Shown: positions 1 to 64,000 of the stretch, piece after piece
Position numbering within the stretch: the first letter of the stretch is position 1
How the letters are laid out: every line of letters starts with the position of its first letter
DNA from: Pseudothermotoga elfii DSM 9442 = NBRC 107921
GTDB lineage: Bacteria > Thermotogota > Thermotogae > Thermotogales > DSM-5069
Direction of reading: 5' to 3'
Length of the DNA stretch: 64,000 nucleotides
Assembly (NCBI RefSeq): GCF_000504085.1
Contig: NC_022792.1
Span: forward strand, 868,001 to 932,000
Notes under the pieces: generated by a model
The model's input: the letters and a program-made list of their open reading frames with translations, nothing else
Database searches by the model: none
What the model was told of the DNA's origin: nothing
Program-made: the position numbers and the translations under genes

Positions 1-62
1 CACTGGTTAATCTGGTAGTTGACATAATATATGCTGTTTTAGATCCGAGAATGCGTGTTTAG
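1..62 (+). CDS. ABC transporter permease, DppB/OppB type (3' end only)
   Basis: Frame 3 is open from the first base to a TAG at 60-62 and encodes the tail LVVDIIYAVLDPRMRV. A C-terminus of this form, with DPR near the end, is typical of the first permease of dipeptide/oligopeptide ABC transporters. The next genes are the matching second permease and the two ATPases in the usual order, so this is very probably the DppB-like partner. Only 19 residues are visible, so substrate and length cannot be judged. The binding-protein gene would lie further upstream, outside the window. Confidence 0.75.
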   Translation, partial: LVNLVVDIIYAVLDPRMRV

Positions 63-73
63 GGGTGATTTAT

Positions 74-961
74 TTGACAGATTTGAAAACAGAAACAGCT
101 GTTTCCAAATGGAGACCGATTATAGAAGACTGGAAGCACACTTTTTATTTATGGAGACGCGCTAAATTGGCTATGATTGGAACATTTATCGTAATAGGTT
201 TCATTCTTATGGCAATCTTTGCTCCCTTGATTGCACCATATGATCCGGTGAAGACAGATTTGCCCAGCAGATTGCAACCACCAAGTGCGCAGCACATATT
301 TGGAACTGATCAATTCGGTAGAGATATTTTCAGTAGAGTTATGTATGGTGCACGTATTGAGGTCTGGATCATATTTCTCGTTACGGTAATCAGCGGAGCA
401 ATTGGAATAGGTGTTGGCGTGACTGCCGGATATTTTGGCGGAGCCATTGATGAAATATTAATGCGTATTACAGATATTTTTCTCGCTTTTCCACGACTTA
501 TTCTTGCGATGGCTCTCTCCGCCATGCTTGGGAGAGGTTTAACTAATGCTATAATCGCTATTTCCTTGGTTGAATGGACTGTCATCGCGAGACTTGCTCG
601 GGCGGAGGCAATGAGGGTTAAATCCCAGCCTTATATCGAAGCAATAAGAGCCGTGGGCGCTGGTAATTTCAGAATTCTGTTTTTCCATGTTTTGCCGATG
701 TGTTTATCGCCCGTTCTTGTTCAGTTGACATTGAGAATGGGAACGATTATTTTGACGGCTGCCGGGCTTGGTTTTCTTGGTTTGGGAGCACAACCTCCTA
801 CACCAGAGTGGGGCGCCATTGTAAGCGATGGGAGGAGTTATTTGGTACAGCAGTGGTGGATTTCAACCTTTCCGGGTTTATTCATAGCTATAGTCGTGCT
901 CGGTTTTAATTTACTTGGTGATGGTATCAGAGATATACTCGACCCAAGACTCAGGAGGTAA
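74..961 (+). CDS. Oligopeptide/dipeptide-type ABC transporter permease (DppC/OppC)
   Basis: Inner-membrane permease of the peptide/nickel/oligosaccharide ABC class. The N-terminal segment ends in a transmembrane helix followed by the family-typical LIAPYDP. Next come FGTDQFGRDIFSRV and the EAA loop EAIRAVGAG...LP that contacts the ATPases, and the C-terminus is GDGIRDILDPRLRR. I place the start at TTG 74, because the ribosome binding site AGGGGTGAT (61-69) would overlap a GTG start at 65. This gives 295 residues, usual for the family. It follows the DppB-like gene closely and is followed by two ATPase genes. In Thermotogales such systems often carry oligosaccharides rather than peptides, so the substrate is open. 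Confidence 0.9.
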   Translation: MTDLKTETAVSKWRPIIEDWKHTFYLWRRAKLAMIGTFIVIGFILMAIFAPLIAPYDPVKTDLPSRLQPPSAQHIFGTDQFGRDIFSRVMYGARIEVWIIFLVTVISGAIGIGVGVTAGYFGGAIDEILMRITDIFLAFPRLILAMALSAMLGRGLTNAIIAISLVEWTVIARLARAEAMRVKSQPYIEAIRAVGAGNFRILFFHVLPMCLSPVLVQLTLRMGTIILTAAGLGFLGLGAQPPTPEWGAIVSDGRSYLVQQWWISTFPGLFIAIVVLGFNLLGDGIRDILDPRLRR

Positions 962-964
962 ATT

Positions 965-1927
965 ATGAATCGAGGCTCATTACTGAATGTCAGTAAATTA
1001 CGCGTGGTTTTTTATACTTACAGAGGTGTTATAAAGGCTTTAAATGGTGTGGAGCTTTGGTTGAATGAAGAAGAGCGACTTGGGATAGTCGGTGAAACTG
1101 GTTGCGGGAAATCTGTCACAGCACTTTCAATAATGCGTTTGATAGAACAACCAGGTGAGATAGTATCAGGTAATGTTTTATTTAACAATCAGGATCTTTT
1201 AAAACTTGATGAGAATGAAATGGATAAAATAAGAGGGAAAAAGATTTCTATGATTTTCCAGGAGCCAATAGCAGCACTGAATCCGGTTTTTAAAGTAGGC
1301 TTCCAGATAGCTGAGACAATTGCTCACAGCCGTGAAATAACAATAAAAGATGCATATTCTCAGGTTCCTGAAGCACTTGAGATGGTCGGACTTGATTGGC
1401 AAAGAACGAAAGATCTCTATCCGCATGAATTGAGTGGGGGTATGGCCCAGAGAGTCATGATCGCTATGGCCTTAGCAGCAAGGCCAAAGCTTCTCATAGC
1501 AGACGAACCAACTTCTGCGCTCGACGTTACCATACAGGCTCAAATACTTGAACTGCTTGATAAATTGGTCACCGTCGGAAAAAATGCGGTTATACTGATT
1601 ACTCATGATCTTGGAATTGCTTCTGAATTTTGTGATCGTGTTGCTGTTATGTATGCTGGAAATGTTATTGAAGTGGCTAAGAGCGAGGAAATATTCAACA
1701 ACCCACTTCATCCATATACTAAAGGATTGATTGAGTCAATACCTGTGATAGATAAAAGTAGAGACCTTAAAGGCATAGCTGGTACTGTTCCTGATTTGGT
1801 TGATCCACCGTCGGGATGCAGATTTCATCCGAGGTGCAATCGAGCTTTCGACAAATGTTCAAGTGAATTGCCATCGCTTTTAGAAATTGAACCAGATCAT
1901 TTCGTGGCATGCCACCTTTACAATTAG
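965..1927 (+). CDS. Oligopeptide-type ABC transporter ATP-binding protein (OppD/DppD)
   Basis: First of two cytoplasmic ATPases energising the adjacent permeases. Walker A is GETGCGKS at residues 43-50, the ABC signature is LSGGMAQRV near residue 156, and Walker B LLIADEP with TSALD is near residue 176, followed by the H-loop in LITHDLG. The C-terminal extension of the Opp family is present, with HPYTKGL and a Cys-containing tail (GCRFHPRCNRAFDKC). At 320 residues it has the usual OppD length. The ribosome binding site AGGAGG lies in the end of the permease gene, so the genes are co-transcribed. Confidence 0.93.
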   Translation: MNRGSLLNVSKLRVVFYTYRGVIKALNGVELWLNEEERLGIVGETGCGKSVTALSIMRLIEQPGEIVSGNVLFNNQDLLKLDENEMDKIRGKKISMIFQEPIAALNPVFKVGFQIAETIAHSREITIKDAYSQVPEALEMVGLDWQRTKDLYPHELSGGMAQRVMIAMALAARPKLLIADEPTSALDVTIQAQILELLDKLVTVGKNAVILITHDLGIASEFCDRVAVMYAGNVIEVAKSEEIFNNPLHPYTKGLIESIPVIDKSRDLKGIAGTVPDLVDPPSGCRFHPRCNRAFDKCSSELPSLLEIEPDHFVACHLYN

Positions 1928-1939
1928 GAGGCGTTGTTT

Positions 1940-2899
1940 GTGGAAACATTAGTCAAAGTTGAGAATCTGAAAAAATACTTTGAGATCAGAAAATCCTTTT
2001 TCTCAAAACCTCTGTATGTGAAAGCAGTTGAAGATGTGACTTTCCAGATACCAAAAGGTTCTATATTTGCTGTAGTAGGGGAATCCGGGTCTGGTAAAAG
2101 CACGCTTGGAAGAACTATTTTGAAGCTTATTGAACCAACGTCTGGAAAGATATTCTATGGCGGCAACGACATAAGTGAATTAACTCGCAAAGAAATGATG
2201 GAATACAGACAAAAAATGCAGATTGTCCAGCAAGACCCCTACAACTCTCTTCACCCGAGAAAGCTTATAAAAGATATCATTGGTGAGGGTTTGAAGATTC
2301 ATTTCGATATGAGATCAGATGAAATATATGTAAAAATCAGGGATATTCTCGAACTTGTTGGTTTGAGAGAAGAACACATGTTCAGATATCCACACGAATT
2401 CTCTGGAGGGCAAAGACAGAGAATAGCAATAGCCAGAGCGCTTGTACTAAAGCCGGAATTTGTGGTACTTGATGAACCTACCTCTGCATTAGATGTGTCC
2501 GTTCAGGCGCGCGTCCTTGCACTTTTGAAAGAGTTGCGCGAGAAATTTTCACTCACTTATCTGTTTATAACACATAACCTGGCAGTTGTCGATTATATGG
2601 CGACGAATGTCGTTGTTATGTATCTTGGGAAAGTTATGGAGCTTGGTTCTAAAGATGACATTTTCAAAAGAGCTGCTCATCCTTATACATCTGTTTTACT
2701 TGATTCCGTACCGACTGTGGGGAGAGGGAAAAGAAAGCACTCTGTTCCACGTGGCGAAATACCTAATCCGGCAAATCCTCCAGAAGGATGTGTTTTTCAT
2801 ACAAGATGCCCGAAGGCACAGAGTATATGCCAGCAACAGGTTCCCGATTTTATCGAGGTAGCCCCCGGGCATTTTTGCAGATGCCATTTTTGTCGTTAA
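1940..2899 (+). CDS. Oligopeptide-type ABC transporter ATP-binding protein (OppF/DppF)
   Basis: Second ATPase of the transporter. It has Walker A GESGSGKS, signature FSGGQRQRI, Walker B FVVLDEP followed by TSALDVS, the H-loop FITHNLA, and the Opp-family C-terminus with HPYTSVLL and a CxxxC tail ([15 protein letters not shown]). GTG 1940 sits 7 bases after AGGAGGC (1926-1932), whereas TTG 1934 would be too close, so 1940 is preferred (319 residues). It is the last gene of the operon. Its 3' end overlaps the 3' end of the convergent chemoreceptor gene by 4 bp. Confidence 0.92.
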
Positions 2900-4395
2900 A
2901 TTTTTTCCTGTTCGATTTGTTTTTCAAGGCGTTTTAGTATCAGATTTGCTCCTGCAACGCCTTTGAATGTATTGTTTTTTATTATAGAAAAAGCCACTGT
3001 TAAAACCATGTTTCCTGTAGCACGGGACTTAATAGGATCTGACACTGTCCAGTCTGTTTTGTTTTGCTTCAAGTAGTTAAAATATTTTCTGTCAGATATA
3101 TTTCCTTTTTTGCCTGTGCTGGTTATAAAGTTTCCTTTTTCGTCTGCTATAAAAAATGCTTCGTAAATGTCGCCTTTAAGCTTTAAGAAGTCCCTTACTT
3201 TGGGCTCAAGGCTTGTCCAGTCAAGTTTCTGGCATTCATCAGATAAGATTAAATCACGTAAATCTTCAAGTTCTTTTACCAGCCATTTTCTTGTTCCAGT
3301 AAGCGTTCTGAGTTTAAGAGACTTTATTGTGAGAATTTCACTGCTATTCGAAAGATTCCGCGAAAGTGTGCTGAGTTGCTGAACGGCTTTGTCGGTTTCT
3401 TCCACAAAGTTGAGTATTTCACTTGCAGTTGTTGCGTTGCTGTTCACGGCGGATTCTATTTCCTGGGTAGATCGTATTTGCGAATCTATCGCATACAGAA
3501 CTTCGTTCACTATATTTTTGAATTCAGAGATGCTCTCTTTTAATTGTGAAAGAGAAGAATTGAATTCTTCTCCAAAAGCCACGGTTTTTTCCACAGAATC
3601 AACAACTGTATTGCTTTTATCGATTGATTCATTAATAGTAATCTCTATATTTTTAACCTGATCAGAAATTTCCTGGGCAGATCTGTGAGATTGTTCAGCA
3701 AGTTTTCTAACTTCATCAGCGACAACAGCAAAACCACGTCCATGTTCACCAGCTCTTGCAGCCTCTATTGCCGCATTGAGAGCCAGAAGGTTTGTTTGCT
3801 CGGCTATTTGTTGAATTACTTTTACCATTTCCCCTATCCCCTGGGAAACTTTTCCGAGCCTGCCCATCGTTTGAACGAGATCATTCAGCCTTTCCTTAGC
3901 AACGAGATTTTCATGAGAAAGATCATCCACTTCTTTTTTCAACTTTAAAACATCCCGTTCAAGGTCTTCAAATTTGTATTGCATCTTTCCGGTACTTTCT
4001 TCTACCATTTTGGCGCTATTTGCAATTTCATTTGCTCCTGATGATGTCTCTTCCAGAGAAGCGGTGAGTGACTGAATCAATTCTGATATTCTTTTAGACC
4101 TCTGCGAGAGCGTGTTAGACATACTTTCCATTTGTTTTGAGGCATTGGCGAGATCTTCGGCATCTTTTTTAAGGCCATCTGAGGATATGAAGAGCTCTCT
4201 GAAAAGATTGTTTGTTTCGTCTGCCTTATCTTGAATGGACTTTACTTGAGACGGCTTTCTTCTGAGGAAATTTCTTATCAGTACAAATACGATGATGGCA
4301 CAGAACAGTATAGAAGTTAACAACTGTGAGTAAGACGTCCTGAACAGAGAAAAGAGCAATCCTGCGATACTAACGAAAACAATGACTATACTCAT
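2896..4395 (-). CDS. Methyl-accepting chemotaxis protein with a C-terminal Cache-like sensor domain
   Basis: A chemoreceptor that would signal through CheA/CheW. The first 45 residues form two membrane segments separated by a very short loop, so there is no extracytoplasmic sensing domain. A long helical region follows, with the conserved hairpin tip [24 protein letters not shown] that binds CheA/CheW. Unusually, about 120 residues follow the signalling domain (around 375-495). They read as a Cache/PDC-type sensor ([37 protein letters not shown]), which would lie in the cytoplasm. At 499 residues it is of medium length. It is preceded by AGGAGG on the minus strand and is divergent from the DUF368 gene. 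The signalling assignment is firm; the Cache call rests on pattern only. Confidence 0.88.
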
Positions 4396-4479
4396 TGTTA
4401 TACCTCCTCGAAAGTTTATCGATTTTATTATATATTAGAATTGTTGTAGAATAGCTGAAGACGAAGCAGGAGGAAGAAA

Positions 4480-5265
4480 ATGATTAGAGAATTCATCTGC
4501 GGTTTTCTCATTGGCCTGGCGAATCTTGTGCCTGGAATAAGCGGTGGAACAATTGCAGTTGTTTTGGGGATTTATGAGAAATTAATTATGGCGATTGTTG
4601 GCATCCTCAAGTTAAAATTTTCTAAGGATCAGCTGAAAATGGTTTCTTTTGTTGGCGCAGGTTTGGTCATTTCTATTGTACTCGGATCAAAATTTGTAAA
4701 CTGGTCTCTAAATCATGCTGCCGGCTTCACCTACGCAGCATTTTTTGGCTTTGTTGTGGGTACTGTACCATTTCTGGCAAAACAACTTGGTAAAATTAAA
4801 ATTCATTACATAGTGTTTGGAATCATTATATTCCTTTTCTTGGAATACTCCAGTATATCCTTCAACACTTCAAAATTTCTTTTTCCAGTTGTTGGTTTTA
4901 TTTCAGCTTTTGCCATGGTTATACCTGGTTTGAGTGGCTCTCTTGTTATGCTTATTTTTGGTGTGTATAACGATGTATTGAGTGCAGTAAGTTCAATGAA
5001 GATAGATTTACTGTTTTTGTTTGGTTTTGGTGCAATCTTTGGTTTGATTTTTGCTTCTATTTTTATGAAATATCTCTTTGAAAAATTTCTTGTTCAGACA
5101 AGAAATTTCATTTTTGGGCTGGTGATAGCGTCACTTTTAAAGATTCAGCCATTCGATAAGCAGAGTTTTTCATTATATGGGTACCTTTGCGTGATGGTTG
5201 TTATAATAATTACGGGATTAGCCTCATTTCAACTCGCAAAATCTTCAAAACTCGAGCAGGGGTAG
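4480..5265 (+). CDS. DUF368 membrane protein, probable polyprenyl-phosphate transporter (PopT-like)
   Basis: A very hydrophobic protein of 261 residues with about eight membrane segments. It carries the two inverted-repeat signatures of the DUF368 family, NLVPGISGGTIAVVLGIYE near the N-terminus and MVIPGLSGSLVMLIFGVYND in the second half. DUF368 proteins have been linked to recycling of undecaprenyl phosphate (the cell-wall lipid carrier) across the membrane; that function is transferred by family, not shown here. ATG 4480 follows AGGAGGAAGAAA. It is a single gene, separated from the following amino acid transporter by 37 bases. Confidence 0.85.
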   Translation: MIREFICGFLIGLANLVPGISGGTIAVVLGIYEKLIMAIVGILKLKFSKDQLKMVSFVGAGLVISIVLGSKFVNWSLNHAAGFTYAAFFGFVVGTVPFLAKQLGKIKIHYIVFGIIIFLFLEYSSISFNTSKFLFPVVGFISAFAMVIPGLSGSLVMLIFGVYNDVLSAVSSMKIDLLFLFGFGAIFGLIFASIFMKYLFEKFLVQTRNFIFGLVIASLLKIQPFDKQSFSLYGYLCVMVVIIITGLASFQLAKSSKLEQG

Positions 5266-5268
5266 TTA

Positions 5269-5277
5269 TGATATAAT
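5269..5277 (+). promoter_or_regulatory. Possible extended -10 promoter for the amino acid transporter operon
   Basis: TGATATAAT reads as an extended -10 element (TG, one base, TATAAT at 5272-5277) 26 bases before the binding-protein ATG at 5303. No good -35 hexamer lies at 16-18 bases, which extended -10 promoters tolerate. The assignment is weak because AT-rich sequence produces such matches by chance. Confidence 0.35.
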
Positions 5278-5302
5278 TTTCATTCGAAAGGAGGGGGAAT
5301 AG

Positions 5303-6028
5303 ATGAAATTTACACGTGCGATGTTTCTTATATTAATTTTGCTTTCTGCCATGACTTTTTCCAGGACTATAACTGTTGGTACCAGTGCAGATTTTCCACC
5401 TTTTGAGTACATCGAGAATGGTCAATTTGTTGGGTTTGACATGGATCTAATGCGGGAAATTGCAAAAATCGCCGGATTTGATCTGAAATTTGTTGATATG
5501 AGTTTCGATTCGCTCATTCCTGCACTCCGTGCCGGTCAGGTTGATGTAGTCGCGGCTGCAATGACAATTACTGACGAACGGAAGCAGGTGGTAGATTTTT
5601 CAATTCCATACTGGACAGCAGATCAAAGTGTGATTGTTAAATCGGAAAGTCCTCTAACTATTACCGTTCTCTTTAGCAAAGGAAAGATCGGAGTTCAGAC
5701 TGGTACAACAGGTGATTTGTGGTGTACAGACAATCTGGTCAGTACAGGTATGCTCCCTGAAAAAAATTTGAAACGATATGACACCTTTGTACTTGCTCTA
5801 AGCGACTTGTTAAATGGAAATATAGATGCGATTGTCCTTGACTCGCCGGTTGCAAATAGATTTGCTGCTACAAAACCCGTCAGAGTTGTTGGAATAATAA
5901 CAACAGGTGAGCAGTACGGCGTGGCTGTTAGAAAAGGGGAAAAAGAATTGCTTGAAAAAATAAACAATGCTATAAAGGTTCTTAACGAATCTGGAAAAAT
6001 GTCCGAGCTTATTGATAAATATTTCTGA
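5303..6028 (+). CDS. Polar amino acid ABC transporter substrate-binding protein
   Basis: Secreted or lipid-tethered receptor of a polar amino acid importer. A signal peptide covers about residues 1-20 (MKFTRAMFLILILLSAMTFS). The mature start TITVGTSADFPPFEY...FVGFDMDLMREIAK is the classic SBP_bac_3 opening, with later family blocks FDSLIPALRAGQVDVVAAAMTIT and YGVAVRKGEKELLEKIN. Its 241 residues are normal. There is no lipobox Cys at the cleavage region, so it may be free in the periplasm or membrane-anchored by its uncleaved signal. It is the first gene of a binding protein-permease-ATPase-permease operon, with ribosome binding site AAAGGAGGGG. Confidence 0.92.
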   Translation: MKFTRAMFLILILLSAMTFSRTITVGTSADFPPFEYIENGQFVGFDMDLMREIAKIAGFDLKFVDMSFDSLIPALRAGQVDVVAAAMTITDERKQVVDFSIPYWTADQSVIVKSESPLTITVLFSKGKIGVQTGTTGDLWCTDNLVSTGMLPEKNLKRYDTFVLALSDLLNGNIDAIVLDSPVANRFAATKPVRVVGIITTGEQYGVAVRKGEKELLEKINNAIKVLNESGKMSELIDKYF

Positions 6029-6048
6029 GCTGAGTGGGGGGTTAAACC

Positions 6049-6726
6049 GTAGACAAATTTGTACTGGTCATTTATTCTCTGCCTTATCTGTTTCGGGGCA
6101 CACTGGTTACCATAGAGTTGACTGTTCTTGGACTGGCGGTCGGCTTGATCGTAGCAGTACCTGTGAGTTTTTCACAGATTTATGGTAACCGTGCTGCCCG
6201 CCTGTTAAGTTCTTTTTATGAAAAGATTTTGAGAAGTATACCGCTTTTAGTTTTACTCATGCTGATCTTCTATGGATTACCAGAAATAGGCATAAGACTT
6301 GACCCATTTCTGGCGTGTGTACTTGGGCTTGGTTTAAGAAGCTCGGCTTACCAATCCCAAATATTCAGAGGAGCTATATTATCAGTTGGCAAAGGTCAGA
6401 CTCTCGCGGCCATGTCTATTGGAATGACAAAGATTCAGATTTTCAGATATATTGTCTTTCCGCAGGCACTTCGTTTTTCCATAGCTCCATGGACAAATGA
6501 ACTCACCATAGTACTTAAAGATTCTTCCATGGCGTATGCACTTGGTGTAGTGGAACTTTTAAGACAGGGAAGCTATATTATTTCCACTACTTATGAGCCG
6601 ATGGTAATCTTCATTACCTGCGCTGTAATATATTTGATCATGACATTGTTGGCCAATAGAGTTATGATGTTTCTTGAAAGGAAACTTCAAGTACCCGGTT
6701 TTGAAATCAAGGAGGTTTCGCGTTGA
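6049..6726 (+). CDS. Polar amino acid ABC transporter permease with an apparent GTA start codon
   Basis: Permease of the His/Glu/Gln/Arg/opine class. The EAA-type loop (AAMSIGMTKIQIFRYIVFPQALR) and the family C-terminus are clear. The first canonical in-frame start, TTG 6118, gives only 202 residues and cuts off most of the first helix. The frame is open upstream to a TAA at 6043-6045, and the extra residues (VDKFVLVIYSLPYLFRGTL) align without gaps to residues 1-19 of the second permease in this operon (SFWEIAIFSLPKLLNGL), with its Met1 against the GTA at 6049. A G-run (6036-6041) lies 7 bases before that GTA, ideal for a ribosome binding site. The gene starting at 6049 would encode 225 residues against 223 in the paralogue. 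Either the start mutated from GTG, a non-standard start is used, or there is a base error. Confidence 0.75.
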   Translation, partial: VDKFVLVIYSLPYLFRGTLVTIELTVLGLAVGLIVAVPVSFSQIYGNRAARLLSSFYEKILRSIPLLVLLMLIFYGLPEIGIRLDPFLACVLGLGLRSSAYQSQIFRGAILSVGKGQTLAAMSIGMTKIQIFRYIVFPQALRFSIAPWTNELTIVLKDSSMAYALGVVELLRQGSYIISTTYEPMVIFITCAVIYLIMTLLANRVMMFLERKLQVPGFEIKEVSR

Positions 6727-7478
6727 ACAATATTGTCCTGAAGGTGGAAAACCTTAAAAAGAGTTACGGAAAAAACGAGATCCTTAAAGGGGTGTCACTT
6801 GAGGTTAAAAAGGGAGAAACTAAAGTTATAATAGGACCAAGTGGTACAGGAAAAAGTACTCTTCTTGGTTGTATAAACAGATTGGTGGAACCAGACTCAG
6901 GAAAAGTGTATCTTGATGATGAAGAGATAACATCTCATAATATTCATAAAATGAGGCAAAAAATAGGATATGTTTTTCAGGATTTTAATCTTTTCAACCA
7001 TCTTACGGTTCTTGATAATGTCAGAATAGGTTTGGTGAAGGTGCAGAAGATTCCCAAGGAGGAAGCTACGAAGATTGCGATGGAACAACTTGGAAAAGTA
7101 GGTCTTTTGGAAAAAGTAAATTTGTATCCAGCACAGCTTTCTGGAGGGCAAAAACAACGTGTAGCGATAGCAAGAGCTCTTGCTATGAGACCAAGGCTGA
7201 TTCTTTTTGATGAACCGACCTCGGCGCTTGATCCAGAACTGATCGGTGAGGTTCTTTCTGTTATGACAGATCTTGCTAAATCTGGAATGACCATGCTCGT
7301 TGTTACGCACGAACTTGGCTTTGCTCGGACTGTTGCTGATGAAATAATATTTATGGAAAACGGAGTTATAGTTGAACATGGACCGACCAATCTTATATTT
7401 ACAAATCCTCAGAAAGAAAGGACAAGACAATTTTTAAGAAAACTGAGTGAACTTTACGGAGAGGAAAAAACAAAATGA
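6723..7478 (+). CDS. Polar amino acid ABC transporter ATP-binding protein (GlnQ/HisP type)
   Basis: Cytoplasmic ATPase of the amino acid importer. It has Walker A GPSGTGKST, Q-loop VFQDFNLFNHLTVLDNV, signature LSGGQKQRVAIARALA, Walker [15 protein letters not shown] and H-loop VVTHELGFAR, all canonical and characteristic of the GlnQ/HisP subfamily. At 251 residues its length is typical. TTG 6723 overlaps the permease stop by 4 bp (TTGA) and follows AAGGAGG, so translation is coupled. The following permease in turn overlaps this gene by 4 bp. Confidence 0.94.
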   Translation: MNNIVLKVENLKKSYGKNEILKGVSLEVKKGETKVIIGPSGTGKSTLLGCINRLVEPDSGKVYLDDEEITSHNIHKMRQKIGYVFQDFNLFNHLTVLDNVRIGLVKVQKIPKEEATKIAMEQLGKVGLLEKVNLYPAQLSGGQKQRVAIARALAMRPRLILFDEPTSALDPELIGEVLSVMTDLAKSGMTMLVVTHELGFARTVADEIIFMENGVIVEHGPTNLIFTNPQKERTRQFLRKLSELYGEEKTK

Positions 7479-8146
7479 GCTTCTGGGAAATTGCGATTTT
7501 TTCTCTTCCAAAGTTACTCAATGGCCTTGTTACAACTTTATATATGACATTATTTGCTGCGATAACAGGATTTATCATGGGAATCATTTTGTGCGTGGGT
7601 CGTATCTATGGAAGAAAAATAATCAGATTTATTTGCGCAGGTTTTATAGAACTAATTCGCGGTACGCCAATGCTTGTTCAATTATTTATCCTTTACTATG
7701 GTCTACCAGTCTACGGAATAAGGCTCACTCCTTTAATGGCGGCTTTAATTGGGTTTTGTATAAACAGTTCTGCTTATCAGGCAGAATATATTCGCGGAGC
7801 CATACAGTCAATCGGGTCAGGACAAATGGTTGCTGCTCTATCAATAGGAATGACAAAATGGCAGGCTGTGAGGTTAATAATCCTGCCCCAGGCATTGAGG
7901 AGAGTTATACCCGCATGGACTAATGAGTTCATATATTTGCTGAAATATACATCGATGGCTTATATAATAGGAGCACCAGAGATGATGGCTCAGGCAAAAT
8001 TTATTGCAAGCAGAAATTTTGAATTTTTCAAAGTATATCTCCTTACTGCTTTTATTTATATAGCTCTGGTGTGGCTGGCAACAGTTCTTTTCTCAAAACT
8101 TGAAAAAAGATTGCAGATTCCCGGTACTGTGGTTGGAGAAAGGTAG
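7475..8146 (+). CDS. Polar amino acid ABC transporter permease (second)
   Basis: Second membrane subunit of the importer, 223 residues with about five membrane helices. The inner loop AALSIGMTKWQAVRLIILPQALRRVIPAWTNEFIYLLK is the EAA motif that docks on the ATPase and is closely similar to that of the first permease. ATG 7475 overlaps the ATPase stop (ATGA). Having two permease genes suggests a heterodimeric channel. It ends one base before the convergent unknown gene at 8148, and I saw no terminator hairpin between them. Confidence 0.93.
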   Translation: MSFWEIAIFSLPKLLNGLVTTLYMTLFAAITGFIMGIILCVGRIYGRKIIRFICAGFIELIRGTPMLVQLFILYYGLPVYGIRLTPLMAALIGFCINSSAYQAEYIRGAIQSIGSGQMVAALSIGMTKWQAVRLIILPQALRRVIPAWTNEFIYLLKYTSMAYIIGAPEMMAQAKFIASRNFEFFKVYLLTAFIYIALVWLATVLFSKLEKRLQIPGTVVGER

Positions 8147-8147
8147 A

Positions 8148-8597
8148 TCAGGACAAAAGTTCTTTTAAAATCTGTGGCTCTATTCTAAAAAATGATCCCC
8201 TTCCCTGCAGAAAATGGTGTTTTTCAAAAAGATGTATAGAAAGATCACTAAGCGTTAATTGAAGATTACTGCCGATTTTTTTAATAACAACCACCCTTTT
8301 CCTGAAAATACCATCTTTAAATGGGCATGGGATAAATCCTCTCGCTTCGTAAAGCTGAACCTCCCATTTGTTTCTTACAATCACAGATTCTCCAAGGCCC
8401 TTCAAAGCTTCATTCATCATTTCTTTCATCCATCTGGAAACTTCTTCAAAGCTCAGGTTAAATCTGGCCATCAAGTTTTCATCGGTTTGAATTATATCCG
8501 CAAGATTTCTACTATCTTCTCCCAGAAAACCCATAGAGCTTATAACACCTGGTTGCATGTTTTTTTGAGCTTCGATGTATTCAGGAGGCATTTTCAT
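8148..8597 (-). CDS. Unknown protein at the end of the Rnf/Nqr operon
   Basis: I do not recognise this 149-residue protein. It has no signal peptide, no membrane segment and only one Cys. The N-terminal half is helical (DENLMARFNLSFEEVSRWMKEMMNEAL) and the C-terminal half is basic and beta-rich (FRKRVVVIKKIGSNLQLTLSDLSIHLFEKHHF). It starts 14 bases after the NqrF gene on the same strand, so it is probably the last gene of the redox operon. A role in assembly or regulation of that complex is possible but unsupported by any motif. Confidence 0.6.
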   Translation of the reverse strand: MKMPPEYIEAQKNMQPGVISSMGFLGEDSRNLADIIQTDENLMARFNLSFEEVSRWMKEMMNEALKGLGESVIVRNKWEVQLYEARGFIPCPFKDGIFRKRVVVIKKIGSNLQLTLSDLSIHLFEKHHFLQGRGSFFRIEPQILKELLS

Positions 8598-8611
8598 AAC
8601 CTCACCCCTTA

Positions 8612-9724
8612 TTATGCAAATTTGTCGTAATATATTTTTCCTTCCGGAATGTTGTTTTTTTTCATAACATCAACGCAGGCATTAATCATTCCCGGACTTC
8701 CACACAGATAGCCCTCCAAAGGTCTCGATTTATCAATTTTATCTTTCATATATTTGTCCAAAACCTCTGTTATCAGACCTACATCTTTATTCCATTGATC
8801 ATCAGGGGCTGGATTTGAAAGTGCTGGTACAAAATGAAATTTATCCCATTTGCCTTCCAGATCCTCGAAAATTTCAACATAAAAGAGATCTTTTAACGAT
8901 TTCGCACCAAAAAAATACCAGATTTCTCTGTTATTTATATTTTTTTCATATAGATCAAAGATTATAGATTTTATCGGTGCCATTCCGGACCCACCAGCTA
9001 CACAAATCATGGTTGCATCTGTGTCTCGAACGTAGAACTCACCGAAAGGCCCGGTTATCTCAACCTGCTCGCCTTCTTTCATGTATTTATGAACATAAGT
9101 TGTCGCAATGCCCCCGGGAACCAATCTTATTAAAAGTTCTATTCTATCTTTCTGGCTTGGAACGGAAGATATAGAATAAGCTCTTTGTGTTGTCTGTGTT
9201 ATTTTCTCATAAGGTGGAATCGAAAGTTGTATATATTGACCAGCCTTAAAATCGATAGATGGTGGATCTATCAATTTCAGTGTGAGTTCTTTTATATCGT
9301 ATGTTACATTTCTTATTTTCTCGACAATGGCTTTGAATTTCTTTGCAAACAACAATTCCTCTGGTATTTCTATTTCAATATCTTTTTTCACTTTTATTTG
9401 ACACGATAACCTTATGTTCTCTCTAATCTGTTCTTTCGTCATGTAAGGTGTTTCTGTTGGCAAATAAGGTCCTACATCTGAAAGTACCTTTACTTTGCAA
9501 ACACCACAACTTCCTCTCCCCCCACATGCCGATGGTATGTATATCTGTTGTGAGGCCAGTGTAAAAAGTAATGGCGCTCCTCCTTTAACAGTAAGGGTTT
9601 TTTTCCTGTTTATGGTTATTTTCACATCACCGTAATTGTTGACAATGCTATCCAATATTACGATAACAGAAGCAAGCAATGAGCTTACCAGGGCAATTAT
9701 GAGTGGAGCTGTTAAAACATGCAT
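8612..9724 (-). CDS. nqrF: NqrF-type subunit: NADH-oxidising [2Fe-2S] flavoprotein
   Basis: An electron-input subunit predicted to oxidise NADH at FAD and pass electrons to a [2Fe-2S] cluster. In order it has an N-terminal membrane helix (about residues 3-24), a plant-type ferredoxin domain with Cys67, Cys73, Cys76 and Cys108 (CGGRGSCGVC...LSC), an FAD-binding block RAYSISSVPS, an NAD-binding block CVAGGSGMAPIKS, and the reductase C-terminus with CGSPGM and the NqrF-like end YYDKFA. At 370 residues it is somewhat shorter than typical NqrF (about 400). It stands where RnfB would be expected in an rnf operon, next to RnfA, and is followed by an unknown small gene. Confidence 0.9.
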   Translation of the reverse strand: MHVLTAPLIIALVSSLLASVIVILDSIVNNYGDVKITINRKKTLTVKGGAPLLFTLASQQIYIPSACGGRGSCGVCKVKVLSDVGPYLPTETPYMTKEQIRENIRLSCQIKVKKDIEIEIPEELLFAKKFKAIVEKIRNVTYDIKELTLKLIDPPSIDFKAGQYIQLSIPPYEKITQTTQRAYSISSVPSQKDRIELLIRLVPGGIATTYVHKYMKEGEQVEITGPFGEFYVRDTDATMICVAGGSGMAPIKSIIFDLYEKNINNREIWYFFGAKSLKDLFYVEIFEDLEGKWDKFHFVPALSNPAPDDQWNKDVGLITEVLDKYMKDKIDKSRPLEGYLCGSPGMINACVDVMKKNNIPEGKIYYDKFA

Positions 9725-9734
9725 TTACTTCACC

Positions 9735-10322
9735 TCACTGAACTTTTATCATTCCGGAAAAACCCATGAATGCCATAGCCATTATGCCTATTGTTATAAA
9801 AGTCAGCCCGTTACCTTTCAAGCCTGCTGGTGCTGGTGCATTGTCTGTTTTTTTCCTTATTGCTGCCAGCAAAACTATTGCGAGCCACCATCCCAAGCCC
9901 GAACCCAATCCGTAGAACAGAGACTGGATTAGCGTGTATTCTCTTATTTGCATGAACAAAGTTACACCGAGTATTGCACAATTCACTGTTATCAAAGGTA
10001 GAAAGATCCCCAGGTTCAAGTACAAAGTCGGAGAAATTCTATCTATGATCATTTCCATTATCTGGACCACAGCAGCTATAACAATTATGAAGATAATATA
10101 TCTGAGATACTCCAGTTCAAAAGGTACAATTATGTAATGATAAACGAACCAGTTGATCACAGTTGTGACAGTCATGACAAAACTAACAGCCATTCCTAAA
10201 CCGTTTGAGGATTTCAAATCTTTGGATATTGATATGTAAGAGCACATACCGAGGAAATTCGTCAAAAGAATGTTGCTTGTAAAAATTGAAGCAAAAAGCA
10301 AAGTGATGGGATCAACAGTCAT
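9735..10322 (-). CDS. rnfA: RnfA/NqrE membrane subunit of the ion-pumping redox complex
   Basis: A membrane protein of 195 residues with about six helices. It has the family blocks LLTNFLGMC near the N-terminus, VNCAILGVTLFMQ in the middle and FYGLGSGLGWWLAIVLLA. The Cys in FLGMC and the one in NCAILG are the conserved half-sites that, with RnfE, hold a membrane-buried iron-sulfur centre in this family. RnfA and NqrE are homologous, and sequence alone does not cleanly separate them here. The gene starts with ATG 10322 and overlaps the RnfE stop by 4 bp. Confidence 0.9.
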   Translation of the reverse strand: MTVDPITLLFASIFTSNILLTNFLGMCSYISISKDLKSSNGLGMAVSFVMTVTTVINWFVYHYIIVPFELEYLRYIIFIIVIAAVVQIMEMIIDRISPTLYLNLGIFLPLITVNCAILGVTLFMQIREYTLIQSLFYGLGSGLGWWLAIVLLAAIRKKTDNAPAPAGLKGNGLTFITIGIMAMAFMGFSGMIKVQ

Positions 10323-10924
10323 TTTTTCTCCCCACCCTTCAAAACAGCTGACTTAAAAATCCACATCAGGATTGCAACCACAAAAAATGCACTTGGGGCC
10401 ATTACCATTATGGTCACTGGCACAAAATTAGCCGGCATAACTTTTAGATCAAAAATAGTTCCAAAACCGAGCAATTCACGTACAAAAGCTACGATTATTA
10501 GTACAAATGTATACCCAAGCCCGGCAGTTAGACCATCCAAAAAAGAAATAAGAGGAGTGTTTGATTGAGCAAAAGCTTCTGTTCTGCCCATTATGATGCA
10601 GTTAGTTATTATCAAGCCAACATATGGTCCCAGAGCTTTGCTCACCTCTGGAAGGTATGCCCTCAAGATAATATCAACAATAATCACATAAAATGAAATG
10701 ATAAGCGTTTCCATCATCATTCTGATTTTGCGCGGAATATAATCTTTTATCAATGAAACAGTGAGATTGGAAAAACCTGTTACCAATGTCACACCTATAG
10801 CCATTATCAGGGTATTTCTAAGGTTATTTGTTACAGCGAGCGTTGAACATATGCCAAGTATCTGAACAAGTATCTGGTTTTCAGTTAAAATATTTCTCTT
10901 TGTTATTTCAAAAACTCTGTTCAC
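10319..10924 (-). CDS. rnfE: RnfE/NqrD membrane subunit of the redox complex
   Basis: Homologue and partner of the RnfA/NqrE subunit: 201 residues, about six membrane helices. It has VQILGICSTLAVTN near the N-terminus and VGLIITNCIIMGRTEAFA in the middle, giving the two conserved Cys of the membrane iron-sulfur centre, and SFLDGLTAGLGYTFVLIIVAFVRELLGFG as in RnfE/NqrD. It overlaps both neighbours by 4 bp, so it is translated as part of the D-G-E-A block. Confidence 0.9.
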   Translation of the reverse strand: MNRVFEITKRNILTENQILVQILGICSTLAVTNNLRNTLIMAIGVTLVTGFSNLTVSLIKDYIPRKIRMMMETLIISFYVIIVDIILRAYLPEVSKALGPYVGLIITNCIIMGRTEAFAQSNTPLISFLDGLTAGLGYTFVLIIVAFVRELLGFGTIFDLKVMPANFVPVTIMVMAPSAFFVVAILMWIFKSAVLKGGEKK

Positions 10925-11529
10925 TGTTTCACCCCCAGGATAACCCTCAATTTCTCGAGATATTCGTTGATGATTTTCTCGACAGCCTTGGATGTTTGCG
11001 TTGCACCTGTTATGGCATCCACCTTACCGTTCTCGTGATTTTCATCTGCCTGCCCGATGGCTGTTACTGTTATTCTGCCATCGATCAATTTTTCAGATTT
11101 AAATTGTTCTTTGAACCAGTTTTCCTCTATTCTTCCACCAAGTCCGGGAGTTTCATTTTGAGATATAAAATCCACTCCTGCTATTCTCTCTACATTTTCA
11201 TCTGTAGCTACAAAGCCTGAGATTGTACTCCACAGCCCATTACCTGTAAAAATAATTCCATAGAGTTTTTTTCCTTCAACTACCGTAGAGTAGATATTTA
11301 CACCATCTATTTTTTGAATTAAAACATTCTTTTTGAATATGTTTAGAGCTTCTATATCGTTTTTATATTCGATTCCAAATCCATTCAAAATGGCTTTTAT
11401 AGTGAACAAGCGTTGATTTTGACTAACTCGCTCACTCGTGGCAGAATTCAAAAAAGATAACACGAAGACAAAAACAAATGTAACAACGAAGGTGAATGTT
11501 ATTGTATACAACTTACTCTCTTTTTTCAT
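10921..11529 (-). CDS. rnfG: RnfG/NqrC flavoprotein subunit with covalent FMN site
   Basis: Membrane-anchored extracytoplasmic flavoprotein. One N-terminal helix (about residues 8-27) is followed by an FMN-binding domain containing the covalent flavinylation motif TGATQTS near residue 175, where the second Thr is the expected attachment site. GLWSTISGFVATD and SQNETPGLGGRI are also family blocks. At 202 residues it matches RnfG; NqrC is usually longer (about 260). It lies between RnfD and RnfE, the normal rnf order, with 4-bp overlaps on both sides. A flavin transferase (ApbE) would be needed and is not in this window. Confidence 0.9.
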   Translation of the reverse strand: MKKESKLYTITFTFVVTFVFVFVLSFLNSATSERVSQNQRLFTIKAILNGFGIEYKNDIEALNIFKKNVLIQKIDGVNIYSTVVEGKKLYGIIFTGNGLWSTISGFVATDENVERIAGVDFISQNETPGLGGRIEENWFKEQFKSEKLIDGRITVTAIGQADENHENGKVDAITGATQTSKAVEKIINEYLEKLRVILGVKQ

Positions 11530-12404
11530 ACCTTCACCTTCTTTTTTGCCATCAGTTCATCAAGCAAGGAAGCAGATGTGTTTCCAAGTAAGACAGCAAA
11601 ACTTGTACCTTCAGAGAAAAGCGAAAAGGTCCTTATTAAAACACTACAGATACCTATGATTACCCCATATATCCATTGAGAAGATGTTTTTTTGGGAGCT
11701 GAAACGGGATCTGTTGCCATAAAAACAGTTACAAAGAGAAAACTTCCAGAAAGTAGCATGGGTAAAGCTGGTGGCCCGAGATGAAAAATATCAAACAGTA
11801 ATGTCAGCAGGGTTGCCGAACCAAAAGTTGATACCATTATTCTCCAGCTTGCGGTTTTTGTGATAATAAGATATACTGCTGCCAGCACGATAAGTATTAT
11901 GCTACTTTCGCCTATAGATCCCGATCTAAAACCAAAGAAGAGTTCCTCTATATTGAGTTTTTGTCCTGATCTAAGTAAATCTAACGGCGTTGCAGATGTA
12001 AAAACATCTGCTTTCGGTATTATCCACTTTGTAGTCATCTGAATAGGAAAAGATATATAAACAAACAACCTTCCAACAATTGCCGGGTTGAAGACATTTC
12101 TGCCGAACCCCCCGTAAACTTCTTTCGCAAAAAAAACGCCGAAGAACGCGGCAATAACAGCAATCCACCAAGGAGTGAGAGGAGGTAATGACAAACTTAA
12201 CAGTGCGCAGGTAACCAGCACGGCTTCACTTACAGGTTTTTTCTTCCGGCTTTCCATTATATATTCTGTAAATATGCCACTAATAAAAACCAGAAGGCTC
12301 AACCAGATGGTTCTTAAACCATACAGATAAATCGAAAAAACATAGATAGGTATCAGGGAATACAAAACACGCCTCATCATCGGTTGTTTCTGAAACAGAG
12401 GCAT
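11526..12404 (-). CDS. rnfD: RnfD/NqrB membrane subunit with covalent FMN site
   Basis: First gene of the redox operon. It encodes 292 residues with many membrane helices, GGFGRNVFNPAIVGRLF (a strongly conserved RnfD/NqrB block) and TSATPLD near residue 138, which matches the Thr-containing covalent FMN motif. It is shorter than usual RnfD (about 320-350) and much shorter than NqrB (about 410). ATG 12404 follows GGAGGG by about 7 bases. The promoter (12425-12453) lies immediately upstream, so no RnfC or NqrA gene precedes it in the same transcript. Confidence 0.88.
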   Translation of the reverse strand: MPLFQKQPMMRRVLYSLIPIYVFSIYLYGLRTIWLSLLVFISGIFTEYIMESRKKKPVSEAVLVTCALLSLSLPPLTPWWIAVIAAFFGVFFAKEVYGGFGRNVFNPAIVGRLFVYISFPIQMTTKWIIPKADVFTSATPLDLLRSGQKLNIEELFFGFRSGSIGESSIILIVLAAVYLIITKTASWRIMVSTFGSATLLTLLFDIFHLGPPALPMLLSGSFLFVTVFMATDPVSAPKKTSSQWIYGVIIGICSVLIRTFSLFSEGTSFAVLLGNTSASLLDELMAKKKVKV

Positions 12405-12424
12405 TTATTATCCCTCCGGGTTTT

Positions 12425-12453
12425 ATTATACTATTGTTTCTCAAAGGATACAA
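12425..12453 (-). promoter_or_regulatory. Promoter of the Rnf/Nqr operon
   Basis: On the minus strand TTGTAT (12453-12448) and TATAAT (12430-12425) are separated by 17 bases, a close match to a housekeeping promoter. It lies 20 bases before the RnfD start and just after the terminator of the nucleotidase gene, which fixes RnfD as the first gene of the operon. Confidence 0.7.
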
Positions 12454-12461
12454 AATGAAAT

Positions 12462-12489
12462 AAAAAAACGGGGATATAATCCCCGTTTT
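12462..12489 (-). terminator. Terminator of the 5'-nucleotidase gene
   Basis: The stem ACGGGGA/TCCCCGT with a 5-base loop (about 12468-12486) is followed on the minus strand by a run of seven T. It begins about 16 bases after the nucleotidase stop codon. It also insulates the downstream Rnf/Nqr operon from read-through. Confidence 0.85.
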
Positions 12490-12504
12490 GAGCAAAAATT
12501 GCAT

Positions 12505-14052
12505 TTACTCTCTGATGTATCTCGGATTTGAATCGTAATCTTCTATAAGACCGTTTAATGCTGTTTGTATGTATTCTACAACGATACTGTCCATTCTGAA
12601 ACCTGTATCATATCCAGGCAGATCCTTGAGCATTGTATATCCATCTCCACCCTGAGCCATGTAATTGTTGGTAACCACTGTATAGATTTTTTCTGGAATA
12701 ATTGGTTCATTATTTATCTTTGCTTCCACTACCTTTCCAGCAACACTCTTCCACGTTAAACCTGAGGTGTGCAGAAAGGCACCCTGACCTTCCTTTATTG
12801 TTGCAGCATAATTGAGTACTTCCATAATCTCTTTGCCGGTCATTTTGATCACATACAGAGTATTTCCAAATGGTAACACTGTTAGTACATCTCTTATGGT
12901 TATTTTTCCAGATTTTATTGATGCTCTTATGCCGCCGCCGTTAGTCAGAGCCACATCTGCTCTTGTCTTCCAAGCCATTGCATCGCAGATCAGATTCGAA
13001 AGATTTGTGTCTCGTGCCCTGACGTTGGTTCTTTCACCATCGAGAATGATCTTTGTTTCACCAATAACTGCATCTAATTTTTCACTTCCAAGCGATTTGA
13101 AATAACTCAGAACTGTTCTTACGTAAAAGTTTTCCGTATACGGTTTTTCGGCGTATTCATAGATATCTTTTCCTGAATCGTCTTTGCCTTTGTAGATTTT
13201 CAAATTAACTGGTATGGGTCTCCAGTTCCATGAAACGATTTTCCCGTCCTGAATTTCCAGATCAAGCCTTCCAACATATTTACCCCATTCCCAGGCCTGA
13301 ACAACGATGGTATTATTTACTATCTGAGCTTCATCAAATTTTGTATGACTGTGACCATCAACGATTACATCTATTCCGCTCACCATTTGAGCCAATTCTC
13401 TGCTTGTTGTTTTGCCTTCTCCCTGTGGTTCCCAACCGAGATGGACTAATGCGATCACTACGTCGGCCTTTGATCTGAGCTCCGGTACAAGTTTCTTACT
13501 TGTTTCGATGGCATTCGAAAAAGTTGCACCATTTAAGTGAATGGGTTCTAATATAGCTGTTTCTTCTGTGGTAAGTCCGAAGATAGCAACTTTCAGATTT
13601 TCAAAATCTTTGATTATGTAAGGTTCCTGCTTGATTATTTCTTCTGGATCAGCAAAATTTGCACAAACAAATGGAAATGAAGCAAGCTTCATCTGCTTGG
13701 CAAGTGTTGTTTTCGGTTTGTCAAATTCATGATTTCCAAATGTTGCTGCATCGAGTTTCATCATATTCAGAGCAACAATATCAGGCGCTGCATCAAGCTG
13801 ATCAGATTCAGGAACCCCTGTGTTCAGATCGCCGGCATGAAGGAAAAGGACATGTCCGCCCTGAGATTCAACTTCTTTTCGAACTTCCTCTACAATGGTA
13901 GCAATTGCTGCAAAACCACCTATATCAGGATTGCCGCTTTCGCTAAAGGTCCATGCGTGGCCGTGAGTATCGTTGATGTGCAAAATGGTTAGTCTTGTGG
14001 CAAAGCCAAAACAAACGATCACGAGAAGCAAAAGAGCCAGGAACTTTCTCAC
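12505..14052 (-). CDS. Secreted 5'-nucleotidase / UshA-family metallophosphoesterase
   Basis: An exported dinuclear-metal phosphoesterase expected to hydrolyse extracellular nucleotides. The signal peptide is MRKFLALLLLVIVCFGFA. The N-terminal calcineurin-like domain has ILHINDTHGHAW, HAGDLNTG, GNHEFD and DGHSHT (metal ligands Asp, His, Asn). The C-terminal 5'-nucleotidase domain has TNGGGIRASI and PFGNTLYVIKMTG, which shape the substrate pocket. At 515 residues it is of normal UshA/YfkN single-unit size. It starts at GTG 14052 after AAAGGGGG, stands alone, and has its own terminator. The exact nucleotide or sugar-nucleotide substrate cannot be read from the sequence. Confidence 0.92.
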   Translation of the reverse strand: MRKFLALLLLVIVCFGFATRLTILHINDTHGHAWTFSESGNPDIGGFAAIATIVEEVRKEVESQGGHVLFLHAGDLNTGVPESDQLDAAPDIVALNMMKLDAATFGNHEFDKPKTTLAKQMKLASFPFVCANFADPEEIIKQEPYIIKDFENLKVAIFGLTTEETAILEPIHLNGATFSNAIETSKKLVPELRSKADVVIALVHLGWEPQGEGKTTSRELAQMVSGIDVIVDGHSHTKFDEAQIVNNTIVVQAWEWGKYVGRLDLEIQDGKIVSWNWRPIPVNLKIYKGKDDSGKDIYEYAEKPYTENFYVRTVLSYFKSLGSEKLDAVIGETKIILDGERTNVRARDTNLSNLICDAMAWKTRADVALTNGGGIRASIKSGKITIRDVLTVLPFGNTLYVIKMTGKEIMEVLNYAATIKEGQGAFLHTSGLTWKSVAGKVVEAKINNEPIIPEKIYTVVTNNYMAQGGDGYTMLKDLPGYDTGFRMDSIVVEYIQTALNGLIEDYDSNPRYIRE

Positions 14053-14182
14053 CTTAAAAACCCCCTTTCTGATAATAAAAAAGCTGACATCATTATCCTA
14101 AGGAACTCTGGCAAAAATATTGTACAAAATTTCAAAAAATTCTTAAAGACATGTATTCTGGTGAAAATGGCAACATTTCAAA

Positions 14183-15418
14183 TCAAGGTAAAAAATTCTC
14201 ATCAAATTTCTTGTGACCGTTTATGTATATGAATCTTAGAAAATCGACAAGCCTTTTATATTTAGCCTGATACATAATTGACTGAATCAAACCTGCTGGT
14301 AATTGAGATTGACAAATTGATTCGAGTAATTCCTGCGTTGTGTATGTTTTGAGCCTTTCTATTTTCAGAAATTTTGCAACATCTTCAAGTACTTTGAGAC
14401 AGATCGTGTTCGGATTATCGGATACTGATAAAGTTTCGAGTCGTAATCTTGGCAATATGTATTGACTGTACTGAACTTCTGGCTTCTCTGATACAGGAAT
14501 ACCAACACCCAATAAAGAGGCAGCTATATCTCTTTTAACAGGGTCAAGATTTTTAAACAGAAATCCAATTATATCTGTATTATCTGCTATGTAATAATTT
14601 TCACCGTAGAGTTTTCCAAAATGCGCGAGAGTATCCAGATAACCTTCAAGGAGATATTTTCTGGAAATTTCTGGATCGAAAGTAAGTATAGTTGCAAAAT
14701 GCTCCCGGGGTCTTATGTATTCTATTTTCCCTCTGTCCATGAATATTCTTATATATTCGAGTATATCGGCTACGCCAACAGTGCCAATGTCAACAACAAT
14801 TATGTTTTCATATCCTTTATCTATTGCCATTTTAAGTGGTATATTGCTGTAAACACCACCGTCAATGAACAACTTGCCACCTATTTCTTCTCGTTTAAAG
14901 AGAGGGAAATTTGCACTTGATAAGATATAATCAGCCAGCATTCCATCAGGTATTTCTTCTATGTAAAGCATGTATGGCTTTAGTTCAGACACAGAGTAGG
15001 CAACTAAACCATAGTGAACCTTTGAATTCCTGATTTTTTCTTCTGGAAGCAATGCCTTCAATTTTTCGCGCAATGGCGAGATATCAATACCTTTCTCGCT
15101 TATCAACTTTCTTGTGGCATCGATAGCCTCGGGAATACTTAAATCGGCGAATTTGCCGCTGATCAACTTTTTAACGCTTTCTGGTATATTCATTATGTCT
15201 CCAAAAGTCAATTCGAGCCAGCTTTTTTCAGCAAATTCATAATCCCCTATGCTAATCATTGCTCCATTGATAGCTCCGACAGAAGTGCCATAGACTGCGT
15301 CAATCTCAATCCTGAGCTCATTAAGAGCTTTCCAAACTCCTATTTGGTAAGCACCCCTTCCTCCACCACCAGATAAAATCAATGCGACACTTGTGGCTGC
15401 AGCTATAAAAGTTGACAT
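14183..15418 (-). CDS. Patatin-like phospholipase (RssA/NTE-type)
   Basis: A predicted serine lipid acyl hydrolase with a Ser-Asp dyad. LILSGGGGRGAYQIG is the oxyanion loop, GTSVGAING carries the nucleophile Ser, and DGGVYSNIPL carries the catalytic Asp. These occupy the first 200 residues. The remaining 200 residues are helical and unrecognised, longer than in minimal bacterial patatins. ATG 15418 lies 4 bases after GGTGAT on the minus strand and is preferred over starts at 15424-15427. The hydrophobic N-terminus is part of the core strand, not a cleavable signal. It is divergent from panD and monocistronic. Confidence 0.88.
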   Translation of the reverse strand: MSTFIAAATSVALILSGGGGRGAYQIGVWKALNELRIEIDAVYGTSVGAINGAMISIGDYEFAEKSWLELTFGDIMNIPESVKKLISGKFADLSIPEAIDATRKLISEKGIDISPLREKLKALLPEEKIRNSKVHYGLVAYSVSELKPYMLYIEEIPDGMLADYILSSANFPLFKREEIGGKLFIDGGVYSNIPLKMAIDKGYENIIVVDIGTVGVADILEYIRIFMDRGKIEYIRPREHFATILTFDPEISRKYLLEGYLDTLAHFGKLYGENYYIADNTDIIGFLFKNLDPVKRDIAASLLGVGIPVSEKPEVQYSQYILPRLRLETLSVSDNPNTICLKVLEDVAKFLKIERLKTYTTQELLESICQSQLPAGLIQSIMYQAKYKRLVDFLRFIYINGHKKFDENFLP

Positions 15419-15446
15419 TAACATCACCAGATTTATTATACTAAAA

Positions 15447-15475
15447 TTGATTCATCAGCGTGATACTGATATAAT
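15447..15475 (+). promoter_or_regulatory. Promoter of panD
   Basis: TTGATT (15447-15452) and TATAAT (15470-15475) with a 17-base spacer lie 20 bases before the panD start. This is one of the best promoter matches in the window. Confidence 0.75.
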
Positions 15476-15495
15476 CAATCTTTGGAGGGATAAAT

Positions 15496-15846
15496 GTGAT
15501 GCGATTTATGCTTAAATCGAAGCTTCATATGGCATGCGTAACCGATAAGAATATAAATTATGAGGGAAGTATTGAGATAGATGAGGAGCTCATGAATATT
15601 GTTGACCTGAAAGAAAATGAACTTGTGCTGATAGCTGATTTAAACAATGGGCAGCGTTTCGAAACTTATGTCATAAAAGGAAAACCTGGAAGCGGGACCA
15701 TATCATTGAATGGAGCAGCTGCTCGTCTGGTTGAGAAAGGTGATAGAATAATCGTAATGAGCTTTGGTATATTTAATGATGGTGAATACTCAGGTCCAAA
15801 AGTGGCTATATTAAATGAGAAAAATCAGGTCATTCATGTAAAGTAA
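15496..15846 (+). CDS. panD: Aspartate 1-decarboxylase (pyruvoyl enzyme)
   Basis: Converts L-aspartate to beta-alanine for pantothenate and CoA synthesis. The self-cleavage site Gly24-Ser25 lies in YEGSIEID, and Ser25 becomes the pyruvoyl group. KLHMACVT and the block GTISLNGAAARLVEKGDRIIVMSFG are standard PanD. Starting at GTG 15496 gives the same spacing to Gly-Ser as E. coli PanD (MIRTML against MMRFML); ATG 15499 is the alternative. Its 116 residues are usual. No other pan gene is nearby. Confidence 0.95.
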   Translation: MMRFMLKSKLHMACVTDKNINYEGSIEIDEELMNIVDLKENELVLIADLNNGQRFETYVIKGKPGSGTISLNGAAARLVEKGDRIIVMSFGIFNDGEYSGPKVAILNEKNQVIHVK

Positions 15847-16152
15847 CACAGGATAATAAGAAACCCCCTGTCAGATTTGTTGTGTTATCATCAAGACGAA
15901 ATTTAGCTAAAAAAGGTATTTATCCAGGTTGTTTGTAGAAGAATAATACTTGCCTTGGGCGCTTATATCATTAAAGGTGACCAGATTATCTATTTGCACA
16001 GATTTATAAATCTTGGAGCTGGCCAGTTTGCAATCGTGCAAACGGTTTATAAAAATCGAGCAGAAAAGATTGAGCACACAACTTTATATTAATTAGGATA
16101 GAATAAAAACTGTTAGTGATATAGATTGGTAAGAGATAGGGAGGTGGCAAAT
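15847..16152. other. Non-coding stretch with two inverted repeats
   Basis: About 306 bases without a convincing gene. Right at the panD stop, TAACACA (15844-15850) pairs with TGTGTTA (15881-15887), with ACAGG/CCTGT-type pairing inside, but no T-run follows, so a classic terminator is not evident. At 16026-16043 GTTTGCA-ATCG-TGCAAAC is a perfect 7-bp hairpin that could be an operator or an RNA stem upstream of the regulator gene. An open frame of about 60 codons (about 15909-16092) lacks a ribosome binding site and a good start. Confidence 0.5.
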
Positions 16153-16425
16153 TTGGAAAAAGTCCCAATAAAAACTGTTATGGCTATTCTGGTCGATAAC
16201 AGAAAAGAAACGGCCGAAAGAGTTCAGAAAATTCTAACGGCCTGGGGGTGTTTGATCAAAACCCGACTCGGATTGCATGATGGTGTTCTGGATAACTGTT
16301 CGGATGCTGGTTTGATAATTCTTGAATTAGTTGGAAGTTCCGAACAGCACAAAGAGTTGTGCGAGAAACTAAATAAGATGCCGGGAGTAAAAGCAGATTA
16401 TATGGAATTATCTTTTGATAGTTAA
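16153..16425 (+). CDS. TM1266-family iron-only hydrogenase system putative regulator
   Basis: A small cytoplasmic protein of 90 residues resembling the TM1266 family (ferredoxin-like/NikR C-domain-type fold), which is annotated near [FeFe]-hydrogenase genes as a putative regulator. Visible blocks are VMAILVDNRKETAERVQKIL, a middle LGLHDG and the terminal LNKMPGVKADYMELSF, fitting the pattern of an initial strand, a helix and a final GVKVK-like strand. TTG 16153 lies 7 bases after GGGAGGTGG and is preferred over the start at 16126. No hydrogenase gene is near, so its target is not shown by context. It ends at a bidirectional terminator. Confidence 0.7.
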   Translation: MEKVPIKTVMAILVDNRKETAERVQKILTAWGCLIKTRLGLHDGVLDNCSDAGLIILELVGSSEQHKELCEKLNKMPGVKADYMELSFDS

Positions 16426-16427
16426 AT

Positions 16428-16449
16428 AAAAGCCCCCCAGGGGGCTTTT
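16428..16449. terminator. Bidirectional terminator between the TM1266-like gene and gnd
   Basis: AAAAGCCCC and GGGGCTTTT pair around a 4-base loop, giving a GC-rich stem with T-runs on both strands. It lies 2 bases after the TM1266-like stop and overlaps the gnd stop codon, so it serves both convergent genes. Confidence 0.9.
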
Positions 16450-17851
16450 ATTCCAGAGGTTGCCATTCTACATGGAAAATGCCTTCTTCATCAGTTCTTT
16501 CAAATGTATGGGCTCCAAAGAAGTCGCGTTGCGCTTGAATTAGATTAGCTGGCAAATGAGATTCTGTCAGACTGAATATATAATCCAGCGTTGAATTTAG
16601 CAAAAAGGTAGGTATACCAGATCTTCTTGACAGTTCTGTCACCCTGATAACAGATTTAATTTTGTCTTTGATAAAGTTCATTGCCTTTTCGCTGAAAAGA
16701 AGATTGATGTTTTGTGGATTTTCTTTAAGAATATCTTTGATGAAATCAAGCATCTTTGCTCTGATTATGCATCCACCTTTCCAGATTCTCAGTATCTCGA
16801 GTAAATTTATTTTATAATTGTGGGCTATAGAAGCTTCATGAATTAACCAGAGGCCCTGCGAAAAAGACGAGAACATCGAAAGTTCGAGGGATTTTTCTAA
16901 GTCGCTTATCAATGATCTATCACCAGCAATTCTGTTTTTTTCACCAAACAAATTTGAAAGAATCTCCCTCTCTTTTTTGAAATGGGAAAGAGCCCTTGCA
17001 ACAACTGCCAGATTCAAGGATGGAGTTGGAATGCCGAGATCAAAGGCTGCCTGTGCGGTCCATTTTCCCGTTCCTTTCTGCTCTGCTTTGTCAAGAATCA
17101 GTTCAACAAGAGGTTTTTGGGTCTGTTCGTCAATATGCTGCATAATTTTGTAAGTTATTTCTACAAGAAAAGAAGACAATTTACCTTCATTCCACTGGTG
17201 AAAAATCAGACCTATCTCATTGCTCTTCATACCCAGAATCTTTCTCATTATGTCATAAATTTCTGCTATTGATTGCATTATGGCGTATTCAATTCCATTA
17301 TGAACCATCTTTACAAAGTGGCCTGCTGAGCCATCACCTATATAACTGCAGCAAGGTCCATCTTCTGTCTTTGCCGAAATTTTCAAAAGCATTTCTTCAA
17401 CCATTTGATAAGCTTTCAGACTTCCACCAGGCATTATTGATGGCCCATGTAAGGCACCATATTCTCCACCTGAAACTCCCATTCCGAGATACAGGATGCC
17501 TTTATGTGAAAGTTTTTCAAGCCTTCTGTCTGTATCATTATAATGTGAGTTACCTGCATCAATCAGCAAATCACCTTCCTGCAGGTAAGGTAGAAGCTCC
17601 TGAATTATCTCATCGACAGGGTTTCCTGCTTTTACCATCAAGATGATCTTTCTCGGTCTTGAAAGCGATTTGACAAAATTTTGGACATCGTAGTATGGTG
17701 TTATCTTTTCACCTTTTACTCTTTCTTCGATAAATTTTTTCGTTTTTTCGGCTGTTCTGTTGTAAACAGAAACCGAGTATCCATTTCTAACAATATTCAG
17801 AGCAAGATTTTGACCCATTACTGCAAGTCCAATAAGGCCTATATCATTCAT
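16448..17851 (-). CDS. gnd: 6-phosphogluconate dehydrogenase (decarboxylating)
   Basis: Oxidative pentose phosphate enzyme: 6-phosphogluconate plus NADP gives ribulose 5-phosphate, CO2 and NADPH. The N-terminal Rossmann motif is GLIGLAVMGQNLALNI with NRT after it (an NADP-type pattern). The active-site region HFVKMVHNGIEYAIMQ contains the catalytic Lys, and the substrate and dimer-tail block LIQAQRDFFGAHTFERTD is at the C-terminus. At 467 residues it is full length. Its ATG overlaps the upstream peptidase gene by 4 bp, so the two are co-transcribed. Confidence 0.96.
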   Translation of the reverse strand: MNDIGLIGLAVMGQNLALNIVRNGYSVSVYNRTAEKTKKFIEERVKGEKITPYYDVQNFVKSLSRPRKIILMVKAGNPVDEIIQELLPYLQEGDLLIDAGNSHYNDTDRRLEKLSHKGILYLGMGVSGGEYGALHGPSIMPGGSLKAYQMVEEMLLKISAKTEDGPCCSYIGDGSAGHFVKMVHNGIEYAIMQSIAEIYDIMRKILGMKSNEIGLIFHQWNEGKLSSFLVEITYKIMQHIDEQTQKPLVELILDKAEQKGTGKWTAQAAFDLGIPTPSLNLAVVARALSHFKKEREILSNLFGEKNRIAGDRSLISDLEKSLELSMFSSFSQGLWLIHEASIAHNYKINLLEILRIWKGGCIIRAKMLDFIKDILKENPQNINLLFSEKAMNFIKDKIKSVIRVTELSRRSGIPTFLLNSTLDYIFSLTESHLPANLIQAQRDFFGAHTFERTDEEGIFHVEWQPLE

Positions 17852-19515
17852 TCTATCGCCTCCAATCTATCTTCATTCCCAGTTATTTTACTCTCTGGTT
17901 GTTTATAAATGAGTCCCTCTTTTATCAGTAGATTTAAAATTTCTATGACTTCTTCTGGGTCCACAGATAAGTAAGTTGATGTAAAAGAAACAGATGCATC
18001 GAAATCACCGGTGAATCGCACAGCCATATTTAATACCTCGGCAAGATCCACGATATATTCTTTATCTGGGACTCCTTCTGCTTTGCCAAGCCATTCGTAT
18101 CCAAGAGGGCCATTGTTCGAAGTTTTTAATCTGATTTTCGATGGAGCTGGTTTAGCTTTTAAACCGTGAGCTTTTTTCACAGCAGATATTATTGCATCTG
18201 AGCCAGGAGTTTTTTTGATTTTCGTCAGAAATCCTTTGACCCTCCCTTTCGTTATTTCTATAATATCTTTTGGAATGTCATGGGCAAGCGATATAGTTCT
18301 GAAAACAGCTTCTGCAATCCATTTGAACATTGCTGGGTCACATTTATCAGGAGTGTCTTCATTTGTGTGATAATATCTGTCTGGCCATTGACCTATGAAT
18401 GGCGCTGGAATCCCATAACTCTGAAACACAACATGGTCAGACCCCGATTTAAAAGGTGATCTAAAAAACTTTTTTCTTAAAAGACCGATTTTATTCGGTT
18501 CACAAGATAGAAGCGATTGATATAGAAGTTCGTCAAAATATGTATTTAACAGTGGGATTGTTTCGTGAAATATCAGCGCCGAACCTGTTTTATCCTGTGC
18601 CTCACCTATCATATCGAGGTTGATAACGAAATCATATTTATTCTCAGCAACATACGGTAAAGTTCCATAGAATTCTGGCAATAGTAAAATATCAACGCCT
18701 GCGTTTACCCTGTTTTGAGCCAGCAAATTACACAGATGCAATGCAAGAGCAGCACCTGAAGCATTGTCATTTGCCCCTGGACTCGGGTGACATAGATGTG
18801 CTACAACAGCTATCTTAGGGAATCTTTCGGGAGAAAAACTAATTCTCATAACATGAACAAAACCTTTTTCAAGGTGGCTATCAATCATCAATCTCACCTT
18901 GAAATTCTTGTTTGCAAGTTCTCTGAGTAATTTATATTGATTGTATGTTAGAGAAAAACCGAAGGCACCATATTGTGATGTTTCAAAAGTGTGGGGCAAA
19001 GACAGATAATTTATAGTATCTGGCATTTTTTCCGGAGCCCTTCCAATTGATTCATCCTGAGCTCTCATGAAATAAACAAGAAGGCACTTTGCCCCGAGTT
19101 CTTTCACGTATTTTTTGAATGCCATATTTGGATTTTGATCTGTGACTACCGCCCTGGAGGAAAAATCTCCTTTGTAATTTTCATCAACAATTTCCAGTAC
19201 TTGCCAACCATTAGTTGGATTGCTTCCAAATAGTACAGAAGTTTTACACGCTTTGAAAGAATTTATAAATGTCCTTGGCGTGTCTATCCAAAGTTCGCCA
19301 TTCTGTATTTCCCACACCATTGTTGTCTCAAAATTACCATATTTCACGTCCCCAGAAGCATACTCTATAACCTGGATAGATTTTTCAGGTATTCCCCAAT
19401 TTAGAAGCATTTCTTTTATTTTTGCTAAAAGTGATCTGTATTCCCGGCTTCCTCGAACTCTATGATAGGAAGATATGAACCTCATAATTTCAAATGTCTC
19501 TTGTTCATTAAGCAT
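17848..19515 (-). CDS. M28-like zinc aminopeptidase, DUF4910-type
   Basis: A predicted cytoplasmic metallopeptidase of 555 residues. M28-like metal ligands are visible in order: His in VVAHLCHPSPG, Asp in ANDNASGAALALHL, Glu in LLPEFYGT, Asp in INLDMIGE and His in YYHTNEDT. A protease-associated-like segment precedes the catalytic half, and a C-terminal winged-helix-like region of about 130 residues follows (VDPEEVIEILNLLIKEGLIYK). This layout fits the DUF4910/aminopeptidase-like family as I remember it; substrate is unknown. It is the first gene of an operon with gnd. Confidence 0.75.
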   Translation of the reverse strand: MLNEQETFEIMRFISSYHRVRGSREYRSLLAKIKEMLLNWGIPEKSIQVIEYASGDVKYGNFETTMVWEIQNGELWIDTPRTFINSFKACKTSVLFGSNPTNGWQVLEIVDENYKGDFSSRAVVTDQNPNMAFKKYVKELGAKCLLVYFMRAQDESIGRAPEKMPDTINYLSLPHTFETSQYGAFGFSLTYNQYKLLRELANKNFKVRLMIDSHLEKGFVHVMRISFSPERFPKIAVVAHLCHPSPGANDNASGAALALHLCNLLAQNRVNAGVDILLLPEFYGTLPYVAENKYDFVINLDMIGEAQDKTGSALIFHETIPLLNTYFDELLYQSLLSCEPNKIGLLRKKFFRSPFKSGSDHVVFQSYGIPAPFIGQWPDRYYHTNEDTPDKCDPAMFKWIAEAVFRTISLAHDIPKDIIEITKGRVKGFLTKIKKTPGSDAIISAVKKAHGLKAKPAPSKIRLKTSNNGPLGYEWLGKAEGVPDKEYIVDLAEVLNMAVRFTGDFDASVSFTSTYLSVDPEEVIEILNLLIKEGLIYKQPESKITGNEDRLEAIE

Positions 19516-19663
19516 AATAATCTCCTCCAGAATAGATTGTATGACTTGTGGACGATATTTTTTGAAAAAAGGTATTTATTAGAGTTTTCTTAAAAAGTAG
19601 AACATAAAACATTCATTTCAGGACAATTATATTGGAAGCAAAAATTTTATGGAGGTGATCTGT

Positions 19664-20266
19664 GTGAAAAAAGTATTTTTAGTGACATTGACAGTAGTTT
19701 TAGTGGCGACCCTTAGTTTTGCAGGAGCATTTGGAGCAGGTTTTGGTTTGAGAAATTCAACACATAAGCAAGTCATTTACACAGAGCTTATTAAAGCTCT
19801 TGATTTAACAGAAGACCAGGCGCAGCAGTTGTTGAATGCTATTTCTGAAACGAAAGCTCAGCTGGAAGCGCTTGAGAGTGAGTATGAAGCTTTGCTTGAA
19901 AAATCGAAAGCCCTGTCACTCAACGAATTTTCAGCAGAAAGAAAAAGCCTTGATGAAAAAAGAATCGATATTTTGCAGGAATTTCAGACAAAGGTTGAGA
20001 ACCTGATTACTGTAGGGCAGCTTGAGAATTTGAAAGATTACATCAATAACAATGCCAATCAATACAGACAACAGATTCAGGGAAGATATCAACAGATATC
20101 TCCAGCTAAAGGGCGAATGCCAGCCGAAGACATGCCAAGAATGGGACGCGGCGATTTATATGGAAGATTCGGTAATGTTAGATTTGGATTTTCTGGTTCG
20201 TTCGTTGGATTGGGAATATTGCTTGACGATGATTTCGAGGCAGCGTTAAAAACATATTTAGGATGA
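19664..20266 (+). CDS. Secreted Spy/CpxP-like helical envelope protein
   Basis: Small exported protein. The signal peptide is about residues 1-20 (MKKVFLVTLTVVLVATLSFA). A helical region rich in Glu, Leu and Gln follows, starting at LIKALDLTEDQAQQLLNAI, which resembles the LTxxQ repeats of Spy/CpxP periplasmic chaperones. A second half, EFQTKVENLITVGQLENLKDYI, matches the second repeat position. The C-terminus is Gly/Arg/Met-rich (GRMPAEDMPRMGRGDLYGRFG). GTG 19664 follows GGAGGTGAT by 6 bases and gives 200 residues. Monocistronic with a strong terminator. The chaperone role is inference from pattern. Confidence 0.65.
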   Translation: MKKVFLVTLTVVLVATLSFAGAFGAGFGLRNSTHKQVIYTELIKALDLTEDQAQQLLNAISETKAQLEALESEYEALLEKSKALSLNEFSAERKSLDEKRIDILQEFQTKVENLITVGQLENLKDYINNNANQYRQQIQGRYQQISPAKGRMPAEDMPRMGRGDLYGRFGNVRFGFSGSFVGLGILLDDDFEAALKTYLG

Positions 20267-20289
20267 CTCACCTCCCACCCCCTCGAATG

Positions 20290-20314
20290 GCGCCGGTGAA
20301 AACCGGCGCTTTTT
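20290..20314 (+). terminator. Terminator of the Spy-like gene
   Basis: GCGCCGGT and ACCGGCGC pair around a GAAA tetraloop, followed by TTTTT. It is a textbook intrinsic terminator, 23 bases after the stop codon. Confidence 0.93.
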
Positions 20315-20332
20315 CATCTAAAACGAGAAAAA

Positions 20333-21241
20333 TCAGAGAATGATCATCAAAAGCAAAGGTAAAGTTATCAACGATAATGCAGTTGAAAGCACAACTCCCT
20401 GAGAAGCAAGCTTATAATCCCTGTTAAACATTCGTGCAAAGATAGCTGTGTTTACGCCAGATGGCATACCGCTCATCACTATAGGTATTGCTTTAATAGT
20501 TGAAGACAATTCGACCGAAAATAATATTATGACCATTAAAAGAGGTCCAGCAATCAATTTCATTAAAGACGCCATATATAACTCTTTGTTTTTTACTGTT
20601 GAAGAAAACTTCGCATCTGCAAGAAAAGCACCTATCACGAACATTGCAAGCGGGACAGTCGTATTGCCTATCATTTCCAGAGTGGTTTTTACTGTGGATG
20701 GTAAATCTATGTTCAGAAAAAATATTACTACGCCAAGCAAAGTGGCCAGAAGTCCGGGATTGAGTAGTAATTTTGTTATGCTTACTCTGTCCTTTGACAT
20801 TAATTTAACTCCGAGAGTCCATGTAAGTATGTTGAACCATATGTTAAAAAAAGCTGCGTAAAAGACGCCTATTTCTCCGAATGCAATACTCATTATCGGA
20901 TATCCAAGATATCCTACATTACCAAAAATTATCATGTAGAGATAGACACCTTTGCTGTCATCGTTTATTTTTCTCACTTTGACAAAAATAAAAGCAATAA
21001 TTGAGAGTATGGCATACATAAGCCCGCCTAGCAGGAAAATGATCAATCCGTTTAAAGCAAGCTCTCTGGTAAAATCTCTGTCCATAGATGCAAGAACCAT
21101 TGCAGGCAATGTCACATAAATTATTAGATTTGTTGCACCCTGGGTGAATCCATCATTTATCAATTTTATTTTTCTAATAAAAAATCCCAGACCAATTAAA
21201 AGAAATATGATGAAAATTTGATTGGCAACCGTTTGAGCCAA
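20333..21241 (-). CDS. AEC-family transporter (auxin efflux carrier-like)
   Basis: Membrane protein with about ten helices in two halves, of the AEC family that includes malonate and other organic acid carriers. Family features are the N-terminal FFIRKIKLINDGFTQGATNLIIYVTLPAMVLASM and the second-half PLAMFVIGAFLAD and SGMPSGVNTAIFARMF. I place the start at TTG 21241, 5 bases after GGAGGTG on the minus strand, giving 302 residues; an upstream start at 21271 would include the ribosome binding site. Substrate is not predictable. It is divergent from the DUF362 operon. Confidence 0.85.
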   Translation of the reverse strand: MAQTVANQIFIIFLLIGLGFFIRKIKLINDGFTQGATNLIIYVTLPAMVLASMDRDFTRELALNGLIIFLLGGLMYAILSIIAFIFVKVRKINDDSKGVYLYMIIFGNVGYLGYPIMSIAFGEIGVFYAAFFNIWFNILTWTLGVKLMSKDRVSITKLLLNPGLLATLLGVVIFFLNIDLPSTVKTTLEMIGNTTVPLAMFVIGAFLADAKFSSTVKNKELYMASLMKLIAGPLLMVIILFSVELSSTIKAIPIVMSGMPSGVNTAIFARMFNRDYKLASQGVVLSTALSLITLPLLLMIIL

Positions 21242-21289
21242 TACACCACCTCCAATCTCTGAAAGTATCATACCTTATAAAGATGGTGA

Positions 21290-21319
21290 TTGTGAACCTT
21301 AACACAATTCGAGTAGAAT
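21290..21319 (+). promoter_or_regulatory. Probable promoter of the DUF362-ahcY-GH13 operon
   Basis: TTGTGA (21290-21295) and TAGAAT (21314-21319) with an 18-base spacer, 22 bases before the TTG start at 21342. A moderate match. Confidence 0.5.
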
Positions 21320-21341
21320 ATTAAAAAAGGAGTGAAACCAT

Positions 21342-22382
21342 TTGAAGGTTTATTTCAGACAATGTGAGAGCTATGATCGTGTTGAGAAAGTTCTTCTCCC
21401 ACTACTCGCAAAATATTCTCACATCTTTGAAAAAGGAGACAGGGTTTTGGTGAAACCAAATTTACTTTCTGCAAGAGAACCCAACGAAGGTGTGACGACT
21501 CATCCAGAAGTTTTGAAAACTATTTTAAAGTTTTTAATATCACTTGAGACCAGGCCCTTTGTTGGTGATAGCCCAGCTTCAGGTTCTTTTAAAAAAGTAA
21601 TCGCTCATACTGGAATCAGTCAGATATGTGAAAAACTCTCTGTTCCTATAGTTGAATTGGACGATCCTGTCGAAGTAGATGGGGAAATTTATAAGAAGAT
21701 AAAAATCAGCTCTAAGGTCTTCCAGGCAGACAAAGTAGTTAATGTTGCAAAACTGAAAACCCACTCTCAGATGATATTTACTATGGGCGTGAAAAACACT
21801 TTTGGATGTGTTCCGGGATTTGAGAAATCTGGCTGGCATATTAGATGTGCACATAATGAAAATTTTGCCTCATTGTTAGTGGACATACATTTATTGGTAA
21901 AGCCAGTTTTGACTATTCTGGATGGTATTATTGGTATGGAAGGCAATGGTCCTGCTAATGGAAAGCTGAAGCAGTTTAATATGCTTGTCGTTGGTGAAAA
22001 TGCTTTTGCTGTTGATCATGCCGTCTGCAAAAGAATTGGTGTTAATCCTGAGATAGTTTTCGTGTTGAAAGAGGCTATTAAAAGAAACCTTATTCCTGAT
22101 TATGAAATAGATGGTAATTGGTCTGACACAATAAAACTTCCTGTTACTGCTGAAACATTACCTGTGCCTGGAATGCTTAAAAATCTGGCAAGAAAAATTA
22201 TTCGTGTACCAAAAATATCCAAAAAGCGGTGTGTTCAATGTAGAATATGTGAAGAAAGATGTCCAGCGAAAGCCATTGATATATCGAATTATTTTATAAG
22301 TTACAATAAGTGTATCAGGTGTTATGTATGTCATGAGGTGTGTCCACGTGGGGCAATAGACCTGATTAGAAAGTTTTTGTGA
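21342..22382 (+). CDS. DUF362-domain protein with two [4Fe-4S] ferredoxin motifs
   Basis: Cytoplasmic iron-sulfur protein of 346 residues. The N-terminal two thirds is the DUF362 domain, with DRVLVKPNLLSAREPNEGVTTHPEVLKTIL, GDSPASGSF and KLKTHSQMIFTMGVKNTFGCVPG. The last 60 residues hold two CxxCxxCxxxCP clusters (CVQCRICEERCP and CIRCYVCHEVCP). This combination is widespread in anaerobes; its reaction is unknown, and electron transfer is the only safe inference. TTG 21342 follows AAAGGAGTG. It is the first gene of the operon, and ahcY begins within a few bases of its end. Confidence 0.88.
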   Translation: MKVYFRQCESYDRVEKVLLPLLAKYSHIFEKGDRVLVKPNLLSAREPNEGVTTHPEVLKTILKFLISLETRPFVGDSPASGSFKKVIAHTGISQICEKLSVPIVELDDPVEVDGEIYKKIKISSKVFQADKVVNVAKLKTHSQMIFTMGVKNTFGCVPGFEKSGWHIRCAHNENFASLLVDIHLLVKPVLTILDGIIGMEGNGPANGKLKQFNMLVVGENAFAVDHAVCKRIGVNPEIVFVLKEAIKRNLIPDYEIDGNWSDTIKLPVTAETLPVPGMLKNLARKIIRVPKISKKRCVQCRICEERCPAKAIDISNYFISYNKCIRCYVCHEVCPRGAIDLIRKFL

Positions 22383-22392
22383 GGTGATAGTA

Positions 22393-23598
22393 GTGATTTC
22401 CGGACATAAAAAAATAGATTGGGCAAAGAGATTTATGCCTTTACTAAATTTGATTGAGAGTGAATATTCCCAGCAGAAACCTTTGAAGGATTTTACGGTG
22501 GGTATGTCCATACATTTAGAAGCGAAAACAGCATGTCTTGCGATAACTCTTAGAAATCTTGGCGCAAAGGTTGTCATTACTGGCAGTAATCCACTAAGCA
22601 CACAGGATGATGTGGCAGAGGCCCTCAAAGAGCATGAGATCATGGTTTTCGCAAAACATACAAAAGATGAGGATGTTTATTTCAGGGGAATTGTCTCTGT
22701 TCTTGAACAAAATCCAGATTTGATACTGGACGACGGAGCAGATTTAACAATCACAGCTCATACGAAAATCCCATCCGCACTTAAAAATTTAAAGGGTATA
22801 ACAGAAGAAACGACAACGGGAGTGAGAAGAATCAAAGCTTTGAAATCGCAAGGAAAATTGAAAATTCCAGTTATAGCGGTCAATGAAGCTCTTATGAAAC
22901 ATCTATTTGACAATCGTTATGGCACAGGTCAATCCACGTGGGACAGCGTAATGAGAAATACAAATCTTCTGGTTTCAGGAAAAACAGTTGTTGTTGCTGG
23001 CTACGGATGGTGTGGAAGGGGCATAGCATTCAGGGCACGAGGACTGGGGGCTCGTGTTATCGTGACAGAAATAGATCCAATAAAAGCTATTGAAGCCATT
23101 ATGGATGGTTTTGAGGTTATGAGGATGAAAGAAGCCGCTGAGCATGGAGATTTTTTCATCTGCGCTACGGGAAACACATCTGTTATATCTGTAGAAGAAT
23201 TTCTCAGAATGAAAAATGGAGCTGTTCTGTCAAATGCAGGACACTTCAATGTTGAAGTAGATGTCAAAGCACTTGAGCGACTAGCAACACAAAAATTTGA
23301 AGCAAGAGAGAATGTTACTGGTTATATTTTACCCAATGGTAAGACTATTTTTTTGCTGGCTGAGGGAAGACTGGTTAATCTTGCTGCTGCAGATGGCCAC
23401 CCAGTAGAAATAATGGATCTTTCATTTGCTGTGCAGACACTTTCCTTGATATATCTTTCGCAAACTTCTTTGCAACCAGAGGTTTATCCGGTACCTGCAG
23501 AAATAGATTACAGAGTCGCAGAAATGAAACTGAAAACACTCGGTGTAAAAATCGATGAGCTGTCAATCGAGCAGCGGAGATATCTGGAAAGCTTCTGA
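22393..23598 (+). CDS. ahcY: S-adenosylhomocysteine hydrolase, short Thermotoga-type
   Basis: Reversibly hydrolyses S-adenosylhomocysteine to adenosine and homocysteine, removing the inhibitor of methyltransferases. It has GMSIHLEAKTACLAITLRNLGAKVVITGSNPLSTQDDVAEAL, the substrate region TTTGVRRIKAL and DNRYGTGQSTWD, the Rossmann block VVVAGYGWCGRGIAFRARGLGARVIVTE and the C-terminal NLAAADGHPVEIMDLSFAVQ. It is about 401 residues, the compact form seen in Thermotoga. GTG 22393 follows GAGGTGAT and makes the N-terminus align with the T. maritima protein as I recall it. It sits 10 bases after the DUF362 gene and 12 before the GH13 gene. Confidence 0.96.
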   Translation: MISGHKKIDWAKRFMPLLNLIESEYSQQKPLKDFTVGMSIHLEAKTACLAITLRNLGAKVVITGSNPLSTQDDVAEALKEHEIMVFAKHTKDEDVYFRGIVSVLEQNPDLILDDGADLTITAHTKIPSALKNLKGITEETTTGVRRIKALKSQGKLKIPVIAVNEALMKHLFDNRYGTGQSTWDSVMRNTNLLVSGKTVVVAGYGWCGRGIAFRARGLGARVIVTEIDPIKAIEAIMDGFEVMRMKEAAEHGDFFICATGNTSVISVEEFLRMKNGAVLSNAGHFNVEVDVKALERLATQKFEARENVTGYILPNGKTIFLLAEGRLVNLAAADGHPVEIMDLSFAVQTLSLIYLSQTSLQPEVYPVPAEIDYRVAEMKLKTLGVKIDELSIEQRRYLESF

Positions 23599-23610
23599 GG
23601 GGGATAAAAA

Positions 23611-25605
23611 ATGATCGAAAAGATATCTATAAGACCTGGAAAATCTGGTTATTGCATTCCAAAAATATGGCTTTTAAAAGATTACGGCGGAGAAGTGAAA
23701 ATAGAATCTGGTAAGGCATTTGTAGAACCATCTCAGTATTTTCATTCTGTTATTCAATGGATCTTGGAGAAAAAGGAAAGCGGTGTTGATTATACGAAAT
23801 CTGTGAGTTTGCAGAAAGGTATAACAGATCGAAGCTGGATAAAAAGTGCGATTGTATATTCCTGCCTTCCACGATGCACTGCTGCTTATAACCACAAAGG
23901 ATTTGGAAGATTTGAAGTTGATGATATATTTGGTTATCGTGAATCGGGAACTTTTTTGAAAATGATAGCCCTGCTTCCACATTTTTACAGACTTGGTGTG
24001 AATACTCTGTATTTGCTGCCAATCACCGAAAGTAGTAATCTGTTCAGAAAAGGTGAGATTGGTTCACCTTATTCTGTAAAAGATTTTCTCAAAATTGATC
24101 CTCTGTACCATGATCCGCTTCTCGATGGCTGGAATGTTGAAGACGAGTTTTTGGCTTTTGTGGAAGCATGTCACATACTGGGTATAAGAGTTTTAATGGA
24201 TTTTATACCAAGAACTGCTGCAAGAGATTGCAATTTGATACTGAACCATCCGGAGTGGTTTTACTGGATAAAAGTTGATGAACTTGTTAACTATCTTCCT
24301 CCTGTTATTCCAGAACTTGGTTTCTGCCAGCCAACAAAGGAAATTATGCAAAAATTGTATGATCGTCCTGAAATAAGAAATCATCTGAAAAAATTCTGCT
24401 TTGATCCCAAAACAACAGATCCTGAGAAATGGGATAAGCTCAGACGGGAAATTACTGATCAAAGCCTTATTCCAGCTATAATAAGGCATTTTGGTATGAT
24501 GACAGCACCAGGTTTCTCGGACTGGATAAATGATCCGCAACCAACGTGGGATGACGTAACTTTCCTGAGGTTGTACATGGATCATCCATTCACCGCATCG
24601 GGAAAAGTTGGGTCAGATCACCCCCCCTATGTGCTTTTTGATGTAATAAAGTCAAGCAATTTCCCGGGAAAAGTTCCAAATTTAGAACTCTGGAATTATA
24701 TTGCATCTATTATCCCTCATTTTCAAAAAAAGTACGGAATAGATGGTATCAGGCTGGATATGGGGCATGCCTTACCGGATCAATTACAGCAATTGATAAT
24801 AAAGAATGCAAGAGATCACGATCCATCCTTTGTTTTCATCGCAGAAGAACTTGAAATGCACCGGTCTAAGGAAGCCAGAGAATCCGGATATGATGCAATA
24901 ATTGGGAATAGCTGGTGGATGCTCCCAAGAATTCCAGATAAAGCCTATGAGTTCATCCAGTCTGAATCCCTGCGCGTAGAATTACCTTATATTGCCGCTG
25001 CAGAAACACCGGATACGCCAAGAATATTTTCCAGAGATAATGGTAAATACAGGTTTTTGATACCATTTTTGTGTTGTTTTGCTCCAAATGGGATATTTAT
25101 GATCAACTCTGGTCAGGAAATTGAGGAAACCCAGCCCATGAATCTCGGACTGGACAACAATGCATGTGGTAGGTTCACTCTCGCTTGCGGAGATGAATTT
25201 CAGGGCAAGCTTGCCTTTTTTGACCATTATGTGCTTCACTGGAAAGATTCGGAGATCGTTGGATTTTTATCAGAACTAAGCAAATTGAGAAATATGTTTT
25301 CTGATTTGATTTTGCATGGTGTTTACAGGCCTGTTTACCTGAGTTGGCAGGATGGTAAAACTGCCAATATTTCTTACTGGAATGAGCATAATGGCGTTAT
25401 TGTCATTGCAAATCTTGACGCTAATGAAAGAACAATGGAGATAGATTTAGAGAAAACATGCAACGTAAGCTCGGCAACAAAAATACGATCCTGGAGATAT
25501 GGTGAATGGTTTGAAGAGAATGCCGATAAAATTATTCGGTGCTCTCTAAAAGGATATGATTTTGCGCTTTATGAAGTTAGTTATAACTTGGTGGTGAAAA
25601 CGTGA
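23611..25605 (+). CDS. Divergent GH13 alpha-amylase-family protein
   Basis: A 664-residue protein with a GH13 TIM barrel and no signal peptide, so cytoplasmic. Barrel features are LGVNTLYLLPITESS, SPYSVKDFLKIDP, GIRVLMDFIPRTAARD (region I), GIDGIRLDMGHAL with the expected nucleophile Asp (region II), FVFIAEELE with the expected acid Glu (region III) and AAETPDTPR with the expected second Asp (region IV). The His usually found in region I (NH) and in region IV (HD) are replaced, by Arg/Thr and Pro. This suggests altered specificity or a non-amylase role. A C-terminal beta domain follows. It overlaps the next gene by 4 bp. Confidence 0.85.
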   Translation: MIEKISIRPGKSGYCIPKIWLLKDYGGEVKIESGKAFVEPSQYFHSVIQWILEKKESGVDYTKSVSLQKGITDRSWIKSAIVYSCLPRCTAAYNHKGFGRFEVDDIFGYRESGTFLKMIALLPHFYRLGVNTLYLLPITESSNLFRKGEIGSPYSVKDFLKIDPLYHDPLLDGWNVEDEFLAFVEACHILGIRVLMDFIPRTAARDCNLILNHPEWFYWIKVDELVNYLPPVIPELGFCQPTKEIMQKLYDRPEIRNHLKKFCFDPKTTDPEKWDKLRREITDQSLIPAIIRHFGMMTAPGFSDWINDPQPTWDDVTFLRLYMDHPFTASGKVGSDHPPYVLFDVIKSSNFPGKVPNLELWNYIASIIPHFQKKYGIDGIRLDMGHALPDQLQQLIIKNARDHDPSFVFIAEELEMHRSKEARESGYDAIIGNSWWMLPRIPDKAYEFIQSESLRVELPYIAAAETPDTPRIFSRDNGKYRFLIPFLCCFAPNGIFMINSGQEIEETQPMNLGLDNNACGRFTLACGDEFQGKLAFFDHYVLHWKDSEIVGFLSELSKLRNMFSDLILHGVYRPVYLSWQDGKTANISYWNEHNGVIVIANLDANERTMEIDLEKTCNVSSATKIRSWRYGEWFEENADKIIRCSLKGYDFALYEVSYNLVVKT

Positions 25606-26225
25606 AAAAACTTTATTTAATCTCGCTTAGAATTTTTGATTCGAGAGATGCGGGGTTTCCTTTGAATTACAAAGAAGTTACTATGCTTAAACGAGAGATA
25701 TTCTTTGAATTTCTTAGACACAATGCAGATGAACATATTGCCGTTGATTTATTCGGTGATCTTTCAACTCCGGCAGAGATATTCCATTTGCTTTCGCTTG
25801 TGCCAAAAGAAATTCCTTTGAAGATATCTCAAAGTGACAGCATTTTGAAAGGACTTAAATTTAATGAAAATATTTATCTTCTCGATGAACCGTTTGTTAT
25901 GGATGCTATCTCTAATCCTGTCATATCAAGCAAACCATCTTTTCTTATGAAGGAAGATGGGCAAGAGTTGATAATCGAAAGCGGCTTGAATGGCTGCGTT
26001 CCGGTAGAATTGGAAAGACCGGAAGATCCAGGCGAAGGTAAGATAGGTTTTTTTACCAGGTTTATTTTTAAGTCTGAGGCAGATCAGGCAAAAATGTTTG
26101 GCAATAGAATTATATTTGAATGCAGAGATCCAGGAAATTCTCTTGAAAAAAGGCTTCTGGAGAATCTTTCCAGCGATGCAGCAGTTTCGTTAATTAGATT
26201 AATGGATATGGATATTGAGGGGTGA
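25602..26225 (+). CDS. Unknown protein between the GH13 gene and an SMC-like ATPase
   Basis: I do not recognise this 207-residue protein. There is no signal peptide or membrane helix. It begins with a strand-like MKKLYLISLRIFDSRDAG and is acidic (for example EDPGEGK and SDAAVSLIRLMDMDIEG at the C-terminus). GTG 25602 overlaps the GH13 stop by 4 bp, and its own stop overlaps the ATPase start by 4 bp, so the three genes are tightly coupled and probably work together. No catalytic motif is visible. Confidence 0.7.
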   Translation: MKKLYLISLRIFDSRDAGFPLNYKEVTMLKREIFFEFLRHNADEHIAVDLFGDLSTPAEIFHLLSLVPKEIPLKISQSDSILKGLKFNENIYLLDEPFVMDAISNPVISSKPSFLMKEDGQELIIESGLNGCVPVELERPEDPGEGKIGFFTRFIFKSEADQAKMFGNRIIFECRDPGNSLEKRLLENLSSDAAVSLIRLMDMDIEG

Positions 26226-28735
26226 GAAATCTGAAAATAAAAGAGCTAAATGTAGAAGGATTTGGTAAATTCCATGACTTTAAGATCGAATTTCACGATG
26301 GGATAAATCTTGTGGTTGGACCGAACGAATCCGGCAAAACGACATTGTATAAATTTATTGTCTCTGCGCTGAGTGAACTGCCTCAAGAAGATTTTCATCG
26401 ATACAAACCATGGAATTTTGATAAGTTCGGTGGCTCAATATCTCTGATTGATCCTGATAGAGAATTGAAGTTACAGGATAATCCCGTAGTTGATAGAAAA
26501 TATCTCGAATCACTGTGCTTGCTTTCAGATGAAGATGACAATGTCGAATTTCTGAAAGTTGACGAGGTTGTGGTGGCAAAATTGAGAAACAAAATGAGCA
26601 AGCTGGAAGAAGCTGAAAAGATAAATTCTCTGTTGAAGAAAATCCCGTTATTTGAAGAAAGATTGCTTGCGGCATTAAAAAATATAGATGAGCAGATAAA
26701 ATCCATAGAATCAGCTGTTCATGAACTAAGAAAGAAAAGAGAATCTCTTTTCACAGCTTACGCAAATAGATTGTACTTAGAAGAAAGGCTTGAGAATTTA
26801 AAAGAAACAGAAAGAGATATCAGAAATCAAATTAAAGAAATCCAGGACCAGATCAATAAAGAAATTGAGAAAATCAAAAAAGAAGCAGAGGAAAATTTGA
26901 GATCTCTCAGGATAAAGCTCGAAAGGGAGAAAAACTTGCCAGTTATCTCACTGGAGGAATATAATCACGTGATAAAGCTAAATGAGCGGTTGGAATCTTA
27001 TGAACAGAAGTTGCAGGAGCTTCAATCTCTCTTAGAAAAACTTTCCAGTCAGCGCACAGAGATACAAGAACAGCTGGATCGAATAAAAAAAGATCTTGTC
27101 TGGGAAGATGATCTTGAAAAAATAAAGTTGAGAATAAAAAATATCGAATTGAGATACAATCTGCTGGAGAGTAAGGCAGATCAGTTGAAAGATTACAGTA
27201 ATGAATATCAATCTATGTGGGAAAATTTTGAAAATGAGGGTGATAAGGTTCTTCGACTTGTTGAATCAGAATTTCCAACTTCTGTGGAACTTGAGATCAA
27301 GCAAATCAACAATAAATTAAAATTTATTGAAGAAGAGGTGCTAAAGCGTAAGAGCAGAACAAAATTACTTCGAACGCTCAGTATTCTTATGGCTTTTTCT
27401 GCTGTATCTTTACTTGTATTTGGATTCCTGATGAGCTCTCTTTGGTTTTATCCGTCAGCAACTCTCGCCACTGGTTCGGTAATAGCATTTTTTCTTCTTT
27501 TTAGATCAATAAGAAAATTAGAAGATGACGATGAACAGAAATTAAAATTGCAACTTGAATTGCGTTCTATAGAAAAGCGTAGAAATTCAGCTGTTCAAAG
27601 AATTCTCAAAGCTTTCAATGTGGAAAGCATAGAAGCGCTAAAAGAAGCCTATCAGAAATATCAAAGTTGGAGATCTGAAAAAGATCAAATGGAAAAGTTG
27701 CGCCAGAAGATCTCTGAAGATCAAAAAGAAGTGGTATCTGAGCTTGAAATATTCGGTGCGAAAGATATAAACGATGTTCCTAGTATCCTGATAAGGCTCA
27801 ATGAATTGGTCAAAGTCTGGGAAAAAAATCAGGTTGTACTGGCAAATTTGCAACAATCGATAGAAAAGGTAAGATCTGATATTGAATCAGTAGTAAACCA
27901 GATTTCAGACATCAGGCTTGAGCTTGAATCAAGCATCGATAGAATAGGCCTTCAGGACCTTGGCGAATTAGAAGATGCGTTTAAAAGAAATTACACGATT
28001 GACGAGCTGGAGAAAAAGATGAATTATCTTACGAGAATGATTGGATACCTTAAGGATGGAAACATTGCATCATTGCTTGCAGATGAACCTTCTCTGGCTG
28101 ATCTTGTTAATAGAAAAGAAGAGCTTGAAGATAATTTAGAAAGATTATCACATGAAATGGAGTATATTATAAAAGAATTGAGCAAGGTGAACTTACAGGT
28201 TTCAAATTTGTTCCATCCAGAACAGATAGTTGGTTTATTGCATGATCTTTCTGTTAAAAATGTCGAAAAGAAGGCTTATTCAAGGCAGAGAATCCAGCTC
28301 GCTAAAATCAGACATGTTCTGGAAAGAGAGCTTGATATCCTTACTGGCTCTTATGCAGACAAATTTTCAAAGTTGTTGTGTGACCTCTTTTCACGTTTTT
28401 CGGAGCTCGCGCAAGATCTTTATGTGGAAAAAGATCTCTCGATAAAGTTATTTGTGAAAAGTTCTTTCATGGAGGTAACCCGTTCTCTGAGTAAAGCATC
28501 ACAGGATCAGTTAGCCTTTTGTTACAAACTCGCACTTTACGAAACATTGCAGCCCGCAGAGAATTTGCCACTCATTATAGACAATTTTCCTATTAGATTC
28601 GACAAAATTAGACTTCGCACAGCCATAGATATATTGAAAGAGAAATCTCAAAACAGACAAATTATACTTTTCACAAGTGATGTGAGAATTCCTGAATTTT
28701 TTGGCATAGAACCAGTTCTGGAGTTGTCAAGTTAG
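26222..28735 (+). CDS. SMC/Rad50-like ATPase with central membrane hairpin (YhaN-like)
   Basis: 837 residues. The N-terminal ATP-binding half has LNVEGFGKFHDF and Walker A GPNESGKTT near residue 35. Long coiled coils follow (about 120-370 and 440-640), broken near residues 385-435 by two hydrophobic helices (LLRTLSILMAFSAVSLLVFGFLM and FYPSATLATGSVIAFFLLF). The C-terminal half has SKASQDQLAFCYKLALYE (signature position) and LPLIIDNFPIRFD, where Asn stands where Walker B normally has its second acidic residue. This resembles YhaN/SbcC-like proteins, but no SbcD-type nuclease gene is adjacent. GTG 26222 overlaps the ribosome binding site; CTG 26231, just after GAGGGGTGAG, may be the true start. 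The 3' end overlaps the convergent GGDEF gene by 4 bp. Confidence 0.82.
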   Translation: MRNLKIKELNVEGFGKFHDFKIEFHDGINLVVGPNESGKTTLYKFIVSALSELPQEDFHRYKPWNFDKFGGSISLIDPDRELKLQDNPVVDRKYLESLCLLSDEDDNVEFLKVDEVVVAKLRNKMSKLEEAEKINSLLKKIPLFEERLLAALKNIDEQIKSIESAVHELRKKRESLFTAYANRLYLEERLENLKETERDIRNQIKEIQDQINKEIEKIKKEAEENLRSLRIKLEREKNLPVISLEEYNHVIKLNERLESYEQKLQELQSLLEKLSSQRTEIQEQLDRIKKDLVWEDDLEKIKLRIKNIELRYNLLESKADQLKDYSNEYQSMWENFENEGDKVLRLVESEFPTSVELEIKQINNKLKFIEEEVLKRKSRTKLLRTLSILMAFSAVSLLVFGFLMSSLWFYPSATLATGSVIAFFLLFRSIRKLEDDDEQKLKLQLELRSIEKRRNSAVQRILKAFNVESIEALKEAYQKYQSWRSEKDQMEKLRQKISEDQKEVVSELEIFGAKDINDVPSILIRLNELVKVWEKNQVVLANLQQSIEKVRSDIESVVNQISDIRLELESSIDRIGLQDLGELEDAFKRNYTIDELEKKMNYLTRMIGYLKDGNIASLLADEPSLADLVNRKEELEDNLERLSHEMEYIIKELSKVNLQVSNLFHPEQIVGLLHDLSVKNVEKKAYSRQRIQLAKIRHVLERELDILTGSYADKFSKLLCDLFSRFSELAQDLYVEKDLSIKLFVKSSFMEVTRSLSKASQDQLAFCYKLALYETLQPAENLPLIIDNFPIRFDKIRLRTAIDILKEKSQNRQIILFTSDVRIPEFFGIEPVLELSS

Positions 28736-30357
28736 AGTACCATAAACCGATCCTTTCCCGATTTCTTAGCAACTTCAAGGGCTTTCAGTGCGTGGTTGAT
28801 TACCTCGAGGTAATTATTTCCGTGTTCAGGGAAAATTCCTATTCCTGCACTTACCGTGACTTTAATAGCATCCTCTATGTGTCTTATTTCGTCGAGTATT
28901 CTATCAATTATTTCGAGTGACTTAGATTTCGAAACATTTCGGAGTAAAATAGCGAATTCTCCACCTCCATAACGAGCGACAAAATCTGATTTTCTCACTC
29001 TCATTCTCAATACGTCAGCGATTTTTTCAATAATTCTATCTCCTGTTTCATGGCCATGTTGAATATTTATTTTTGTTAGATCATCTATATCCAGAATTGC
29101 AACGGCGAAGTTTTCACCATTTTTCGCTTCGGTTTCGAGTAAACCAAGGAACGCCGAATGGCTCAACAAAAGTGTATGAGGATCGTAAGACCGCCTGACC
29201 ACAATATTTTGATAAACTTCTGATCTCTCAAGTAGTCTATAAGCTTGATTTGCGATCAATTCCATTACTTGAATATCTTCTACTGAAGGTCTTCTCCCAT
29301 GTTCGGGAGCGTCGACAGATATGTAGCCAACAATCTCACCGTGAGGATTGTATATGGGAATTATCAACATATCCTGTGGTCTCCATGCGTCTGGTTTTTC
29401 AAATTCGTTTGAATCAATGAGTACTGCCACATACTCTGCCGGTAAATCAAGCGCTCCTTCAGGAATGAAGTAAGAGTTACTCACCTTGAATCTTTGCTGC
29501 ATGAATTTTGAGATATATTCAACTGTTGGTGGATTGGATTTAAGTCTGTCGAATTCTTTTTGATTCAAACCATAATGGGCTATCCTCATTATGAAGCCGG
29601 TTTCTCTGTTCAATATGTTTATCAATACATATCTGTAACCAGTAATATGACTTATTGCGCTGGCAAGCTCAAATAAGCTCTGTTCAATTGTGCTTTTTTG
29701 GTTAACCGACATAGTTAGATTGATAATCGTAGCGAGTTTTGATCTAAAATTACTGAGCTTTTGATGCTCAATTTTCTGTTGATCCATTGTTGAATGGATT
29801 TGCAAGAATCTCAAATAAATGAGAAACAGAGCCGGATAGATGGCTATTGCCGGAACAGTTGTTTGCAAATTCCCAGCAATCTCCAAAACTGAGCTTACTA
29901 TGATAAGCGTTATTGAGTAAAGCATTCTTTCTGTAATTATTGATAATTTTTTGTCCAGGAATATCTGACAGATTAGAACCAGAGCTGTTAAAATACTCAT
30001 CCTCAAATATTCGTTTTGCAACCTATATGTTATCAAAACCGAGATAGAAAAAATTGGAAAGTATATCAAAGCGGTCTGAATCTTATTTATCAGAGAAGAT
30101 CTACGGACTGAAAGCAATATTCCGAGAGGTACTATGAGTGGTGAAAAGGTTGTTTCGGTGTACACTGCGTGGGCCAAAACAATGGAAAGAGAAATCATAA
30201 GATCAAGATGATTTTCAGCAACAGTAAAGGCAATAGCCGCATAAACAACAAAAATTATATCTGTCAGATTTGGAAAATTAAAACGAAAGAAAAATAAAAT
30301 CACAGCATTTAACAGGATCAACAGCGTCCATTGAGTTGATTTTTTCAGATTGTTCAC
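28732..30357 (-). CDS. Membrane GAF-GGDEF protein with degenerate GGGEF active site
   Basis: 541 residues: an N-terminal region of about six to seven membrane helices (residues 10-185), a GAF-like domain (about 205-365, MLIIPIYNPHGEIVGYISVD), and a C-terminal GGDEF domain (about 380-541). The GGDEF domain has the substrate block HTLLLSHSAFLGLLE, the metal strand VAILDIDDLTKIN, the signature loop ARYGGGEFAILL and the end HALKALEVAKKSGKDRF. The third signature residue, normally Asp or Glu and needed for metal binding, is Gly. It may therefore be inactive or a GTP or c-di-GMP sensor rather than a diguanylate cyclase. It overlaps the Gfo/Idh/MocA gene by 4 bp and is the last gene of the operon. 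Confidence 0.87.
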   Translation of the reverse strand: MNNLKKSTQWTLLILLNAVILFFFRFNFPNLTDIIFVVYAAIAFTVAENHLDLMISLSIVLAHAVYTETTFSPLIVPLGILLSVRRSSLINKIQTALIYFPIFSISVLITYRLQNEYLRMSILTALVLICQIFLDKKLSIITERMLYSITLIIVSSVLEIAGNLQTTVPAIAIYPALFLIYLRFLQIHSTMDQQKIEHQKLSNFRSKLATIINLTMSVNQKSTIEQSLFELASAISHITGYRYVLINILNRETGFIMRIAHYGLNQKEFDRLKSNPPTVEYISKFMQQRFKVSNSYFIPEGALDLPAEYVAVLIDSNEFEKPDAWRPQDMLIIPIYNPHGEIVGYISVDAPEHGRRPSVEDIQVMELIANQAYRLLERSEVYQNIVVRRSYDPHTLLLSHSAFLGLLETEAKNGENFAVAILDIDDLTKINIQHGHETGDRIIEKIADVLRMRVRKSDFVARYGGGEFAILLRNVSKSKSLEIIDRILDEIRHIEDAIKVTVSAGIGIFPEHGNNYLEVINHALKALEVAKKSGKDRFMVL

Positions 30358-31421
30358 CCTTTCATTTTTTCAGTAGAGAAATCTACAGGTAAACTCACCC
30401 ATTTTCCATCAACAAAAGATTTATAGAGAGCCAGCACTATCTCGACAGCCTTTTTGCCTTCCTCTCCGGATATGTAAGGTTCGCGATTATAGAGCAGAGC
30501 TTCACAAAAATCTCTATAGAGAGAAACATGGCCGCTTCCATAAACTGTATCTGGATCCGGTAGATTCATGTAGGGATGGTTTTCTTCATTCACGAATCTC
30601 CAGCTCAAGATTCGATTTACAGCCACGCCGCCTATTTTCACAGTACCTCTTTCTCCAAAAATACTGAGGATTTCTTCCAGGTTTCTGTCATATATGTTTG
30701 AAGTCCCTTCTACAATCCCTACCGCTCCGGATTCAAATTCCACTATGCCTATTCCGAGGTCTTCAGCCTCTATATATGGGTGATTCAAATTTTTTATAAT
30801 CCCCACAACTCTTTTCGGCTTTCCTCCAAGCATCCATTGCAGCAGATCTATTCCATGAATACTTTGATTCATCAAAGCGCCACCATCTTGTTCCCATGTT
30901 CCTCTCCATGACGCTTGTTTATAATATTCTTCTTTTCTGTTCCAGCGAACATTTATGGTTCCATAAAAGATTTTTCCAAATGACCCTGATTCTATTTTTC
31001 TTCTTAATTCCTGAACTGGTGGATTAAATCTATTTTGAAAACACACACCAATCTTCAATCCTTTTTTCTTTGAAAGGTCTACCATATGTTGCATATGATC
31101 TGTACTCAAAGCCATAGGTTTTTCAACAAGGACATGTTTTCCCATTTCAAGAGCATCGACAGATATTTGATAATGTGTTCCACTTGGCGTTGCTATCGCT
31201 ACAAAATTTATATCGTCCCTTTGGAGCAATTCTTCATATCTTATATAAATTTCTGGCTTGTACCCGAGTTTGTCTTTGATTTCAAGTGAAGCTTTCTGTG
31301 CCCTCTCAGGAACAACATCACAGACTGCCGAAATCTGAACAATATCTGAGTTTTGAACAACAGCTTCAAGGTGTTTTGAAGCGATTCTTCCGCATCCAAT
31401 CAATCCCATTCTCAATTTCAA
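30354..31421 (-). CDS. Gfo/Idh/MocA-family NAD(P)-dependent oxidoreductase
   Basis: 355 residues. N-terminal Rossmann motif MGLIGCGRIASKHLEAV, then ATPSGTHYQISVDALEMGKHVLVEKPMALS with the family EKP motif. The C-terminal domain has the substrate-side blocks WRGTWEQDGGALMNQSIHGIDLLQWMLG (catalytic His in the GIHxxD position) and SGHVSLYRDFCEALL. Members near WecB-type enzymes often oxidise a nucleotide-sugar at C3. Here the 4-bp overlap with wecB suggests a role in making a 2-acetamido or dideoxy sugar, which is inference. Confidence 0.9.
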   Translation of the reverse strand: MKLRMGLIGCGRIASKHLEAVVQNSDIVQISAVCDVVPERAQKASLEIKDKLGYKPEIYIRYEELLQRDDINFVAIATPSGTHYQISVDALEMGKHVLVEKPMALSTDHMQHMVDLSKKKGLKIGVCFQNRFNPPVQELRRKIESGSFGKIFYGTINVRWNRKEEYYKQASWRGTWEQDGGALMNQSIHGIDLLQWMLGGKPKRVVGIIKNLNHPYIEAEDLGIGIVEFESGAVGIVEGTSNIYDRNLEEILSIFGERGTVKIGGVAVNRILSWRFVNEENHPYMNLPDPDTVYGSGHVSLYRDFCEALLYNREPYISGEEGKKAVEIVLALYKSFVDGKWVSLPVDFSTEKMKG

Positions 31422-32497
31422 GGTTTATCACCCCTGACTATTTTGTGTATTCTCTGCGATGCCTTTCCATCTCCAAATGGATTGGCTATATCATTCAGAG
31501 TTATTCCATTTGCCTTCGCAAGGGCCGCATAGACTTTTTCATAACAGGTTCCTGCCAGTATTCCCATATTTGATTCTATCAGCTCCGGTCTTTCGGTGGT
31601 TTCCCTCGTAACCACCACAAATTTTCCGAAAGAAGGCGCTTCTTCCTGAATCCCGCCAGAATCTGTCACAACGAATTTTGCGCCATCTAAAAGCGATAGA
31701 AAATGAAAATAATCTACCGGCTCAATTAATCGAAAATTTTCACAACTTCCCACTTCCTGATTAACTATTTCTCTGACTTTCGGGTTTTTGTGAACAGGGA
31801 AAATCACCTCTATTTTATTCTCCTTAGCAAAAGACGCCACAGCTCTGAGTATCGATCTCATTCTTTCACCAATATTCTCTCTTCTGTGCAAAGTTAGAAG
31901 TATGTATTTATCGAAATTCACTATATCTTTTCTGAGTGAAGTCAGATCAAGTTTTCTTTTGATTAATTGCAAAGCATCGACAACTGTGTTTCCAACAACA
32001 AAAATTCTTTTTTTCTCGATGCCTTCGCTCAGTAAATTCTGCATAGCTCTTTTTGTTGGGGCAAACATATAAGAACTGGTGACATCTATTAATTTTCTAT
32101 TCAACTCTTCTGGAAATGGGTCAAACAAATTTCCACTTCTCAAACCTGCTTCTATGTGAGCCACTGGAATCGAAAGGTGGAAAGCACACAAAGCTGAAGT
32201 AAAAGCAGTAGTAGTATCTCCCTGAACAAAAACAATATCTGGTTTTTCTTTTATGAAAATTGGTTCCAGTTTTTCCATAATGAGTGCAACGATTCTGTTT
32301 AAAGATTGATTATGACTCATAATATTCAGATCATAATCAGGTTGCATCTTAAAAACATCTACCATCATATCCATCATTTCACGGTGCTGTGCTGTTGCTA
32401 CGCTGAGGACCTTTTCTCCGGTTTTTTTAAAATACAGATAGACAGGCGCGATTTTTATAACCTCAGGTCTTGTTCCAAACACAAAGCAAAACTTCAT
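31418..32497 (-). CDS. wecB: UDP-N-acetylglucosamine 2-epimerase (non-hydrolysing)
   Basis: Interconverts UDP-GlcNAc and UDP-ManNAc for surface polysaccharide synthesis. Motifs are FVFGTRPEVIKIAPVYLYF at the N-terminus, VQGDTTTAFTSALCAFHLSIPVAHIEAGLRSG, TLHRRENIG, PVHKNP and FVVTDSGGIQEEAPSFGKFVVVTRETTERPE. All key residues of the non-hydrolysing type (Asp, two Glu, His) are present. Its 359 residues are slightly short but normal. It starts 17 bases after moaA and overlaps the Gfo/Idh/MocA gene. Confidence 0.95.
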   Translation of the reverse strand: MKFCFVFGTRPEVIKIAPVYLYFKKTGEKVLSVATAQHREMMDMMVDVFKMQPDYDLNIMSHNQSLNRIVALIMEKLEPIFIKEKPDIVFVQGDTTTAFTSALCAFHLSIPVAHIEAGLRSGNLFDPFPEELNRKLIDVTSSYMFAPTKRAMQNLLSEGIEKKRIFVVGNTVVDALQLIKRKLDLTSLRKDIVNFDKYILLTLHRRENIGERMRSILRAVASFAKENKIEVIFPVHKNPKVREIVNQEVGSCENFRLIEPVDYFHFLSLLDGAKFVVTDSGGIQEEAPSFGKFVVVTRETTERPELIESNMGILAGTCYEKVYAALAKANGITLNDIANPFGDGKASQRIHKIVRGDKP

Positions 32498-32513
32498 TTA
32501 AAGATACCTCCTA

Positions 32514-33443
32514 TCAGCCACCAAGCCTGTTCATTTTGTTTTTGACCTGCGAGACAATCATGTTGTGGGAAAAAGGTTTTTTCTCAACTGATTTAATAAT
32601 CATGTTTAATATCTCACTTTCAGGAATTTTTTTTCGTACTGCCGCCAGTAAATCAATAAAAAAGTCAGATCCCAGACAAGGATAGAGTTTTCCATCACAG
32701 GAAACTCTCAATTTGTTGCACGTATTGCAAAAAGCTTTGCTCAGAGCAGATATCACGCCGATATAATTCCCATCTTTCGTTACGAAATATCTTGCTGGCC
32801 CAAAACCAAGTTTAATATCTACAGGTGAAAGGTTTAATTCGGACAATTTTTCTAAAATTTGCTTTTCAAAAACTACTCCCGTGTTTTGCTTTCCAATCGG
32901 CATCATCTCAATAAACCTTATTGGTATCCTTCTTGAAAAAGCATATTTGACAAGATCTGGCAATTCATCAAAATTCATATGATTTACAACAACGTTCAAT
33001 TTTACATTCATTTTCTCCTCGATCGCTCTGTCAATACCGACAAGGACTGGTTTTAATCTGGCGTGAGTTATTTTGTAAAATGTTTCCTGTTTCAAACTGT
33101 TCAAGCTAATATTGAGAGAATGCAATCCGGCGTCTTTCAAATCTTTTGCAAGCTGACTGAGTTTGCTGCCGTTTGTTGTCATTGACACAGTAAATCGGCT
33201 TGAAAGCGCTTTCACTATTCTAACAACGTCGTTTCTCAGAAGAGGTTCCCCGCCTGTTATACGGATACATTTTATCCCGAGTTCATAAAAAAATTGGCTG
33301 ATTAAATTCACTTCGTCATATGTCATCAAATTTTCTTCTTTCAAAAACAAATTATTGCATGTACAGTAGAAACATCTGTGATTGCACCTGTCTGTAATGG
33401 ATAATCTGAGATAATCTATATTGCGTTCGTAAAAATCCTGCAT
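32514..33443 (-). CDS. moaA: GTP 3',8-cyclase, molybdenum cofactor synthesis
   Basis: Radical SAM enzyme for the first step of molybdopterin synthesis. The N-terminal SAM cluster motif is LSITDRCNHRCFYC (CxxxCxxC). A GGEPLL SAM-binding motif follows, and the C-terminal second cluster has CNTCNKLRVSCDGKLYPC (CxxC, 13 residues, C). The protein ends in Gly-Gly, the MoaA hallmark needed for activity. At 309 residues it is a little short. No other moa or moe gene is in the window; it heads an operon with wecB, which is an odd pairing. Confidence 0.93.
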   Translation of the reverse strand: MQDFYERNIDYLRLSITDRCNHRCFYCTCNNLFLKEENLMTYDEVNLISQFFYELGIKCIRITGGEPLLRNDVVRIVKALSSRFTVSMTTNGSKLSQLAKDLKDAGLHSLNISLNSLKQETFYKITHARLKPVLVGIDRAIEEKMNVKLNVVVNHMNFDELPDLVKYAFSRRIPIRFIEMMPIGKQNTGVVFEKQILEKLSELNLSPVDIKLGFGPARYFVTKDGNYIGVISALSKAFCNTCNKLRVSCDGKLYPCLGSDFFIDLLAAVRKKIPESEILNMIIKSVEKKPFSHNMIVSQVKNKMNRLGG

Positions 33444-33496
33444 CTGAACACCTCATTTTATAAGTATAACCTATGCATTTCTTTTTTGGCTGAATA

Positions 33497-33525
33497 TTGA
33501 CTTTTGAAATTTTTTTTGATATTAT
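33497..33525 (+). promoter_or_regulatory. Promoter of the iron-uptake operon
   Basis: TTGACT (33497-33502), a 17-base spacer and TATTAT (33520-33525) form a near-consensus promoter, 45 bases before the GTG start of the DtxR-like regulator. Confidence 0.8.
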
Positions 33526-33538
33526 AGCTGTGGCTATA
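33523..33538 (+). promoter_or_regulatory. Palindromic operator candidate over the -10 region
   Basis: TATAGC-TGTG-GCTATA is a perfect 6+6 inverted repeat that overlaps the -10 box and the expected transcription start. Its position is ideal for repression by the regulator encoded directly downstream. Binding is inference. Confidence 0.55.
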
Positions 33539-33570
33539 TTTTATACCTTGAGATATAGAGGTGATGCAAT

Positions 33571-34236
33571 GTGGAACTAACACAAAGTTTAGAAGATTAT
33601 CTTGAAGCAATTTACGTGCTCTCAGCAAAGAAAAAAATTGTCAGAGTAACAGATCTTATGGATTATTTCAGTTACAAAGTTTCTTCGGTAAATAAGGCTA
33701 TCAATAAATTGATTAAAACTGGTTATGTTGAGCATGAGAAGTACGGATACATTGAACTCACAGAAAAAGGTTTACAGGCTGCTAAGGAAATCTATCAAAA
33801 ACACAAAAACATTGCTGCTTTTTTCTCGGAGATTCTTGGTGTGAGGTCTGATATTGCAGCAAGGGACAGCTGTGAGATGGAGCATTTTATAAGCACAGAA
33901 ACTTACCAGAGGCTTTTAGACTTTGTTGATTTTCTGAAATTTCAACATCCTGAATGCTTGCAAGAATGGAAAAAATCGAAAAAGCATGAATTTAGAAGGA
34001 GTGAACAAATCATGAAGTTGTCAGATTTAAGTGCTGGACAACAGGGTCGTGTTGTAAGAATTGAGGGACCGTCGATCGTGAAGCAAAGACTTGTGACCAT
34101 GGGAATTGTCACCGGTGAGATTGTGAGAGTGGAGAGAATAGCACCTCTTGGAGATCCAGTAGAGGTACTCGTTAAAGGGTACAATCTGTCTCTAAGGAAA
34201 GATGAAGCGAAAATGATCTATGTTGAGGAGGTATAA
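33571..34236 (+). CDS. DtxR-family metal-dependent repressor with C-terminal FeoA domain
   Basis: A 221-residue regulator probably sensing ferrous iron. Residues 1-65 form the winged helix-turn-helix (LEDYLEAIYVLSAKKKIVRVTDL...KLIKTGYVEH). The dimerisation and metal region (66-145) has KHKNIAAFFSEILGV and SCEMEHFIS, giving the expected His and the Cys-x-x-Glu-His ligands; Asp9 and Glu12 fit the N-terminal ligands. Cys at that site is the DtxR/IdeR form rather than the Glu of MntR. Residues 149-221 (LSDLSAGQQGRVVRI...KQRLVTMGIVTGE) are a FeoA/SH3-like domain. It leads the feoA-feoB operon. GTG 33571 follows AGAGGTGAT. Confidence 0.92.
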   Translation: MELTQSLEDYLEAIYVLSAKKKIVRVTDLMDYFSYKVSSVNKAINKLIKTGYVEHEKYGYIELTEKGLQAAKEIYQKHKNIAAFFSEILGVRSDIAARDSCEMEHFISTETYQRLLDFVDFLKFQHPECLQEWKKSKKHEFRRSEQIMKLSDLSAGQQGRVVRIEGPSIVKQRLVTMGIVTGEIVRVERIAPLGDPVEVLVKGYNLSLRKDEAKMIYVEEV

Positions 34237-34239
34237 GAT

Positions 34240-34476
34240 ATGTTCCCCCTGTATATGGCAAAACCTTCTGAAACTGTTCAGGTCATTTGCATTGAGGGGG
34301 GTAGGGGTATTAGAAAAAAACTCATGGATGTTGGCATTGTTCCAAAAGTAACTGTTAGAGTTATTTCCTCCGGAGAGAGATATCCAACTATTGTTGAAAA
34401 AGACGGTATGCGTCTAATTCTTGGGTATGGTGCGTCAAAAAAGATTTATGTTTCACCGATTTCAGGAGGTGAATGA
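34240..34476 (+). CDS. feoA: FeoA ferrous iron transport accessory protein
   Basis: A 78-residue SH3-like cytoplasmic protein. VQVICIEGGRGIRKKLMDVGIVPKVTVRVIS matches the conserved FeoA core (G-x6-L-x-x-x-G-I). It is separated by 3 bases from the regulator, which carries its own FeoA domain, and its stop is immediately followed by the FeoB start. It is thought to bind FeoB and support iron uptake. Confidence 0.9.
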   Translation: MFPLYMAKPSETVQVICIEGGRGIRKKLMDVGIVPKVTVRVISSGERYPTIVEKDGMRLILGYGASKKIYVSPISGGE

Positions 34477-36504
34477 ATGTCAGGAAGATTTACAGTAGCG
34501 CTTGCTGGAAATCCAAACTCAGGGAAAACATCAGTGTTTAACGCTTTGACGGGGTCGAATCAACGTGTTGGAAATTGGCCTGGTGTGACTGTTGAGAAAA
34601 AAGAAGGAAAATTTTATAAAGATGGCATGGAAATCAAGATAGTTGATTTACCCGGTATTTACTCTCTAACGGCAGATTCTATAGATCAGAAAATCGCTGT
34701 GGACTTCCTCATACACGAGAGGCCAGATTTAGTGATCTGTGTTATTGACTCTTCGAATTTTGAACGCAATATGTATTTGTTAACTCAGTTGATTGAAATG
34801 GGGCAAAAATTGGTTGTGGCTCTTAATATGAGTGATATCGCCGAAAAGGACGGTATATTAATAGATGAGAAAAAATTGAGTATGATCCTGAATTGCCCCG
34901 TTGTGAAGACTGTTGCGGTGAAAAAGATAGGGATAGAAGAATTGAAAGCAATTCTGGTTGATGAATTACGAAATTCTTCATATCGCAGAAAATCAGAACC
35001 GCTGGTAACGTATCCGAATGCCATCGAAACATCTTTAACGAAAATAATGGAAAAGATCAAAACTTATCAAACAAAAGAAATCAACCTCAGGTGGCTTTCA
35101 ATCAATCTTTTTCTTGGTGATATGAGCTTGCTGAAGATTTTGAATTTAAAAGATGAAGGAATCAGAAAAGAAATAGAAAAGATAGTTCTTCAGGAGACCA
35201 TAGATCTGCAGAAGAGTTTAGGGGAAGATATAGATATACTGATAGCAAATAGCAAATACAGCAAAATAAGAGAAATATACAATTCGGTTGCTCTAAGAAA
35301 AAGCGACACAAAAGCATCTGTGTCTTTAACGGCAAAATTAGACAGACTGATTATCAATAAATATCTTGGCATTCCAATATTCCTGGTAATAATGTATATT
35401 ATTTTCACGCTTGTTTTTTCCGTGGGCGGTTTTCTGGCAGATTTTATAGATTCTGGTATGACGAATTTTGGAGAGTTTTTAACGAGAAATTTGGAATCGA
35501 TAAATACTTCCCCAACAGTCATATCGTTTTTAGTTGATGGAGTTATAGGTGGAGTTGGATCTGTGCTTGTTTTCTTGCCAAACATTGTTATTCTCTATCT
35601 CCTGATAGGGCTTCTGGAAGACATTGGTTACATGGCAAGAGCAGCTTTCGTTATGGATAGAATTATGCAATTTCTTGGTTTGCCCGGAAAATCCTTTATA
35701 CCTCTCCTGCTTGGCTTTGGTTGTAATGTGCCGGCAATAATGGCAACGCGGACGCTTGATTCTGAAAAAGACAGGATTTTGACCATATTAATAACCCCTC
35801 TAATGTCATGTTCGGCCCGTTTACCTATATATGTCCTGTTTGCTTCAGTTTTTTTCCAGAAACATCAGGCACTCGTTGTATTTTCCATGTATGTTATAGG
35901 AATTGTAGTTGCCATTGCCGTGGGGAAATTTTTCAGCGCTACTTTTTTCAACTCAACGGTTTCACCACTTATAATGGAGTTACCTATTTACAGGTTACCG
36001 AGACTTGGCTATGTATTACTTCGAGTCTGGCAACGAAGTAGTATGTTTCTGAAAAAGGCTGGAACAATAATATTTAGTGTAGTTGTGTTAGTGTGGCTAC
36101 TCAGTTCTTTGCCATTCGGTGTGGAATATGCTTCTGAGAAAAGCGTAATTGGATATATAGGAAAGCTTGTCGAACCTATTCTAAAACTACCTGGTTTTGG
36201 TTTCTGGCAAGCAGGTGTTGCGCTTGTTTTCGGTTTTCTTGCAAAAGAAGTTGTGGTGGGAACACTTGGTACCTTGTTTGGTGGAGAAGATGCTCTCAGG
36301 ACAGTGCTGGCCGGGTATTTTACACCCCTTTCAGCGTATTCATTCATGCTTTTTAGCTTAATTTATGTTCCATGCGCTGCAACAGTAGCTATCATAAGGC
36401 AAGAGGCAGGTAAAAAGTGGGCGTGGTTTACTGTCTTTTACACAACATTTCTTGCCTGGTTAATTTCAACCTTGGTCTACCAGATAGGAAAGTTTTTCGC
36501 TTAA
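34477..36504 (+). CDS. feoB: Ferrous iron transporter FeoB
   Basis: Inner-membrane Fe(II) uptake protein with an N-terminal G domain. G1 is GNPNSGKTS, switch I is NWPGVTVEKKEG, G3 is DLPGIYSL and G4 is NMSD. A helical linker (about 160-280) precedes the membrane domain, which has the gate motifs LIGLLEDIGYMARAAFVMDR, PGKSFIPLLLGFGCNVPAIMATRTLDS and LMSCSARLPIYVLF; the Cys of GCNVP and of SCSAR are conserved. Its 675 residues are normal. ATG 34477 follows GGAGGTGAA. It is the last gene before a strong terminator. Confidence 0.97.
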   Translation: MSGRFTVALAGNPNSGKTSVFNALTGSNQRVGNWPGVTVEKKEGKFYKDGMEIKIVDLPGIYSLTADSIDQKIAVDFLIHERPDLVICVIDSSNFERNMYLLTQLIEMGQKLVVALNMSDIAEKDGILIDEKKLSMILNCPVVKTVAVKKIGIEELKAILVDELRNSSYRRKSEPLVTYPNAIETSLTKIMEKIKTYQTKEINLRWLSINLFLGDMSLLKILNLKDEGIRKEIEKIVLQETIDLQKSLGEDIDILIANSKYSKIREIYNSVALRKSDTKASVSLTAKLDRLIINKYLGIPIFLVIMYIIFTLVFSVGGFLADFIDSGMTNFGEFLTRNLESINTSPTVISFLVDGVIGGVGSVLVFLPNIVILYLLIGLLEDIGYMARAAFVMDRIMQFLGLPGKSFIPLLLGFGCNVPAIMATRTLDSEKDRILTILITPLMSCSARLPIYVLFASVFFQKHQALVVFSMYVIGIVVAIAVGKFFSATFFNSTVSPLIMELPIYRLPRLGYVLLRVWQRSSMFLKKAGTIIFSVVVLVWLLSSLPFGVEYASEKSVIGYIGKLVEPILKLPGFGFWQAGVALVFGFLAKEVVVGTLGTLFGGEDALRTVLAGYFTPLSAYSFMLFSLIYVPCAATVAIIRQEAGKKWAWFTVFYTTFLAWLISTLVYQIGKFFA

Positions 36505-36524
36505 TCTTTCATCTGGCTTATTAG

Positions 36525-36550
36525 CGCACCCTGGCCGGGTGCGTTTTTTT
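36525..36550 (+). terminator. Terminator of the feo operon
   Basis: CGCACCC (36525-36531) pairs with GGGTGCG (36537-36543) around TGGCC, followed by seven T. It ends the regulator-feoA-feoB transcript. Confidence 0.93.
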
Positions 36551-36639
36551 CATGATGAAATGTAACAGTTCGATTTTTGAAACCATATACTTTCAAGCAA
36601 CCATTATAATTTGCATTGCGAACAAAAGGAGTGTACAGA

Positions 36640-37782
36640 GTGCAATTTTATATATACACAGCTATTAGCAGTTTTTCCATGCAAATGTATAGTGTGGTTT
36701 TCAATCTTTTTTTGAGGCATTACAGAATAAGCAACCTCCTCATTGGAGAAATTGTTTCATCGAATTTATGGGGAGCCGCAGTACTTGGAAGTCTCCTTGG
36801 GCTGTTCGCTGACAGGATAGATAAAAAGAAAATGTTGATAACGCTCTCATTAATTCAGTGTACAGTTCTTTTAATGCGCGCTCTTTCTATTTCGGCAATC
36901 TGGCAAATAGCCGGTGCTTTTGTTTCTGGTGCTGTGTATTCTGCTATTTTGATTGTTATTTCTGCTTCGATGATCTTGTCAGAGAAACATAAGAATAAAT
37001 TCATTTTATTTGGGTCAAATTTTTCAATTTCTATGATTGCGGGTGTTCTCGGCAATGTCACTGGAGGCGTTCTGAGCGACATGTTTTCAGAACGCTCAAC
37101 ACTAATTGTAGCATCTTTGATCTACGCAACCAGTTTAATAGCCTTAAAATCCATTCCAACACTTCCTGCAAAACAAAACAAAGAAAAATTATCTTTCAAT
37201 CCATTTCAGAGAAATATTTTCTGGTATTACATTATTTCGAGCATGATGGTTGGATTTGGAGCAGGTCTGTTCATAAATTTTGGCAATTTGATCTTGAATG
37301 ATTTATTCAATATGTCTACAACCTCTATAGGTCTTATCATGGCGTTTACCCAGATAGCCACAGGTGCTGGTGGTGCTATAAATCACATACTTGAAAAGCG
37401 CTTTGGCCCGACAAAAGTTTTGTTAGTATGTTACACATCTGTAGTGCCATTGATGATTTCTATAGCTTTTGTGAGGGAGCAAACCATTTTTTCCATTCTG
37501 TATACGTTGCGGTTCATGCTGATGAACATGGTCAATCCTATTTTTTCTGTACTGATTTTTTCAAATATACCTGCGCAGATGGTCTCTTTTACAAATGGTG
37601 TAGGAAATCTTTTGAACAATTCATCCAGGGCGCTTGCGGCATTGTTATTCGGTTATATAGTGAAAGAAAGTTCCGATTATACAAAATTACTTTTAATAAG
37701 CACTATCTTCTATGCATTAAACGCATTGCTGACTTACCTGCTTCATAAAAAGCTGTCTTTTAACCCCAGATATAGTTCATGA
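36640..37782 (+). CDS. MFS transporter
   Basis: About 12 membrane helices in 380 residues. The MFS loop 2-3 signature appears as LGSLLGLFADRIDKKKML. Later segments (NVTGGVLSDMFSERSTLI and LEKRFGPTKVLLVCYTSVVPL) repeat the helix-loop pattern of the second half. GTG 36640 follows AAAGGAG by about 9 bases; an upstream TTG at 36616 would precede the ribosome binding site. Substrate is unknown; the general form is that of a drug or sugar exporter. It is followed after 32 bases by a secreted propeller protein. Confidence 0.85.
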   Translation: MQFYIYTAISSFSMQMYSVVFNLFLRHYRISNLLIGEIVSSNLWGAAVLGSLLGLFADRIDKKKMLITLSLIQCTVLLMRALSISAIWQIAGAFVSGAVYSAILIVISASMILSEKHKNKFILFGSNFSISMIAGVLGNVTGGVLSDMFSERSTLIVASLIYATSLIALKSIPTLPAKQNKEKLSFNPFQRNIFWYYIISSMMVGFGAGLFINFGNLILNDLFNMSTTSIGLIMAFTQIATGAGGAINHILEKRFGPTKVLLVCYTSVVPLMISIAFVREQTIFSILYTLRFMLMNMVNPIFSVLIFSNIPAQMVSFTNGVGNLLNNSSRALAALLFGYIVKESSDYTKLLLISTIFYALNALLTYLLHKKLSFNPRYSS

Positions 37783-37814
37783 CGTGTTATCATTGTTCTT
37801 AGAGGTGCTTTTTC

Positions 37815-39746
37815 GTGAAATGTAAATTTCAAATCCTGACGTGCATATTGATTATGATAGTTAATGTTTGTTATGCGCAAATGTTGTTTGTCTCAACAGA
37901 AAATGTCCTGGAAGTTTATGATATTTCTGTCCCGCTTGTTCCATTACGTGTTCTTTCTGCTGAGATGAAGAAACCTGTGAAGATCATTCCTTCGGGAGAA
38001 TCAGTATATTTTGTCTATGAAACGAGTGTTGAAATCCGTAACACGTCTCTGGAACTAATTGGTTCATTGCAGCTGAACGATAAAATTTCCCAGGCGGTAT
38101 TTTTCTCGGATCAACTTTACATTTTTTCAGATTATCGGCTTACAATAGTGAATAAAGATCTAAGCAGAAAACGGAATTTTACATTTTCAGATAGAGTAAG
38201 CAAGGTAACCAGCTGCAAAAGTGGAATAGTAATATTGCACGCAAATGGTAAAATAGTTGCCTATAATCAAAACATGAATAAATTCTGGGAGTTGTCAGCC
38301 TCAGGTGCTTTTCAAGGTGTTCAAAGCGATGGGGATTTTTTGTTTGTCTGGACTCAGGATAGACTTTATGTTATGAATATTGCAGAATCTGTTCCAACAT
38401 ACGAAAAAGAAATAAAGATTTCAGGTGGCATTACAGAGGTATTTGATGTGAAAGACAACCTGTTATTGCTTAACTCTCACGGCATGGTTCAGCTTGTTTC
38501 GCTCAAAACTTTAAAAATAATTGATGAATTGCATATCAATGCCAAATCCATGGCAATATATGATAATTATGCCTTTGCCGTTACATCAGAAGGTACTGTG
38601 AGGGTCATAAACGTACTTCCTTCTTCGCTGAAAGTTCTACAAACTCTCTCTTCAAAAGCTAGATTTGCGATATTACTTCCTGATCACTCAACAGCTGTAA
38701 AACAACCTGAGGCAATCTCTAATGAAACCGAAGAAAAAAAATATATCGAGTTCATTCAACAAGTAAAATTACCTGCTGCAATTAACACATCGATAACTGC
38801 TGACAGTGATTATGTATATTCCACTACATTAACTGGAGAGTTGATATCAATTAACCGCAACAACTGGAAAGTTTCATCTTCAAAAATTGCTTTTATAACC
38901 ACGGCAGATCCAGTCATTTTAAGAGATGGGGCGGTTGCTATTGGCTCATGGGACAGTAGTATCTATCTCGTCAAAGAGAAAGTGAATAAGCTGAGGAGTG
39001 ATTCTGCTGTAAGTATTTCTGTCTCTCAAACGCCGTATGGATTTTGTGCTGGAACAGATAATGGCACACTTTATCATTTCAACGATACAGCCCATTTACT
39101 GTGGTCCTTTAACATAGGTGCCTGGCTTGTGTGCCCTCCTATCTCACATGAGACATTCGGAATTTTTACACTTGATTGGCTTGGAATACTCAGGCTGGTG
39201 GATTTTTCTGGAAATTTGAAATGGTTCACTATTCTTGAATCCGGGAAATTTGGTGAAGTTATTGCAAATGAAAGAAATTTGTTCTGCCTGAGTGGAGGAA
39301 AAATTTACTCTGTTGAACCATCAACTGGTAAAATTCTATGGTCTCTCGGTGAGGATATTCCTTTCAAAAACATTGTGTGTAGTGAAAAACTCCTGTTTGC
39401 GTTGAGCAATTCAGGTGGCGTTTACGCTATAGATTTTTCTGGCAGAATCATCTGGAAAAAAGACTACGAAGCTGTAAGTGTTGTGGTTACCAGATCTGGT
39501 GGATTGATCGTTTTGACGCCACAACAAATGGTTATTGTTTCTCAAATTGATTCTACTGTTCTTTACACAGAGCAACTTCCCTGTGTTCCAACAAATCACG
39601 CAATCATGCTTGAAGATGGGACCATTTTTATACCAGCAAGTGACAGAATTTTAGTTTATAAGATAGATGATGAGCCATCAGATGGATGGCCTATGTATTT
39701 AAAGGATGCGTTAAACAGCTGTTTTTTTGCAAAAACGGCGAGATGA
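37815..39746 (+). CDS. Secreted PQQ/WD-like beta-propeller protein
   Basis: 643 residues with a signal peptide (KFQILTCILIMIVNVCYA, cleavage near residue 22). The rest consists of repeated four-strand blades, for example VEPSTGKILWSLGEDI and AIDFSGRIIWKKDYEAV near the C-terminus, which match the PQQ-repeat consensus (x-x-x-x-G-x-x-x-W). The first half has less regular blades. No enzyme motif is visible, so a binding or scaffold role outside the cytoplasm is most likely. Its 3' end overlaps the 3' end of trkH on the other strand by 36 bp, without an intervening terminator. Confidence 0.78.
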   Translation: MKCKFQILTCILIMIVNVCYAQMLFVSTENVLEVYDISVPLVPLRVLSAEMKKPVKIIPSGESVYFVYETSVEIRNTSLELIGSLQLNDKISQAVFFSDQLYIFSDYRLTIVNKDLSRKRNFTFSDRVSKVTSCKSGIVILHANGKIVAYNQNMNKFWELSASGAFQGVQSDGDFLFVWTQDRLYVMNIAESVPTYEKEIKISGGITEVFDVKDNLLLLNSHGMVQLVSLKTLKIIDELHINAKSMAIYDNYAFAVTSEGTVRVINVLPSSLKVLQTLSSKARFAILLPDHSTAVKQPEAISNETEEKKYIEFIQQVKLPAAINTSITADSDYVYSTTLTGELISINRNNWKVSSSKIAFITTADPVILRDGAVAIGSWDSSIYLVKEKVNKLRSDSAVSISVSQTPYGFCAGTDNGTLYHFNDTAHLLWSFNIGAWLVCPPISHETFGIFTLDWLGILRLVDFSGNLKWFTILESGKFGEVIANERNLFCLSGGKIYSVEPSTGKILWSLGEDIPFKNIVCSEKLLFALSNSGGVYAIDFSGRIIWKKDYEAVSVVVTRSGGLIVLTPQQMVIVSQIDSTVLYTEQLPCVPTNHAIMLEDGTIFIPASDRILVYKIDDEPSDGWPMYLKDALNSCFFAKTAR

Positions 39747-41201
39747 TAAATCCCTTATGATTCTTGCAATTGCATATATTACCACCAGAAATTCCAATCT
39801 TCCAAGGAACATTTCCACTATGAGTGTCCACAAAGCACCCGCAGGCATTACAGGAGTTGTTATTCCGCAGGACAGGCCGACTCCAGCTATCGCTGATGCC
39901 ACCTCAAACATTGATTGTTGGAGCGTATAATTATGCGAAGTTAGAACGAGGACACCTGTAAGATAAGACACCATATAAAGGCCAATAATTATGAAAGCTT
40001 CTCTAATGAGAGTGTCATCAAGGTACTTTTTCGTATGCCCTTTCCAGATTTCGACCTGAATAATTGCATCTCTTGGAAGGAGAAATTTTTTCACAGCCAG
40101 ATAAATTGCTTTTATCAAGACCGTGATTCGGTATTGCTTTATTCCACCTGATGTTGAATCCATGCATCCACCGAGAAGCATCAAAATTGTCAGGACAAAC
40201 ATACCTGTTGGAAAATTTGACCATTTGCTCAGATCAACGGTTGAGAATCCTGTGCCGGTAAGGGCTGATATTACCTGAAATGATGCATGTCTTAAAGCCT
40301 GGCTTGTATCGGGAAAGACCTTGTTAATACCAGTGAGCGAAACAATAGTAACCCCAAGAATCGTGAAAAATGCCATCTGTTTGGGTTCATAATTTTTTCT
40401 GAGCGCTTTCCAATTTCTGAGCCAGAATACATAATGTATTCCAAATCCTGTTGCTCCAAGCCACATTAAAATCATTATTATAATTTCAATAATTTCACTG
40501 TTGTAATAACCAATACTACTGTTTTTTGTGGAAAAGCCTCCTGTAGCAAGAGCAGTTAGTGAATGATTAAAAGCATCAAAAAAGTTCATTCCTGCTATTA
40601 CGAGTGCTATCATTCCTGCTATTGCATAGGCTGTGTAGGCAATCATTATTATTCTTGCAGAATATCTTATGTTGGGGACAATGTTGTCAATTCTTCCTTC
40701 TGCTTGATATAGTCCAAGGCCCGTTGGACCAATTATAGCTCCCATGACAATAATTGCAAATCCTGCGCCGCCGAGAAATTGTGTGATACTCCTCCAGGCG
40801 AGAAGTGATTTCGATGTATTTTCAACGTCTGTTATCATTGTAAGTCCAGTAGTTGTCCACCCGCTGGTTGCTTCAAAAATTGCCTGAGACATAGTAAGTG
40901 TATTTGAAAGGTAATACGGGAGTGAAGACAAAAATATCACGATAATCCAAGACATAAGGACTATTAAAGCCCCTTCCTTAGATGTTATAGCTTCGGTTTT
41001 TTCTCGTTTTGGTATGCGAAAGATATATGCCAGCAGTATAGAGATTGCAGATGCTATAAAAAAAGCATACGCAATTCTGAAAAATTCACCGTAAAAAATA
41101 GAAAATATGAGTGGGACCAGGAGAATTACTGAGAAAAAGATAAGTAAGCTGCTGAGGACTCGAAATACTATTGCATAACTTTTTTTTGAATAAATGTTCA
41201 T
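39711..41201 (-). CDS. trkH: Trk-type potassium uptake membrane subunit TrkH
   Basis: Potassium translocating subunit, 496 residues. The selectivity-filter loops of the four MPM repeats are visible as FEATSGWTTTGLTMIT, NHSLTALATGGFSTKN, FQVISALTGTGFSTVDL and FEVASAIAGVGLSCGIT. GCMDSTSGGIKQYRI corresponds to the gating region. It lies 3 bases after the second TrkA gene and ends an operon glnA-REC-TPR-trkA-trkA-trkH. The C-terminal coding end overlaps the convergent propeller gene. Confidence 0.95.
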   Translation of the reverse strand: MNIYSKKSYAIVFRVLSSLLIFFSVILLVPLIFSIFYGEFFRIAYAFFIASAISILLAYIFRIPKREKTEAITSKEGALIVLMSWIIVIFLSSLPYYLSNTLTMSQAIFEATSGWTTTGLTMITDVENTSKSLLAWRSITQFLGGAGFAIIVMGAIIGPTGLGLYQAEGRIDNIVPNIRYSARIIMIAYTAYAIAGMIALVIAGMNFFDAFNHSLTALATGGFSTKNSSIGYYNSEIIEIIIMILMWLGATGFGIHYVFWLRNWKALRKNYEPKQMAFFTILGVTIVSLTGINKVFPDTSQALRHASFQVISALTGTGFSTVDLSKWSNFPTGMFVLTILMLLGGCMDSTSGGIKQYRITVLIKAIYLAVKKFLLPRDAIIQVEIWKGHTKKYLDDTLIREAFIIIGLYMVSYLTGVLVLTSHNYTLQQSMFEVASAIAGVGLSCGITTPVMPAGALWTLIVEMFLGRLEFLVVIYAIARIIRDLSSRRFCKKTAV

Positions 41202-41204
41202 TCT

Positions 41205-41864
41205 TCACTCACCCACTAAGGTCTTTATAACTCGGGTTTGAACTTTCGGTTCGCAGATTATGAAAACGCGGTCTTGAGCTAATAACTCTGTTTCGCCCCT
41301 TGGGATAAGTACGTCGTTGTTTCTTAAAATGCCACCAATAATACACTCGTTTGGAAGATCAATCTCTTTCAATTTTTTGTTTACAGAAGGAGAATTATCT
41401 GGAATTTCAAGCCTGAGAAAGACCAATTTTCCTTCTTCGACTGGAAAAAAATCCTCCATCTCCTGAGCGGAAAGCAAATTTTGTATTGTCTGTCCCAGTA
41501 ATGCAGCCGGGCTAACCGCTACCCTCACGCCGAGCCTGTTGAAAACTTCTATGTTTTCAGGATCATTCACAAGGGTTACAATTCTTTCAACACCGTAATA
41601 CTTTCTTATCATCTGAGAAATTATTAAGCTATCGCGGTCTGTATTTGTCAATATTACAACAATATCGTCTGGTGAAAACTCAATCTGATCTAAGACATTT
41701 TTTTTACTGCCATCTCCATTGATTATCACTGCTGAAAACTTCCTTGCCAGCTCTTCACAAACCTGTGGGTCCTTGTTTATTATGTAAACGTGATAACCCT
41801 TAGAAATCATGGAACGGGCAAGATGATACGCAATTCGATAACCTCCAACGATAACTATCTTCAA
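41205..41864 (-). CDS. trkA: TrkA-type potassium regulatory subunit with degenerate nucleotide loop
   Basis: 219 residues: an RCK-N Rossmann domain (1-135) followed by a TrkA-C domain (about 140-219, FLRLEIPDNSPSVNKKLKEIDLPNECIIGGILRNNDVLIPRGETELLAQDRVFII). The nucleotide loop is IVIVGGYRIAYHLA, so the third glycine of the GxGxxG motif is Tyr and the last is Ala, unlike the canonical loop of the neighbouring short TrkA. It may bind nucleotide differently or act as the non-binding partner of a heteromer. TTG 41864 overlaps the short TrkA stop by 4 bp. Confidence 0.88.
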   Translation of the reverse strand: MKIVIVGGYRIAYHLARSMISKGYHVYIINKDPQVCEELARKFSAVIINGDGSKKNVLDQIEFSPDDIVVILTNTDRDSLIISQMIRKYYGVERIVTLVNDPENIEVFNRLGVRVAVSPAALLGQTIQNLLSAQEMEDFFPVEEGKLVFLRLEIPDNSPSVNKKLKEIDLPNECIIGGILRNNDVLIPRGETELLAQDRVFIICEPKVQTRVIKTLVGE

Positions 41865-42292
41865 TCGAGCCCCTCCAAAGTCAGTTTTTGTATTATTTCA
41901 TTTGCTACAAGTGTGGTTTGTGAAATCACTTCAATGTCAAATTCCTGGAATATTTTTTCGTTATCCGGTTCATTCACCCGGGATATAACCTTTTTTACTC
42001 CAAAATAGCGTTTGGCAACAGTTGACACCATAAAATTTGTATTGTCATTTCCTGTTAAAGCGATAACCACGTCAGCTCTATCAACTTTCGCTTCTTTTAA
42101 ATGGGATATTTCAGTAGCGTCTCCAATTATTTTGAAGCCGGTAAATTCCTCTGATAAGGTGTCAAAGGCATTTTCCCTGCTATCCACAACAACCACATTG
42201 CTTCCAGAGGCAGACATCCGTGAAGCAACCATTGAACCTATTCTGCCACAGCCAACAATTATGATGTACATTCCTTCACGTTTCTTTCTCAT
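41861..42292 (-). CDS. Short TrkA-type protein, RCK-N domain only
   Basis: 143 residues with the canonical Rossmann loop YIIIVGCGRIGSMVASRM, the acidic strand end VVVDSRE and ALTGNDNTNFMVSTVAKRYFG, but no TrkA-C domain. With the adjacent full-length TrkA and TrkH it forms a three-gene Trk/Ktr unit. A split pair of this kind also exists in T. maritima, as I recall (TM1088A/B). ATG 42292 has an AAGGAG 10 bases upstream and lies inside the end of the response-regulator gene; ATG 42271 is possible but has poor spacing. Confidence 0.88.
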   Translation of the reverse strand: MRKKREGMYIIIVGCGRIGSMVASRMSASGSNVVVVDSRENAFDTLSEEFTGFKIIGDATEISHLKEAKVDRADVVIALTGNDNTNFMVSTVAKRYFGVKKVISRVNEPDNEKIFQEFDIEVISQTTLVANEIIQKLTLEGLD

Positions 42293-42890
42293 AACGCTGA
42301 ATCTCCTTGATAGCTCTTTTGTGGTTTGGATCTAGTGCCAGCGCAGCTCTCAGATATCTATAAGCGAGCTCTGAATTACCGAGCTTTTCCATAACAAGGG
42401 CATAAACATAATGCGCATCAGCGGAGGGATTAATCGCAAACAATTCCCTCGCCATGCGCTCAGCAATATCTAACTTTCCCTGAGAAATTTTCTCCTCTAT
42501 CCGACGTTCAAGTTTCTCAAAACTTATTTCCTCCTTATTGAGAAGGTCTTCAACCTTTTTCAGAAGATCTTGAGCAGGGAAAGGTTTAGACAAATAATCA
42601 CTGGCTCCGTTCTTCATCGCTTCAACCACAGGTATTGCATTTGTTATAGCAGAAACGATCAGCACGGGAATAACTTGGCCATCTTGCCGCATTCTTTTAA
42701 GTAACTCGATACCAGATATCCCTGGCAGCTTCAGGTCCAATGTTACTAAGTCGAACATACCTTTACGGAGCTCCACTACAGCTTCTTCTGCCGTTGCCAC
42801 AGCCGTGACCGAATAGCCTTTTTCTTCAAGAATTTTTTTAATAAGCATTCTAACATTTCTTTCATCATCAACTACCAGAATATTTGCCAT
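42276..42890 (-). CDS. Response regulator: receiver domain fused to TPR-like helices
   Basis: 204 residues. The receiver domain (1-120) has acidic pair DDE near the N-terminus, the phosphorylation site Asp in LVTLDLKLPGISGIELL, and VSAITNAIPVVEAMKNGASDYLSKPF with the conserved Lys. The C-terminal 80 residues are helical, with a tetratricopeptide-like repeat (AHYVYALVMEKLGNSELAYRYLRAALALDPNH). There is no DNA-binding or enzymatic output, so it probably acts by protein contact. It lies in the same operon as the Trk genes and overlaps the short TrkA by 17 bp. No histidine kinase is nearby. Confidence 0.88.
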   Translation of the reverse strand: MANILVVDDERNVRMLIKKILEEKGYSVTAVATAEEAVVELRKGMFDLVTLDLKLPGISGIELLKRMRQDGQVIPVLIVSAITNAIPVVEAMKNGASDYLSKPFPAQDLLKKVEDLLNKEEISFEKLERRIEEKISQGKLDIAERMARELFAINPSADAHYVYALVMEKLGNSELAYRYLRAALALDPNHKRAIKEIQRYEKET

Positions 42891-42924
42891 TCATATTTCC
42901 TCGCACAGAGATTTTATCATAAAC

Positions 42925-44250
42925 TCAAACCCGGAGATAATTTCTTATTTCCCAGTCAGTTACTGTTATACTAAAATCTCTCCATTCTCTACGCTTGAGT
43001 TCGACAAATTTCTTGAAAATGTGATCACCAAGTATTTCTTTTACAAGCTCAGAATTTTTCATTTCTTCAAGAGCCTCTTTGAGACTACCTGGAAGAGAGT
43101 CTATCTTGAATTCTGCTCGCTTTTCTTCAGACATTGCATATATATTTTCTTCGATTGGTAGTGGGGGTTCTATCTTTTTCTCAATTCCTTCAAGTCCGGC
43201 GCCAACGATCACTGCAAATGCAAGATAAGCGTTACATGATGGATCAGGTGATCGATACTCTATTCTGGTGGAGTTTTTTCTCGCTGCCGGGATTCTTATC
43301 AAAGCGGATCTGTTAGCTTTTGACCAGGCTATATTTACCGGCGCTTCATATCCAGGCACAAGCCTTTTATAACTGTTCACGATCGGATTGGTTATAGCTG
43401 TTATTTCCTTAGTGTACTTTAAGATACCTCCGACAAAGTGATGCAAGGTTTTGGAAAGACCATCTGATGAATCCTGGTCATAAAAAGCATTTTCCCCGTT
43501 TTTAAAGAGACTCAGATGTGTATGCATGCCTGAGCCATTGATTCCGAAGAAAGGTTTTGGCATAAAAGTTACATGAAGATTGTGTTTGATTGCTATAGTT
43601 TTTAAAACCAGTTTTACTGTTTGTGTGTTATCTGCTGTTTTTAACAAGTCACCATAACGAAAATCTACCTCGTGTTGAGACGGAGCAACTTCGTGATGTG
43701 ATGCTTCTACATCTATTCCCATGGATTTTAAGGCAACAGCAACCTCACTTCTTAAGGACTCAACTTCATCAAGTGGTAAAAGATCAAAATAACTGCCAAA
43801 ATCCAGTAGAGTTGGTTGTGGAAATCCTTTTTCATCTCTCGGGAGTACAAAAAACTCGATTTCAGGACCTGCAAATGCTTCAAATCCCATTTTCCTTGCT
43901 TTTTCTACAATAAGTTTGAGCCTGTATCGAGGATCGCCATCAAAGGGAGTACCATCGGGTTTGTAAACGTCGCAGATAAACCTTGCACTCTTTGATCCAT
44001 TGGTCGTCCACGGAAGAATAGCAAAAGTCGATATATCCGGTTTCAGGTACATATCCGACTCTTCGATTCTCACAAAACCTTCAATAGAAGATCCATCGAA
44101 CATGATGCCTTTCTCAAAAGCTTTTTCAAGTTCCTGGGAAGGAATTTCGACATTCTTGATATTTCCACTAATATCAGAAAACTGAAGGCGGATGAATTGA
44201 ATATCTTCCTTGCGAATCATCTCAACAACATCTTTGTATTCCACATTCAA
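42925..44250 (-). CDS. glnA: Glutamine synthetase type I
   Basis: Makes glutamine from glutamate, ammonia and ATP. It has the N-terminal IRLQFSDISGNIKNVEIP and IMFDGSSIEGF, the metal-binding FAGPEIEFFVL and ASHHEVAPSQHEVDFRYGD, the ammonia/glutamate region GSGMHTHLSLF, and RIPAARKNSTRIEYRSPDPSCNAYLAFA with the glutamate-binding Arg. At 441 residues it is the shorter GSI-alpha form, in which the adenylylation Tyr loop is generally absent. It is followed after 34 bases by the REC-TPR gene. Confidence 0.97.
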   Translation of the reverse strand: MNVEYKDVVEMIRKEDIQFIRLQFSDISGNIKNVEIPSQELEKAFEKGIMFDGSSIEGFVRIEESDMYLKPDISTFAILPWTTNGSKSARFICDVYKPDGTPFDGDPRYRLKLIVEKARKMGFEAFAGPEIEFFVLPRDEKGFPQPTLLDFGSYFDLLPLDEVESLRSEVAVALKSMGIDVEASHHEVAPSQHEVDFRYGDLLKTADNTQTVKLVLKTIAIKHNLHVTFMPKPFFGINGSGMHTHLSLFKNGENAFYDQDSSDGLSKTLHHFVGGILKYTKEITAITNPIVNSYKRLVPGYEAPVNIAWSKANRSALIRIPAARKNSTRIEYRSPDPSCNAYLAFAVIVGAGLEGIEKKIEPPLPIEENIYAMSEEKRAEFKIDSLPGSLKEALEEMKNSELVKEILGDHIFKKFVELKRREWRDFSITVTDWEIRNYLRV

Positions 44251-44334
44251 GCCCCCCTTACAAAATTTATATGAATATCTTAGATGTGATTTGTTGAGAT
44301 AAAACTAATCGGCTGTTAAGATATCGATGATAGA

Positions 44335-45009
44335 CTATGAAGAAGACAGTTTTCTGAGTATGACTTTTGCCCTCTCGCAGTTGATATTTTCCGAAAAGAG
44401 GTCATGAACTTTTTTAACGGATAAATTTGAGAGCACAGGGGAAAAACTCAAACGGTGAAAAACAGTAGGACCAAATTCCCGAATAGCATTTAAGTGATGA
44501 ACTGTTCCATAACCTTTGTGCTTTGAAAAGCCATAACATGGGTAAATTCTGTCGTATGCAACCATTATTCTGTCTCTCAAAACTTTTGCAACAATTGACG
44601 CTGCTGCTATTGAAGCACTTTTTTCATCACCCTTAACAATACAGACGCCCTGCTGAGAAAGATTTAATGATTTGCCATCCACAAGTACGTATGCATCTTT
44701 TTTATTCAGAGATGCCAGAGCTCTGTTCATAGCTATTTTGGTTGCATTGAATATGTTGTAGAGATCTATTTCTTCAGGTGTAGCAATGCCAATTCCAACC
44801 TCAGCTGAATTCATTATCTGCAAAAATAATTCTTCGCGTTTTTGCGCAGTTAACTGTTTTGAGTCAAACACGTCTAATTGAACTTCTAAAATTACCGCTG
44901 CCGCAACAACAGGACCAGCAAGACAGCCTCTACCTGCCTCATCAACACCGATCACAGTACCAAAATTCTGTTTATAAAATCTGTCGTATGCGAAAAGTTC
45001 AGATCTCAT
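44335..45009 (-). CDS. rnhB: Ribonuclease HII
   Basis: Removes RNA from RNA-DNA hybrids and single ribonucleotides from DNA. The catalytic Asp-Glu is in VIGVDEAGRGCLAGPVVAAAVIL (DEAGRG); other acidic residues are in FDSKQLTAQKREELF, YVLVDGKSL and ASIVAKVLRDRIM. The C-terminus contains GYGTVHHLNAIREFGPTVFHR. At 224 residues it is full length. It overlaps the upstream ATP-grasp gene by 11 bp and is the last gene of that operon. Confidence 0.96.
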   Translation of the reverse strand: MRSELFAYDRFYKQNFGTVIGVDEAGRGCLAGPVVAAAVILEVQLDVFDSKQLTAQKREELFLQIMNSAEVGIGIATPEEIDLYNIFNATKIAMNRALASLNKKDAYVLVDGKSLNLSQQGVCIVKGDEKSASIAAASIVAKVLRDRIMVAYDRIYPCYGFSKHKGYGTVHHLNAIREFGPTVFHRLSFSPVLSNLSVKKVHDLFSENINCERAKVILRKLSSS

Positions 45010-45916
45010 AGTTTTCTATGGCGTCCATGAAAATTTTCATAATCAGATCTTCATAAGTGTATCCTGCTGCCTCTGCCATTTTCACGATATCAGAATAACC
45101 TGGCGTAAGCATAGGGAGAGAATTGACTTCTAAAAAATAGATTTGACCATCCTTAACGCGCAAATCCATTCGTGCATAATTTCTTAGTCTCAGTGCTTTG
45201 AAAGCTGTTAAAGCATATTCTGAGATTCTGTCTTTTAGCCCCGTATCTATTTGAGCCGGACAAATATACCTGGTTTGTTCTCCATAATAATGTTTAACCC
45301 TGTAGGAATAAAATCTCTCCAATCCGTCGGGCAATGTTGAAAAATCTATTTCAAGGATGGGTAAAATTTCCCCGGCAACAATTCCAACACTGAATTCGCG
45401 ACCATCTACAAATTGCTCGATCAAAGCTGGTTGATGAAACTCGTTGTGAATCACTTTGACAGCCTTTTTTAATGCAAAATCTTCTTTGACGACCGAATCT
45501 GCACTCAAACCACGCGCGCTTCCTTCACGACTTGGTTTGACGATGACCGGATAAAAGTCTATAGGAGGTATTGTTTCCTGTCCTGGTTCTAAGGAAATAA
45601 ACTTTGGTGTTGGTACGCCATAATGATTCAAAATAATCTTTGTAATTGTTTTGTCTATGCACAAGGCATGTCCAATTATGCCCGAGCCAGTAGACGGTAT
45701 CTTTAAAAGTTCTAAGATCGCAGGGACGTGGGTTTGCATTGCAGCTGTTGAAAGATTGAAGACCGCGTCGAATTGAGTTACTTTGTCAATAAATTGATCT
45801 TCAAAAGCCACAAGCTCTGCTTCAAAGTGTTTTGATAAGGTTTCAAATACGGATTGAACCATCTTTTCTCTCGATTCATCGAGATTGGACTTATCGTAAA
45901 CAACAGCCACTCTCAT
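44999..45916 (-). CDS. ATP-grasp ligase, D-alanine-D-alanine ligase-like
   Basis: 305 residues with an ATP-grasp fold of the Ddl type: DKTITKIILNHYGVPTPKF (start of ATP-grasp), PVIVKPSREGSARGLS (phosphate-binding loop), ALIEQFVDGREFSVGIV, and YARMDLRVKDGQIYFLEVNSLPMLTPGYSD with the magnesium-binding Asp, Glu and Asn. The N-terminal domain lacks the GGxSxERExS-type opening of housekeeping Ddl and instead begins MRVAVVYDKSNLDESREKM. It may therefore join other amino acids. It overlaps the B12-protein gene by 4 bp, which suggests a shared pathway rather than simple cell-wall synthesis. Confidence 0.82.
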   Translation of the reverse strand: MRVAVVYDKSNLDESREKMVQSVFETLSKHFEAELVAFEDQFIDKVTQFDAVFNLSTAAMQTHVPAILELLKIPSTGSGIIGHALCIDKTITKIILNHYGVPTPKFISLEPGQETIPPIDFYPVIVKPSREGSARGLSADSVVKEDFALKKAVKVIHNEFHQPALIEQFVDGREFSVGIVAGEILPILEIDFSTLPDGLERFYSYRVKHYYGEQTRYICPAQIDTGLKDRISEYALTAFKALRLRNYARMDLRVKDGQIYFLEVNSLPMLTPGYSDIVKMAEAAGYTYEDLIMKIFMDAIENYEI

Positions 45917-47547
45917 ATTGATCTACCCCCGAGCAGAGTAAACAACCTTTCCTTTTCTGAAAGAATATTTCCACCTTCATCTACGCATCTGCAGAGACCA
46001 TCTATTATTTTGGTTTTCACAGCACCTTTCGCCACTGAAAAACCCTTTAATGCCGGTGCATCCAGAATGCCTGTATTCACAGCTTCATACAGCACATCGA
46101 CATCGAGCAAACTATCTTCATTGCCATCTTTTAATCCTTTTATTGCTTCAATTATCATGAAAGCTTCTTCTTTTATTCTCTCTTTCTCTTTTTTCACCCA
46201 TTCATCACCAAGAGGGTCTACAATGCCTCTCATTGCAAGATTTATAGCTCTCCTTGCCATTTTGACACTTTCTATTATTTCTTTTGCAGAGGCTCTTCTC
46301 ATCGATTCACAGTATGCAACCACATGAACTATGTGTGGTTCAAGTGCCCATCCATAAAACATGGATGAAGATAACTGCCCCATAGCCGCATTTAAATCTG
46401 CCGGCATGGACATTAAACCTGTTCTCACCATTCTATAGATTTTGAAATTCTCATCCTGCAAAGATTCAACAATTTCTTTCTTCGCTATCATTTTTGCAAT
46501 GTCTCCGCGTGGTGACAGGCCCGAAGGAGTTTCAAGCATAAACTGCTGAACATACTCCCTCACTCCTAACTTCTTAGCCACAAAAGTTGCTAAATAAGCA
46601 GTTGCGACTTCTACAGCATCGTGGCAAACCCTTAAAGCCCATTGATGAGAATCGGTAACTTCGACTGGAACATTGTTCAAACCATTCCATTTTATAGCGT
46701 CCATATTTTCTTTTATGGCTTCTTTCAGTGGTCTTTTTGATCTTCTATCCAGATCACTGTACCACATTATCGGTATTGCAGCCCAGGCGTTGTTTATTGT
46801 TTCTTTCAGTAGTTTGGAAAATTCTACCATGTGCGTTGTTCCTGCATAGCATCTAACAAGCGGATAATTGCCTCTTCTCGAGGCCTCGTAGAGTTTGACA
46901 AAATCCTCTTTTGTTCTTATCGGCGCACCACCTGCACCATCTTGCGAATGATCCATTTTTTCAGGTTCAAAGAAGAATTGCTGACAATTTTGGTCTGGTG
47001 CAAGAGATATAACATCGAGCAATTCTGATTCTGCCAATTTTTTAATTTCATTTGCCGTTTCATCCAGGCTTTGCAAACCAATATGATGTCTGATAAGTGG
47101 ATAAGGACTTTTGAATTTTATGCGCTCACCAAGTGTTTGTGGAAAACTCAGATTCTCTTTTTCTCTTGCCTTACCTCTTAAGAAAAGAACAATTTCGTCT
47201 ATTTCTTCACTCCCGTCAAAACATTTCTTTATAAACGAAAATTTTCTCGCCTCGTTTGCAGTTTCTATGGTGCCACCAAAGACGAATATCTTGTCCATAA
47301 GTTTTTCCTTTTTAAGCTTCTCTTCCAATTCTCTGAGCAGATTGTGTAAGGCTTCTGCGGCAAGTCGGTAGCTCATTGCTATCATATCTGGGTCATGTTT
47401 TTTGATCTCTCTGACAAGTTCATCAACAGGAATGGCTGAACCAATATAAATTGTTTCGTAATTGTTTTGCTTTGCTATTTCAAGAAAATTTAGCAATCCT
47501 ACATTATGCACGCAACTTCCTATAGAAGCTCCCAGTATTTTCATCAT
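45913..47547 (-). CDS. Cobalamin-binding protein of unknown function, mutase-like
   Basis: 544 residues. The first 130 form a B12-binding domain of the base-off/His-on type: GASIGSCVHNVGLLNF gives HxxG with His14, MSYRL fits the SxL position, and VFGGT supplies the GG. The opening resembles lysine 5,6-aminomutase and ornithine aminomutase B12 domains (GTDAHTVG), as I recall them. The remaining 400 residues could be a catalytic barrel (DVISLAPDQNCQQFFFEPEKMD, AIPIMWYSDLDRRSKRPL, FMLETPSGLSPRGDIAKM, MRTGLMSMPADLNAAMGQL-like) but match no family I can name. It overlaps the opine-dehydrogenase-like gene and the ATP-grasp gene by 4 bp each. The cobalamin call is good; the reaction is unknown. Confidence 0.75.
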   Translation of the reverse strand: MMKILGASIGSCVHNVGLLNFLEIAKQNNYETIYIGSAIPVDELVREIKKHDPDMIAMSYRLAAEALHNLLRELEEKLKKEKLMDKIFVFGGTIETANEARKFSFIKKCFDGSEEIDEIVLFLRGKAREKENLSFPQTLGERIKFKSPYPLIRHHIGLQSLDETANEIKKLAESELLDVISLAPDQNCQQFFFEPEKMDHSQDGAGGAPIRTKEDFVKLYEASRRGNYPLVRCYAGTTHMVEFSKLLKETINNAWAAIPIMWYSDLDRRSKRPLKEAIKENMDAIKWNGLNNVPVEVTDSHQWALRVCHDAVEVATAYLATFVAKKLGVREYVQQFMLETPSGLSPRGDIAKMIAKKEIVESLQDENFKIYRMVRTGLMSMPADLNAAMGQLSSSMFYGWALEPHIVHVVAYCESMRRASAKEIIESVKMARRAINLAMRGIVDPLGDEWVKKEKERIKEEAFMIIEAIKGLKDGNEDSLLDVDVLYEAVNTGILDAPALKGFSVAKGAVKTKIIDGLCRCVDEGGNILSEKERLFTLLGGRSI

Positions 47548-48623
47548 TCCCCAACCTCCATAATTTGCTTCACTTCTTCAACTGTTTTACCATTTAAATG
47601 AAGCCTTTCAAAGTTTCTCCCCTCACTGAAAAAATCCACGCCAACCATGAGGGAGGCAAGCTGGACTATAGAATCTATTATGGGAGTTTTCACTTTCGCT
47701 AATTTCCCAAATGCGGAAATCGGAACAAGGCTTGTTGGAACATCTTCCAGTATATATCTGTTCTCGAGGCTTGTTGGTGCCTGTATACCTCGATACCCCT
47801 CGTTATTGTGTATAGCATCGTACAAATTTGTCCCTTTCACATCATAAGCATATGCAAGCCATTGAATAGCCGTCATCGGTTCAATACCGAATTTTCTGGC
47901 GACCTCACATCTTTCAGCGTCTATCGCTTCAAGAATTTTTGCAACCGATGGACTGATCCCTTCGAAATAAAATTCAAATTTTCCGAAGGTGGTTTCTACC
48001 CATCCGGTGTTCAAAATAATTGTTGCAGGGTGAAACACGGCACCTATGTTGTTAAAACTTGTATAAAGGGTGCTTGGAGCAATTTCAAACTCGGGCATGA
48101 CTTGCGATAAAACCTGTTCTAATTCGGGATTTTTGCTTGAAGGAAGTGCGGCAACCGGTACAGCATTTTTGATCCTGAATATCTTTACCACTCCTGGATT
48201 GGATGCTCTCGAAGCAAAAATAAATGTTTGGGTTTCAGCTACCACTATATCCTTGTTGACGCCTTCTTCTTTGAGTGTATTATAGAATTCGAGAGCTCCC
48301 GCTGTTCTTCCTGGATTCAAAATTATAACCTGGCCATTTTCTAAAAGTGGAGCTATTTTTTTCGCTATATCTCTATGGGCAAAAGCGGGTAATACAACCA
48401 TCAAAAGTTTTCGACCTTTAATTGCTTCAGAAAGATTTGTCGTGGCAAATGAGATAGTTGCGACGGCATTTATTTCTCCTTCAACTTTTATCCTCTTGTT
48501 TTTTATAATAGGTGCTATTCGCCATGCGCTTCGGTTATAAAGCGCGACATCGAATCCTTTTAATGCCAAGTACGCAGCCAGCGCCTGGCCACCGTTCCCA
48601 GCACCAATCACGCATATCTTCAT
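47544..48623 (-). CDS. Octopine/nopaline (opine) dehydrogenase family protein
   Basis: 359 residues. The N-terminal Rossmann domain has ICVIGAGNGGQALAAYLALKGFDVALYNRS and VVLPAFAHRDIAKKIAPLL. The C-terminal opine-dehydrogenase domain includes NNIGAVFHPATIILNTGWVE with the expected catalytic His and DAERCEVARKFGI. Known members reductively join an amino acid amino group to a 2-keto acid, or run the reverse. It is the first gene of an operon with a B12-dependent protein and an ATP-grasp ligase, behind a good promoter. The amino acid and keto acid cannot be read from the sequence. Confidence 0.88.
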   Translation of the reverse strand: MKICVIGAGNGGQALAAYLALKGFDVALYNRSAWRIAPIIKNKRIKVEGEINAVATISFATTNLSEAIKGRKLLMVVLPAFAHRDIAKKIAPLLENGQVIILNPGRTAGALEFYNTLKEEGVNKDIVVAETQTFIFASRASNPGVVKIFRIKNAVPVAALPSSKNPELEQVLSQVMPEFEIAPSTLYTSFNNIGAVFHPATIILNTGWVETTFGKFEFYFEGISPSVAKILEAIDAERCEVARKFGIEPMTAIQWLAYAYDVKGTNLYDAIHNNEGYRGIQAPTSLENRYILEDVPTSLVPISAFGKLAKVKTPIIDSIVQLASLMVGVDFFSEGRNFERLHLNGKTVEEVKQIMEVGE

Positions 48624-48680
48624 AAAAAAACCTCCTTTTGCTGATAAAAATGGAAGTTTTGACGGCTGGAATAAAAATCT

Positions 48681-48695
48681 GCATCTGCTGATGCC
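48681..48695 (-). other. Small hairpin at the start of the opine-dehydrogenase leader
   Basis: On the minus strand GCATC-AGCA-GATGC begins within a few bases of the expected transcription start of the operon. It is too short to be a cobalamin riboswitch and may simply stabilise the 5' end of the mRNA. The whole leader is about 65 bases, and I see no B12-box-like element in it. Confidence 0.4.
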
Positions 48696-48724
48696 ATTTT
48701 ATCAAATTGTCCCTTTGAAGTCAA
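48696..48724 (-). promoter_or_regulatory. Promoter of the opine dehydrogenase-B12-ATP-grasp operon
   Basis: On the minus strand TTGACT (48724-48719) and TAAAAT (48701-48696) are 17 bases apart, a strong match. It lies 73 bases before the ATG at 48623 and marks the opine dehydrogenase gene as the first of the operon. Confidence 0.78.
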
Positions 48725-48819
48725 AATTTAAACTGTTTTTGCATAAATATTTATTTTCAGGGTGAGTACGATAACCTCAAAGATTTTTCGAGAAACTATC
48801 GATTATAATCAAAAGTGAG

Positions 48820-49335
48820 GTGATTTGGGTAGAAAGATCAGCAGTAACTGTTCCGGTAATTTTCATAAACGGACAACCACATATTATTTTGATAAAAAGA
48901 TCTCGAAGACTGAAAAGACATCCCGGACAGATAGGTTTTCCTGGAGGCTTGCTGGAAAAAGATGAGACACATCAACAAGCAGCTGTGAGAGAAATGAAAG
49001 AAGAAATAGGTATCCAAGATAATTGTTATAGAGTCATTAAGCAACTTTCTACAGTGGTTACTATCAGATCATCTGTGGAAATAACTTCGTTTCTGGTAAT
49101 CGTCGAGTGTCCTGATTTTCATTTAAACAGGGGAGAGGTTGAGGATATCTATTTCGTACCGATTGAGATCTTTGAGAAAATTAGCTGCGAAGAAATAAAA
49201 TTACATGACGGAAAAATTACATGCAGATATATTTTGCCAGATTTTGTCATATGGGGAGCAACTGCAAAGATAATCAGGAATTCTCTTGAAGAAATAAAGG
49301 AAGCTTTGAGAAACTTTAAAGGAGTGGTTAAATGA
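48820..49335 (+). CDS. Nudix hydrolase (CoA pyrophosphatase-like)
   Basis: 171 residues with a complete Nudix box: GGLLEKDETHQQAAVREMKEEIGI (G, 5 residues, E, 7, REUxEExGU). The preceding RRLKRHPGQIGFPGG is the extension typical of CoA pyrophosphatase/NudL-type members. The start is unclear: GTG 48820 sits inside the GAGGTGAT ribosome binding site (48817-48824), and the codon at normal distance is GTA 48829. It overlaps folP by 4 bp at its 3' end. Confidence 0.88.
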   Translation: MIWVERSAVTVPVIFINGQPHIILIKRSRRLKRHPGQIGFPGGLLEKDETHQQAAVREMKEEIGIQDNCYRVIKQLSTVVTIRSSVEITSFLVIVECPDFHLNRGEVEDIYFVPIEIFEKISCEEIKLHDGKITCRYILPDFVIWGATAKIIRNSLEEIKEALRNFKGVVK

Positions 49336-50513
49336 CAGATATATTAGTGACAGAAGTTAGTGACCCTCTTTCTCTACTTTTAAAAGTAGGGGTTGATCCA
49401 GCATCGGTACCAATTTTTGAAAGAAAAGGAAAATTTATTTCGTTAATGATTTACAATGTGGATGTCATAGCTGCGAATGTAATCAAGCAGGAAATGCTTG
49501 CAGCCGGTGCTGATGCCGCTGTAAACAAACACGCCATCACCCACAAAATTCAAAAAACCAGTGTGCTAACTTTCGGGACTATTGCTCAACATATCAAACT
49601 GATAGAAAAACTTTCTAAAATGCATTACTGGAAGCTCGATCAGATAGCTGATATGATTCAAAAATGCCTTTTCAAGGATCAGGTAAGATCAATTGATTTA
49701 CCTTCAGGAAGAAAGCTCATCTTTGATAGAACTCTGATAATGGGGATTGTCAATGTAACGCCTGATTCTTTTTATTCAAAAAGCCGGGTTGAAAAAGATA
49801 AGGTTATAGATTACACAGCATCGATGATCAAGAATGGCGTGGATATAATTGATATAGGCGCTGAATCAACTCGCCCTGGTTCTGAGAGGGTATCACTTGA
49901 GGAAGAACTCAACAGAGCAATACCTGCGATTGAAGCAATCAGAAAAACCTTTGACATTCCGATCTCGATAGATACTTATAAATCTGAGGTTGCAAAACAA
50001 GCTATTATGGCTGGTGCAGATATTGTAAATGATATAAGTGCTTTGAGATTCGACGAAAAAATGATTGATGTCATTTCTGAGTACAAACCCGCCGTTGTTT
50101 TGATGCACATGAAAGGTGAGCCTAAAACAATGCAGCAGAATCCATATTATGAAGATGTAATTGAAGAGCTGCTATACTTTTTCAATGAAAGGCTTTCAAT
50201 GCTTGGAAAAATTGGTTTGATGGATAAAGTAATTATTGACCCGGGTATCGGTTTTGGAAAAAGACTGTCAGATAATCTGCAAATTTTGAAAAGAATAGAT
50301 GAGTTCAAAACCTTTAAAGTACCTATCTTAGTAGGCCATTCCAGAAAATCTTTTATCGGGGCATTGCTAAATAATGTACCCCCTGAAGAAAGATTAATTG
50401 CCACCTTAGCGGTGACAGCTTATTGTACGATGAAAAAAGTTGATATAATAAGAATTCATGATGTCGCTGAAAATTCGCAGGTTGTTAGAATGATATCGCA
50501 CCTTGTCAGATAA
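49332..50513 (+). CDS. folP: Dihydropteroate synthase with N-terminal extension
   Basis: Joins 4-aminobenzoate to the pterin pyrophosphate in folate synthesis. The catalytic barrel begins near residue 135: LIMGIVNVTPDSFYSKSRV, GVDIIDIGAESTRPGSERVS, ISIDTYKSEVAKQAI, AGADIVNDISALRFD, VVLMHMKGEPKTMQ, VIIDPGIGFGKRLSDNLQIL and LVGHSRKSFIG are all canonical. The first 130 residues (GADAAVNKHAITHKIQKTSVLTFGT) are an extension found in long bacterial and archaeal forms; its role is unknown. Total 393 residues. ATG 49332 overlaps the Nudix stop. Confidence 0.95.
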   Translation: MTDILVTEVSDPLSLLLKVGVDPASVPIFERKGKFISLMIYNVDVIAANVIKQEMLAAGADAAVNKHAITHKIQKTSVLTFGTIAQHIKLIEKLSKMHYWKLDQIADMIQKCLFKDQVRSIDLPSGRKLIFDRTLIMGIVNVTPDSFYSKSRVEKDKVIDYTASMIKNGVDIIDIGAESTRPGSERVSLEEELNRAIPAIEAIRKTFDIPISIDTYKSEVAKQAIMAGADIVNDISALRFDEKMIDVISEYKPAVVLMHMKGEPKTMQQNPYYEDVIEELLYFFNERLSMLGKIGLMDKVIIDPGIGFGKRLSDNLQILKRIDEFKTFKVPILVGHSRKSFIGALLNNVPPEERLIATLAVTAYCTMKKVDIIRIHDVAENSQVVRMISHLVR

Positions 50514-50515
50514 AA

Positions 50516-50541
50516 ACAGCAGGCTCTGCCTGCTGTTTTTT
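50516..50541. terminator. Bidirectional terminator between folP and the prepilin gene
   Basis: ACAGCAGGC and GCCTGCTGT pair around a 3-base loop with T-runs on both strands. It lies 3 bases after the folP stop and at the end of the convergent prepilin gene. Confidence 0.93.
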
Positions 50542-50941
50542 ACCACCACTTTCTCAATGTTATATCAAGCGTTGGAGAACTGGATGTTGTGTCAACTTCT
50601 GAATAAACGTTTTCAAGTTTTCCTGTATCAACTGTTCCACTATATGTAATAGTGGCTGTTGCAACACCTGATGTGTCAAATGTTCCAAAAGAAACAGAAA
50701 AATCAGATGGTGCTGAACTGAGATATCCAGAAGTCACGAGGGCATTCAAATCAGACGGTAAGCCTCTCTCAACATTGACATAACTTTCGATAGCGCTCTT
50801 GATGTTCCTGAAGTTGCTCGCAACTTGGGTTGCTTTGGCCTGAGCAACGGCATTCAATGCAATAGGCGTGACTACTGCCATCAGAGCTGCTATGACTGCC
50901 AGAACGATCAACAGCTCAATCAGTGTAAAACCTTTACGCAT
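50540..50941 (-). CDS. Type IV prepilin-like protein
   Basis: 133 residues with the class III signal MRKG-FTLIELLIVLAVIAALMAVVTP: cleavage after Gly4, Phe as first mature residue and Glu at mature position 5, followed by the hydrophobic stalk helix. The C-terminal head is Ser/Thr-rich (SYLSSAPSDFSVSFGTFDTSGV-like), with no disulfide Cys pair. It may be a pilin or pseudopilin of a type II/IV system; the assembly genes are not in this window. It has its own promoter and ends at the shared terminator. Confidence 0.92.
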   Translation of the reverse strand: MRKGFTLIELLIVLAVIAALMAVVTPIALNAVAQAKATQVASNFRNIKSAIESYVNVERGLPSDLNALVTSGYLSSAPSDFSVSFGTFDTSGVATATITYSGTVDTGKLENVYSEVDTTSSSPTLDITLRKWW

Positions 50942-50963
50942 AATACTCCCTCCTTAGAAAAAT

Positions 50964-50991
50964 ATTATAATGTGTTTACGAAAAAAATCAA
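50964..50991 (-). promoter_or_regulatory. Promoter of the prepilin gene
   Basis: On the minus strand TTGATT (50991-50986) and TATAAT (50969-50964) lie 16 bases apart, 23 bases before the prepilin ATG. This suggests strong, separate expression. Confidence 0.7.
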
Positions 50992-51011
50992 CACCATATT
51001 TTGCAGATGAG

Positions 51012-51866
51012 TTAATTATTGCTCCAAATATTACTACTTAATAAAGCCAGTTGCAGGCGATATGGCTTATGATTACTGAACTCAGTGAATTGATTTTTTG
51101 AAATGATAATTTTGATTTCTTGAATATATTCATGACGCTTTTGAGAGTAATACAATAAACCTTCCTCCACTGGTTTGTTGATTTTTCCAGCTCGTATATC
51201 TCTGAATTCTTTGTAAAAGGAGGAAACATTGAGATTATATACATAACTTCTAACTGAATCTATGAGACTTTCAAATTTCCTTACTTCATAAATTTCACCC
51301 TCAGGCCTGTCACTTGGAATTATGCCTGTGCCAGGTTTAAAAGTCCATTCTCCAAAAATATTGTTGGCTTCTATAGCAAATCTTGAAGTTCCCCATGCCG
51401 ACTCTATAGCTGCCTGTGCCAGTGCAATTTCTACTGGCACTGGCAGGACTTTTTCAAGAAGTTCCTGCTTATTTTTAGCACGATACTTTTTTAGATAGTA
51501 TGAGAGCTCATCAGCAGACGACATACTCAGTATTTTATCTCTTTCTTCCGTAATTTCCTCATTTACCTTCAATATTATAGGTAGCATTATTTTGACAAAT
51601 AACTCTTTTTTCTGGTTGATGCTTTCAATTTTGTCCATATCTTTTGGCAAACATTTTAGTATAACCAGTGGTACTTTTTTTGTCGATAAATCGTAATTTA
51701 TTGAGTTAAAAAAGCTTTGCAAATCTTTATAACTTTCAAACTGCATCTCTGCAACTCCTGACGAATAAAACTCCTCCTGCTCTAAAACTCCAAATGAATT
51801 GACAGTTATCCTCGGTGAAGCAGCAAAAATACATAAAAATCCCATGAGTGCCACTATTTTTCTCAT
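51012..51866 (-). CDS. Secreted Bax-like glucosaminidase-domain protein
   Basis: 284 residues with a signal peptide (MRKIVALMGFLCIFAAS). The domain VEIALAQAAIESAWGTSRFAIEANNIFGEWTF is the glucosaminidase/Bax signature, with the Glu in AAIESAWG at the usual catalytic position, followed by FESLIDSVRSYVYNLN and YSQKRHEYIQEIKIII. It probably cleaves or binds peptidoglycan at the cell surface. It is followed upstream by a polysaccharide deacetylase on the same strand (19-base gap), so the pair may be co-transcribed. Confidence 0.85.
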   Translation of the reverse strand: MRKIVALMGFLCIFAASPRITVNSFGVLEQEEFYSSGVAEMQFESYKDLQSFFNSINYDLSTKKVPLVILKCLPKDMDKIESINQKKELFVKIMLPIILKVNEEITEERDKILSMSSADELSYYLKKYRAKNKQELLEKVLPVPVEIALAQAAIESAWGTSRFAIEANNIFGEWTFKPGTGIIPSDRPEGEIYEVRKFESLIDSVRSYVYNLNVSSFYKEFRDIRAGKINKPVEEGLLYYSQKRHEYIQEIKIIISKNQFTEFSNHKPYRLQLALLSSNIWSNN

Positions 51867-51885
51867 CTACTCACCTCTGAAATCG

Positions 51886-52896
51886 CTAATCTCCTTTGAC
51901 ATTGAACAAAAGCCAGTATTTGACATATTCTTTCTTTCCATCGCGCGCGCTTATCATCAAGCGATTGTATCGTTTTCTCAATTCCACTGGATCTGTTGTT
52001 ACAATATTTTGAATAATCAGACTGTCCACTATTCCTTTTTCAGAAACATACACACTTATGTCTCTAATTTGCTTGGGAATAATGATGGTTCCTTTCACAG
52101 TCAAGGTATTGTTTTCTATTTTAAAAGGTATTTCTTCGGTCAAAAGTGCTTCACGATTCAGGATATATCGCAGGTGACTTTCACTCGCCCAGTCTTCAAG
52201 CAAAGGTTCTCTTGGTATTTCGAAAGCTCCATAAGATGAAATATAAGGTCCCGGGTTTTGAGAAAACGCAAGTTTCACACCCTCGTTCCTCAAAACATCA
52301 ATCATTTCAGGTATGTAATACCCATATGGATAAGCGTAATAACGCATTTCTTTGCCGGTGTTATTCAGAAAGACCTGCTGGGCTTTTTCGAAATCCTGCT
52401 TGAAATAATCAAGCATTTCTTTCAAGGTCATTTTTGTTAAAAGCGCTGGAAAATCTGTATGTGTGTACGAATGATTTGCAAACTCAACGCCATCTTTAAG
52501 CATCTCTTTTATCATTTCCCATGTTAGGTAATCTGGATAACCGATTGCTCCAACCTGAATAAAAACAGTAAATGGCACTTCGTGTTTTTTGAAAATTTTA
52601 TATGCATAATCATAGACTGAACGATATCCGTCGTCAACTGTGAATACTACCGCGTCACTTTTCGGATGTTTTTCTCCATAAACGTATTCTTCGAGATCTT
52701 TCATATTCCAGATTTCCAGTCCCATGTCTTTTATAATTTTGATGTGGTTTTCCAGTTCATATGTCCAGGTATTTGTAGATGGATATCTGGTATCATCAAA
52801 TCTGTGGTACAGAAAGACCACTACTTTGCTGTATGCACATGTTGCCAGAACTGTTAGAGCCGCTATTACGAACATCGCAATTTTTTTCTGTTTCAC
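51886..52896 (-). CDS. Secreted polysaccharide deacetylase (NodB/CE4 family)
   Basis: 336 residues with an N-terminal signal (IAMFVIAALTVLATCAYS). The NodB domain covers about residues 60-230: VVFTVDDGYRSVYDYAYKIFKKHEVPFTVF contains the catalytic Asp-Asp motif, and FANHSYTHTDFPALL the metal-binding HxxxH. A C-terminal domain of about 100 residues is unrecognised. It likely removes acetyl groups from cell-wall or secreted polysaccharide. Divergent from the secreted protein at 52956 across about 60 bases. Confidence 0.9.
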   Translation of the reverse strand: MKQKKIAMFVIAALTVLATCAYSKVVVFLYHRFDDTRYPSTNTWTYELENHIKIIKDMGLEIWNMKDLEEYVYGEKHPKSDAVVFTVDDGYRSVYDYAYKIFKKHEVPFTVFIQVGAIGYPDYLTWEMIKEMLKDGVEFANHSYTHTDFPALLTKMTLKEMLDYFKQDFEKAQQVFLNNTGKEMRYYAYPYGYYIPEMIDVLRNEGVKLAFSQNPGPYISSYGAFEIPREPLLEDWASESHLRYILNREALLTEEIPFKIENNTLTVKGTIIIPKQIRDISVYVSEKGIVDSLIIQNIVTTDPVELRKRYNRLMISARDGKKEYVKYWLLFNVKGD

Positions 52897-52955
52897 GTTA
52901 AATATTATACAGGATCGATCAAACTATTTATAATCAGTTTATGGGTGGTGAAAAG

Positions 52956-53864
52956 GTGAGATGTCTGGTGATTTTTTACCTGTTATTTGTGCTTTCTTTA
53001 TTCAGTCAAACACTTTATTTTTCACCAAAAGGTGATCTCGCCTTAACAGTTTATGACCCTTTTGTTGTAATGGAAGTTACGAACATCAATGAGATAGGCC
53101 TTTTCAGAATTCCAGAAAGTAGTTGCACCTTGCAAGTTCTGTCTGTTCAATTATCAAAGCCAGGTGATCTAAGAGATCTTGTCGAGTTAATCAAAATACC
53201 TTCAGCAAGTGAAAGTTCCATTGGTCTTTTTAAGCTCGACGATTTAGATATCTTTGTCAGAAAAATCTCCATTATCACTCCACAAATCTCAACCGCAGGC
53301 CTTCAGGTTATTTTCACCAGAGAGCGACGTGTTTATATAATGACCTATTATGCGAGTGAAAAAGAATTTTTTGAACATATAGTACCTGCCTTGTTGACAA
53401 TGACAAGTATCAAAACAAATTCTTTAAAGCAGCGATACGTTAACAATGAATATGGATATTCTATTTATCTTGCAGAACCATTCAAAATTGTGAGAACCAC
53501 CATAGGAGAGATAGGTTCTTTTCTTGCCGTAAAAGAAAAACGGGTTGGATACATACAGATAACAAAAGAGCAGCCAGGTAGATCTGTGAATTTGCTTGAA
53601 TATGCAGAGTTGGTTCAACAAAACTCTCTTGAAAATCTTGCGGGTTACAACCTTCTTGCAAGTGGCGTAAATCTTGTAGAAGGCTTTGATTTTTTCTGGA
53701 GACTTTTTCAGTTTGATTCAAAGGGAAGTTTTTATCGATGCCTTCAGGTTTATACGAATTACGGACAATTTTTTTACACTCTAACTTATATGGCAGAGGC
53801 AGATGATTTTGATCAATTTATTGTACCTGCTGTACGCACCGTGTTTTCCTTTAAACCAAAGTGA
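52956..53864 (+). CDS. Secreted protein of unknown function
   Basis: I do not recognise this 302-residue protein. A signal peptide (CLVIFYLLFVLSLFSQ) is followed by what looks like two similar halves, each with a Tyr/Phe-rich strand near its end (RVYIMTYYASEKEFFEHIVPALLTM and QFFYTLTYMAEADDFDQFIVPAVRTV). This suggests an internal duplication of an alpha/beta domain of about 130 residues. GTG 52956 follows GGTGGTGAAAA and is preferred over ATG 52941. It precedes a PqaA-like hydrolase by 45 bases. Confidence 0.68.
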   Translation: MRCLVIFYLLFVLSLFSQTLYFSPKGDLALTVYDPFVVMEVTNINEIGLFRIPESSCTLQVLSVQLSKPGDLRDLVELIKIPSASESSIGLFKLDDLDIFVRKISIITPQISTAGLQVIFTRERRVYIMTYYASEKEFFEHIVPALLTMTSIKTNSLKQRYVNNEYGYSIYLAEPFKIVRTTIGEIGSFLAVKEKRVGYIQITKEQPGRSVNLLEYAELVQQNSLENLAGYNLLASGVNLVEGFDFFWRLFQFDSKGSFYRCLQVYTNYGQFFYTLTYMAEADDFDQFIVPAVRTVFSFKPK

Positions 53865-53909
53865 TTAAACATTTTCCGTTGTGAGATAATAAAACAGGGA
53901 GGTGATAAC

Positions 53910-55142
53910 ATGAAAAAAACATTGGTGTTTTTCCTTCTAACAGTTTCTGTGATTATTCATTCTCAGAATCTGGCTGATTACGTTTTAACACATAAAAATA
54001 TTGATTACAAAATAGTGTCTCAAAAAATAACAGAAACGGGTGTTGAATTTACCCATATTGTCTTTGAAAGCCAAACTTGGCAGGGTATAAAGTGGTTTCA
54101 TGATTTACTGATTGTCCGACCAGCACAGCTCCAATTTTCCAATGTAGCAATTCTCATGATAACAGGAGATTTCGATCCGTCGAAATCGAAAGAAATTGAA
54201 GATTATTTATGGATAGCGGAGAAATTTCAGGCTTTGTTTGTTGTTCTTGGAGATGTGCCAAATCAGCCAATTTATGGACTAAGAGAGGACGATTTAATAG
54301 CTTACACCTTTGTTCAATATTCGAAGATTAAAGATGCAAGCCTTCCATTGTTATTCCCGATGACTGCTTCTGCTGTGTCGGCAATGGATTTAATTCAACA
54401 GCTATTTCACATTGAAAAATTTTTCGTTACGGGTGCTTCCAAGCGAGGGTGGACTACATGGCTCACTGCTGCTGTTGACAAAAGAGTATTTGCCATTGCA
54501 CCAATTGTTTTTGACAATCTGAATTTTCAAAAGCAGCTTCAAAAACAGTTAGAGATGTATGGGCAATATAGTGCAAGCATAAATCCCTATGTCAAAAGAG
54601 GCGTTCCAGATATGGTCAATACACAGCATGGCCAAGAACTTTTGAAAATGGTTGACCCATATTTTTACATAGAAAAGCTTGACATGCCAAAGTATATAAT
54701 AAATGCTACAAACGATGAATACTGGACCATTTACTCAGCCAATCTTTACTTTTTTGATCTTATTGGAAAGAATTATTTATTGTATGTTCCAAATAATTCT
54801 CATGGGATAAAGAACATACCTTATGTTGTCGATAATGCTTCTTCATTCTTCAAGCTTGCTTTGAGTGATAAATTACCGGAGTTCGCTTTTGAGTTAGAAG
54901 GGGATACGATATTAATAAAAGAGAGCGAGTTTATTAAGGAAGTATATTTGCACAGAGCGATATCTGATACGACAGATTTCAGAAAATCTCTTTGGTTGAG
55001 ATTACCTGTTTTACCATCGAATGGTTGTTATTCTATCAATGTTGAACCACCTGAATTCAGACATGTTGCTTACTATGCTGAAGCTGTTTTCGAGATAGAG
55101 GAACTCAGAGTGAGTTTTTGTACACCAGCGCTTTATAAATGA
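53910..55142 (+). CDS. Secreted alpha/beta hydrolase, PhoPQ-activated pathogenicity-related (PqaA) family
   Basis: 410 residues with signal peptide MKKTLVFFLLTVSVIIHSQ. VTGASKRGWTTWLTAAVD is the nucleophile elbow (GxSxxGW) with Ser in the PqaA form, and PKYIINATNDEYWT and VPNNSHGIKN supply the likely acid Asp and the His. The N-terminal HWFHDLLIVRP-like region and LADYVLTHKN are also as in this family. Substrate unknown. ATG 53910 follows GGGAGGTGAT. It overlaps the start region of the racemase gene. Confidence 0.82.
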   Translation: MKKTLVFFLLTVSVIIHSQNLADYVLTHKNIDYKIVSQKITETGVEFTHIVFESQTWQGIKWFHDLLIVRPAQLQFSNVAILMITGDFDPSKSKEIEDYLWIAEKFQALFVVLGDVPNQPIYGLREDDLIAYTFVQYSKIKDASLPLLFPMTASAVSAMDLIQQLFHIEKFFVTGASKRGWTTWLTAAVDKRVFAIAPIVFDNLNFQKQLQKQLEMYGQYSASINPYVKRGVPDMVNTQHGQELLKMVDPYFYIEKLDMPKYIINATNDEYWTIYSANLYFFDLIGKNYLLYVPNNSHGIKNIPYVVDNASSFFKLALSDKLPEFAFELEGDTILIKESEFIKEVYLHRAISDTTDFRKSLWLRLPVLPSNGCYSINVEPPEFRHVAYYAEAVFEIEELRVSFCTPALYK

Positions 55143-55153
55143 GAGGGTTTAAA

Positions 55154-55831
55154 ATGAAGATTGCTGGAATAGTTGGTGGAATGGGCTCATTAGCGACCGT
55201 CGATTTTCTCAAAAAAGTTGTGAAGCACACTAAAGCAGAAAAAGATCAGGATCACATAAGGATGATAGTAGACTTTAACACATCCATTCCCGACAGAACT
55301 GCTGCAATTTTAGATGACGGGGAAGATCCGACCTTGTATCTTGTTGAGTCAGTAAAAATGCTTGAGTGTGAAAAGGCTGATTTTGCTGTATTTATCTGTA
55401 ATACTGCATATGCCTTTTTAGACAGGGTTCAAAAACAGGTAAACATACCCGTATTGAATTTGCCAGAGATGACTTTGAGAAAACTCAAATCAAAAGGAAT
55501 CGAGGAAATATGGCTTACAGGAACGAGAGGTCTTTTGAACAGTAGGGTCTATCAAAGAGAAGCTGAGAAGATAGGATTAACATTGAAAATTCCTGAGGAA
55601 CGATTACAGGAATCTTTGATGCAGATTATATATACTGTGAAAGCTGGTCAAATCAAAAAAGCTTCGCTGATATGGTTTTCTGACGTAGAGCCATATTTAG
55701 ATGGGCATGTTTTGCTCGGATGCACCGAGCTTCCAGTTGTTGCAAAAAGCAAAAGATTGCACTTAATAGATGTGAACGATGAATGGGCAAAAATTGTGAT
55801 AGAGATCTGTGGAGCAGAGGTGAATAGATAG
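55154..55831 (+). CDS. Aspartate/glutamate racemase family protein
   Basis: A PLP-independent amino acid racemase of 225 residues. The two catalytic Cys are in VFICNTAYAFLDRV and VLLGCTELPVV, and the N-terminus IAGIVGGMGSLATVDFLKKVV is typical of the aspartate racemase branch. ATG 55154 follows GAGAGGGT and is preferred over ATG 55139. It could make D-aspartate, D-glutamate or another D-amino acid for the envelope. It is followed after 10 bases by an RND pump gene. Confidence 0.9.
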   Translation: MKIAGIVGGMGSLATVDFLKKVVKHTKAEKDQDHIRMIVDFNTSIPDRTAAILDDGEDPTLYLVESVKMLECEKADFAVFICNTAYAFLDRVQKQVNIPVLNLPEMTLRKLKSKGIEEIWLTGTRGLLNSRVYQREAEKIGLTLKIPEERLQESLMQIIYTVKAGQIKKASLIWFSDVEPYLDGHVLLGCTELPVVAKSKRLHLIDVNDEWAKIVIEICGAEVNR

Positions 55832-55841
55832 GGGTGAACAA

Positions 55842-58800
55842 ATGAATATAGCAGGTCAATCAGCAAAGAGACCCATAGCTATTTTCATGCTCCTGTTTGC
55901 TATTGTTGTTTTTGGCATAATAGCTCTTCAAAAACTGCATTTAGAACTTTTGCCTCAAATGGAATATCCTTATGCTGCTGTTTTTGCCACGTATATGGGT
56001 GCAAGCAGTGAGGAGGTAGAGCAACTTGTTACGAATCCACTTGAGGAAATAATCGCAACCGTTCCCGGAGTCAAAAACTTCACATCTGTTTCTCAATCAG
56101 GTTTATCTTTGATTATCATTGAATATAATTGGGGCGTTGATGTTTTGTCTGCCTCATCAAGGCTTGAGAGATATCTGAATATTTCTCAATTGAACCTTCC
56201 GGAACAGGTTAAACCGATTGTGGTCGAATTTGATCCTTCCTTGCTTCCCGTTTTCGTTTTTTCAACATCTCAAGATCCAGCGCATTTTTTGGACGAGATA
56301 AAGCGGCTGCCAGATGTTGCCAGTGTCGAAAATTTATCAAAAACTGAAAAATTCGTTAGTATCAGAATTGATCCGGAAAAAGCGAGATCCTTCCAGGTTG
56401 ATCTTTCTCTAATTGAATATTTTCTATCGGGAAATGTGGTTTATCCCATGGGCCAGGTTGAAGATGAAACTGGAAATGTGTATTCCCTTGTTGTTGATGG
56501 GAGATTTAATGGCCTGGATGAATTAAAGGATACAATTGTTGGGTTCAGAGGGTTGAGTTATCAATCATTGATGAGAGGGCAGCTTCCAAAATTGCTTGTT
56601 CCTGTAAGACTGAAACAGATTGCTGACGTGGAAATAGCCAATGAGCCGAAAAGAGGGCTGGTGCGGGTTGATGGAAATGAAGCAACAGTCGTATCAATAA
56701 GAAAACGCTCAGGGGCGAATACTGTCAATGTAGTGAGGCAGGTTAAAAGATTACTGGATGATCTTGAAGTAGACTATGTTCCCCTGATTGATCAATCTTT
56801 TTATACTGAAAAATCTGTTCAAAATCTGGTGAAAAATTTGATACTTGGATTACTTGGAGCTTCGATTGTCGTAGCTCTTTTTGTGAGAGATTTTTTCAGT
56901 ACCACAATAGTAGCTCTGAGTATTCCAATATCACTTTTAATCGCTGTAGTTTTGATGTATTTTTTTGGTATCAATCTTGACTTAATCACGCTTGGCGGTC
57001 TTGCTATGGCTGTTGGCATGCTTGTCGATAATGCAATCGTTGTTTTTGAAAACATATACAGGCATAAATCTGAAGGTAGCACCTATGACATAGCAGCAAT
57101 CGATGGGACAAAAGAGGTTTTTGGTGCCATTTTTGCTTCAACAGCTACAACTGTTGTAGTATTTGCTCCACTTGTTTTCACAGAAAGTTTTGCATCGACT
57201 CTGTTTAAGTACTTTGCATCAACATTTGCACTGTCACTTGCAGCCTCATTAGTTGTTGCAGGCATCCTCATTCCGGCTGGGTCAAGATGGATCAGAGCCA
57301 GGGAGTCGAAAACCTTTCTCAATATACGGTCAAAATATCAAGTTATTTTGACAAAGATTTTGGAGAGAAAAGCGCTGATTATACCAATCGTTTTTGCCCT
57401 GATTGTTCTGTCTGTTTTCTACGTATTTCATAGGCCAAAAAACTTTTTGCCCGATTTTGCTACCAACACTTTAACAATAACAGCAAAGGCCGAGAATCAA
57501 TCAGATTATCGAAAAACTTACGAATTAACGAAGCAGATAGAAGATTTTGTATTAAGCAGAAAAAACTATTATGGAATCAAGACAATTTATTCTGAAGTGG
57601 GTGCCACGAGCGAACTTTCCCGGATAATTACAGAAAGTGGCGAAAATCAAGCAACGATATACATCTGGTTCGATGGTACTAGATCAGAATACTTGAGAAA
57701 CAAAGAGATGTTTTTGAGAGACCTTAAGAAAACATCGTTCGAGGGCTTAGAGGTTAGGGTAGTCCAGGATGAGTATCTAAATATGATTTTTGGTTATCCA
57801 GTGACAGTTGAGCTGACAGGAGAAGATATTGATGAATTGATGAAAGTGGCTTTTTCTTTGAAAGAGATTTTCTCGGAAAAGGACCTCGGAGAAGTCTCCA
57901 TTAGAGGTCAGGCAAACGTGGAATCTTTATTACTGAAAATAGATAGATCGAAGGCTGTTTTTTCCGGATTATTGCCAGCCCAGATTTTCATGGATCTTCA
58001 ATATTACACAATGGGAAAAAATTTTAATACTCTCAGAACAAATGAGGGAATTTTGCCAGTTCGTTTAAATATTTCAGACATCCAGCAACTTCATGACATC
58101 GATGAAATTCAGATAAAAAATTTGAGAGATCAGAATCTCCCTTTGAGATTGCTCGGCGAACTCTCTAAAAGAACAACTTATGAATCTATCTCGCACAAAA
58201 ACGGGCAGAGAGTGGTTTATGTTGATATAGCTGATACGCGATATTCAATTTCGCAACTTTCGAGTCTTGTGGAGAATGTACTGAAAGATCTTCAGCTCAA
58301 GGACGTGCATTATTCTCTTGGCGGTCAAAAATCATCTCTGGATATATTTCTGAATGAATTTAAAGTGATAATGCTGGTGGCAATAATACTCGTCTACATG
58401 CTTTTGAGTGCGCAATTTGAGTCTTTACTATCTCCGTTCGTAATCTTCACAACTGTGCCTGTTTCTGTTATCGCACTTGCGTTAGTAATGATTGTTTTTG
58501 ATTATGATTTGAATCTCTCTGTGATGATAGGAACTTTAACGCTTGCCGGTGTTGTTGTGAATAATGCAATAGTTATGGTAACATTCCTGCATCAGAAAAT
58601 AACCACGGGCAACTATAAACAGATTAGATGTGTGATAGTTGAATCAGCCTCTCTTAGACTTCGTCCTATATTAATGACAACACTGACTACAGTTATTGCT
58701 CTAATTCCTGTTGCTATAAGCAATGCTGAAGGTTCTGAATTTGAATCTCCAATTGCCTGGACCATTATTTTTGGCTTACTTATAACGACTATGTTTACGC

Positions 58801-58859
58801 TTCTCGTTTTGCCCGCGATCGCTGAAATCTTCGAAAAGCGTAGATTTCGTCCACATTGA
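55842..58859 (+). CDS. RND-family efflux pump (AcrB-like)
   Basis: 1005 residues. TM1 at the N-terminus (PIAIFMLLFAIVVFGIIALQKLHLELLPQMEYPYAAVFATYMGASSEEVEQLV) is the typical AcrB opening. Helices 2-6 lie around residues 325-470, with GGLAMAVGMLVDNAIVVFENIYRHKSEG containing the proton-relay Asp. The second half repeats the pattern with TLAGVVVNNAIVMVTFL and RLRPILMTTLTTVIALIPVAI. No membrane-fusion protein or outer-membrane channel gene is adjacent, unlike in Proteobacteria. It is likely an exporter of lipophilic compounds; substrate unknown. Confidence 0.92.
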   Translation: MNIAGQSAKRPIAIFMLLFAIVVFGIIALQKLHLELLPQMEYPYAAVFATYMGASSEEVEQLVTNPLEEIIATVPGVKNFTSVSQSGLSLIIIEYNWGVDVLSASSRLERYLNISQLNLPEQVKPIVVEFDPSLLPVFVFSTSQDPAHFLDEIKRLPDVASVENLSKTEKFVSIRIDPEKARSFQVDLSLIEYFLSGNVVYPMGQVEDETGNVYSLVVDGRFNGLDELKDTIVGFRGLSYQSLMRGQLPKLLVPVRLKQIADVEIANEPKRGLVRVDGNEATVVSIRKRSGANTVNVVRQVKRLLDDLEVDYVPLIDQSFYTEKSVQNLVKNLILGLLGASIVVALFVRDFFSTTIVALSIPISLLIAVVLMYFFGINLDLITLGGLAMAVGMLVDNAIVVFENIYRHKSEGSTYDIAAIDGTKEVFGAIFASTATTVVVFAPLVFTESFASTLFKYFASTFALSLAASLVVAGILIPAGSRWIRARESKTFLNIRSKYQVILTKILERKALIIPIVFALIVLSVFYVFHRPKNFLPDFATNTLTITAKAENQSDYRKTYELTKQIEDFVLSRKNYYGIKTIYSEVGATSELSRIITESGENQATIYIWFDGTRSEYLRNKEMFLRDLKKTSFEGLEVRVVQDEYLNMIFGYPVTVELTGEDIDELMKVAFSLKEIFSEKDLGEVSIRGQANVESLLLKIDRSKAVFSGLLPAQIFMDLQYYTMGKNFNTLRTNEGILPVRLNISDIQQLHDIDEIQIKNLRDQNLPLRLLGELSKRTTYESISHKNGQRVVYVDIADTRYSISQLSSLVENVLKDLQLKDVHYSLGGQKSSLDIFLNEFKVIMLVAIILVYMLLSAQFESLLSPFVIFTTVPVSVIALALVMIVFDYDLNLSVMIGTLTLAGVVVNNAIVMVTFLHQKITTGNYKQIRCVIVESASLRLRPILMTTLTTVIALIPVAISNAEGSEFESPIAWTIIFGLLITTMFTLLVLPAIAEIFEKRRFRPH

Positions 58860-58992
58860 TAATACATTGAAACCACGTTGAGGGTTGTCAGAAAGAGCAA
58901 TGGAAAGATAGAAGAAGCTATCAAAGGTTTTTCATTGAAATGACGAGTTAATTGCCCTTTGATGAATTTATGGACTGTAAATTTGATGTTCA

Positions 58993-59019
58993 TTGACTTT
59001 GACTGGTTTTCAATATAAT
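58993..59019 (+). promoter_or_regulatory. Promoter of malE
   Basis: TTGACT (58993-58998) and a perfect TATAAT (59014-59019) with a 15-base spacer, shorter than ideal. This could make the promoter depend on a regulator. Confidence 0.6.
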
Positions 59020-59033
59020 GGTAACGTTTACGA
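59020..59033 (+). promoter_or_regulatory. LacI-family-like operator candidate at malE
   Basis: GGTAACGTTTACGA resembles the symmetric consensus of LacI-family repressors (TGTAAACGTTTACA) with one half intact and a base missing in the other. It covers the expected transcription start. The match is imperfect and no regulator gene is in the window. Confidence 0.35.
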
Positions 59034-59049
59034 CAGGAGGTGATTGGAA

Positions 59050-60225
59050 ATGAAAAAATTCTTCATTTTTACCCTTCTGCTGATGAGTATTTTTATCTTT
59101 GCACAGACAAAACTTGTGATCTGGTGTTCTGAAAAGCAGGTTGATATTCTGCAGAAACTGGCTGAAGAATTTAAGGCAAAGTATAACGTAGACGTGGAAG
59201 TTCAGTATGTAAACTTTTCGGATATCAAGCCTAAGTTTTTAACAGCCGCTCCAGAAGGTCAGGGTGCAGATATTATAGTTGGCGCACATGATTGGGTTGG
59301 CGAGCTGGTGGTGAACGGCCTGATTGAGCCAATTCCAGTATTTTCAGATTTGAACCAATTTTATGAAACTGGTTTAAATGCATTTTCGTATGGTGGGAAA
59401 CTCTACGGATTGCCTTACTCAATGGAAGCAATTGCTTTGATTTACAACAAAGATTTTGTACCTCAGCCTCCGCAAACGGTTGAAGAAATGATACAGTTTG
59501 CAAAGCAAATCGATACAGAATTTGGTGGGGAAGTGAGAGGTTTTGTAACATCAACGACGGAATTTTACTATGCCGTTCCGTTCATATTCGGCTATGGCGG
59601 GTATGTTTTCAAGCAGACTGATCAAGGATTAAACATCAAAGATATCGGACTTGCAAACGAAGGAGCTGTTAAGGGAGTGACGTTGATAAAAAGATTTGTT
59701 GACGAGGGAATTCTTGATCCAAGTGACAATTACCAGATCATGGATTCTATGTTCAGGGAAGGGAAAGCAGCAATGATAATTAATGGACCGTGGGCCACTA
59801 AGGCTTACAAGGATGCAGGGATTGATTATGGAGTGGCAGTGATTCCAAATGTTGGACCTGACATGGTAGCAAGACCTTTCGTTGGTGTTCAGGGATTTAT
59901 GGTAAATGCCAAGTCAACCAACAAACTCTTGGCAATGGAATTTCTTACTAATTTCATCGCCAAGAGGGACACTATGTACAAACTATATCTGGGTGATCCG
60001 AGATTACCTGCGAGAAAAGATGTTTTAGAACTTGTGAAAGACAATCCCGATGTGGTGGCTTTCACGCAGAGTGCTGCAAATGGTATACCGATGCCAAATG
60101 TGCCTCAGATGGCTTCTGTGTGGGGAGCGATGAATGATGCGTTGAATCTTGTGGTAAATAACAAAGCATCGGTGGAAGATGCTTTAAAGACTGCCGTCGA
60201 GCGAATCAAATCGCAAACGCAATAA
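59050..60225 (+). CDS. malE: Maltose/maltodextrin-binding protein
   Basis: Periplasmic receptor of the MalEFG importer. Signal peptide MKKFFIFTLLLMSIFIFAQ is followed by TKLVIWCSEKQVDILQKLAEEFKAKYNVDVEVQYV. MalE-type blocks are GADIIVGAHDWVGELVVNGLIEPI, YGLPYSMEAIALIYNKDFV, FREGKAAMIINGPWATKAYKDAGIDYGVAVIPNV and PFVGVQGFMVNAKSTNK. ATG 59050 follows AGGAGGTGAT by 6 bases (391 residues). It is separated from malF by a strong hairpin, which would favour higher malE output. Confidence 0.95.
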   Translation: MKKFFIFTLLLMSIFIFAQTKLVIWCSEKQVDILQKLAEEFKAKYNVDVEVQYVNFSDIKPKFLTAAPEGQGADIIVGAHDWVGELVVNGLIEPIPVFSDLNQFYETGLNAFSYGGKLYGLPYSMEAIALIYNKDFVPQPPQTVEEMIQFAKQIDTEFGGEVRGFVTSTTEFYYAVPFIFGYGGYVFKQTDQGLNIKDIGLANEGAVKGVTLIKRFVDEGILDPSDNYQIMDSMFREGKAAMIINGPWATKAYKDAGIDYGVAVIPNVGPDMVARPFVGVQGFMVNAKSTNKLLAMEFLTNFIAKRDTMYKLYLGDPRLPARKDVLELVKDNPDVVAFTQSAANGIPMPNVPQMASVWGAMNDALNLVVNNKASVEDALKTAVERIKSQTQ

Positions 60226-60230
60226 ACTAA

Positions 60231-60250
60231 GCCCGGGCTCACACCCGGGC
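60231..60250 (+). terminator. Intercistronic hairpin between malE and malF
   Basis: GCCCGGG and CCCGGGC pair around a 6-base loop, 5 bases after the malE stop, with no T-run. It is more likely an mRNA-stabilising or partial terminator element that raises malE over malF-malG expression than a full terminator. Confidence 0.75.
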
Positions 60251-60275
60251 ATCTGTGCAAGGAGGAAGAAGATCT

Positions 60276-62006
60276 GTGAAATATATCTTCCGATTTTTAA
60301 AATGGTCTTTATTTTTGATAATGAATGTGCTTTTTTTCTGGGGAGCTGCTTTTCTTATACAAAATGGATATTACGAGCTCGGGGTAGTCTTTTTCATATT
60401 ATTGTTTTTGATTGATTTTTTCATTTTCAATCCGCGTGCTTATCCATACAGATATGTTGCTCCTGCTTTAGTGCTACTTTTTGTACTGGTTCTTTACCCG
60501 ATATATTTCACTGTGAAAATAGCCTTCACGAATTATGGGACAGGTCATTATATGCAAAAGCAAGAAGCTATTGAGAGATTACTTTATGATCCAAATTTCA
60601 CTTACGCTATAGATGACAAAAGTGTGGATTACAAAATTTTTCTGCGTTATGACGGGTTAACCCCGACGGATGATTTTGTTATTCTATTCAAAATAAATGG
60701 ACAGATTTTCCTTGGAGAAAAGCCGAAAGCTGCTGTAAAAAGGGGGCAGGAAGTACTTCTCAGTGAAGCTTATCTATATCCGATAAAGGAAGACTATGTT
60801 GAGATAGATGGAAAGCAGTACCGAATTACCCCCGTTTCGAATGATCTTGGGGAAATCAAGTTGATTTCTCTATATGAAAAAACATACAGGGCTTTTTATT
60901 CGCCAGGAGATCCATTCCTTCAGGTAAACGAACCTCATTTCAAAGGAAAAATAGCTCAACTTTATCTGTACAGGTCAGATTTTGTAGATCAAAATGGAGT
61001 CAGATATGCTCTTCGGGTAGCTCCCGATGGCGAATGGAGATTTATGCAAATAGAAAGGTTGTATCGCCTTGGATATGAAGAAATTTATGAGGATGGAAAA
61101 GTGAAATCGAAAGCGATTTTAGTTAACAATAAAACTGAAAATAAACTGATAGAAAGGGAAGGTGCATTATACGACCTCAATGAGAAGGGTGAGGAGGTTT
61201 TTCTAATTGGTTTCATTGATTATGTTGGTTGGAAAAACTTCATCCGAATCGCAACAGATCCCAATGTCTCGGGCCCATTCTTGAAGATATTCATTTGGAC
61301 TTTTATCTGGGCTTTATTGAGTGTCGTGTTTTCTCTGGCGGTTGGTTTACCTTTTGCGTTGATTTTGAATGATAGCAGATTAAGAGGGCGCAACGTTTAC
61401 AGAACACTCCTTATAATTCCGTGGGCTATACCTGTTTTCATTTCTGCCTTGATCTGGAGAAACGGCCTTCTAAACGAAACGTATGGGCTGATTAATAAAT
61501 TTTTATTACCTTTATTTGGTTTGCCTGCCATCAAATGGATGAATGATGCGCTTTGGGCAAGAATTGGAGTGCTGATTGTGAATATCTGGCTTACATTTCC
61601 ATATATGATGACAATATCCTTAGGGGCTCTTCAGGGTATACCCCCTGAAATGTATGAAGTCGCCATGATAGATGGGGCAGGCAGATTCAAGAGATTTGCT
61701 TACGTTACTTTTCCATTTTTAATGACAGTTATAGCTCCTTTGCTTGTAAGTAGTTTTGCTTTTAGTTTCAACAATTTTACTATTATCTATCTGATAACAG
61801 GTGGAGGTCCACCTATTCCCGGCTCAACTACTCCAACTGGGTATACTGATATATTGATATCTTATGTCTACAAACTGGCGTTCGAAGCCGGAGAAGGTCA
61901 GAATTTCGGTTTTGCGGGTGCTATTTCAATAATGATTTTTTTCTTAGTTGGGGGAATAAGTTTGTTCAATTTCAAGATATCAGGAGCCTTTGAAGAGGTG
62001 GAATAA
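60276..62006 (+). CDS. malF: Maltose ABC transporter permease MalF
   Basis: Membrane subunit of 576 residues. Three membrane segments near the N-terminus (about 7-95) are followed by a large extracytoplasmic domain (about 100-345), corresponding in position to the P2 loop of E. coli MalF that contacts MalE. Five helices follow. The EAA loop EVAMIDGAGRFKRFAYVTFPFLM and the end TDILISYVYKLAFEAGEGQNFGFAGAIS are canonical. GTG 60276 follows AAGGAGG (60258-60264). Its stop codon overlaps the malG start by one base. Confidence 0.93.
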   Translation: MKYIFRFLKWSLFLIMNVLFFWGAAFLIQNGYYELGVVFFILLFLIDFFIFNPRAYPYRYVAPALVLLFVLVLYPIYFTVKIAFTNYGTGHYMQKQEAIERLLYDPNFTYAIDDKSVDYKIFLRYDGLTPTDDFVILFKINGQIFLGEKPKAAVKRGQEVLLSEAYLYPIKEDYVEIDGKQYRITPVSNDLGEIKLISLYEKTYRAFYSPGDPFLQVNEPHFKGKIAQLYLYRSDFVDQNGVRYALRVAPDGEWRFMQIERLYRLGYEEIYEDGKVKSKAILVNNKTENKLIEREGALYDLNEKGEEVFLIGFIDYVGWKNFIRIATDPNVSGPFLKIFIWTFIWALLSVVFSLAVGLPFALILNDSRLRGRNVYRTLLIIPWAIPVFISALIWRNGLLNETYGLINKFLLPLFGLPAIKWMNDALWARIGVLIVNIWLTFPYMMTISLGALQGIPPEMYEVAMIDGAGRFKRFAYVTFPFLMTVIAPLLVSSFAFSFNNFTIIYLITGGGPPIPGSTTPTGYTDILISYVYKLAFEAGEGQNFGFAGAISIMIFFLVGGISLFNFKISGAFEEVE

Positions 62007-64000
62007 TGAGAAAAATCAAGCATGTTAGAAGAGTCTTTTTGCATGCATTTCTCGTTTTTTCAATAATAATTATTCTCTTTCCCACAGTTTGGGTAATCAC
62101 GACTTCATTTAGAAGAGACGAAGCAGCTTTTTCAAGTGATCTTTTTACTACGAGATTGACGCTTCAAAACTATATAGATCTTGTAGCTCCGGAGAAAAAT
62201 GTACCGATTCTTATTCAAGATATGCAGAATATTCTCTCTCGAGCGAAGCCTTACAATGAGCTTTCTTATTCTCAGGCTGAGCAAAAAATCAGTGTATCTT
62301 TGCAAAAAATAACATCGTATCTCAAGGAAACTCGATTGAGGTACGAAGACGCAAGAAAATCTTACGAATACATCAGCGAATTTCTTCAAAACCATTCAGA
62401 AGAGATTAAAAACACTGCATCAGCCGATCTGGAACATTTGAAAGAAACTGTGAGCAAAAAAATTATGGATAAAATTCCATCTTCATCAGAAGAATTCATG
62501 GTAGTTTTATACGAATATCTTTCAAAAGAAAAATATGGATCAGCTGTTTTTAACGCTTTGAAGGATGATTTGAGCAGCTTAACACAATTGGATATAGATT
62601 CCTCCGAAGATTTCGAAAATGCTCTTGAAAAGCTGAAAATGATTTATGATTCGTACATTGGAAAATACTCCAGACAATATGAGACGAAAACAGAAGAGCT
62701 TGAATTGCTCAACAAAGATCTTGCAGTTGTGAGAAGTCAGCTTAACGAGTTTCAAAAAGAGATTCTCAATTTGGATATGATCTTGAATCAGGATTTGATT
62801 AATGAAATGAATTCCATAATGGAATCGTTGGAAAATTTGCTGGATTTGAAGAATTCACTGATGGAAAGCTCTGTTGAAAATCCCTGGTTAATTGAAGATG
62901 AGTGGTTTTTCGCAAGCATCTCTTCAACCATTGAGCAGTTAGAAAAAATAAAAAGTCGATTTGAGGGCTTTCTGGATTATGAAGCTGTTTTAAACACCGT
63001 TGATCGAATTATTTCGATTTTGTACGAATTTGATTTTGTTAATCCAAACATGAAAAAGAAACTGATTTATAGTGACCTTTTAAGGGCATACCAGGAGCTT
63101 CAACCCAGAATAGAAAGAATAGCAAAAGAACTTGATGAATTATCCATTAACCTGCCGGAGAAAATTAATACTTTTAAACAGCTTGGTGAAAAATTTTCAG
63201 AATTGAATTCTACCATAAGTGATCTCAAAGCACAGCAAGAAGAGATTTCTGCAAAGCTGGAAACAATAAATAGCCAGTTTAATGATGAAAGAATGATGGT
63301 GAATCTGAAAATCTTTCTTTCTCAGTTAGAGAATAGAATTTCGACTGTCAGTTCGATCAAATCATTTGAAAAAGCGGATCTTTTGAAATATTCAGCTGTT
63401 TTGAACTGGTTGAGAGGATTTTTCAATTCCTACAATGAGAGAGATGAAGTTTATGAAGAACTAAAACATGTAATCGATAAAATGAGGTGGATCGAGGAAT
63501 ATCGTACATTTGCAACAAAATTTGAGAACTTTTCTAAAAACCTCGAATCTGTATTTATTGATGTTGAAAGATATTTGCAGGATTTTCAAATATCATGGAA
63601 ACAATTGCTGAAAGTATCATTCAATGGAATTTTTGTAACTTCGGAGCCTTTGAGTAAATTGTACGATGTAGTGAAATTAGACTTTGTAACCAGAGTTCGA
63701 TCAGATATGGCTGTCGTTATGCGTAAATCGGGCGTGCTTATGAAAATAGCGCCTTTTTCTCAGTTGAAAGATGATTTTGGGGCTGTAGATAAAAATTTGT
63801 TTAGAGTAGATCAAATTTGGAAACAGAAAACCAAACATTATTTTCTTAGATGGGTTCTTAATTCTGTGATTGTGTCTCTGATCGTTGCTTTTATAACAAC
63901 TGCGGTTTGTGCTGTTGCAGCTTATCCATTCAGTAGAATGAGATTTGTTGGTAGAAGATATGGTATTTTGAGCCTTTTATTAATACAGATGTTTCCCAGC
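62006..64000 (+). CDS. malG: Maltose ABC transporter permease MalG with giant coiled-coil insertion (3' end outside window)
   Basis: ATG 62006 opens a frame with no stop to the window end (665 codons). TM1 (about residues 12-33, VFLHAFLVFSIIIILFPTVWVITTSF) and the following SFRRDEAAF match the start of MalG. The next clear MalG sequence, WVLNSVIVSLIVAFITTAVCAVAAYPFSRMRFVGRRYG, comes only at about residue 613-650. In ordinary MalG these are some 60-90 residues apart. The intervening segment of nearly 600 residues is mostly heptad-like helix (for example LELLNKDLAVVRSQLNEFQKEIL and LKAQQEEISAKLETINSQ) and would be extracytoplasmic. The remaining helices and EAA loop lie beyond the window. Confidence 0.9.
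   Translation, partial: MRKIKHVRRVFLHAFLVFSIIIILFPTVWVITTSFRRDEAAFSSDLFTTRLTLQNYIDLVAPEKNVPILIQDMQNILSRAKPYNELSYSQAEQKISVSLQKITSYLKETRLRYEDARKSYEYISEFLQNHSEEIKNTASADLEHLKETVSKKIMDKIPSSSEEFMVVLYEYLSKEKYGSAVFNALKDDLSSLTQLDIDSSEDFENALEKLKMIYDSYIGKYSRQYETKTEELELLNKDLAVVRSQLNEFQKEILNLDMILNQDLINEMNSIMESLENLLDLKNSLMESSVENPWLIEDEWFFASISSTIEQLEKIKSRFEGFLDYEAVLNTVDRIISILYEFDFVNPNMKKKLIYSDLLRAYQELQPRIERIAKELDELSINLPEKINTFKQLGEKFSELNSTISDLKAQQEEISAKLETINSQFNDERMMVNLKIFLSQLENRISTVSSIKSFEKADLLKYSAVLNWLRGFFNSYNERDEVYEELKHVIDKMRWIEEYRTFATKFENFSKNLESVFIDVERYLQDFQISWKQLLKVSFNGIFVTSEPLSKLYDVVKLDFVTRVRSDMAVVMRKSGVLMKIAPFSQLKDDFGAVDKNLFRVDQIWKQKTKHYFLRWVLNSVIVSLIVAFITTAVCAVAAYPFSRMRFVGRRYGILSLLLIQMFPS

Follow-up and report, generated by a model that had tools for sequence, protein, structure and literature searches.

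An operon of Pseudothermotoga elfii pairing an opine dehydrogenase with a glutamate mutase-like B12 protein suggests an undescribed pathway that makes an unusual amino-acid building block

Introduction

What would a bacterium make with an opine dehydrogenase, a cobalamin-binding protein and an ATP-grasp ligase encoded side by side? The question is raised by a locus of the heat-loving P. elfii within the window analysed here, a 64,000-nucleotide stretch of DNA. An earlier note, made from the sequence alone, had proposed that these proteins rearrange an amino acid by B12 chemistry, link it to or unlink it from a keto acid reductively and ligate it to another amino acid, and knew of no described system of such composition. 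Full-text literature searches for the combination or its parts likewise found no published account of it. Few adenosylcobalamin mutase reactions are known, and additions are rare. The operon comprises the following features.

47544-48623, minus strand: ODH, opine dehydrogenase gene (359 aa; Rossmann NAD(P)-binding N-terminus and PF02317 helical domain)
45913-47547, minus strand: MUT, gene for a B12-dependent mutase-type protein (544 aa; cobalamin-binding domain and GlmE-like barrel)
47218-47547, minus strand: cobalamin-binding domain of MUT, residues ~1-110 (PF02310 over residues 3-100)
46048-47145, minus strand: barrel domain of MUT, residues ~135-500 (closest fold glutamate mutase E)
44999-45916, minus strand: Ddl-form ATP-grasp carboxylate-amine ligase gene (305 aa; exchangeable partner)
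44335-45009, minus strand: rnhB (RNase HII-like, named by sequence motif)
48696-48724, minus strand: promoter-like site 5' of ODH (TTGACT-17-TAAAAT, extended TG; weak)

Organisation of the operon

The three genes lie on the minus strand and, as initially read, are joined by overlaps of exactly 4 nt at the ODH/MUT and MUT/ligase junctions of the ORF list. The stop of the ligase gene and the start of rnhB share 11 nt, indicating that the operon holds at least four genes. rnhB also adjoins the ligase gene in one other locus (L056), is not found next to it in more distant Thermotogota, and is probably a passenger. The strong promoter proposed upstream of ODH was upheld only in part: one good match is present (48724-48696), but a scan of the region returned 13 matches with 12.2 expected by chance, and the promoter claim is weak because their number is no higher than chance would give. 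A riboswitch was sought as a clue to the substrate; Rfam gave no match in the 64-kb window and no riboswitch in 20 related loci, where the matches were tRNAs and one sRNA family.

ODH carries the residues of an opine dehydrogenase

ODH matched Octopine_DH (PF02317) with 162.8 bits and aligned over its full length (E=5e-77) with 1bg6, the N-(1-D-carboxylethyl)-L-norvaline dehydrogenase from Arthrobacter. His198 (48030-48032), located in the FHPATIILNTG block, aligned with His202 of 1bg6 and Asp294 (47742-47744) aligned with Asp297, the 1bg6 residues that we take to be catalytic. Both ODH residues are invariant in 96/96 relatives. The PF02317 match and the position of His198 confirmed the proposed opine dehydrogenase family protein with a catalytic-type histidine. 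Unlike 1bg6 and the octopine dehydrogenases of PF02317, ODH is here tied to a putative B12 mutase.

MUT combines a cobalamin-binding domain with a GlmE-like barrel

The N-terminal B12 motif described by the earlier note was corroborated by a PF02310 match of 48.5 bits, HxxG (His14 at 47506-47508, Gly17), SYRL and FGG all being present. His14 and Gly17 are kept in 117/117 sequences, and Arg61, Leu62 and Gly92 are also invariant (up to 119 sequences). The Asp of DxHxxG is replaced by Cys in P. elfii MUT and several relatives and is Asp in others.

The long C-terminal part, initially left without assignment, could be assigned, weakly by PF06368 and clearly by fold. Foldseek comparison of the AlphaFold model of MUT (pLDDT 92) returned GlmE as the best match for the barrel (1cb7_B/6h9e_B, E ~1e-16), followed by KamD, OraE and methylmalonyl-CoA mutase, and a profile alignment with GlmE gave E=9e-4 over 377 columns. 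The score against PF06368 (glutamate mutase E) was 26.8 bits for a cut-off of 26.6 and covered half of the model, whereas a true GlmE scores ~753 bits. GlmE Gly68 and Glu330 correspond to Gly157 and Glu414, which are invariant in MUT. A second form of MUT, 634 aa long and ~30% identical to the first, likewise had GlmE as its best PDB match in Foldseek; no PF06368 match was found in two proteins of this form. Neither Pfam nor NCBIfam holds a model of its own for the MUT family, nor one matching the 634-aa form.

The suggested lead towards the aminomutases KamDE and OraE was not sustained by the Foldseek comparison, which placed the barrel closest to a carbon-skeleton enzyme, glutamate mutase E. 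The MUT segment LEIAKQNN aligned with the DIKHGG region of OraE in a PDB alignment, and no conserved lysine, of the kind that binds PLP in the B12 domain of these aminomutases, lies there. A PLP/B12 aminomutase identity was rejected because the PLP lysine is absent and the fold match is weaker.

By sequence, the B12 domain alone is closest to corrinoid methyltransferase proteins, as would be expected if MUT were not a mutase and used this domain for methyl transfer or sensing, with the barrel acting as a methyltransferase or regulator. Against this, the barrel matches adenosylcobalamin isomerases first, and conserved methyl-donor genes are absent near MUT. In two loci (L172 and L173) MUT is also fused to a protein of the MutL family of glutamate mutase reactivases, and a CobO/BtuR cobalamin adenosyltransferase gene lies directly 3' of MUT in two others (L107 and L115). 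We therefore consider a non-mutase role very improbable. The fusion and the adjoining adenosyltransferase gene indicate indirectly that MUT is, as judged from sequence, very probably an adenosylcobalamin-dependent mutase, and the GlmE-like barrel supports its reading as a protein of the radical-mutase type. MutL was rejected as a general partner, as its distribution in Thermotogota differs from that of MUT; no member of the family was found in the P. elfii genome. CobO was rejected as a MUT-specific partner, being widespread beyond MUT genomes, some of which have no PF02572 match.

Glutamate mutase (GlmES/MutES with GlmL/MutL) shares with MUT a B12-binding Rossmann domain and a barrel. MUT differs in being a single chain with the B12 domain first, and in having an opine dehydrogenase as its partner instead of methylaspartate ammonia-lyase. 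MUT could be a divergent one-chain glutamate mutase converting glutamate to 3-methylaspartate, ODH then using 3-methylaspartate or glutamate. This would agree with GlmE as best fold match, the weak PF06368 match and the MutL fusion in two genomes, but identity to GlmE is only ~15%. In GlmE, an arginine claw (R66, R100 and R149) binds the substrate carboxylates (PMC10947579). The claw is not conserved in MUT, where these positions align with His155, Gln189 and Tyr234; on two of the strands an invariant arginine (R153, R232) precedes the aligned position by two residues. As far as the aligned sequences tell, the substrate pocket of MUT is different from that of glutamate mutase E. In addition, true GlmE coexists with MUT, together with GlmL in Acidaminobacter and also in one Firmicutes genome. 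Collectively, these data make a one-chain glutamate mutase improbable.

ODH and MUT co-occur across distant genomes

MUT and ODH had an identical presence in Thermotogota (65/103 genomes), always in one gene cluster, and were lost together in some close relatives. Among 299 Bacillota-A genomes, all those encoding MUT also encoded ODH (64/64; Fisher p=5.6e-45), and 61/66 MUT copies adjoined ODH on the same strand. In a further set of 80 loci spread over many phyla, 67 had ODH near MUT, and genomes with a lone MUT had ODH elsewhere (9/9). The grouping of the operon genes is far beyond chance. The clearly unrelated rnhB in the same operon would fit an accidental housekeeping operon of a single lineage; for ODH and MUT this is refuted by their co-occurrence and adjacency in Thermotogota, Bacillota-A, Bacteroidales and others. 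We regard accident as an exceedingly improbable origin of the three-gene set, an accidental association of the ligase being possible in some genomes.

In some operons the 634-aa form takes the place of the first MUT form and ODH is retained. One locus (L048) combines a MUT closest to Clostridia with an ODH closest to the relatives of the P. elfii operon, and another (L178) shows the reverse kind of mixing. The mirror-tree correlation between MUT and ODH was moderate (r=0.40, Mantel p=0.001), probably in part owing to swapped mutase forms. A search of 72,556 plasmids returned zero matches. These results supported ODH and the B12 protein as one functional unit. Conservation of the three genes across genomes, the check suggested by the earlier note, held strongly for this pair but not for the Ddl-like gene. 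This gene is a variable member: carboxylate-amine ligases of other kinds substitute for it, and many loci have none nearby.

The third gene is an exchangeable ligase

The P. elfii ligase matched PF07478 with 115.5 bits and has the ATP-grasp fold and ATP-site motifs in common with Ddl. Its scores were below the curated Ddl cut-offs (TIGR01205, 153.9 vs 245.65 bits; NF002378, 169.4 vs 243 bits). The first ~35 residues lie outside the Ddl model alignments, the alignment to E. coli-type Ddl begins at residue 63, and the N-terminus (MRVAVVYDKSNLDESRE) is missing the GGxSxE substrate-binding motif of Ddl; no position before residue 53 is conserved among its relatives (n=21). Cut-offs and alignments thus agreed with the initial description of a Ddl-form ATP-grasp protein without the usual N-terminal motif. 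A true Ddl identity was rejected on the unmet cut-offs and the missing motif. The genome encodes two other Ddl-like proteins.

Five kinds of ligase were found beside ODH-MUT: Ddl-like, PylC/CPSase-like ATP-grasp, ATPgrasp_Ter, asparagine synthase and Mur ligase. A ligase was near ODH-MUT in 30/80 cross-phylum loci and 13/20 Thermotogota loci. The PylC-like kind sits with a DegT aminotransferase, a sugar transferase, glycosyltransferases or a flippase, and ODH-MUT-ligase sets often belong to clusters for surface polysaccharides that also encode a sugar aminotransferase. Another amino acid, as first proposed, is at most a candidate acceptor; in many relatives the neighbouring genes suggest that an amino sugar in a surface polysaccharide takes this role.

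Other neighbourhoods would suit a catabolic unit, in which the cell imports a peptide, an opine or another N-alkyl amino acid. Oxidative cleavage by ODH would release an amino acid and a 2-oxo acid, and the amino acid would be fermented after rearrangement by MUT; the ligases would be coincidental or serve other routes. An oligopeptide-type ABC importer adjoins ODH and the MUT-MutL fusion gene in L172, an M20 amidohydrolase and an amino-acid-type ABC transporter (read from sequence) lie near lone MUT genes (L070, L072 and L075), and the hosts are mostly anaerobic fermenters. On the other hand, five kinds of amide-forming ligase and polysaccharide clusters are associated repeatedly and independently with the pair, and none of 20 mapped Thermotogota loci had conserved degradative genes beside ODH-MUT. 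We consider the catabolic role unlikely.

Proposed biosynthetic pathway

We tentatively propose a biosynthetic ODH-MUT-ligase unit, for which our confidence falls slightly short of even. MUT would be a radical isomerase that depends on adenosylcobalamin, belongs to a new family akin to glutamate mutase and unites the two subunits in a single chain. ODH is predicted to couple an amino acid reductively to a 2-oxo acid, and the two enzymes would catalyse successive conversions of one metabolite to give an opine-type (N-carboxyalkyl) amino acid with a rearranged carbon skeleton. An ATP-dependent ligase, in P. elfii the Ddl-form ATP-grasp protein, would activate a carboxylate of the product for joining to an amine. 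In relatives with polysaccharide clusters, this amine is probably provided by an amino sugar. The observations behind this scheme are the domains, the fold class, the near-obligate ODH-MUT pairing and the exchange of mutase forms and ligase types. Our confidence is strong that MUT would depend on adenosylcobalamin and that ODH and MUT would take consecutive steps, and moderate that the unit serves synthesis and not breakdown. We hold as evenly balanced whether this is a new pathway with a new adenosylcobalamin mutase reaction, MUT rearranging the opine or its amino-acid precursor to yield a new class of branched N-carboxyalkyl amino acids, which ligases of very different kinds would attach to cell-surface sugars or other amines.

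The operon resembles PylB-PylC-PylD of pyrrolysine biosynthesis in its logic of a mutase, an amide ligase and a dehydrogenase, and in many relatives the N-terminal domain of the ligase is PylC-like. The differences are that PylB, a radical-SAM enzyme, has no relationship to MUT and that PylD is not an opine dehydrogenase. Opine-decorated O-polysaccharides, for which we know of no B12 mutase, are a second parallel. In these polymers an amide bond joins an opine to an amino sugar, or a uronic acid to an opine, a precedent for the proposed ligation. The cited cases are alanopine on 4-amino-4,6-dideoxyglucose in the Providencia alcalifaciens O35 O-polysaccharide and N-epsilon-(1-carboxyethyl)lysine in that of P. 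rustigianii O14 (PMC10609480).

Because MUT is so tightly tied to ODH, fewer substrates come into question, and two purified enzymes would suffice to test the reaction. A product that decorated surface polysaccharides would also account for a B12 need of such bacteria and represent a new class of glycan substituent. The MUT/ODH set is common to hundreds of anaerobic bacteria; the MUT family occurs in about 1/5 of the sampled Bacillota-A genomes and 2/3 of Thermotogota, and its wider hosts include rumen and gut anaerobes.

Operon organisation in the window

Re-examination of the window ORFs confirmed the operon proposed in an earlier note, whose coordinates and motifs were correct. Two exact 4-nt overlaps join the genes for an opine dehydrogenase (ODH, 359 aa), a B12-dependent mutase-type protein (MUT, 544 aa) and a Ddl-form ATP-grasp ligase (305 aa).

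Genes of the operon region (window positions)
47544-48623, minus strand: ODH gene, first of three overlapping genes
45913-47547, minus strand: MUT gene, second, overlapping ODH by exactly 4 nt
44999-45916, minus strand: Ddl-form ligase gene, third, overlapping MUT by exactly 4 nt
44335-45009, minus strand: RNase HII-like gene, 11-nt overlap with the ligase gene

The RNase HII-like gene is apparently a passenger. The promoter proposed before ODH is plausible, but a scan of the region gave no excess of sites over chance.

The nearest solved relative of ODH was N-(1-D-carboxylethyl)-L-norvaline dehydrogenase (full length, E=5e-77). Because His198 and Asp294 align with His202 and Asp297 of that enzyme and showed no variation among 96 relatives, ODH should be an active opine-type dehydrogenase. 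At one related locus (L117:6301-7971), ODH carries an N-terminal PTS EIIA domain (PF00359, 56 bits), which suggests that this enzyme may be under phosphotransfer control. The window ligase matched PF07478 (115.5 bits) and scored under the curated Ddl cut-offs. Its alignment to known Ddl structures started only at residue 63, and comparison of 21 relatives revealed no conserved position before residue 53. The P. elfii genome contains two further Ddl-like genes.

ODH and MUT occur together

Gene-neighbour conservation, a check named in the earlier note, indicated an ODH-MUT pairing far beyond chance. In Thermotogota, MUT was found in 65 of 103 genomes and ODH in the same 65, always in one gene cluster (65/65), with shared losses even inside genera. 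Among 299 Bacillota-A genomes (requested completeness at least 90%), all 64 with MUT also had ODH, 25 had ODH alone and 210 had neither (p=5.6e-45); ODH lay on the same strand within 2.5 kb of 61 of the 66 MUT copies. With each species represented by one genome, a scan yielded 514 relatives, the best 80 of which came from Clostridia, Bacteroidales, Deltaproteobacteria, Armatimonadetes, Phycisphaerae and others. ODH was nearby in 67 of these 80 loci; 4 of the other 13 were cut by contig ends, and the remaining 9 had ODH elsewhere in the genome (9/9). We found no description of this pairing in the literature, in line with the earlier note, which knew of no described system of this composition. 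The mutase family and the gene combination are new; the kinds of enzyme are already known.

In an Aminicenantes MAG (L133:1394-4170), two PmbA/TldD-family metallopeptidase genes separate ODH and MUT.

MUT resembles glutamate mutase E

Pfam profiles matched a B12-binding domain at MUT residues 3-100 (PF02310, 48.5 bits) and half of PF06368 (glutamate mutase E, GlmE) at residues 311-525 (26.8 bits, cut-off 26.6); an NCBIfam search gave no fitting whole-length model. The C-terminal part, previously left unassigned, proved assignable: Foldseek with the AlphaFold model (mean pLDDT 91.6) ranked GlmE first (1cb7_B, E=7.8e-17, TM 0.59/0.66), followed by lysine 5,6-aminomutase, ornithine aminomutase and methylmalonyl-CoA mutase.

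When MUT was aligned by profile to two genuine GlmE proteins (E=9e-4, 377 columns), its invariant residues Gly157 and Glu414 coincided with GlmE Gly68 and Glu330, the latter presumably adenosine-binding, and His155, Gln189 and Tyr234 with R66, R100 and R149. In glutamate mutase these arginines make up the substrate claw and Gly68 holds adenosine (PMC10947579). Two missing claw arginines reappear in MUT two residues upstream, as R153 and R232, which would be on the same strand face as the claw positions. Both were invariant in 119 MUT sequences, as were H155, Q186, Q189, Y234, D267, R269, E296, H301, R306, K352, R375, H408 and E414. From these alignments we infer that MUT would have an acid-binding pocket in the same general place as glutamate mutase, for another substrate. 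The distal carboxylate is bound by R100 in glutamate mutase, whereas MUT has an invariant glutamine there; plain glutamate is therefore a less likely substrate.

At two loci with a distant ODH alongside, MUT is fused to MutL, the glutamate mutase reactivase family, in one protein of 1,210-1,230 aa (L172:2306-6007 and L173:1739-5383; PF13941, 276 and 273 bits). At two others, in rumen Clostridia, a CobO/BtuR cobalamin adenosyltransferase gene lies directly downstream of MUT (L107:3113-3607, L115:5197-5691). Because of these fusions, these neighbours and the modelled fold, MUT very likely runs adenosylcobalamin radical chemistry. The P. elfii genome lacks MutL; a separate copy is thus dispensable there. 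An oligopeptide-type ABC importer precedes the L172 fusion on the same strand.

Two mutase forms beside ODH

A 634-aa form (MUT634), about 30% identical to the window MUT (MUT544), occupies the same place beside ODH. GlmE was again its best fold match (Foldseek E=4.7e-11; model pLDDT 86.7); for two members tested, neither Pfam (above cut-off) nor NCBIfam gave a match. In a genome of the same family as P. elfii (G057, locus L048), ODH and ligase are 80% and 64% identical to those of the window, and the mutase is a 634-aa form closest to Clostridia. Conversely, locus L178 has a 544-aa-type mutase beside an ODH of the kind otherwise partnering MUT634. [Clostridium] ultunense has both an ODH-MUT544 pair (L183:5135-7887) and a lone MUT634; genomes related to it have ODH in the corresponding position but no MUT544 (L155, L158), together with a lone MUT634. 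The most economical interpretation is that the two forms work for one and the same ODH step.

Partner ligases

Of the 20 Thermotogota loci mapped, 13 had a Ddl-like ligase near ODH-MUT, as did some Clostridia. PylC/CPSase-like ATP-grasp ligases were neighbours in 18 of the best 80 of 514 relatives; other partners were ATPgrasp_Ter enzymes (2), asparagine synthases (4) and, in one Bacillota genome, a Mur ligase. The only trait common to these partners is ATP activation of a carboxylate, usually then joined to an amine. Loci with PylC-like ligases also carry a DegT aminotransferase, a bacterial sugar transferase, glycosyltransferases or a flippase, an arrangement typical of surface-polysaccharide clusters. 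According to references cited in PMC10609480, amide-linked opines in O-polysaccharides include alanopine on 4-amino-4,6-dideoxyglucose and N-epsilon-(1-carboxyethyl)lysine. Because of these partners, this context and these known opines, we propose that ODH and MUT would yield an acid for the ligase to join to an amine. MUT might act first, on an amino acid, with ODH coupling the rearranged product, or ODH might first form an opine for MUT to rearrange. Against the proposal, no ligase was seen near 50 of the best 80 of 514 relatives, and a small number of ODH/MUT contexts resemble uptake and breakdown.

One operon with ODH, MUT and asparagine synthase has a fumarase-family (fumarate hydratase) gene after MUT (L103:9964-10803). 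In several Clostridiaceae MAGs (L085, L087, L094, L101), genes for a FAD amine-oxidase-like protein and a DUF2298 membrane protein form a conserved pair downstream of MUT.
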